A stretch of 23,795 bases of DNA, taken from the IMG/VR virus record IMGVR_UViG_3300020473_000125, positions 1-23,795 of that record. One strand, 5' to 3'. This stretch comes from a virus. Below are positions 1 through 23,795 of the stretch, in pieces; positions within the stretch are counted from its first letter, which is position 1; every line of letters begins with the position of its first letter. A model generated the notes under the pieces. It was not told the origin of the DNA. It saw nothing but the letters and a program-made list of their open reading frames with translations, and did no database searches. The position numbers and the translations under genes are program-made.

Positions 1-99
1 TCACCAGTAACACCTTACTATTTAAAAGGTATTGCTAGTGCAAAAGATGTAGTTAAAAAATTTATGAATAAACCTAGCTTTACAGATAAGCTAAAGTAA
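1..99 (+). CDS. C-terminal end of an unidentified protein (cut by window start)
   Basis: Frame 1 is open from the first base to TAA at 97-99 and gives 32 residues with many Lys in the last part. The stop is followed directly by the ATG of the next gene, the tight packing seen throughout this late module. Position suggests the end of a large virion gene, but too little is visible to identify it. Confidence 0.6.
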   Translation, partial: SPVTPYYLKGIASAKDVVKKFMNKPSFTDKLK

Positions 100-258
100 A
101 TGTTTAAAACTAAGGTAAGGATAAATATTAATGAACTTTATAAATACATTAAAGATGCTATTAAAAAAATGCGTCTCGATATTAAACGTAATCAGAACGA
201 AATTAGATCTCTTCGTTCGAAAATACATACGTTAAACAAAAAAATAAAAGGAGAATGA
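100..258 (+). CDS. Small basic coiled-coil-like protein, 52 aa
   Basis: ATG at 100 directly follows the previous TAA, so translation is probably coupled. The 52-residue product is strongly basic (many Lys and Arg) with a heptad-like spacing of Ile and Leu in the second half, consistent with one helix or a short coiled coil. TGA at 256-258 lies one base before the next ATG. I do not recognise the family. The neighbours suggest a small virion or lysis-module accessory protein. Confidence 0.65.
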   Translation: MFKTKVRININELYKYIKDAIKKMRLDIKRNQNEIRSLRSKIHTLNKKIKGE

Positions 259-259
259 T

Positions 260-988
260 ATGAGTTTTGGAATGCCTCAAGGACCTTTAGATCCAAGAGT
301 AACAGCAGAAAGGCAGAATGAAAGCATTGAAGCAATTCAAGCTGTTATACAAGCGATTTCTCAAGGTCAAGATTTAAATTCATTTGATCCTAAAGCTATA
401 AGTGCTGCAAAGCATCAAGTAACTAACAGAGCAAATGAACTAAGTAATATGATAAATTCAACTAGCCTACCTCCAAACGTAACTCGTGAAATGTTACGTA
501 ATGAGTTAGATATGTATCAAGGCTTTGCTGATAAATTAGCTGAAGATGATCCTGAGTTTGCTGGATTAATGGATGCTGCTTTTATAGGTGCTGGTATATA
601 TGTAGGTGCTAAATATGGCCCTATGGCAGCAGCTAAAGCAAAAACAGGAGCACAAGCTGCTTATGGTTTTGTTAAAACAAAAGTAGGAGGTGTTCCTTCT
701 TATGCTGCTCCAGCAGTAGACGCTGTTAAAGGTGCTTATGGAGCTGCAGCAGGATACGCTAGTCCTTATTTTCAACAAGCTGGACAATATGCAAGATCAG
801 GTTTAGGTTCTGTAGCAGATTATGCTAGTAGAGGAGCTTCTTACGTTACAAGTCCTGAATTTTCTCAAAGTATGGGAGATATGAGACAACGTGTAGGAAA
901 TTATGGTCAAAGAACATTTGGCTATGGCAAACAAGTTATGGGAGCAGCTGGTAAAGCTATACGTAGAGCACTTAAACTGCCCTTCTAG
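260..988 (+). CDS. Gly/Ala/Tyr-rich probable internal virion protein
   Basis: A 242-aa protein with a good ribosome site (AAAGGAG, 247-253). Residues 1-100 are Gln/Glu/Asn-rich and likely helical. Residues about 105-240 are rich in Gly, Ala, Tyr and Ser with repeated AYG/YAS-type motifs, and the C-terminus is basic (RRALKLPF). Ala/Gly-rich proteins of this kind encoded after tail genes are often internal or ejection proteins of short-tailed phages. That assignment rests on composition and place, not on a recognised domain. The stop TAG (986-988) overlaps the next GTG start. Confidence 0.6.
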   Translation: MSFGMPQGPLDPRVTAERQNESIEAIQAVIQAISQGQDLNSFDPKAISAAKHQVTNRANELSNMINSTSLPPNVTREMLRNELDMYQGFADKLAEDDPEFAGLMDAAFIGAGIYVGAKYGPMAAAKAKTGAQAAYGFVKTKVGGVPSYAAPAVDAVKGAYGAAAGYASPYFQQAGQYARSGLGSVADYASRGASYVTSPEFSQSMGDMRQRVGNYGQRTFGYGKQVMGAAGKAIRRALKLPF

Positions 989-1239
989 TGGATTTTATAG
1001 CTCTTCTTGAACAGTTTGGAGTTCCTGTAGTGGTAGCTCTAGCTTTCGGTTTCTTTATTTGGAAACAAAATAAGTTTATACAAGATGAACTTATGGAAGA
1101 GCTAGATGAACGATTTAAAAGATTAGAGGGTATTGTTATCAAGCTTATTGATCAACAGAAATTAATGCAAATGGATATTAAGGAATATAAAGGTGCATTA
1201 CGCATGTTTATAAGGTTACTAAAGCAGTTTAAAAAGTGA
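988..1239 (+). CDS. Holin-like small membrane protein (TM plus coiled coil)
   Basis: An 83-aa protein that starts with GTG at 988, sharing the G of the previous TAG. Residues 3-25 form one hydrophobic segment (FIALLEQFGVPVVVALAFGF) followed by WKQNK. Residues 30-80 are a charged helix with Leu/Ile heptads. One N-terminal span plus a charged helix matches BhlA/UviB-type holin-like proteins. A spanin or another virion membrane protein remains possible. Overlaps with both neighbours suggest one translational unit. Confidence 0.55.
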   Translation: MDFIALLEQFGVPVVVALAFGFFIWKQNKFIQDELMEELDERFKRLEGIVIKLIDQQKLMQMDIKEYKGALRMFIRLLKQFKK

Positions 1240-1370
1240 CACAATTTGATATATTAATGATAACATTTGCACTTCTTTTAGGATTTTATTTAGATAATTA
1301 TGAAGCTCATAATCCTTGTCCAGAATACTGTAAAATCAATCATAATCATAGAATAAAAAAAGGGACCTAA
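1236..1370 (+). CDS. Small membrane protein with Cys/His tail, 44 aa
   Basis: GTG at 1236 overlaps the preceding TGA (GTGA), the same coupling used one gene earlier. The product has a hydrophobic N-terminal segment (about residues 5-18, ILMITFALLLGFYL), then a short tail with a CPEYC pair, two His and basic residues. The stop TAA (1368-1370) lies in the loop of the terminator hairpin, so this is the last gene of the rightward unit. A lysis-module role is inferred from its neighbour only. Confidence 0.6.
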   Translation: MTQFDILMITFALLLGFYLDNYEAHNPCPEYCKINHNHRIKKGT

Positions 1371-1387
1371 GTCCCTCTTTTCTTTTC
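1354..1387. terminator. Bidirectional terminator between convergent gene blocks
   Basis: A perfect 6-bp stem, AGGGAC (1361-1366) with GTCCCT (1371-1376), and a 4-nt loop. An A7 run precedes it and CTTTTCTTTT follows, so a U-rich tail is made on either strand. It lies where the rightward late genes meet the leftward block. Confidence 0.9.
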
Positions 1388-1391
1388 GACG

Positions 1392-1463
1392 TTATTCTTC
1401 TTTATTTTTCACATAGAAAGCCATAAACATAGCTCCTATGATGAAACCTGATATAAACATCAT
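1392..1463 (-). CDS. Tiny membrane peptide, 23 aa
   Basis: ATG at 1463-1461 overlaps the TGA of the upstream gene (ATGA), and TAGGAGGT sits a few bases upstream. The peptide is MMFISGFIIGAMFMAFYVKN followed by KEE: one hydrophobic span with a short charged C-terminus facing the cytoplasm by the positive-inside rule. It is the last gene of the leftward block before the terminator. Short single-span phage peptides can be lysis or superinfection factors, but there is no direct evidence for a role. Confidence 0.7.
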   Translation of the reverse strand: MMFISGFIIGAMFMAFYVKNKEE

Positions 1464-1714
1464 TTAGACCTCCTAAAAACTCTTTCAATAGCCTGGCTTA
1501 ATTTATCATCTAAATTGTCAGGTATATCTATCGTTTTTCGCTCTGTTTGTTTTTTGATATTTTTAGGTTCTTGAACAGACTTAGGTTTAACAAGAGAATC
1601 TTCACCATAGTTCTCTTTAAAGTATTCTTCAATTTCTTCTCTGTATTTTTCAACGCCATTACTGTATACTGAACTAAGTAATTGCTCAAGATATCTTAGT
1701 TTTTCGTAAGTCAT
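1460..1714 (-). CDS. Hypothetical charged protein, 84 aa
   Basis: ATG at 1714 has a strong site (AGGAGG) upstream. Residues 1-40 are predicted helical and rich in Tyr, Glu and Lys. The middle is Lys/Pro-rich, and the end is a basic helix finishing FRRSK. The C-terminal part (IPDNLDDKLSQAIERVF) resembles a short helical binding motif, but I recognise no family. It overlaps the 23-aa membrane peptide by 4 nt. Confidence 0.75.
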   Translation of the reverse strand: MTYEKLRYLEQLLSSVYSNGVEKYREEIEEYFKENYGEDSLVKPKSVQEPKNIKKQTERKTIDIPDNLDDKLSQAIERVFRRSK

Positions 1715-1727
1715 AATTACCTCCTAA

Positions 1728-2012
1728 TTATGCTTCTCCGCTCTCCTCATCAGATATTATTGAATCTAACTTGTATAGATTGGAGTCAATTAAAGTTTCT
1801 TTGTGATAAACATCTATATTAACATCACCAGCTATTTCATCACATTTAATATTAAAATAATCACTACTAAATTCCCAGTTATTAGAACCTACTATTGAGA
1901 TAGTTTTATTAAGAATATCAATATAATGTTCTCCAATATCACTATCTCCTATTAAATCATATAGAACGATTCTTAAGGTATTTAGTTCCCGTGTTATTTC
2001 ACTTTTAGTCAT
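1728..2012 (-). CDS. Hypothetical acidic protein, 94 aa
   Basis: ATG at 2012 overlaps the stop of the nuclease gene (ATGA), so translation is coupled. The product is acidic, with an N-terminal helix (MTKSEITRELNTLRIVLYDL) and an Asp/Glu-rich end (ISDEESGEA). Family unknown. Its place at the tail of the replication genes suggests an accessory role. Confidence 0.7.
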   Translation of the reverse strand: MTKSEITRELNTLRIVLYDLIGDSDIGEHYIDILNKTISIVGSNNWEFSSDYFNIKCDEIAGDVNIDVYHKETLIDSNLYKLDSIISDEESGEA

Positions 2013-2359
2013 TTAATTAACTCTATCCATTTGTCTAAATCTAATACAACATATGGTTTTGTCCTATTCTTTTTAACAACAAGTATAGGTACATATTCAC
2101 CAGCATTACTTTCAGTTTGCTCTAAGAATTTCCATATTTGTATTCTTTCTTGATTTTTACATTCAAAACTATAAGGTATTAGTTTTCTTGCAGCAGGAGT
2201 AAGAATTATGTCTTCTCCTGTCATACCCATAGTTTGAGATTTAATATCATCTTCATGAAGGCTAGGGAAAGCCTTACGTAACTTATCTCTAAGACAGTTT
2301 TGTAAGGCTCTTCCTTTAGCTTTTACTGATCTAGGTTTCACGGGAGTAAGTGTTTCCAT
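2009..2359 (-). CDS. PDDEXK-type nuclease, Holliday-junction-resolvase-like
   Basis: A 116-aa protein with a basic N-terminus. It has the acidic motif GED at 48-50 and, 15 residues later, FECKNQ with E66-x-K68, then a beta strand PILVVKKN at 91-98. D50...E66-x-K68 is the metal-binding core of the PDDEXK fold, and the length fits small phage endonucleases and resolvases of the RecB-like/VRR-NUC group. It lies next to the primase-helicase and ERF genes, so a job in recombination or branched-DNA cleavage is likely. The exact subfamily is not certain. Confidence 0.75.
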   Translation of the reverse strand: METLTPVKPRSVKAKGRALQNCLRDKLRKAFPSLHEDDIKSQTMGMTGEDIILTPAARKLIPYSFECKNQERIQIWKFLEQTESNAGEYVPILVVKKNRTKPYVVLDLDKWIELIK

Positions 2360-2532
2360 ATAGAGATTCCTACAGAACCACTAATTGGTCCTACACCTAA
2401 TGTAATCTCTACGTGATTACCTTTTAATCTACAATATGATATTCCTATTAGAAACATACGGAGGAGTATCATGTTCTGTGCTATCATATCGTTTTCTTCT
2501 TTTGTGCGTATTTGACATAGCCATTTTATCAT
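2338..2532 (-). CDS. Hypothetical small hydrophobic protein, 64 aa
   Basis: ATG at 2532-2530 overlaps the TGA of the primase-helicase gene (ATGA), with GAGG upstream. The product has a moderately hydrophobic middle (AQNMILLRMFLIGISYCRL) and a Gly-rich end. It overlaps the nuclease gene by 22 nt in another frame. The coupling and the ribosome site support it, but no family is recognised. Confidence 0.5.
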   Translation of the reverse strand: MIKWLCQIRTKEENDMIAQNMILLRMFLIGISYCRLKGNHVEITLGVGPISGSVGISIWKHLLP

Positions 2533-4298
2533 TTCATTACCTCGAATTGAAAGTTATTAAAGTTGAATTTACAAGCTAGGTTGAAACCTGTTTCATCCCT
2601 AGATGCTAAAGACTTTATAATTCGCTTATTAGACATATCTCTATCACCCATAATACCGATGATTTTGTCTGCTTTTTGTTCTATAGCTGAATTACCTTTA
2701 GCACTATGGACATCTAAAGTATCTCCATAGCTTGCTCCTTTACTAATGTGACTTACACCTATTATAATAACATTATTGTTTTGTGCTATTTGCTTTAAAC
2801 CATTAACAATTTTCTCAGTCTTTAAGAATGAGTCATTATTATAGTTTACTCTAATAGCGTCTATAGTATCTACTACTACTATTTTAGGATTAACTTCTGT
2901 TATAACATCACTCATTGAGTCTATTTCTGGACTCACTGTCATGATATTGATATGGTCAATAGATCTCTGTAGCTCTTTGATCTTATCAAGTTCCTTATCC
3001 ATGAATAATCTATCGATTTCATATTTCGTTAAACCATTTGCTATTTGCAGAAATCTTCTAAATATCAACGTATCATGAACTTCTAATGATAGATATAAAG
3101 AAGAGAATCCTTTCAATGATGCTACTATATTTTGTATGAATGCAGTTTTTCCTAATTTGGTATCACCTATTAATACACCAAGTTCCCCTGGGTAAAATAT
3201 GTAATCTGTCTTTAGGTCGTATAAGTCCTTTAAATTGAAACTAGATTCTGTAAAATCTGTTTGTATAAAGTCCATATACTTTTCAACTAATTCATTAGAA
3301 CTGAATACTTCTAAACCGTAATCTCTATGTTTATAGTATTTGCATAATGGATCACAGAACTCTACCATAAATGGATCGTTGCAGCTATATCTATAGTTTT
3401 TATCAAATACATCGTCTACTATCCTAAGCAATTCATGCTGTTCTAGTGACGGTACTGATGCTTTAGATAAAGCTAAACAAGCATTTCTGTTCATCCCCAT
3501 TCTTTTATATGCACTTACCATACGTAACAATAGATTATGTCTTCGACCAGACTTGTTAGCAGTATACATTTTCTGTACGCAAGTTACATTGCCATTGTAT
3601 TTACCATTTGCTACTTGCTCTCTTTCCACTTGCAATTCAGGTTTCTTTGGAATAACGATACTTTGTTTCCAATTAATCTCAGGCTCTTCTTGTAACCAAG
3701 GTTTATTAATATCCCTAAACCATTGTTTACTAGCCTTTTTCATAATATCTTCATATTTAAATTCAGATATTTCCTGTATTGTTAGTGGTATTTTATAACG
3801 CTTGCTTTTCATATTATAAGAATAACCTACCCGCATTAGTCTGCCTTTATCATAAACGTTATCTATATCTTTAAACTCTTTATGTAAAGTTGCTTTAACT
3901 ACTGCTGGTAAATCAGGACTAGGTTCAAAGCCGAAATAATCAGGTATTTCTACATGAAATCCTGTACCACTAAACCATATACGAATATGTTCATCTGGTA
4001 TATCTCTACTTGTTAGATCATCTATAAAATAGCCTAATCGGCTCAATAAATGGTCTCCTGTGTCCTTTTTCTTATCTATATCAAAGGTAAGCTTATCTAG
4101 AGCATAATAACCACGATAAGAGCGTATTGTACCTTTATCTCTAAAATGTTCTATAGCAGAATCATCTAGTAAGAATAAGCTACGATACAGCTCTGTCTCG
4201 GGTTTTATGTATTTATTCAGATCTTCAACGGGAATAACTATACCTCGATTAGAAACACTGCCTACGGCTAGTTCTATTACTCGGTTATTATTTTCCAT
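2529..4298 (-). CDS. AEP-type primase fused to RecA-fold replicative helicase
   Basis: 589 aa in two halves. N-terminal part (about 1-215): archaeo-eukaryotic-primase-like, with LTFDID at 70-75 (metal-binding DxD), SGTGFH at 110-115 (the SxH-type motif) and YDKGRLMR at 149-156. A middle part (240-325) has Cys306, Cys315, Cys319 and His324 in a spacing that could hold zinc or an Fe-S cluster. C-terminal part (about 345-589): DnaB/RecA-like ATPase with Walker A GDTKLGKT (378-385), Walker B IVVVDTID (473-480) and GVSHISKG (514-521). It should make primers and unwind DNA at the phage fork. Start chosen for CGGAGA 6 nt before ATG. Confidence 0.85.
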   Translation of the reverse strand: MENNNRVIELAVGSVSNRGIVIPVEDLNKYIKPETELYRSLFLLDDSAIEHFRDKGTIRSYRGYYALDKLTFDIDKKKDTGDHLLSRLGYFIDDLTSRDIPDEHIRIWFSGTGFHVEIPDYFGFEPSPDLPAVVKATLHKEFKDIDNVYDKGRLMRVGYSYNMKSKRYKIPLTIQEISEFKYEDIMKKASKQWFRDINKPWLQEEPEINWKQSIVIPKKPELQVEREQVANGKYNGNVTCVQKMYTANKSGRRHNLLLRMVSAYKRMGMNRNACLALSKASVPSLEQHELLRIVDDVFDKNYRYSCNDPFMVEFCDPLCKYYKHRDYGLEVFSSNELVEKYMDFIQTDFTESSFNLKDLYDLKTDYIFYPGELGVLIGDTKLGKTAFIQNIVASLKGFSSLYLSLEVHDTLIFRRFLQIANGLTKYEIDRLFMDKELDKIKELQRSIDHINIMTVSPEIDSMSDVITEVNPKIVVVDTIDAIRVNYNNDSFLKTEKIVNGLKQIAQNNNVIIIGVSHISKGASYGDTLDVHSAKGNSAIEQKADKIIGIMGDRDMSNKRIIKSLASRDETGFNLACKFNFNNFQFEVMK

Positions 4299-4546
4299 GT
4301 TGTCTCCGTTTTACTATCTGTTACTTCTTTTATTTGATCAATATCCACCTTAACATATTTCTCTTCTTGTCTAATCTTTCTCCAAGCTCTTGAATATGTT
4401 GATGGATTATGGATTTTATCATAGTAAAGCTTACCATAGTTAACCAATTCACTTTCCAGTTCATGACTAGCTACAGTAAGCTCTCCTGATTCAATCCTTT
4501 CTTTTAACCAAAGCAGGATTATCTCTTCGCAAGTTGGTGTTCTCAA
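4277..4546 (-). CDS. Small basic helical protein, 89 aa (TTG start)
   Basis: The frame opens with TTG at 4546-4544, immediately after the TAG of the upstream gene. No in-frame ATG lies near, so TTG reinitiation is the best choice. Residues 1-60 look like two or three helices with aromatic and basic residues (STYSRAWRKIRQEEKY), resembling a small winged-helix or helix-turn-helix DNA-binding unit, though no family is recognised. It ends 22 nt inside the primase-helicase gene, so a helper of replication initiation or helicase loading is conceivable (inference). Confidence 0.6.
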   Translation of the reverse strand: MRTPTCEEIILLWLKERIESGELTVASHELESELVNYGKLYYDKIHNPSTYSRAWRKIRQEEKYVKVDIDQIKEVTDSKTETTWKIITE

Positions 4547-5137
4547 CTATACAGGGATATCTTTAACTTCATCAAACTCTTGAACATCAAAACTTCCCAT
4601 GCCTTCCTCATTACTGAGATAATCCTTTACATAGTTGTTCTGAACAGCATCTTTAAATGCTGTCTTTAAGTCTTCAGGGTTTGAATCAGCTGCAGCTACT
4701 TGCTGCCAGTCTCTCCATCTGTTAGATCCATCTTGCTTTGTTTTAGTAGATTTATAAGATAAACGTTTAAATGTTTGTCCTACTATACCACCTTCTATTC
4801 CATCAGGCAATTGATTACCTTGGACTCCACTATTCTTATCTAGCATTACTTTAATACCTAAAGCATCTAGGAATAGTTTAATCTTATAGGCTGTTCTCCA
4901 ACCTATAACATTACCGCTAACATCATCTACTTTAAATTGACCTCCAATATAGAAATCTGGAAAGAATCCCTTTCCTATATCTAATTTCATATGTAGGCTT
5001 ATGTCATCTGCTGATGTTTGCCAGCTTTCTTGGACTCCATATTTAATCTCTATTGAGTCTACTTTTACATTTTCTACTGATATGTTGTCACCAGTTCCAC
5101 CACCAGTGTCAACATCTGATAAGTATTTCATACCCAT
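4547..5137 (-). CDS. Probable ssDNA-binding protein (acidic tail)
   Basis: A 196-aa protein starting ATGGGTATG with GGAG upstream. It is beta-rich and has an acidic C-terminus, QEFDEVKDIPV, much like the partner-binding tail of bacterial SSB proteins. It sits directly between the ERF annealing gene and the replication genes, where phages usually encode an SSB or DUF669/DUF2815-type protein. The fold cannot be proven by eye, but tail and place agree. Confidence 0.6.
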   Translation of the reverse strand: MGMKYLSDVDTGGGTGDNISVENVKVDSIEIKYGVQESWQTSADDISLHMKLDIGKGFFPDFYIGGQFKVDDVSGNVIGWRTAYKIKLFLDALGIKVMLDKNSGVQGNQLPDGIEGGIVGQTFKRLSYKSTKTKQDGSNRWRDWQQVAAADSNPEDLKTAFKDAVQNNYVKDYLSNEEGMGSFDVQEFDEVKDIPV

Positions 5138-5613
5138 TATCTAGCTCCTTGTCTTTGTTGATTTGTTATTCCTCTCGCTAATGAACTCTCAGCATCATCA
5201 TCTATTTGTGCCATATTTAATATAGCAGCAAGAGAATATCTTCTCCCATAAGTGATAGCTGATCCCATAGCTTGAGGGTCTTTCTTTACCAATGGTATAT
5301 CTAAATGACTTGTGATAAACTGACCTGATTCATGCATTAATGTAGTGCATACTCTACAGGTAGTATCACTTGATTCTGAAAACCATTGTGTTACCGCTAA
5401 ACCATTCTTTGCTAATGCTTCTTTACTTGCTTCTATAATAGATGCTAAATCAGCATATTTAGACTTAAAGAATGGATTACTAGAGCCTTTCTTAGCACCT
5501 GATACTTCAGCTTGAACTTTACATAAAGCTTTAGCAAGCTCACTGATTTGTTCAGACTGAATAGGTGTATGATGGCTCCTATGATTATTAGTAATTGTAT
5601 TTATATCATTCAT
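5137..5613 (-). CDS. erf: ERF-family single-strand annealing recombinase
   Basis: A 158-aa protein with the family signature: FKSKYADLASI at 49-59, then DPQAMGSAITYGRRYSLAAI at 112-131 followed by DDDAE at 138-142. ERF proteins anneal complementary single strands during phage recombination and genome circularisation. It is short for the family because the variable C-terminal part is only about 16 residues. AAGGAG precedes the ATG. Its stop overlaps the start of the SSB-like gene (5137), fitting joint use. Confidence 0.9.
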   Translation of the reverse strand: MNDINTITNNHRSHHTPIQSEQISELAKALCKVQAEVSGAKKGSSNPFFKSKYADLASIIEASKEALAKNGLAVTQWFSESSDTTCRVCTTLMHESGQFITSHLDIPLVKKDPQAMGSAITYGRRYSLAAILNMAQIDDDAESSLARGITNQQRQGAR

Positions 5614-5624
5614 TTTCTAGCTCC

Positions 5625-5942
5625 TTAATGTACTTTATTTTTAACTAATTCTTCAAACAATTCTTTAGCTTTTCTAGGTTTAAAATATAAATCTCTTTCT
5701 ATTTTCATACCCATAGGTAGCTCAAGCTCTTTTAATTCATTTAAATCAAAAGAACCTACCTCTACTGCAAATAAATCTACGATTCCCCAGCAGTAATTAT
5801 CTTCAGGTGATTTATTCATTAAATACCAAGTTCCTTGTCCTACAGGATTAAAGAACTTAGCTACAACATTTTGATCCATATCAGATCCTAAGTCGTATTG
5901 TTTTTCTGCTTTAGTTTTTATTTCTTTTGTTAGTAGTTCCAT
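5625..5942 (-). CDS. DUF2958 family protein
   Basis: A 105-aa protein that matches DUF2958 in pattern: MELLTKEI at the start, NVVAKFFNPVGQGTWYLM at 25-42, WGIVDLF at 52-58, GSFDLNEL at 63-70 and IERDLYFKP at 81-89. DUF2958 proteins are common in phages and plasmids near recombination genes, with no proven activity. The start has AAGGAGAACGC upstream, and its first bases overlap the end of the 42-aa membrane gene. Confidence 0.85.
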   Translation of the reverse strand: MELLTKEIKTKAEKQYDLGSDMDQNVVAKFFNPVGQGTWYLMNKSPEDNYCWGIVDLFAVEVGSFDLNELKELELPMGMKIERDLYFKPRKAKELFEELVKNKVH

Positions 5943-6058
5943 GCGTTCTCCTTATTCTTGTTTATATATATTTTAATAGCTTTAATTGCAAATATCAGTG
6001 CTGCTATATACATAACTGACTTTACAATATAAAGTATATCAAATAATATCGTGTCCAT
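5930..6058 (-). CDS. Small membrane protein, 42 aa
   Basis: ATG at 6058-6056 with AAAGGAG upstream. The sequence begins MDTILFDILYIVKSVMYIAA and continues hydrophobic to about residue 32, then ends basic (NKNKENAWNY), so one or two short membrane spans are expected. Its end overlaps the DUF2958 start by 13 nt. The upstream hairpin at 6085-6140 separates it from the YubB-like gene. Confidence 0.7.
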   Translation of the reverse strand: MDTILFDILYIVKSVMYIAALIFAIKAIKIYINKNKENAWNY

Positions 6059-6084
6059 GTCTGCTCCTTTAGTTATTATGTAAA

Positions 6085-6140
6085 AAAAAGAGGACATAGC
6101 GTATTATGAGACTTAACATCTCTACACTGTCCTCTCTTTT
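6085..6140 (-). terminator. AGAGAACA-family stem-loop (R1) after the YubB-like gene
   Basis: The leftward RNA pairs AGAGAGGACA with UGUCCUCUUU (GAGGACA at 6090-6096 with TGTCCTC at 6128-6134, plus outer pairs), followed by a T8 run. The 31-nt enclosed segment has an inner GAGA...UCUC helix. An outer G-U appears only in leftward RNA. A further 7-bp helix, CTTCGAT (6174-6180) with ATCGAAG (6217-6223), links the gene end to this region. Confidence 0.75.
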
Positions 6141-6213
6141 ATTTTGCCTAAACCCTATCTCTGCTATATAAGCCTTCGATGGATTGGTTACTTTTCAGGT
6201 ATTAGGACTTATT

Positions 6214-6945
6214 TTAATCGAAGAACCTGTCAGGATAATTTACTTGCATACAATTATCTTCCATTTCTCCATCTCTTGCAAAAGCTTTACCTTCAAACCC
6301 CATACCTTCTTCGGTATATTCTAAGGTAAACTTTAACAATCTATACTTTTCAGTAACTTTCTGAAGCCAAGGCGTTGGTGGTGACCAAGCTGTATCAAAG
6401 CTGACGTGTAACTCGTTTTCTGTATCATAGTTAGTTTCACTTTCACCAGCATTCCACTTTGTTCCCCAATTATCAATTGACCAGTTGTACCAGTCTTTAT
6501 GACCGTACATCTTTTCATTTAATAATGCTTTCTCACCTTCTTCTATTTCAGATTTAGTTACTTCTTTTTCCATAGCTTTAAGAATTTTAAGTCTTTTAAC
6601 ATAAGTATCGTCTCCTTTCTTAAAGCCATAATGTTTAGGAGCAAACTGATATCCAGCTATTTTATCTATTTCTGTATAGTCGTCTTTAGTTTTAGCTAAT
6701 AGATATGCAATTGCTCTATCTGTTGTTGATCCTGACGTTATTCTTAATGATTCAGGCATAGGCACTGCTCCATTAAATGTTAATACTTGTGTATCATTAT
6801 CTTCACCTAGATCTCTGAAGTTTTCTTTCTTAAATCTTAACAGTTCAGCTTGAGCTTCTAATTGATTTTTTTCAATTTCTTCTGGATCTTTACTCCATTC
6901 ACCTTCAGCTTCTACTGTTAAATTATTATAGCACCAATTTGGCAT
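6214..6945 (-). CDS. YubB ferredoxin-like domain protein (DUF1281-type)
   Basis: A 243-aa protein with the hallmark N-terminus MPNWCYNNL, then FNGAVPMPE at 57-65, DNWGTKWNA at 158-166, and FDTAWSPPTPW at 183-193 followed by LEYTEEGMGFEG at 208-219. This order is typical of YubB/Api92-like proteins found on plasmids and phages, whose role is unknown. A charged helical insert spans about 110-145. Start supported by AAGGAGAA. It is coupled to the 48-aa Cys-rich gene, whose stop lies 1 nt before this start. Confidence 0.85.
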   Translation of the reverse strand: MPNWCYNNLTVEAEGEWSKDPEEIEKNQLEAQAELLRFKKENFRDLGEDNDTQVLTFNGAVPMPESLRITSGSTTDRAIAYLLAKTKDDYTEIDKIAGYQFAPKHYGFKKGDDTYVKRLKILKAMEKEVTKSEIEEGEKALLNEKMYGHKDWYNWSIDNWGTKWNAGESETNYDTENELHVSFDTAWSPPTPWLQKVTEKYRLLKFTLEYTEEGMGFEGKAFARDGEMEDNCMQVNYPDRFFD

Positions 6946-6946
6946 A

Positions 6947-7093
6947 TCATTTCTCCTTATTTTTGTTATATTCTTCTAATTCTACTTTATTGTAGCAATC
7001 TAGACAACTTGCACAAAACTCCCATTCATCATAATGATCATCTCCATAATGCTTATAAAGTATAGGTTCTCCACAACATTCTGTTACTATCAT
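6947..7093 (-). CDS. Tiny zinc-ribbon-like protein, 48 aa
   Basis: ATG at 7093-7091 preceded by the strong site AAAAAGGAGG. The protein contains a CC pair at residues 6-7 and C27-x2-C30-x2-C33 (CASCLDC), a likely zinc-binding unit, followed by an acidic/Lys tail. It is one of five tiny Cys-rich genes in the leftward block. No family name recognised. Confidence 0.75.
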   Translation of the reverse strand: MIVTECCGEPILYKHYGDDHYDEWEFCASCLDCYNKVELEEYNKNKEK

Positions 7094-8160
7094 AGTATTC
7101 CTCCTTTTTAATTATTAGCAATTCCTGCAACTTCCAGCCAGGCAATATGCATACCATATGTAAACAAACAAGGACAGTCTCCGAACTGTACTGTTTTGAT
7201 TTGTGTAAATAACGGCGTATTTACAGGAGTTTTTATGCTATTGCTAAATCTTTGAGACGAACCATAGTTATTTCGTGGCCAGTATGAGTGATCTTCATGT
7301 CGTCTCCGTACACATTGATAGAGTTACTGTTAGCTGCTGGCACAGAGCTCATCTTTGTCTATCTAGTACATTAGACCTTACCACCTGACATTATTCCGCC
7401 TTTACGATACGGTGCCTTGTGTTGGTCATAAGTTTAATCTTTGGGGAGCGACCTTTTTATGTTACTCAAGCTTGTAACGCCCACTCCCTCGGCTTCATTT
7501 ATGAGAGCCTCACATATTCCTCTCAGGACATTTAATATGGATTGAACATTTCCATAACCTTTACAGGCTTATCTACAGGACCAGTTATTGGCTCTCAATT
7601 TATAGAAAAGCTTTTTTTTCGTTTAATGGTAGTGCTTAATGTCTGTCCGCTACTAGTAACAGATTTGTATAATACCCTTATAAAACTAGTATCACTTGGG
7701 ATTTACATAAGCGTTTCGTTCATCAAGTTCCTGGAATAAACTTAGTGTAACTTCTCAGGACTGCCACTAAACTAGTTACATACTTTTCTAATTTAATTGG
7801 GAAGTATCTTTTCGACGAGATATTCCTCACAATCAATCAATTAATGTATTTTTATTTTAAATTAGTTAATTAATTGTTTAGCATTACTTCCCAAACTTGT
7901 ATATAATTCTAGAACCTAGGCTGTCTGAAGGAGAATCCCAGGTTATGCCACGCTAATGGCTTATAGACAATTTACCTAGCTCGTAGATATTCATCTCCTG
8001 GTTTAAGTTTCTGTGGCTGCTCGTGAAGAACTCTGAATCGAATCCATGGCTTACTATTCAGTTGAAGTTTCGTGAGTGCATTTTCCTCGCTTAAACCTGT
8101 CTTCATACTTAACATTATAAAACCAGCTTGTCAAATACTGGGCTAACATATAACATCTTG
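7094..8160 (-). ncRNA. Candidate large structured noncoding RNA (about 1.05 kb, no convincing gene)
   Basis: No reading frame here has both a start and a ribosome site, although every real gene nearby has one. The stretch is visibly richer in G+C than its neighbours. Helices seen: TTGGGAAGTA 7797-7806 with 7885-7894 (10 bp), enclosing CAATTAAT 7838-7845 with 7869-7876; nested 7916-7920/7975-7979, 7922-7926/7965-7969 and 7947-7950/7957-7960; TGTAAATA 7204-7211 with 7218-7225; GAGACGA 7254-7260 with 7300-7306. Short helices of 5-7 bp arise by chance at this length, so only the 10+8 bp pair and the nested set weigh much. The leftward strand is inferred from neighbours. I cannot match it to a named family. 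Confidence 0.35.
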
Positions 8161-8175
8161 TATTATTACACAAAA

Positions 8176-8232
8176 AAAAGAGAAGACTTTCGTCCACGGG
8201 ACTTGCCCATGAGGCTTTTAGCCTTCTCTTTT
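8176..8232 (-). ncRNA. Cloverleaf-shaped terminator RNA (R2), perfect four-way junction
   Basis: Read leftward, the outer stem AAAAGAGAA/UUCUCUUUU (8224-8232 with 8176-8184) holds three arms packed end to end: GGC UAAAA GCC (8213-8223), CAUGGG CAAGU CCCGUG (8195-8211, one G-U) and GAC GAAA GUC (8185-8194, a GNRA loop). Only base 8212 is unpaired at the junction. A T8 run follows. It is not a tRNA: there is no anticodon-size loop or T-loop. The outer stem belongs to the AGAGAACA family. Confidence 0.7.
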
Positions 8233-8248
8233 CTTACTCACATCTACG

Positions 8249-8314
8249 CTACAGCCGCTCGATTATGTTAGTGTAGCTCATTACGGTACCATTGGCGACA
8301 TCAATGATGTGAAT
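8249..8314 (-). CDS. Possible 21-codon ORF with AUU start
   Basis: After the 79-aa gene, AGGAG lies 9 nt before an in-frame ATT at 8314-8312, which opens IHIIDVANGTVMSYTNIIERL and a TAG. The sequence resembles part of the 87-aa protein at 9724-9987 (IQVINTYTGEVMHTANNIS followed by TIEL), sharing G-x-V-M and N-I with a final IE-x-L. No ATG, GTG or TTG is available before residue 12. It could be a gene with a rare start, a remnant, or chance. Confidence 0.25.
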   Translation of the reverse strand: MHIIDVANGTVMSYTNIIERL

Positions 8315-8326
8315 TTTTGCCTTCTC

Positions 8327-8566
8327 CTAAGATCCTTTTAGATGCTCTATTAAAGCATCATGTTCTGCTTTAGCTTGATTTCTTAAAGCTATTCTTTTCT
8401 GTCTTTCTTCATTCTTTCTTTTTAATCTATCCTTTACTATATAAGCGTCTCTTAAATATTGCATTACAGTTAGCTTATCTACATTACGATAGTTTTCTAA
8501 ATCATAGCCCATTTCATAGCCTACATCTTCAAGCCAATCAATCAGAAAGTCTTTTTGTTTTCCCAT
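8327..8566 (-). CDS. Hypothetical charged helical protein, 79 aa
   Basis: I place the start at 8566 (MGKQKDFLIDW), where GGAGATAGT precedes ATG. The longer frame up to 8599 runs into the coding part of the upstream gene and lacks a ribosome site. The product has an N-terminal globular half and a basic, Lys/Arg/Ala-rich helix from about residue 45 on. Unrecognised. It starts one base after the stop of the 53-aa gene, so the two are coupled. Confidence 0.75.
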   Translation of the reverse strand: MGKQKDFLIDWLEDVGYEMGYDLENYRNVDKLTVMQYLRDAYIVKDRLKRKNEERQKRIALRNQAKAEHDALIEHLKGS

Positions 8567-8567
8567 A

Positions 8568-8729
8568 CTATCTCCTTTTATTTCTGCCATAAGCATCAAA
8601 TAAGTTAGCTTGACTACCTTCCCAAAATTCGTAGCCTTGTTTTTTCATTTCTTCTACCGTTTCTTCAGTTAGCAGCATTGTTACCCAGTTTGAAAACTTA
8701 TTACCTCTGTATTTGTAGCGTTTCTTCAC
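8568..8729 (-). CDS. Hypothetical basic protein, 53 aa (GTG start)
   Basis: GTG at 8729-8727 follows the TAA of the 78-aa gene directly (TAAGTG), and the frame stays open to TAG at 8570-8568, one base before the next ATG. It therefore fills the gap between two genes exactly. The protein begins MKKRYKYRGNKFSNWVTMLL, continues with a Glu/Lys helix and ends basic (GRNKRR). Without its own ribosome site it probably relies on reinitiation. Family unknown. Confidence 0.65.
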   Translation of the reverse strand: MKKRYKYRGNKFSNWVTMLLTEETVEEMKKQGYEFWEGSQANLFDAYGRNKRR

Positions 8730-8966
8730 TTAAAATACTGGTAATGTTTCTGATTCACCTACAGCTAATGCTCCACCGTCATTTCCTTCGTCATCTGCCA
8801 TAGGAAATATCCAAGTTCCGTCATCTAGCTTTAAACAGACTGGTCTTGAATGCCAGCCTATACCTTCTGACTCACCTTCAGTCATCCATTCTATTGCTAC
8901 TATTTTCTTATTTAATAGAAGTTTATCTGCTTTCTTACGCCAGTATTGATGTGCATCTTTACTCAT
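8730..8966 (-). CDS. Conserved-looking phage protein, 78 aa
   Basis: The pattern KIVAIEWMTEGE, GWHSRPVCLKLDDGTW, and then IFPMADDEGNDGGAL reads as a compact beta-rich domain with a strongly structured DDGT...DDEGNDGG core, typical of small conserved phage proteins of unknown role. GGAAAGATA precedes the ATG. It overlaps the end of the 114-aa gene by 8 nt. Confidence 0.75.
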   Translation of the reverse strand: MSKDAHQYWRKKADKLLLNKKIVAIEWMTEGESEGIGWHSRPVCLKLDDGTWIFPMADDEGNDGGALAVGESETLPVF

Positions 8967-9303
8967 TATCTTTCCTCCCTATTAGTGTATTTACTATAAC
9001 TACAATAGCGTCTGAAAAATCTTTAATAGTGCTTTTATATTCGTCTAGTAAGTCTTCAACAGTTCCTTTTAAAAGCACTTTTCTTTCGTTATTTCTTACG
9101 CACATTAATGATATCCATTGCTCGTCATTAGCTGTTCCAGCTATTTCGTCATCATACTCTTCAGGACCTTCTGATTTAATAAGATCGCTTATTTTTACTT
9201 TGTATTGATCTTTATATTTAAAACAACTTAATATTTCATCAATATTTATATAAGTTCCACTTTTATCTTCAACAAGTTTCATTAATCTGTGCTTATAAAT
9301 CAT
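8959..9303 (-). CDS. Hypothetical acidic protein, 114 aa
   Basis: ATG at 9303 lies inside the end of the upstream gene, with GAGGAAAGATA before it. It is acidic, with a central segment (YDDEIAGTANDEQWISLMCV) and a hydrophobic helix near the C-terminus (about 95-108, DAIVVIVNTLIG) that is more likely buried than membrane-spanning. No family recognised. Confidence 0.7.
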   Translation of the reverse strand: MIYKHRLMKLVEDKSGTYINIDEILSCFKYKDQYKVKISDLIKSEGPEEYDDEIAGTANDEQWISLMCVRNNERKVLLKGTVEDLLDEYKSTIKDFSDAIVVIVNTLIGRKDNE

Positions 9304-9499
9304 TATCTTTCCTCCTCATTAGTTTCCAATTACCTTCCACTAGTAGTTTATGTTCTATTTTATGCATAACATCAAGTAATGATAGCTCACCGTCTTCCCA
9401 TAAATCTTCAGCAGGTACTTCTTCCCATTTATCTGCTTCATCTTGAAGCTTATGCAAAAGCATGTCTTTATCAAGTCTTATTTTTTCTTCAGGACTCAT
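9293..9499 (-). CDS. Hypothetical acidic helical protein, 68 aa
   Basis: Start set at 9499 (MSPEEKIRLDKDM), where GGAGGAAAATA precedes ATG. An ATG 15 nt upstream would overlap that ribosome site. The product is highly charged (Glu/Asp/Lys) with Leu and Trp spaced as in amphipathic helices (KWEEVPAEDLW). Unrecognised. It overlaps both neighbours slightly, as is usual in this block. Confidence 0.7.
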   Translation of the reverse strand: MSPEEKIRLDKDMLLHKLQDEADKWEEVPAEDLWEDGELSLLDVMHKIEHKLLVEGNWKLMRRKDNDL

Positions 9500-9614
9500 T
9501 ATTTTCCTCCTCATAGCAGTTTATACAGATCATTGTAAAGTCATCATAATCATGAACTTCTTCAATATCTGTATCTATAAATTTATCACAACCAAAACAA
9601 TATATTATACTCAT
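9489..9614 (-). CDS. Tiny zinc-ribbon-like protein, 41 aa
   Basis: ATG at 9614-9612 with TTGGAGGAG upstream. Two CxxC pairs, C6-x2-C9 and C30-x2-C33, are separated by an acidic strip (DTDIEEVHDYDDF), which is the layout of a small zinc ribbon. TGA at 9491-9489 overlaps the next gene. The hairpin at 9641-9726 lies directly upstream. Confidence 0.75.
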   Translation of the reverse strand: MSIIYCFGCDKFIDTDIEEVHDYDDFTMICINCYEEENNES

Positions 9615-9640
9615 AACTCCTCCAATTTATTATGTAAATA

Positions 9641-9726
9641 AAAGAGAGCAGACACTCACTTGGAGTGTTTATACTATGACTGATATTGTATAAGGTAGGT
9701 TAGAATGTCTGCTCATATTTCTCTTA
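9641..9726 (-). terminator. AGAGAACA-family branched stem-loop (R3)
   Basis: GAGCAGACA (9646-9654) pairs with TGTCTGCTC (9706-9714). The outer AAAGA arm continues to TTCTCTT after a small bulge. Inside, TTATAC (9669-9674) pairs with GTATAA (9688-9693), and CACTC (9653-9657) with GAGTG (9663-9667), giving a three-way shape. The last three bases are the TAA of the 87-aa gene, so the stem starts at the stop codon. The T-rich tail reads CTTTTATTT leftward. Confidence 0.65.
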
Positions 9727-9987
9727 CTTAACTGTTTTAACTATTACTTCTACTGTGCCTTTAAGCGTTCTCATTGCATCAAGGATCTTGTTTAATTCTA
9801 TGGTAGATATGTTATTAGCCGTATGCATAACTTCACCTGTATAGGTGTTTATTACTTGTATATCATGCTTTGGACGATTCGTTACCTCTCTTACTACCTT
9901 AGACCCTATGAAACCAACTAAATTTAACGCTTTACCTAAAGCCCAGCCTAATTTACTTACTGCCCTCGCTGTTGTTGCTTTCATCAT
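9724..9987 (-). CDS. Hypothetical protein, 87 aa
   Basis: AAGGAGATAA precedes ATG at 9987. The N-terminal 35 residues form a basic, amphipathic to hydrophobic helix (SKLGWALGKALNLVGFIG). The second half has a beta-hairpin-like motif, IQVINTYTGEVMHTANNIS, followed by a helix. The TGEV motif resembles a short candidate ORF at 8249-8314. Family unknown. Confidence 0.75.
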   Translation of the reverse strand: MMKATTARAVSKLGWALGKALNLVGFIGSKVVREVTNRPKHDIQVINTYTGEVMHTANNISTIELNKILDAMRTLKGTVEVIVKTVK

Positions 9988-10216
9988 TTATCTCCTTCTG
10001 TTGATTTTTGAACTTTTTAAAGTCTTCTTTACTATTTTTATAGTAATCTAAAACTTCCATGATCTTATCTACAGGAATTGGCATTTGTTTAAATGTTACC
10101 GCTTCTGCACTATAATCTATATATGCAATTTCTTCGTTTCTAGTTACGCTATAATTTAAAACTAGTCCATTATCATTAAATGATACCAGTGGTTTATCAT
10201 TACTTTTGTCGTTCAT
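9953..10216 (-). CDS. Hypothetical protein, 87 aa
   Basis: Start set at the ATG at 10216, with AAGGAG 5 nt upstream. A GTG two codons earlier would sit on that ribosome site. The first half is beta-rich (VSFNDNGLVLNYSVTRNEEI). The second half is a Lys/Glu/Asn-rich helix. It overlaps the downstream gene by 35 nt in another frame. Not recognised. Confidence 0.75.
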   Translation of the reverse strand: MNDKSNDKPLVSFNDNGLVLNYSVTRNEEIAYIDYSAEAVTFKQMPIPVDKIMEVLDYYKNSKEDFKKFKNQQKEINDESNNSEGSK

Positions 10217-10241
10217 ATTCACTCCTTTTTAGTGTGTTAAT

Positions 10242-10415
10242 TTACAAATTTACAGCCGTATTTACAATGTAATTTATCTCATTGTCAGAGGCTTTAATTG
10301 CTGTATCTCTTATATACATTACAGCATCCTTTTTCCCTAATCCAGCTTTTTTACAAAACCTATCAAATATATCAATAGGTATCTCAGCTGTATAGTTTAT
10401 TACTATCTTTTTCAT
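10242..10415 (-). CDS. Small protein, possible ribbon-helix-helix fold, 57 aa
   Basis: ATG at 10415-10413 overlaps the TGA of the upstream gene, with GAGGAGG upstream. The order of a short strand (KKIVINYTAEIP) followed by two helices (IDIFDRFCKKAGL and KKDAVMYIRDTAIKAS) fits a ribbon-helix-helix DNA-binding subunit in size and pattern. The identification is tentative. If correct, it may bind sites in this block. Confidence 0.65.
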   Translation of the reverse strand: MKKIVINYTAEIPIDIFDRFCKKAGLGKKDAVMYIRDTAIKASDNEINYIVNTAVNL

Positions 10416-10585
10416 TCTTCATCCTCCTCAATTTCGTATTCATGTGTATTATCTTGCATCCAGTTTGTCCAGCAATCTCCATTTCCACATAACATATTCT
10501 CTGTATCATATTCATATGTGTAATAGTTTGCATAGAATACATCTGTAAGCTTTTCATCACAATAATAACATTTATATTTACTCAT
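10412..10585 (-). CDS. Tiny zinc-ribbon-like protein, 57 aa
   Basis: Start set at 10585 (MSKYKCYYCDEKL), where GAGGAGATCAAG precedes ATG. Longer readings lie inside the upstream gene. C6-x2-C9 and C33-x4-C38 (CGNGDC) form a probable zinc site. The centre is Tyr-rich (YANYYTYEYD) and the end acidic (EYEIEEDEE). The stop overlaps the next start. Confidence 0.75.
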   Translation of the reverse strand: MSKYKCYYCDEKLTDVFYANYYTYEYDTENMLCGNGDCWTNWMQDNTHEYEIEEDEE

Positions 10586-10823
10586 CTTGATCTCCTCGCT
10601 TTGCTTCAGCTTCTTCATATATTTCTTCTGAAATATTCTTTAACCAAGTTATAGGCTCTTTTATATGGCTTATAATAGAACATACTGTTTCTTCAAGCCT
10701 ATCTAATCGCCTTTCTATATCACTTTCAGATTCTTTTTGATGATTAAGCTCTACCTCACATTGATTTAAATCTTCAAATAAATCTTGTATTTTTCTTAAT
10801 AATTCCTTTCTAGTTTCATACAT
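10578..10823 (-). CDS. Coiled-coil protein, 81 aa
   Basis: Start set at 10823 (MYETRKELLRKIQDL) with AAAGGAG upstream. Residues 3-55 are a Glu/Lys/Leu-rich helix with heptad spacing. The end is acidic. The 13-bp inverted repeat at 10844-10876 lies directly before the ribosome site and probably affects this gene. Unrecognised. Confidence 0.75.
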   Translation of the reverse strand: MYETRKELLRKIQDLFEDLNQCEVELNHQKESESDIERRLDRLEETVCSIISHIKEPITWLKNISEEIYEEAEAKRGDQDE

Positions 10824-10843
10824 AATTACACTCCTTTCTTTAG

Positions 10844-10876
10844 TTATGTTATTACAGGATAAATGTAATAACATAA
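10844..10876. promoter_or_regulatory. Perfect 13-bp inverted repeat before the coiled-coil gene
   Basis: TTATGTTATTACA (10844-10856) and TGTAATAACATAA (10864-10876) are exact inverses with a 7-nt spacer. The site lies between the R4 stem-loop and the AAGGAG of the gene at 10823. There is no T-run, so it looks like an operator or a 5' leader hairpin rather than a terminator. Confidence 0.6.
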
Positions 10877-10886
10877 AAAAAAGAGA

Positions 10887-10956
10887 AACTATAGAGTGGC
10901 TTTTTACATCATGGCTCTAAATAATTAGGCATAGCTGAATACACCACTCCATAGTT
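10887..10956 (-). ncRNA. Structured RNA/terminator R4
   Basis: Leftward RNA pairs AACUAUGGAGUGG with CCACUCUAUAGUU (13 bp, one G-U that would be A-C on the other strand). UCUC and a T8 run follow. The 44-nt enclosed part contains CUAA...UUAG and other short helices. It follows R5 with only two bases between, so R5 and R4 form a gene-free RNA unit. Confidence 0.6.
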
Positions 10957-10958
10957 GT

Positions 10959-11053
10959 AAAGAGAGAGACCACGCTTGCTAGTCCGCCACATTTGACTAG
11001 TTTTGTTCGGCAATTTTCTAACGGATGGTGGTTTTAGCCGTAACTCTCTCTTT
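10959..11053 (-). ncRNA. Structured RNA R5
   Basis: A perfect 10-bp closing stem, AAAGAGAGAG (10959-10968) with CTCTCTCTTT (11044-11053). Inside are two arms: CTAGTC (10979-10984) with GACTAG (10995-11000), and CGGC (11008-11011) with GCCG (11037-11040). Both loops carry complementary UGUGG/CCACC runs that could form a loop-loop contact. G+C content is higher than around it, and no frame is usable. Confidence 0.5.
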
Positions 11054-11068
11054 AAATATATACTAAAA

Positions 11069-11096
11069 AAGAAAGAGGACATAAGTCCTCTCTCTT
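11069..11096 (-). terminator. Terminator hairpin R6 of the 94-aa gene
   Basis: GAGGAC (11075-11080) pairs with GTCCTC (11085-11090) around ATAA. Outer pairs continue to the AAGAAA/TCTCTT arms with one G-U in leftward RNA. Leftward it is followed by CTTTCTTTTTT. It begins 8 nt past the stop of the gene at 11104. Confidence 0.8.
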
Positions 11097-11103
11097 AAAG
11101 CGA

Positions 11104-11388
11104 TTACTTAGCTTGAAGCATGGTAATCAGATCGTTTGATAACTCTGATGAATTATCTTGCTTAAACTGCATATAAGCAATAAAGCCTTGATTAGAAGAT
11201 GTAGCTCTGAACTCCCCTTGGCATTTACTTAGCTTATAATGCTTGCTAGCCATAAGTTCTGTCCAACCCTCATCTTTCTGATAAACTGCGAAATTAGCCT
11301 CTGGATTCCAAGGTGTATCAGGTGTAGCCTGAAAATCCCTATTATTAGATGCTATTTCTCCAACTTTCTTAAACCATAGTATTTTCAT
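11104..11388 (-). CDS. Hypothetical protein with KDEGWTE motif, 94 aa
   Basis: Start set at the ATG at 11388 with AAGGAG 8 nt upstream. A GTG nine bases earlier overlaps that site. The product is a compact, Trp- and Phe-containing protein: MKILWFKKVGEIASNNRDF, TPDTPWNPEANFAVY, then QKDEGWTEL at about residues 40-48. The motif and its DNA (20 nt identical) recur in the 65-aa protein at 12687-12884. Family unknown. R6 ends its transcript. Confidence 0.75.
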   Translation of the reverse strand: MKILWFKKVGEIASNNRDFQATPDTPWNPEANFAVYQKDEGWTELMASKHYKLSKCQGEFRATSSNQGFIAYMQFKQDNSSELSNDLITMLQAK

Positions 11389-11449
11389 ATGAAACACTCC
11401 TTATTTAGTTAGTTATTAACAACATACAAACAAGAGAAGATGCTAGGTT

Positions 11450-11557
11450 TTAATCCTTTTCTTCTTGATTGAATATTGAAAAGACAACTTGGGCTATTAA
11501 TAATGCACCAAGATATATCATTAATAAGCCTACTAGAATTGAAAATGCCAGTCCCAT
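11450..11557 (-). CDS. Tiny membrane peptide, 35 aa
   Basis: ATG at 11557-11555 with AAAGGAG 7 nt upstream. Residues 2-28 are strongly hydrophobic (GLAFSILVGLLMIYLGALLI), followed by NQEEKD, so it should span the membrane once with an acidic C-terminus. It lies between the hairpin at 11580-11599 and the 94-aa gene. Role unknown. Confidence 0.75.
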   Translation of the reverse strand: MGLAFSILVGLLMIYLGALLIAQVVFSIFNQEEKD

Positions 11558-11579
11558 TTTTTTCTCCTTTAGTTTTAAA

Positions 11580-11599
11580 GGGAGGCTTTTACACCTCCC
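11580..11599 (-). terminator. GC-rich hairpin R8 after the 54-aa gene
   Basis: GGGAGG (11580-11585) pairs with CCTCCC (11594-11599) around an 8-nt loop. Leftward it is followed by CTTTAAAAC, only a weak U-run, so termination may be partial. Its arms differ from the AGAGAACA family. It sits 8 nt past the stop of the gene at 11607. Confidence 0.6.
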
Positions 11600-11606
11600 A
11601 TTATAT

Positions 11607-11771
11607 TTAACTTATCCAATGATTCATAATATCTTCTTCTACACAATCATCACATATTAATGTATCATCGTTATTACTGCTTAAAATCTCTGATTTACAC
11701 ATATTATAACATTTACTGCATTCTTTCCAACTATTTATATAATTAGTAATTTCATCTCTTAAATCTTTCAT
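11607..11771 (-). CDS. Tiny zinc-finger-like protein, 54 aa
   Basis: ATG at 11771-11769 with AAAGGAG upstream. Cys are at 18, 21, 25, 40 and 43 (CSKCYNMC, then CDDC), a likely zinc site between an N-terminal helix and an acidic C-terminal helix ending NHWIS. It is the fourth of the tiny Cys-rich genes in reading toward the right. Unrecognised family. Confidence 0.75.
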   Translation of the reverse strand: MKDLRDEITNYINSWKECSKCYNMCKSEILSSNNDDTLICDDCVEEDIMNHWIS

Positions 11772-11800
11772 ATTACACTCCTTTTTATTTACTACAAATA

Positions 11801-11961
11801 AAAGAGAAAATAGTATAGGTTTATATGATTTTCACACACGGGCAGTTTTATAACTTACACTTTTTACATAAGTAAATCACTTTACTTAAAACTATGTCTA
11901 GTATGTGCACATCTGCACAAAAAGCTACAGTCCCCCCATTCTCCTATACTACTATCTCTTT
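11801..11961 (-). ncRNA. Structured RNA R9, 161 nt, long closing stem
   Basis: Ends pair over 19 positions: 11801-11819 with 11943-11961, 17 Watson-Crick pairs, one leftward G-U and one mismatch. Inside, AAGTAAA (11870-11876) pairs with TTTACTT (11881-11887) around a loop that reads GUGA (GNRA type) leftward, and TGTGCA (11904-11909) pairs with TGCACA (11914-11919). A six-G run occurs near the 5' end. Leftward a T-rich tail follows (CTCTTTTATTTG). No open frame is credible. It could be a processed small RNA as well as a terminator. Confidence 0.6.
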
Positions 11962-11974
11962 AATTACACAAAAG

Positions 11975-12045
11975 AAAGAGAACATAATATAGATATTGTT
12001 CCTAGTTTCATTAGTCTTCCCTATCTACATTATAATGTTCCCTTT
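11975..12045 (-). terminator. AGAGAACA-family long stem-loop (R10)
   Basis: AAAGAGAACATAAT... (from 11975) pairs with ...ATTATAATGTTCCCTTT (to 12045), about 20 pairs with a small bulge and G-U wobbles in leftward RNA, and a loop of about 26 nt. It follows R11 directly and shares a 27-nt exact left flank and arm with it. With R9 and R11 it fills 320 nt with no gene. Confidence 0.65.
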
Positions 12046-12061
12046 TAATTACACAAAAGAA

Positions 12062-12087
12062 AGAGAACATCGGTTAAAATGCTCTCT
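12062..12087 (-). terminator. Terminator hairpin R11 of the 56-aa gene
   Basis: AGAGAACAT (12062-12070) pairs with ATGCTCTCT (12079-12087), one leftward G-U, loop 8 nt. Leftward it is followed by CTTTCTTTTG. It lies 7 nt past the stop of the gene at 12095. Confidence 0.8.
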
Positions 12088-12094
12088 CTCTATA

Positions 12095-12265
12095 TTATAT
12101 GCAGTCTTGGTATAGCTCATAAGCTTGAAATAACATGAAATCATTATTAGGATTTTCATCTAAGAATATTAGTGCATCTATATGTTTCTGTTTCCAAGCC
12201 TCAAATTCTAAAGTCTTTCTTTCTTTGAGCATTATCCAATGTGCTTTTATTTGTTCTTTATTCAT
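12095..12265 (-). CDS. Hypothetical protein, 56 aa
   Basis: ATG at 12265-12263 with TAGGAGATATT upstream. The product begins MNKEQIKAHWIMLKERKTLE and is almost wholly helical and charged, with acidic and aromatic residues near the end (LFQAYELYQDCI). It is flanked by R12 upstream and R11 downstream, so it is a single-gene unit. Not recognised. Confidence 0.75.
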   Translation of the reverse strand: MNKEQIKAHWIMLKERKTLEFEAWKQKHIDALIFLDENPNNDFMLFQAYELYQDCI

Positions 12266-12291
12266 AATATCTCCTATTTATCATAAAGAAA

Positions 12292-12322
12292 AGAGAACAC
12301 CCTATATAATAGGATGCTCTCT
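12292..12322 (-). terminator. Terminator hairpin R12 of the 53-aa gene
   Basis: AGAGAACACCCTA (12292-12304) faces TAGGATGCTCTCT (12310-12322): 13 pairs in leftward RNA including two G-U, loop 5 nt. Leftward CTTTTCTTT follows. It starts 7 nt past the stop of the gene at 12329. Confidence 0.85.
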
Positions 12323-12328
12323 AATAAG

Positions 12329-12490
12329 TTATCTACGGCTATTAATTCTGATATGTTGAACTGCCATATCATAGTTAGTAAATACTTTCTCTGCTAATAC
12401 ATCTCCATGATTGTCAATATGCTGTACAACATATTCCCAATTATAATAACTATCTGATTCACAGAATTGAGTGATAAGATTAAGTGTCAT
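12329..12490 (-). CDS. Hypothetical protein, 53 aa
   Basis: ATG at 12490-12488 with AAGGAGTAAAAGCT upstream. The product begins MTLNLITQFCESDSYYNWEY and has a beta-strand-helix pattern with VVQHIDNHGDVLAEKVFTNY, ending basic (RINSRR). It is a single-gene unit between R13 and R12. No family recognised. Confidence 0.75.
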   Translation of the reverse strand: MTLNLITQFCESDSYYNWEYVVQHIDNHGDVLAEKVFTNYDMAVQHIRINSRR

Positions 12491-12530
12491 AGCTTTTACT
12501 CCTTATTTGTTATATCATATCATAAAAAAA

Positions 12531-12633
12531 AGAGAACACCCTTTATTAATATTCGTGTTGTACCTCACTCAATTATCTACACTATACAAAGGAAGCCTTC
12601 CACCGTCGGCTCTTGTAGTAAAAGATGTTCTCT
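12531..12633 (-). ncRNA. Structured RNA R13 between two terminators
   Basis: The closing stem is AGAGAACACCCTTT (12531-12544) with AAAAGATGTTCTCT (12620-12633), 14 pairs with two leftward G-U. The 75-nt interior includes AGCC...GGCT and CTAC...GTAG arms. R14 ends immediately upstream in leftward order and a T8 run follows R13, so this RNA is bounded by terminators with no gene inside. A small RNA or a doubled terminator is possible. Confidence 0.55.
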
Positions 12634-12645
12634 CTCATAAAAAAA

Positions 12646-12675
12646 AGAGAACACCCTCTAAATAGGATGCTCTCT
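12646..12675 (-). terminator. Terminator hairpin R14 of the 65-aa gene
   Basis: AGAGAACACCCT (12646-12657) pairs with AGGATGCTCTCT (12664-12675): 12 pairs in leftward RNA with two G-U, then a T8 run. It lies 11 nt past the stop at 12687. Confidence 0.85.
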
Positions 12676-12686
12676 TATTGATATGA

Positions 12687-12884
12687 TTAAAAAGGCTTTT
12701 CTGTCCAACCCTCATCTTTAGGAACTGAGGTAGGATTATCATCTTCTTCTACAGGATTATTATCTGTATTATATTTCTCAGCTAATATCCTTCCCTGTCT
12801 CTGACCTTCTTCAAATGCATACCTACATTCTTCAATATTTCTGCCTATTGACTTAGCAATATAGCATTTAAGATTATGTAACAT
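12687..12884 (-). CDS. Hypothetical protein with KDEGWTE tail, 65 aa
   Basis: AAAGGAGTAACT precedes ATG at 12884. The N-terminal half is a basic helix (MLHNLKCYIAKSIGRNIEEC); the second half is acidic and Pro-rich, ending PKDEGWTEKPF. The final motif matches one in the 94-aa protein at 11104-11388. A palindromic site lies just upstream of the ribosome site. Family unknown. Confidence 0.75.
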   Translation of the reverse strand: MLHNLKCYIAKSIGRNIEECRYAFEEGQRQGRILAEKYNTDNNPVEEDDNPTSVPKDEGWTEKPF

Positions 12885-12896
12885 AGTTACTCCTTT

Positions 12897-12919
12897 CTCA
12901 CATTGTGAGGTTAATTAAC
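12897..12919. promoter_or_regulatory. Paired palindromes before the 65-aa gene
   Basis: CTCACA-T-TGTGAG (12897-12909) is followed directly by the palindrome GTTAATTAAC (12910-12919). The pair lies between R15 and the AAGGAG of the gene at 12884, where a promoter or operator for that single gene would be expected. The function is inferred. Confidence 0.4.
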
Positions 12920-12928
12920 ATAAAAGAA

Positions 12929-12954
12929 AGAGAACACACATAAGTATGCTCTCT
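12929..12954 (-). terminator. Terminator hairpin R15 of the 60-aa gene
   Basis: AGAGAACACAC (12929-12939) pairs with GTATGCTCTCT (12944-12954): 11 leftward pairs including two G-U, loop ATAA. Leftward CTTTCTTTTATG follows. It starts 6 nt past the stop at 12960. Confidence 0.85.
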
Positions 12955-12959
12955 ATCTA

Positions 12960-13142
12960 TTACCCAATCGTTACCTCATACCACATTTCTCCATTTTCTA
13001 CTGGATTCTGTAAGCTTTTCATCACAATTATGTGTAAAGGCTTAGCACTTAGACCAGGAAAATCGCTGTTGTTATTAGATAGCACGATAGAATTTAGTAT
13101 GTCTGATGTACACATTAAAGTATACTCATTTAATTGAATCAT
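12960..13142 (-). CDS. Hypothetical protein, 60 aa
   Basis: AAGGAGATATATT precedes ATG at 13142. The sequence is beta-rich (MIQLNEYTLMCTSDILNSIV ... PLHIIVMKSL ... EMWYEVTIG) and suggests a small barrel or sandwich. It is a single-gene unit between R16 and R15. Unrecognised. Confidence 0.75.
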   Translation of the reverse strand: MIQLNEYTLMCTSDILNSIVLSNNNSDFPGLSAKPLHIIVMKSLQNPVENGEMWYEVTIG

Positions 13143-13179
13143 AATATATCTCCTTAGTTTTTATCATATCATAAAGAAA

Positions 13180-13204
13180 AGAGAACATCGTAAGGATGTC
13201 CTCT
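13180..13204 (-). terminator. Terminator hairpin R16 of the 36-aa gene
   Basis: AGAGAACATC (13180-13189) pairs with GATGTCCTCT (13195-13204), 10 leftward pairs with one G-U. Leftward it is followed by CTTTTCTTTATG. It lies 6 nt past the stop at 13210. Confidence 0.85.
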
Positions 13205-13209
13205 ATCTA

Positions 13210-13320
13210 TTAATCTATTGTGTTGTAATCGTCGCAGTAATCATCAAAGATGCAATCAACACATCTATCGTTGTTGTGTTCTGCTTCGTGTTTACAATTC
13301 TTAGTGCTACATTTCTTCAT
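13210..13320 (-). CDS. Tiny Cys-rich protein, 36 aa, first gene of the leftward block
   Basis: ATG at 13320-13318 with AGGAGATAATACC upstream. Cys at 4, 9, 20, 23 and 29 with His 11 and 15 (MKKCSTKNCKHEAEHNNDRC, then VDCIFDDYC) suggest a small metal-binding fold. As the first gene after the divergent region it should be among the earliest leftward products. Family unknown. Confidence 0.75.
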   Translation of the reverse strand: MKKCSTKNCKHEAEHNNDRCVDCIFDDYCDDYNTID

Positions 13321-13360
13321 GGTATTATCTCCTGGATTATGTTATTATATCATACAATAA

Positions 13361-13383
13361 AGAGAACATACTCTCTGGTATGT
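13361..13383 (-). promoter_or_regulatory. First AGAGAACA-family element (R17), leader hairpin
   Basis: ACATAC (13366-13371) pairs with GTATGT (13378-13383). The AGAGA arm is present but its partner is missing, so this copy is truncated. It precedes the first leftward gene, where TATGATATAAT (a possible -10 box) occurs at about 13340-13352. No clear -35 box is visible. It may mark a leader or an attenuator. Confidence 0.4.
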
Positions 13384-13460
13384 GTGTGGATTTCTAAATA
13401 AGTATGTGTGTGTCTTATGTATAAGGGATACTGTGAGTGTTTAGGTTACTTATATGTTTA

Positions 13461-13532
13461 CACACCTCATTCTTCCCACGGTAGAGGCTGAGCGACAGCT
13501 CAGGGGGGCCGTGCTGGAAGATGGGATGTGTG
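13461..13532. other. G-rich nested hairpin in the divergent region
   Basis: CTGAGC gaca GCTCAG (13488-13503) sits inside CGG/CCG (13479-13481 with 13509-13511), then CAT-t-CTTCC (13468-13476) with GGAAGATG (13516-13523), then CACAC (13461-13465) with GTGTG (13528-13532). G-runs at 13503-13508, 13523-13525, 13532-13534 and 13536-13539 could also form a quadruplex. The region has no gene. An origin, packaging site or small RNA are all open. Confidence 0.55.
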
Positions 13533-13545
13533 GGTGGGGCGATAA

Positions 13546-13600
13546 GGTTGAATAGGTTGAACTGAATGGATTGAACTCAACGGAATCAACCTAGGCAACC
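13546..13600. repeat. GGTTGAA repeats forming a two-part inverted repeat
   Basis: GGTTG (13546-13550) and AGGTTGA (13554-13560) face TCAACCT (13586-13592) and CAACC (13596-13600): 5 plus 7 bp separated by a symmetric 3-nt internal loop. The left arm holds tandem copies of GGTTGAA with a third variant, GGATTGAA, in the loop. Iteron-like repeats next to a hairpin between divergent gene blocks suit an origin or a regulator site. A further GGGGGG run lies at 13611-13616. Confidence 0.55.
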
Positions 13601-13690
13601 GTAAAACATAGGGGGGTACCTAACCTCACTCTTTAACACATCCATTCTGAAATAACTTTTTAAATTATACTCTCCTTTGTATATTAGAGT

Positions 13691-13876
13691 ATGGATTATG
13701 ATCGTTTCGATATAACATTAGGTAAATTCCTTAAGATGAATGAAGTTGAAAAGGAAGATGTATACGATAAGATCATGGAAGACTTTAAGTTATATGAAGC
13801 AGAACGTAAGATAGTATCTGCTATAATACAGAAAAAATTAAGTGAAATGTCTAGGGAGAGTGAGGATTTACATTAA
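13691..13876 (+). CDS. Hypothetical acidic protein, 61 aa
   Basis: First gene of the rightward block. ATG at 13691 has only a weak site (TTAGAG). The product begins MDYDRFDITLGKFLKMNEVE and is charged and helical, a size and place typical of small proteins ahead of terminase genes. A DNA-binding or packaging-accessory role is possible but not shown. Confidence 0.6.
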   Translation: MDYDRFDITLGKFLKMNEVEKEDVYDKIMEDFKLYEAERKIVSAIIQKKLSEMSRESEDLH

Positions 13877-13892
13877 TATGTATATATAATAA

Positions 13893-13914
13893 ACTTAAGT
13901 ATTATAACTTAAGT
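13893..13914. promoter_or_regulatory. Two ACTTAAGT palindromes before the 68-aa gene
   Basis: ACTTAAGT at 13893-13900 and again at 13907-13914, separated by ATTATA. Each copy is a palindrome and together they form an 8-bp hairpin. TATATATAAT (13881-13890) lies just left and TAGGAG just right. Without a T-run it is more likely an operator next to a promoter than a terminator. Confidence 0.45.
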
Positions 13915-13930
13915 GTAGGAGACTAGGGTA

Positions 13931-14137
13931 ATGAGAATATATTTAAGAAAGAACAAAGAAGCTTACGATAGAGGTAGAAATGATAAGACAAGTACAAATA
14001 ATCCTTTATGGCAGGATATTGTTGTACTTAATGGTAAAAAGTTCTTATTTAAGGCTTGGCCTTTCAATACTAAATGGGGTAAGCAAGATCTATTGATAAA
14101 TATGGAGGTGTATGGACAAGATAAAGAGAAAGGTTAA
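13931..14137 (+). CDS. Hypothetical basic protein, 68 aa
   Basis: TAGGAGACTAGGGTA precedes ATG at 13931. The product begins MRIYLRKNKEAYDRGRNDKT and has a beta-rich second half (DIVVLNGKKFLFKAWPF ... NTKWGKQDLLINMEVY). It overlaps the next gene by 26 nt. The pattern suggests a small single-domain protein, but no family is recognised. Confidence 0.7.
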   Translation: MRIYLRKNKEAYDRGRNDKTSTNNPLWQDIVVLNGKKFLFKAWPFNTKWGKQDLLINMEVYGQDKEKG

Positions 14138-14885
14138 TGGAATTAATAAACTATACCATGTTTATCACTACACAGAAGAACCTAATGTTAAGTATAAGCA
14201 TTGGCGTGATGTAGATAAAGGGGAATATGGTATTAGTGATGATGGATATATAGGTGAATGCTTATCTAAAAAGGTTTATACCGATAAGAAAGGTAGAACT
14301 AAAACCTATATAACCATGTGTTATGGCGTACAATGGGGTAGCCCTAACGCTAGATTGTTATATGAGCCTAATAAAAAGGCAGGTATATACAATCAAGTTA
14401 AGCCCAGGACTTGGAAAGAACGTGAAGCTGGGAAAACTAGGACTAAAAACGTAGTTACTGCGTATGTTCAGCAGTTATTATCTGATAGTAAGGTAGATTT
14501 TACTAAATTAGGTAATATATACCGTCCTGATCAGGCTATTCCTGAAGCGACAGTTAGAAGATTGTTAAAACAAAAGGAAATACAGACTATGGTAGAAAAG
14601 AAACTAAGTGAACTACTTACTAATAAAGGTGTTACTAAGGAAATGGTAGTTGATTTGCATTTGAAAGCTTTAGAAATGGCTGAATCAAAGGCAGATGTAA
14701 GTAATTTCTTAAGAGCTACAGAAAATTTTATGAAAATGTTAGATATGGAGCCAAATAAGAAGATTACTACAGATACACTGGAGATTGACTATACTAAAAA
14801 GATAGAAGATGCTATTGCTCAAGAAGATAAGCGAATGAAGCTATCTAGAGCTACAGAGGAAGTAGATGTCGAATCTGCACAGTAA
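14112..14885 (+). CDS. terS: Probable terminase small subunit
   Basis: A 257-aa protein with GGAGGTGT directly before ATG. Residues 1-110 are basic and aromatic. Residues about 145-225 (ATVRRLLKQKEIQTMVEKKL, then helices with LHLKALEMAESKADVSNFLR and MLDMEP) match the helical oligomerisation region of small terminases, which bind the packaging site and feed DNA to the large subunit. The end is acidic. It overlaps TerL by 20 nt, the usual order. Size and place support the call; the DNA-binding half is not one I can name. Confidence 0.7.
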   Translation: MDKIKRKVNGINKLYHVYHYTEEPNVKYKHWRDVDKGEYGISDDGYIGECLSKKVYTDKKGRTKTYITMCYGVQWGSPNARLLYEPNKKAGIYNQVKPRTWKEREAGKTRTKNVVTAYVQQLLSDSKVDFTKLGNIYRPDQAIPEATVRRLLKQKEIQTMVEKKLSELLTNKGVTKEMVVDLHLKALEMAESKADVSNFLRATENFMKMLDMEPNKKITTDTLEIDYTKKIEDAIAQEDKRMKLSRATEEVDVESAQ

Positions 14886-16335
14886 ATTAAAAGACAATAT
14901 GATACTGTTTGGTAAAGTTATCATGAATAATATGTTTTCTGCACCTTCTCCAGACTTTCATTATGATATATCGAAAGAATTAATGGATAAGAATCAGAAA
15001 CAAGTTAATATCATAGCACCAAGGGGACATGCTAAGTCCTCTATTGTTGGTGGTGTATTTCCGTTATGGCATCTAATGTATGATAAAGGTCCTAAATTAA
15101 TAGTGCTAGTATCTAGAACGCAAGATCATGCTATTAAACTATTGGGAACAATTAAAGATTGTATGGACTATTCTAGTGAATTTAGAAGCCTTTATGGATA
15201 TTGGGGAATTAACTCTGCTCGTTCTTGGCAGAAAGCTGAGGTAGAGTTAAAAGATGGATCTATGATTATATGTAAAGGTACTGGTCAGCAGCTTCGTGGT
15301 ATTAAGCATGGTAACCAAAGACCTACTTTAATTATAGTAGATGACCCTGAAGATGAGAATAATACTAAAACATCAGAGTCAATGGAGGCTAATTTAAGAT
15401 GGTTGCTGCAATCTGCTGTACCATCATTAGATCCAAAGAGAGGGAGAATAGCAATTATTGGAACTCCTATCCACCAGAGATGTATGGTAGAAACATTAAA
15501 AGAAATGGATGGATGGAAGAATATGCTATTTAAACCCGATTTAAATAAGAAGGTTGCATTATGGGAAGAATGGCAGCCTATTGATAAATTAATTCAAAAG
15601 AAGAAAGAATTAGAATCTATAAATCGTGTTAGTGTGTTCTATAGAGAGTATTTATGTGAAATAGTAGGGGATGAAGATCAATTATTTAGGGAGGAGTATA
15701 TCAAATACTGGGATGGAGAACTAAAGAGTATTGACGATGAGCATTACTTGAGGTTTAATGATGAGAGGAAGGAAAGTATTCCAGTAAAGATATTCATGGG
15801 AGTTGATCCTGCTTCATCTACACGTCAGACAGCTGACTTCTCGACAATCGTAACGGTTGCTGTTGATAAAGATAATAATCGTTATGTTTTACCTTATTAC
15901 CGAAAAAGGGCGACTCCCATGGCCTTAGCCGATTCTATTATAGAATATTTTAAATTATATAAACCTGATAAGGTTCGTATAGAGTCAGTTGGCTACCAGG
16001 AGATGCTTAGGGAGTATGTAAAAGCTAAATGTGATGAGCAGAATTTATTTATTCCAGGCTTAGAAATAAAAGAAAATCCTAGAACATCTAAATCATATAG
16101 GTTAGAAACTATGGAACCATACTTTGCACAAGGTAAAGTTCATATTAAAAAGAATATGCAGGAATTAAAAGATGAACTACTACTATATCCTAGAGGTAAA
16201 CATGATGATTTACTTGATGGATTGTATTATGCTACTAAAAAAGTATATATACCTACTCATAAAAAAATAGAACCTGAGATCAAAAAGCAAATGGAAAAAG
16301 AGTCAAATACCCCTGAAGACTGGCTTTTAGCATAA
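14866..16335 (+). CDS. terL: Terminase large subunit
   Basis: A 489-aa protein with both engine parts. ATPase: Walker A-like APRGHAKSS at 51-59 and Walker B LIIVDDPED at 155-163, with IIGTP at 197-201 as the coupling motif. Nuclease (RNase H-like): GVDPASS at 312-318, RIESVG at 371-376 and KHDDLLDGL at 445-453 supply the acidic metal ligands. It translocates DNA into the procapsid and cuts it. Length is normal. Start ATGTCGAAT has GAGG upstream, inside the small-subunit gene. Confidence 0.95.
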   Translation: MSNLHSKLKDNMILFGKVIMNNMFSAPSPDFHYDISKELMDKNQKQVNIIAPRGHAKSSIVGGVFPLWHLMYDKGPKLIVLVSRTQDHAIKLLGTIKDCMDYSSEFRSLYGYWGINSARSWQKAEVELKDGSMIICKGTGQQLRGIKHGNQRPTLIIVDDPEDENNTKTSESMEANLRWLLQSAVPSLDPKRGRIAIIGTPIHQRCMVETLKEMDGWKNMLFKPDLNKKVALWEEWQPIDKLIQKKKELESINRVSVFYREYLCEIVGDEDQLFREEYIKYWDGELKSIDDEHYLRFNDERKESIPVKIFMGVDPASSTRQTADFSTIVTVAVDKDNNRYVLPYYRKRATPMALADSIIEYFKLYKPDKVRIESVGYQEMLREYVKAKCDEQNLFIPGLEIKENPRTSKSYRLETMEPYFAQGKVHIKKNMQELKDELLLYPRGKHDDLLDGLYYATKKVYIPTHKKIEPEIKKQMEKESNTPEDWLLA

Positions 16336-16340
16336 AATAA

Positions 16341-16410
16341 TACTATATCTTGTATTTTTTTCTTGGTTGATACTATATTTTGTTCCTATCTTATATAGTT
16401 TATATATAAT
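16341..16410 (+). promoter_or_regulatory. AT-rich control region with direct repeats before the portal gene
   Basis: TACTATATCTTGT (16341-16353) and TACTATATTTTGT (16371-16383) differ by one base and start 30 nt apart. TTGATA (16367-16372) with TATATA 19 nt later (16392-16397) could be a weak sigma-70-type promoter. GAGG at 16411 is the ribosome site of the portal gene. This is the only real gap in the head gene cluster before 18.7 kb. Confidence 0.4.
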
Positions 16411-16418
16411 GAGGATAA

Positions 16419-18674
16419 ATGCCACAAGAAAAACATCCTGAAGTAAAGATAACTCAAGACTTATTAGATGAATATGCATCCGCTCGTTCTGAGTGGGCAA
16501 AGCAAGCCGTAGAAGATAACGAATTTAGAAATGGAAAACAATGGGAGGAAGATCAGGTCAAGACTCTTCGCAGTCGTAGACAAGAGCCTATTGTTGTTAA
16601 TGTTATTCATTCTGCTGTTGAACAAGCTAAAGCCATGCTTACATCTAATAAGCCCCGTTTTCAGTCTACTGCTAGAGAAGATTCTGATGTTAAGACTGGA
16701 AAACTATTTTCTGATCTATTAGCTTATATATGGGATGCATCTAATGGTGATGTAGTTCTAAAACAAGTTATTGATGATTACTATGTTAAAGGTATGGGAT
16801 GTATGATGGCTTATCCTGATATGATGTGTGATTACGGTAAGGGAGAAATCAAGCTTCGTGCCGTAGATCCAATAGATTTATACTTAGACCCTAGCTCAAG
16901 AGACCCTTTCTGCAGGGATTCAGCTCATATAATCGTAGGTAGAAAAGTCATGGAATCTCAACTTCTAAATCAATACAGCGATTATTCTGACATAATACAA
17001 AGCGCACAAGAAACTAGTTACCTTTCTCAACCTTCCACAACACGTTTCGGGCTTTTCGATGAGCAAGTTTCACCTAAAGATAGGGTCTCGTCTCAACGTG
17101 GTCAATTAAATGACGATAGAGAATTAGAGATCATGGAGAGATATACTAAGGTTAAGCAAATGTATTTTAGAGTATGGGATCAATATGCTCCTGAAGAAAG
17201 AATATTAAATGAAGAGCAATTAGGAGAATATCAATTAGAACCATATTTTTATATCCAAAGACCTGGAGAAGATAAAGGTGAGTATGTTACTAATAGAAAT
17301 AAAGTAAGTGACTTATATAAAGTATTTGAAAAATTTGTTACTGGTGATGATTATTATGTTGAACTACATCAAGCTAAAAATCCTCAAACAGGTGAAGTAT
17401 TTCCAGCTAAAGGATTAAGTAAAGATAATCCTAATGCTGTTCCTGGAAGTGATTATAAATTAACTTTAGGAAAGAAAAAAGATTTATTAGACTATGATAT
17501 ATTAGTATTATCTGAAGTAGAAGTAACTAATATAAGATGTATTGTATCAGTTGGTGATGAATTACTATTTGATTACGTTAAACCTATAGAAGATTATCCT
17601 ATAGTAACATTTATGAATGGTCATAATAGAAATCCATTCCCTATTTCAGATGTAAGATTAGTTAAAGGTTTACAACAATATATAAATAAAATAAGAAGTT
17701 TAGTTATAGCCCATGCTTCCTCATCTACTAATGTAAAATTACTTATTCCTAGAGGTTCTATGAATAAAAAACAATTAGAAGAAGATTGGGCTAAAGCTGG
17801 TACAGCTGTAATAGAATTTGACCCAGAACTTGGGCAGCCTATAGTAGCTGGTCCAGTACCATTACCTAATGAGTTATATAAAAATGAAGCAGATGCTAAG
17901 GCTGATATTGAAAGAATCCTTGGCTTATATGCTATGATGCAAGGTGATGTAGGTGCTAGTCCTCAAACATATAAAGGGACTATCGCTATTGATGAGTTTG
18001 GGCAAAGAAGAATTAAATCAAAACGAGATGATATAGAAGGTGGATTAAATCAAATCTGTAAAGTTGTTGTTCAATTAATACAATGGACATATACAGATGA
18101 AAAAGTAATTCGTTTACTTAATCCAAATACTGAAGCTAAGAGAGTTGCTATCAATGAACCATTATATGATGAGATAACAGGTGATTTTCTAGGAAAATTA
18201 AATGATGTTACTGTTGGAAAGTATGATGTAGTTGTTGTTTCAGGTTCTACACTACCATCAAATAGATGGGCTCGTTTTGAATATTATATGGAACTTTACA
18301 AAAATGGAATTATAGATCAAGTAGAAGTTCTAAAACAAACTAATGTAGCAGATGTTGAAGGGGTTCTTAATAGAGCATCCAGAGAATCTAAACTCCAAAG
18401 TCAAATTGGTGGGCTTCAAGAGCAAATCAAAAAACTTAAAGGAGATCTTCAAACTGCACAAAGAGAATCTACACACGATAAAAAACGTGTTGAGGTTAAA
18501 GAATTTGAAGTTAAACTGGCTAAAGCTGAAGCGAAAGCTGAAATGGCAGCTCAGTTATTCAAAGCGAGAACCAATGACGAACTTAGTAAACTGAAAGGTC
18601 ATACTAAGGAAATGGAGCAACTTGAAGAAAAGCAACTCAAAGAAGCTCGTAGGTTAATTGGATTCGAAGAATGA
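16419..18674 (+). CDS. Portal protein, P22-like
   Basis: A 751-aa protein typical of the P22-like portals of short-tailed phages: an N-terminal helical region with RNGKQWEEDQVKTLRSRRQEP (near residues 37-57) and VNVIHSAVEQAKAMLTSNKP, then AVDPIDLYLDPSSRD, and a central domain with NPFPISDVRLVKGLQQYINK. The last 100 residues form a long Lys/Glu/Gln-rich coiled coil, as in the barrel of P22 portals. It makes the 12-fold ring at the packaging vertex. It lies between TerL and the scaffold, the expected order. Confidence 0.9.
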   Translation: MPQEKHPEVKITQDLLDEYASARSEWAKQAVEDNEFRNGKQWEEDQVKTLRSRRQEPIVVNVIHSAVEQAKAMLTSNKPRFQSTAREDSDVKTGKLFSDLLAYIWDASNGDVVLKQVIDDYYVKGMGCMMAYPDMMCDYGKGEIKLRAVDPIDLYLDPSSRDPFCRDSAHIIVGRKVMESQLLNQYSDYSDIIQSAQETSYLSQPSTTRFGLFDEQVSPKDRVSSQRGQLNDDRELEIMERYTKVKQMYFRVWDQYAPEERILNEEQLGEYQLEPYFYIQRPGEDKGEYVTNRNKVSDLYKVFEKFVTGDDYYVELHQAKNPQTGEVFPAKGLSKDNPNAVPGSDYKLTLGKKKDLLDYDILVLSEVEVTNIRCIVSVGDELLFDYVKPIEDYPIVTFMNGHNRNPFPISDVRLVKGLQQYINKIRSLVIAHASSSTNVKLLIPRGSMNKKQLEEDWAKAGTAVIEFDPELGQPIVAGPVPLPNELYKNEADAKADIERILGLYAMMQGDVGASPQTYKGTIAIDEFGQRRIKSKRDDIEGGLNQICKVVVQLIQWTYTDEKVIRLLNPNTEAKRVAINEPLYDEITGDFLGKLNDVTVGKYDVVVVSGSTLPSNRWARFEYYMELYKNGIIDQVEVLKQTNVADVEGVLNRASRESKLQSQIGGLQEQIKKLKGDLQTAQRESTHDKKRVEVKEFEVKLAKAEAKAEMAAQLFKARTNDELSKLKGHTKEMEQLEEKQLKEARRLIGFEE

Positions 18675-18707
18675 TGTTGCTGATAATAACAAACATCGGA
18701 GAAAATA

Positions 18708-19673
18708 ATGGATGACATAATAAATGTAGGCAATGCTGCTGAAGCTCCCGTACAAAACGCAAGTATACCTGTGAATAATCCAAGTGTACCTGTTGACGCA
18801 GGAAATGGTGGTTTGGCATCACCAATGGGAAACGACGCAATTGCTAATGAAATGGGTGGTAGTAAAGCTGCTGGATGGCCAACTGGTCAAACAACAGAAG
18901 TAGAGCCTCAAGCCCCTGTTGAATATCAACAGCAGGCAGAACCAAATGTTCTAGATAATCTATCACACGAAACTCCTGCAAAAGAAGATCCTCGTAGATT
19001 TGAATACTGGCAAAGTCAAGCAGACAGAATGAGGGGTGAGAATCAAGCTATGCAACAAGAACTTAATGGAATTAAGGAATATCTTGCTGCTAGAGAAAAT
19101 CAATCGCCCTCCAATCCACAAGTTCAAGGTTCCCCTGTGCCAACAGGAAATCCTGAAACTGGATTGCAGGCCCCTGTCCAACCGACAAAACCTAGTAACT
19201 ATAACGAGGTCGATGCGTTTAATGACCCTAACAGTGCTTCTTTTCAATATAGAAATGCAATGGATAACTATCGTGATGATGTTACAACCTTTGTATTGAA
19301 TAGAGAGCAAGCACGTGATCAACAAAGAATGGAAGAGATGCGAATACAGCAAGATAATATGGTAAATCAACAAGCTTATACCCATGCTACAAATAATTAT
19401 GGATGGGATAATAATAAAGCTAATGATTTCGTTCAATGGGCTCGCAATCCTCAAAATGTTACTGTTGACCACTTAGCTAAACTCTATGAACTTGAAAAGA
19501 GAGGAGTTGATCCTCAAGCTGAACAAAGAACGCAAGAAATGCTTAGACAGAAAGAAAGAGCTCAGATACCGAGAACTGCACAAGTTGCACCTTCTCAACC
19601 TGTACCTCAAATGACTGATGAACAAGCATTTAGTGCAGATTTGTTACAGCATAGCAGTAAACCTAAAAGATAA
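18708..19673 (+). CDS. Scaffolding protein
   Basis: A 321-aa protein with a Pro/Gln/Asn-rich, low-complexity N-terminal part (1-160), then a charged helical part containing FVLNREQARDQQRMEEMRI (about 196-214), and a C-terminus with DEQAF and a basic end (SSKPKR). It sits between portal and capsid genes, where scaffolds lie. The basic C-terminal tail agrees with scaffold-capsid contacts in P22-like phages. Sequence similarity is weak as usual, so the call rests on place and composition. Confidence 0.75.
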   Translation: MDDIINVGNAAEAPVQNASIPVNNPSVPVDAGNGGLASPMGNDAIANEMGGSKAAGWPTGQTTEVEPQAPVEYQQQAEPNVLDNLSHETPAKEDPRRFEYWQSQADRMRGENQAMQQELNGIKEYLAARENQSPSNPQVQGSPVPTGNPETGLQAPVQPTKPSNYNEVDAFNDPNSASFQYRNAMDNYRDDVTTFVLNREQARDQQRMEEMRIQQDNMVNQQAYTHATNNYGWDNNKANDFVQWARNPQNVTVDHLAKLYELEKRGVDPQAEQRTQEMLRQKERAQIPRTAQVAPSQPVPQMTDEQAFSADLLQHSSKPKR

Positions 19674-19687
19674 AGGAGTAGCAAAAA

Positions 19688-21004
19688 ATGGCTGCAACAG
19701 AAAAAAAGTTAGGTGCGTCGGGTGTTCTATATACGGATAGACGGGATTTCTACATCGATCCACAAGTTACTAAAGAACTTTGGACAGATGTAAGTCCTTT
19801 TACAACTGTAATATCTAATAAAGAAACTCGACAAACCAATGACCCATTGTTCAAAATGTTTGAACATAGAAACCCATGGGTTAAACAACACTTCTCAAAC
19901 AATTCAGATACAGAAAATCTAACACCAGATGCTGCAACTGACACAACAATAACTGTAGACGGAGTTACTAACATGTCTATGGATGATAGTGCAGTTGGAT
20001 ATGTGTGTGAAGCTTGGGATAGTACGGAATCTACTAAACATGCGGTATTTGTAATTAAATCAGTTACAAATGCAACAACAGTAGTAGTTGAAACATTATG
20101 GACTAGAACTGGCTCAGCGCTAGCGATGGTTGATGATGATATATATATAGTAGTAGGTAATGCACACGGTGAGGGTGGTTCAGCCCCTGAAGCGTGGTCT
20201 GATGAATTGCAAGTAGTTTGGAACTCTTGTCAGATTTTCAAAACTCCATTGCAAATTACAGGCACATTACTACAAGCTGCTTTACGTGGCGAATCATCTG
20301 AACTAGCACGATTAAGATTGCAAAAATCTCAAGAGCATAAAATGCAAAAAGAAAAAGCATTCTTATTCGGACACAGATATGGTGGAACTAATCTTGGTGA
20401 CAACTTAACTGGTGCTACTGATGATGCATTCGCTGATGGTGGTTCAACAGATGCCGCTGGTAACTTAATCAGAACTACATACGGTATAGTTAAAGCTGTT
20501 GAAGACTTCGGTGCTTCATCTGGCGATAACCAAAGCGTATTTACTGTAGATAGCTCATATGGTTACAATAACTTTGTAGACGATATGGAAAAAGTTTTCC
20601 AATACGTTCCTGAAGTTGGTGTTAAGAGAGCTTTCTGCGGTGCTGGTGCGTTAGGTTACTGGTCTAAAATGGCTGGTGCTTCTGGTATGGCTGGAAACTC
20701 TGGTTGGACTGTTAATCTATCTGACATGAAACGTGATAGCTTAGGCTTCAATTATAGAATACTTGAGACTCCTCACGGAATCTTACAGTTAATCCCAACG
20801 CCTGCGTTGAGAGGACCTTATAACAAGTATATGCTAGTTGTTGACGATAGCAATCTATTCCATGCACAGTACAGATCTCAAATGTACCAAACTAATATAA
20901 AAACAGATAATGCCTTTGATGGAGTTAAAGACCAATACTTCTCTGATGAAGGAATTGGTATTAGCTTAATCGAATCACATAACCTGTTTAAAATAACAGC
21001 ATAA
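19688..21004 (+). CDS. Major capsid protein
   Basis: A 438-aa protein. AAAGGAGTAGC precedes ATG. It follows the scaffold gene and has the features of an HK97-fold capsid of the SU10/P22-like marine type: an N-terminal arm (YTDRRDFYIDPQVTKELWTD), conserved TPLQITGTLLQAA and RLQKSQEHKMQKEKAFLFG in the spine region, and the C-terminal TPALRGPYNKYMLVVDDSNL. G/C-ending codons are somewhat commoner than in neighbours, as expected for a very abundant protein. Confidence 0.88.
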   Translation: MAATEKKLGASGVLYTDRRDFYIDPQVTKELWTDVSPFTTVISNKETRQTNDPLFKMFEHRNPWVKQHFSNNSDTENLTPDAATDTTITVDGVTNMSMDDSAVGYVCEAWDSTESTKHAVFVIKSVTNATTVVVETLWTRTGSALAMVDDDIYIVVGNAHGEGGSAPEAWSDELQVVWNSCQIFKTPLQITGTLLQAALRGESSELARLRLQKSQEHKMQKEKAFLFGHRYGGTNLGDNLTGATDDAFADGGSTDAAGNLIRTTYGIVKAVEDFGASSGDNQSVFTVDSSYGYNNFVDDMEKVFQYVPEVGVKRAFCGAGALGYWSKMAGASGMAGNSGWTVNLSDMKRDSLGFNYRILETPHGILQLIPTPALRGPYNKYMLVVDDSNLFHAQYRSQMYQTNIKTDNAFDGVKDQYFSDEGIGISLIESHNLFKITA

Positions 21005-21015
21005 GGGGGTAGCAA

Positions 21016-21435
21016 ATGGCTAGACCTTATCTAGGTGGTACAAGTGCAGCTATCAAAACGATAACTTCCGATAGTACTTTAACACCAGCTGATTCTGGAA
21101 AAACTATTCTTATGGGTGCAAATGGTGTAGATATTACACTCCCATCTGCAGCTTTAGGTTTAGAATTTCAGATAATTCAGTCAGCAGATTACTCTACTGC
21201 AGTATGTACAATAATACAAGCTGCAGCTACTGAGGATTTTTATGGAGCTGTTTACGGCTCTACTCAAGGAGAGAATGCTGCAACTGACGCTGATGTTGGA
21301 GCTGCTTCTAATACAAAAATAACCTTTTCATCTGCTTCTTTAAAAGGAGATAGAGTTAGATTAATATCTGACGGAACAGGTTGGTATGTAGAAGCGTTTG
21401 TTCAAAACTATGCTGGAATTACATTTGATGACTAA
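21016..21435 (+). CDS. Probable capsid decoration or head protein, beta-rich
   Basis: A 139-aa protein made of Ala, Thr, Ser and Gly-rich strands: TITSDSTLTPADSGKTILMG, ITLPSAALGLEFQIIQSADY, TKITFSSASLKGDRVRLISD, GWYVEAF. This repeated strand pattern resembles the surface or decoration proteins commonly encoded next to the capsid gene. ATG at 21016, with AAGGGGG upstream, lies 12 nt past the capsid stop. A terminator follows, so capsid and this gene end one strong unit. Confidence 0.6.
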   Translation: MARPYLGGTSAAIKTITSDSTLTPADSGKTILMGANGVDITLPSAALGLEFQIIQSADYSTAVCTIIQAAATEDFYGAVYGSTQGENAATDADVGAASNTKITFSSASLKGDRVRLISDGTGWYVEAFVQNYAGITFDD

Positions 21436-21452
21436 ATAGTTTTACAGAACTA

Positions 21453-21479
21453 GGGGCAGGTCAATAAAAGACCTGTCCC
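21453..21479 (+). terminator. Terminator after the capsid and head-protein genes
   Basis: GGGGCAGGTC (21453-21462) pairs with GACCTGTCCC (21470-21479), 10 bp with one G-U that forms only in rightward RNA, loop AATAAAA. AAATCTGTTTT follows, a weak U-run. Partial termination would raise capsid mRNA above the downstream connector genes. Confidence 0.8.
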
Positions 21480-21513
21480 AAATCTGTTTTAACAATAAAG
21501 GAGAGTAGAACAC

Positions 21514-22194
21514 ATGGCATGGGGTGCCGTAACAAATTTTAAAGATAGACTTAAAGATATTATAGCTGCATATACAGGAGCTGCAGGCGGTATAGCTGAT
21601 AATGATGATAATGCTATACAGCAATGGCTTTTAGATGGATGTTATGATGTTATAGAGAAAATGAAAGTTTTTGATATAGCATCTGTAGAAGAATTTGTAA
21701 TTAGAAGTAGTTCATGGAATGATGGAACTGCTCAAGATTTAGATGAAGTCAGAGATGTTACTAGTGTAGAAAGAAATGGATATCCTGCAAGACCTGTATC
21801 ATTTACTTTAAGAAAAAGAATTATAGACTCAGATAGCATACATTATGCTACAGAAAAGGATCCTGTATTTTATATAGGTCCAGATTCAGCAAGTAGAAAA
21901 TTAGTATTAAAACCAGATGCATCAGGTGGTGAGCTTGGATATTATTATTACATACCTGATTATGCTATAACAAGTTGGAACACTTCAACATCTTCTATTG
22001 ATAATTTTCCTAAAAAATATTATGAACATGTTCTTCTTTACGCAGCTACACGATTATTAGAAAGACATTATTTAGATTTAATTAATGAAGAAGAAGACTT
22101 AGAGCTTGCTCAAGGTATACAGGCTGGTATACAGATATTAAAACAAAGATATATAGATATGTTCATGAAACCAAATGCAGGAGTAAGAGAATGA
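21514..22194 (+). CDS. Probable head-tail adaptor protein
   Basis: A 226-aa protein; AAGGAGAG precedes ATG. It begins with a helical part (TNFKDRLKDIIAAYTGAAGG, AIQQWLLDGCYDVIEKM), has a beta-rich centre (RSSSWNDGTAQDLDEVRDV, KDPVFYIGPD), and ends with YYEHVLLYAATRLLERHYLD and a helix. This layout is common to connector or adaptor proteins that follow capsid genes in marine podoviruses and siphoviruses. It overlaps the next gene by 4 nt. Confidence 0.6.
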   Translation: MAWGAVTNFKDRLKDIIAAYTGAAGGIADNDDNAIQQWLLDGCYDVIEKMKVFDIASVEEFVIRSSSWNDGTAQDLDEVRDVTSVERNGYPARPVSFTLRKRIIDSDSIHYATEKDPVFYIGPDSASRKLVLKPDASGGELGYYYYIPDYAITSWNTSTSSIDNFPKKYYEHVLLYAATRLLERHYLDLINEEEDLELAQGIQAGIQILKQRYIDMFMKPNAGVRE

Positions 22195-22466
22195 AATTAG
22201 GCGAAATGTTAGATGTCTTAAAAACAAGACATACTGGTGTAAGTGAACCAGCTTTAATTAAAATGATTAATAGAGCTATGAATGAAATAGCTAGAGAGTC
22301 TAAAATATTAAAAGGCTCTTTTACATTCGCTACTGTAGCTAATCAAAGATATTATGATTTAACTACAAGTAATGGTGAAGAAATAATAGAAATTATATCA
22401 GTTGATTATGATGGTAAAGATATACCACGATTAACTGGTAGACCAGAAACGAGGGACTTTTCATAA
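22191..22466 (+). CDS. Putative head-tail connector component, 91 aa
   Basis: The start overlaps the stop of the previous gene (ATGA). N-terminal helices (MLDVLKTRHTGVSEPALIKM, INRAMNEIARESKIL) are followed by strands (FTFATVANQRYYDLTT, EIIEIISVDYDGKDIP). It resembles the N-terminal part of phage adaptor proteins and may work with the 226-aa protein. The call is based on pattern and place. Confidence 0.5.
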   Translation: MKLGEMLDVLKTRHTGVSEPALIKMINRAMNEIARESKILKGSFTFATVANQRYYDLTTSNGEEIIEIISVDYDGKDIPRLTGRPETRDFS

Positions 22467-22726
22467 TGTACGGATTTAACGGAAAACCACAACCAATAGG
22501 AAGGCATTTTAGCGAACTAAGAAAAGATTCTTGGGATAAAAAATCTGATGGATTTACTAAAGAGTTAAGAAATTTAGGTATAGATCCAGCGGCTGGGCAA
22601 GATGATTTGTGGGAAATTTATGATTACGCAAAAGCAAATCTTGCTGGAAAAACTAAAGAGCCAGCTAACCCTAAATTTAAAGAAGTTTTAAAAGTTTTAG
22701 ATAAATACTACGATTCGTGGAATTAG
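22466..22726 (+). CDS. Hypothetical virion-module protein, 86 aa
   Basis: ATG at 22466 shares a base with the preceding TAA (TAATG). Contents: GFNGKPQPIGRHFSELRKDS, then a helix with LRNLGIDPAAGQDDLWEIYD and a Lys-rich end with VLKVLDKYYDSWN. A small helical protein between connector genes; family unknown. Coupled translation suggests it belongs to the same complex. Confidence 0.65.
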   Translation: MYGFNGKPQPIGRHFSELRKDSWDKKSDGFTKELRNLGIDPAAGQDDLWEIYDYAKANLAGKTKEPANPKFKEVLKVLDKYYDSWN

Positions 22727-22735
22727 GAGAATAAT

Positions 22736-23104
22736 ATGGCTGACGCAACTAGAGTATATTGGGTAGAAAGAGGACAGATAGCTATCGCTACCTCTAATGA
22801 TTATTTTAATACATTTACTTCACCTACTGAAGTTAAAACAGTTAGAGTATATTGTGTAAAAAGACCTAATCAGTTCGCTATTACATCTGATATAGATTAT
22901 ACACAAACTACAGATTTACATGATGATTTTCATAATGCTGTATTATATAAGGTAAGTCAATGGTTACATGAAACTAATCCTGAAACATTACAAGTAGCTC
23001 AATATATGGAAGTTCAATATGATAAAGAATTAAGTAAAGCTAAGAAAATGGCTAATACAGAAAATATTAATGGATCTGTAATAATAAGAGGATATGATTA
23101 CTAA
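22736..23104 (+). CDS. Putative tail or connector protein, 122 aa
   Basis: AGGAGAATA precedes ATG at 22736. An N-terminal beta part (ATRVYWVERGQIAIATSNDY, KTVRVYCVKRPNQFAIT) is followed by helices (LHDDFHNAVLYKVSQWLHE, VAQYMEVQYDKELSKAKKMA). A beta domain plus a DxxxHxxxxxxVxxWL-type helix is usual for phage adaptor or head-completion proteins. It abuts the next gene (23104). Tentative. Confidence 0.5.
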   Translation: MADATRVYWVERGQIAIATSNDYFNTFTSPTEVKTVRVYCVKRPNQFAITSDIDYTQTTDLHDDFHNAVLYKVSQWLHETNPETLQVAQYMEVQYDKELSKAKKMANTENINGSVIIRGYDY

Positions 23105-23292
23105 TGAGTTGGACTGAAGATAATAATATTACAACTACTTGGTATGAAGATAGATTTAAAAGTTTAGAAACTCAAAAATTTAATGAAATAGAAAAGTTAT
23201 TTAATATGATAGAATATAAATTCAATGAAATAGGTTTAGCTAATAGACCTACAGAAGATGCATATATATCTACAACATGGAGTGAAGATTAA
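23104..23292 (+). CDS. Small protein with repeated TTW-x-ED ends, 62 aa
   Basis: ATG at 23104 is coupled to the preceding TAA. The 62 residues contain NNITTTWYED near the start and AYISTTWSED at the end, an obvious internal repeat, with a charged helix between (KFNEIEKLFNMIEYKFNEIG). Its stop overlaps the ATG of the fibre-like gene. A tail-fibre adaptor or chaperone is possible, but nothing proves it. Confidence 0.65.
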   Translation: MSWTEDNNITTTWYEDRFKSLETQKFNEIEKLFNMIEYKFNEIGLANRPTEDAYISTTWSED

Positions 23293-23795
23293 TGGGAACA
23301 TTAACATCAGGTCCAGTTAAGGACGTTTATCAAAAATTAGTATGGTATAATACATCTACTAAAAAACTAATGTATACAGATGGAGCTGATGCTGACGCTG
23401 AAGTAGATGACGCTAAAATATCTGGAGATTTAACTGTTACTGGAGGTAAAATAACCTTTGGTAATGGAGAGGTTGTTCATAATGAAGCTGATGGAGCAGT
23501 CACTATATCTAGCCCTCAATTATCTTTAGCCTCTACAAGTGGAGCAGGTATATTTGCTGTATTAGCAGCTGCGGGTAATGATTCAAAGATTGCTTTATAC
23601 GACAGTAGTAGTATTAGATGGAGTATGGGGCAAGATCAAAACGATTCAGCTAATTTAAAATTTGATTACGCCAATGCTACAGTTGGTGGAGCTACTAAAC
23701 TTACTTTAGATGGTAGTGGAAATTTAACTGCATCAAATTCTCTAGTAGTAGGAAACGCTACTTTAACAACAAGTGAGCTAGATTGTTCTAGTGGA
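23292..23795 (+). CDS. N-terminal part of a tail fibre-like protein (cut by window end)
   Basis: ATG at 23292 overlaps the preceding TAA, and the frame is open for 168 codons to the window edge. The sequence has DLTVTGGKITFGNGEVVHNE, GAVTISSPQLSLASTSGAG, and LTLDGSGNLTASNSLVVGN, repeats of short beta strands with Gly, Ser, Thr and Asn, as in phage fibres and spikes made of beta helices (often ending in a chaperone domain beyond this window). The N-terminus (SGPVKDVYQKLVWYNTSTKK) would bind the tail. Confidence 0.7.
   Translation, partial: MGTLTSGPVKDVYQKLVWYNTSTKKLMYTDGADADAEVDDAKISGDLTVTGGKITFGNGEVVHNEADGAVTISSPQLSLASTSGAGIFAVLAAAGNDSKIALYDSSSIRWSMGQDQNDSANLKFDYANATVGGATKLTLDGSGNLTASNSLVVGNATLTTSELDCSSG

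Follow-up and report, generated by a model that had tools for sequence, protein, structure and literature searches.

In T4-type phages, PeSLs are reportedly promoter-terminator composites located between small variable genes, and are said to have been proposed as mediators of gene shuffling. The ESAS of Cluster K mycobacteriophages are imperfect inverted repeats, several per genome, found in the gaps between non-structural genes; the repeats are 17 bp long, accompany a 13-bp start-associated sequence and have a different consensus in different phage subclusters (PMC3203893). Stoperators, in Cluster A mycobacteriophages, are DNA sites, 13 bp long, at which transcription is regulated (PMC3203893), and GOLLD and ROOL are large, ornate structured non-coding RNAs of phage and bacterial genomes (PMC12286853).

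The window analysed here, the whole 23,795-nt stretch of an uncultured marine virus record, carries plain hairpins and larger enclosing stems among its small leftward genes (Table 1). As with the ESAS, these are inverted repeats in gene gaps with a group-specific consensus, but the window hairpins follow stop codons and end in T-runs, and an ESAS-type 13-mer at start codons is not present in the linkers. The many oriented repeats in gene gaps also recall stoperators, although here they are RNA hairpins with T-runs. With PeSLs, as these are outlined in PMC4503421 and generally understood, they share the arrangement of terminator stem-loops between small variable genes; they differ in that no promoter was found and hardly any space for one is left in the gap. 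Ordinary Rho-independent terminators have the same stem, short loop, T-run, post-stop position and strand specificity, whereas the arms here are uniform within a genome and there is about one element per small gene. The resemblance to GOLLD and ROOL lies in a large structured non-coding RNA in a phage genome, but in this case there is no Rfam match, and short modules, sockets with their cargo, recur at other loci.

A strict terminator scan of positions 5901-13450 (7.55 kb) gave six terminators on the gene strand and none on the opposite strand, compared to a mean of 0.04 and a maximum of 1 in 100 dinucleotide shuffles. All six contain GTTCTC or GTCCTC in the 3' arm, which occurred in none of the shuffles, and AAAGAGAACA with at most one mismatch is found at 19 window sites versus 3.5 expected, a count reached by 0/100 shuffles. 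The arm count and the terminator scan thus rule out chance or A/T-rich composition as the source of the hairpins. The six plain minus-strand hairpins have stems of 10-14 bp, loops of 3-6 nt and T-rich tails and start about 4-11 nt past stop codons, close to the 6-12 nt given by the first-pass annotation, which had also rightly described shared-arm hairpins as numerous. Its placement of such elements between almost every tiny leftward gene holds for 13.3-11.1 kb, but they are missing from two runs of five adjacent genes, at 10.8-9.7 kb and 9.6-8.3 kb, and the gap at 11.58 kb contains a different hairpin (GGGAGG/CCTCCC). The supposedly truncated element at 13361 amounts to a remnant of 5-6 bp, and an alternative fold competes with it; at the equivalent place, the relative L008 has a complete hairpin (3251-3215), and the hairpin of the L008 gene orthologous to the one preceding 12058..12091 has a near-identical loop (TTAACC/TTAACT). 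With their strand bias, T-runs, fixed slot and compensated stems, the plain hairpins are best read, on sequence grounds, as intrinsic terminators.

Downstream of a dozen hairpins, and in the same direction, are the genes for Erf, of which the window phage encodes a homologue, helicase and RusA. No promoters between genes were found by a sigma-70-like scan of the window or by inspection of the linkers: sigma-70-like sites numbered 44 versus 44.6 expected, that is, chance level for a consensus that may not fit the host, and the linkers from hairpin to next start codon, about 25-45 nt for most, contain nothing but A/T-rich sequence and a Shine-Dalgarno and are probably too short for a promoter. 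The proposal of a separate transcript for each small gene is therefore unsupported. An antitermination leader of the HK022-put type was rejected because the leader block, conserved as DNA in 16 phages, yielded 0 pairs in RNAalifold. The single-subunit RNA polymerase family PF00940 was detected in 0/20 relatives, possibly all fragments, and likewise in none of the control set.

Table 1. Predicted RNA elements and related features of the window.
Positions	Strand	Feature	Remark
6085..6140	-	Predicted terminator stem AAAGAGAGGACA/UGUCCUCUUUU around 26 nt, then T8	
7110..8165	-	ORF-free stretch, 1.05 kb	No Rfam match, no tRNA
7327..7436	-	Module common to the window and L228	84.5% over 110 nt
7501..7598	-	Motif A socket RNA carrying a cargo of its own	Covariance-model match, E 2.3e-11, 54 bits
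7725..7797	-	Module G	Up to 98.6% identity over 72 nt in other phages
8172..8233	-	Predicted terminator stem AAAAGAGAAGGCU/AGUCUUCUCUUUU around cargo C (AAGCCUCAUGGGCAAGUCCCGUGGACGA), then T8	
9641..9720	-	Stem GAGCAGACAUUC/GAGUGUCUGCUC around insert, then T-rich tail	
10885..10956	-	Structured element, closing pair AACUAUGGAGUGG/CCACUCUAUAGUU, then TTTCTCTTTTTTTT	
10957..11062	-	Motif B socket RNA (UUACGGCUAAAACCACCAUCCGUUA ... AAGCGUGGUC)	Closed by AAAGAGAGAG/CUCUCUCUUU
11069..11096	-	Plain hairpin, predicted terminator	3' of gene 11104-11388
11801..11965	-	Stem AAAGAGAUAGUAGUAUAGG/CCUAUACUAUUUUCUCUUUU around about 125 nt multi-hairpin RNA, then T-rich tail	
11975..12045	-	Stem around insert	Downstream end is an exact repeat of 12044-12070
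12058..12091	-	Plain hairpin, predicted terminator	3' of gene 12095-12265
12292..12322	-	Plain hairpin, predicted terminator	3' of gene 12329-12490
12529..12636	-	Stem AGAGAGAACAUC/GGUGUUCUCU around structured insert, then T-run	
12645..12676	-	Plain hairpin, predicted terminator	3' of gene 12687-12884
12929..12954	-	Plain hairpin, predicted terminator	3' of gene 12960-13142
13180..13204	-	Plain hairpin, predicted terminator	3' of 36-aa gene 13210-13320
13360..13377	-	Arm-pair remnant	Leader ahead of first leftward gene

The pairings of the enclosing stems at 6085, 8176, 9641, 10959, 11801, 11975 and 12531 are real. A further shared-arm stem proposed at 10887 did not survive: the arm is unpaired, the element closes by AACTATGGAGTGG/CCACTCTATAGTT, and sharing is limited to the 3' piece TTTCTCTTTTTTTT. 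T-runs, attributed to most elements, do follow the plain hairpins and the majority of the enclosing stems, exclusively on the gene strand, but 10959 has none of its own. Positions 11959-11985 and 12044-12070 are identical at 27/27 nt, which lends some support to the suggested spread by copying. The enclosed stretches, a point absent from the first-pass annotation, are conserved structured RNA modules. The hairpin enclosed at 8176 is found elsewhere as cargo inside both motif A and motif B sockets, and the motif B element of the window carries a cargo that contains ACUAGUC..GUGGCGGACUAGC.

The ORF-free stretch is probably a large RNA put together from modules. Module G (AAGUAUGUAACUAGUUUAGURGCAGUCCUGAGAAGUUACACUAAGUUUAUUCCAGGAACU) is present at about 18 loci, and part of the module shared with L228 is the cargo of the motif B element of L285. 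No tRNAs were found in this stretch, and Rfam covariance models run against the window at relaxed thresholds gave two sub-threshold matches only, outside these elements.

Motif A is found as an exact 17-mer in at least 119 contigs, with its 3' half present in 109/126 occurrences, and motif B as an exact 25-mer in 44 contigs, with its 3' half in 41/44 distinct copies. Motif A has invariant internal loops and an outer stem that is 99% paired, with 7/9 pairs changed on both sides; covariation over the whole structure was 0.364 compared to 0.125 when shuffled (0/500 shuffles as high), such that its proposed stems show the compensatory changes of a structured RNA. It resides in gene gaps, at a median of 14 nt past a stop and 26 nt ahead of a start. 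Outside the window, a T-run follows motif A in 12/93 cases only, and hence, sockets in general are not terminators. Among 86 loci picked by terminase alone, motif A was seen in 3, in a scan that missed a nested copy in L083. There was no credible match to motif A among 50,697 phage records, which made it undiscoverable from the phages of that collection. Searching Rfam with 11 motif A loci at relaxed thresholds returned one unrelated sub-threshold match only, sockets and cargo C had no Rfam match, and ARAGORN made no call for the tRNA-like cargo in L190.

In motif A pairs with homologous flanks (n=24), cargo was kept in 2/24 and replaced in 22/24, and 7 motif A pairs had near-identical cargo in unrelated flanks, with the caveat that the cargo identity measure behind these exchange counts is crude where lengths are unequal. 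Cargo recurs in 19 families, of which 3 are found in both sockets, and loci that are unrelated carry the same sockets. Socket arms clearly coincide with terminator arms only in the window, L008 and L094; over all loci, this link is weak (23 versus 18 expected, with 37/1000 shuffles as high). Several of the window hairpins hold small folded RNAs belonging to new families, made from interchangeable parts that are found in more than 100 other uncultured marine viruses.

Neither a nucleotide search of phage records nor a helicase-based search found relatives of the window phage, but relatives whose terminase is 67-80% identical carry hairpins in the corresponding gaps between genes. Their gene content is variable, gene order is largely colinear, and in the close relatives L094 and L102, the hairpins stand at fixed places. 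The arm is AGAGAGCA in the window and AAGAGCAU, GGGUAGGC or AGAGAGUCA in other genomes; the slot, the predicted fold and the T-run are conserved, whereas the arm sequence is not. The conservation of arms in relatives, a check set by the first-pass annotation, is accordingly mixed: L008 alone has nearly the window arms, the remaining relatives carry different, genome-specific ones, and slot, fold and T-run are retained. A widespread conserved arm was rejected: an exact pattern search of IMG/VR gave 52 single matches and no multi-copy relative. Within-genome arm similarity in the clade was 4.03, compared to 3.17 with shuffled genome labels (maximum of 1000: 3.41), and such an excess is mostly absent from RB49 and 20 unrelated viral loci, which bears out the remark that terminators are rarely this numerous and alike; it is also absent from the relatives L133, L134, L149, L097 and L005. 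Hairpin similarity was 4.78 within a genome, 4.05 for orthologous genes of diverged genomes and 3.35 otherwise. Arms vary even inside one genome, and L102 and L094 each have two arm types side by side.

We favour, with a probability of roughly two in three, an account in two layers, intrinsic terminators and closing stems of modular structured RNAs, both occupying the same gene gaps of a leftward, early-type operon. The plain hairpins just past the stops, about 25-45 nt before the starts, would act as intrinsic terminators. Because Erf, helicase and RusA genes are located downstream in the same direction and no promoters were found between genes, termination would end only part of the transcripts or be overridden at some stage. 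The arms would be homogenised within a genome through copying between gaps. In the second layer, several larger stems would close modular RNAs, with motif A, motif B and probably module G as sockets that keep invariant internal loops, an outer stem that covaries (as tested for motif A), and a tip capped by a cargo hairpin exchanged between loci. As parts of the operon transcript, these cassettes would be either released or left as small RNAs, the terminator serving as the closing stem in those of the window; the invariant loops may be bound by a common partner, and the cargo may carry a variable function, perhaps against host or rival factors.

It is possible, although unlikely, that the repeats are foremost recombination cassettes like the PeSLs, subject to copying and to swaps of small genes via Erf, with termination secondary. 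The exact 27-nt repeat, the uniform arms within a genome, the encoded homologue of the Erf annealing protein and the cargo exchange, by which short modules move, all fit this idea; however, no promoter part was found, the L094/L102 hairpins keep their places in a largely colinear gene order, and the idea explains origin rather than function and is compatible with termination. Processing by an RNase III-like or other endonuclease, separating cistrons without termination, we consider improbable: although the stems in the gene gaps are long, no promoters were found and most motif A cassettes lack a T-run, cutting needs none of the strand-specific T-runs on the plain hairpins and most enclosing stems of the window, and plain stems of mostly 10-14 bp are short for RNase III.

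We are similarly doubtful that one sequence-specific factor (a terminator protein, antiterminator or stoperator-type repressor) reads the arms and changes with them between phages. Such a factor would suit arms that are uniform and genome-specific, and the same-arm hairpin that the window and L008 both have in the leader ahead of the first gene, but no candidate was identified, the arms vary inside one genome, several genomes (L102, L094) combine two arm types, and the conserved leader block is without RNA structure. There is likewise little to recommend the enclosed RNAs as riboswitch-like or translation-control elements of the downstream gene, given that cargo changes while the neighbouring sequence stays and that the same sockets recur at unrelated loci, even though the median distance of 26 nt to the start codon and the invariant internal loops would be in keeping with this role.

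Returning to the two-layer account, we lean slightly towards its broader form, a modular RNA system of uncultured marine phages in which gene-gap sockets, empty, filled or nested, display interchangeable cargo from a shared library that is replaced faster than the flanks diverge. Such a system would be cassette-like, but among folded RNA domains, with the slots and arms of the window lineage doubling as terminators. If this is true, folded RNA domains joined via invariant loops and exchanged between loci would constitute a combinatorial RNA repertoire; we know of none elsewhere. That cargo at a given locus is exchanged so quickly hints at conflict with hosts or rival phages and at a binding partner common to the sockets, whose RNAs might be decoys, guides or scaffolds. 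The terminators themselves raise the testable question of why arms are uniform within a phage and changed between close relatives.

As for arm composition, G.U wobble pairs were rejected as a recognition mark, their frequency being near that of other phages (0.117 versus 0.135). The 5' arm in the clade is purine-rich (GC 0.36 versus CG 0.12, with 0.23 each in other phages).

At least two of the stems that enclose inserts between the leftward genes belong to a new class of modular RNAs, whose existence is well supported. At 23,795 nt, the window is an entire linear IMG/VR virus record and probably a fragment. Terminase, portal and major head protein genes run rightward from 13.69 kb, and mostly tiny genes, followed by those for Erf, a DnaB-like helicase and RusA, run leftward between 13.32 and 1.46 kb. 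No near nucleotide relative was found among 50,697 phage records, and relatives (contigs with L numbers) were drawn from IMG/VR based on the terminase.

The enclosed modules came to light by comparing inserts between phages. The 17-mer CAATAACTGGTCCTRTA occurs in at least 119 IMG/VR stretches, a count whose chance expectation scales with database size, independently of which a matching 3' half, around GGAATATGTGA, accompanies 109 of 126 occurrences and the structure covaries. This conserved socket, motif A, begins with an outer stem, AAUAACUGG, UCCU, RUAAG and UCCU, is capped by an exchangeable hairpin (the cargo), and returns through AGG, CAA, AGGA, AUAUGUGA and the outer stem. Across 43 distinct copies with the cargo trimmed off, the outer stem was paired in 99% of cells, 7 of its 9 pairs had changed on both sides, and the whole-structure covariation score was 0.364 versus 0.125 when shuffled (0/500) and 0.05-0.10 when slid. 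Motif A sits in gene gaps, a median of 14 nt after the stop and 26 nt before the start; 12 of 93 cases have a T-run. Homologues of the window's proteins (helicase, Erf, RusA, terminase or others) occur at 73 of 91 loci. No credible match was found among phage records and none in plasmids; the single match in GTDB genomes lies on a contig labelled Flavobacteriales, on which the same set of phage genes has homologues.

A second socket, motif B, corresponds to element 10959 of the first-pass annotation. Its 25-mer is present in 44 contigs, with the 3' half in 41 of 44 distinct copies. Its arms vary, being mostly GAGAGAG/CUCUCUC; in L094, they are AGGGUA/UACCCU and the terminators there carry GGGUAGG/CUUACCC. 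Cargo is exchanged between loci. Pairwise comparison of 85 motif A elements gave 24 pairs with homologous flanks (at least 75% on both sides), only 2 of which retained the cargo; in seven pairs the cargo was near-identical although the flanks were unrelated and the arms often differed. Over both motifs, 54 of 126 cargos fall into 19 recurring families, 3 of them found in both sockets. Cargo C, contained in element 8176, occurs in 11 contigs: within motif A itself or a variant (L186, L245, L317, L321, L322), within motif B (L279 and, with one change, L305), in other hairpins (L316, L318-L320), in L083 as part of the large RNA region and, in the window, inside a terminator stem. Empty sockets also exist, with a UGUA loop for motif A (L160) and a GAAA loop for motif B (L257). 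This class is new relative to Rfam 15 and the published papers searched, and the novelty rests on the modular RNAs, not on the plain hairpins.

In some motif A copies (L083 4278-4124, L175, L261, L221) a second socket is nested at the first junction, with CCTGTA...TACAGG followed by AATAAGTCC; these would be branched or stacked modules. The motif A cargo of L190 near 1683 includes a tRNA T-arm-like hairpin, GTAGGGTTCGAATCCCTTGTC, but ARAGORN called no tRNA. The wider motif A phages L195, L180, L160 and L163 show long inverted repeats with differing arms in many gene gaps, and further unknown RNA classes are likely.

The window's motif A copy lies in an ORF-free stretch that looks like an assembly of modules common to other phages. 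Within it, GTGCCAGCAGC matches the core sequence of the 530-region in 16S rRNA without a difference, a likeness that is probably due to chance.

Coordinates of features in the window
Feature	Position	Remarks
ORF-free stretch	7110-8165 (-)	1.05 kb amid dense genes; terminator before, gene without terminator after
Module G	7797-7725	98.6% over 72 nt with L273; ~18 loci
Motif A	7598-7501	Covariance model E 2.3e-11; within ORF-free stretch
Module	7436-7327	In L285, part of it serves as motif B cargo
GTGCCAGCAGC	7330-7350 (-)	Absent from L228 counterpart
Exact 27-nt direct repeat	11959-11985, 12044-12070	Spans linker and 3' arm of two neighbouring elements
Extra hairpin TTATGTTATTACA/TGTAATAACATAA	10839-10881	Between element 10887 T-run and next start codon
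Terminator hairpin AAAAGAGGGAC/GTCCCTTTTTT	1381-1356	Where two operons converge
Divergent control region	13570-13694	Strongly conserved, also in L003, L008 and ~25 further loci; C-tract; GTTGAGTT invariant across 16 aligned phages
Rightward promoter-like site	~13655-13693	Counterpart of L003/L008 site; weaker -35

The plain hairpins are probably intrinsic terminators, of a kind already known; what is unusual is their genome-specific uniformity, for which the nearest published precedent is the ESAS of Cluster K mycobacteriophages (PMC3203893). On the gene strand, all six score as strong terminators and carry the shared arm; a strict scan yielded zero on the opposite strand and 0.04 per shuffle in shuffled sequence. 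Allowing at most one mismatch, the arm AAAGAGAACA occurs 19 times in the window versus 3.5 expected. Seven of the eight enclosing stems first annotated are real pairings, but the shared arm at 10887 is unpaired, and element 13361 keeps only a remnant of the arm pair. The 27-nt repeat is a recent local duplication.

In ~60 relatives, the sequence to the left of the terminase was scanned for terminators. Many of these phages have between four and eleven, placed in the gaps of the small leftward genes, typically 6-13 nt past the stop and ~25-45 nt ahead of the next start. The arms are AGAGAGCA/UGUUCUCU in the window, GGAGAGCA/UGUUCUCC in L008, AAGAGCAUAC/GUGUGCUCUU in L118, GGGUAGGC/GCUUACCC in L102, L126, L127 and L128, and AGAGAGUCAGG/CUUGGCUCUCU in L140. 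The check for conservation of the arms in related phages has a mixed outcome: arms are alike within each phage and the slots are kept, but the arms differ between phages. Arm similarity within a genome (4.03 versus 3.17 with shuffled labels) exceeded all 1000 shuffles, an excess absent in RB49 and most unrelated viral loci tested. Hairpins after orthologous genes match the style of their own genome, as for gene family F0, with arms AAGAGCAUA in L118, GGGUAGGCUC in L127, AAGGAUAGGGC in L105 and GCCCUAC in L133. Together with this, the order of hairpin similarity (4.78 inside one genome, 4.05 after orthologous genes of diverged genomes, 3.35 for other pairs) implies that the slot is inherited and the arms are homogenised within each genome.

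Linkers between hairpin and next start contain A/T-rich sequence and a Shine-Dalgarno, nothing else, and promoter-like sites in the window are at chance level. The Erf, helicase and RusA genes lie downstream of ~12 such hairpins in the same direction; expression of genes beyond the hairpins would involve read-through by part of the transcripts, a staged override or internal promoters that went unseen. A put-like antiterminator is unsupported, because no conserved RNA structure was found in the leader block (~13.57-13.69 kb), which is kept across the clade. The divergent control region may act not as RNA but as an origin, an operator or a promoter. At the start of the rightward operon in L003 and L008, TTGAAG and TATATT are separated by 16-17 nt, and just ~5 nt then remain to the ATG, which could leave the first rightward gene without a leader.
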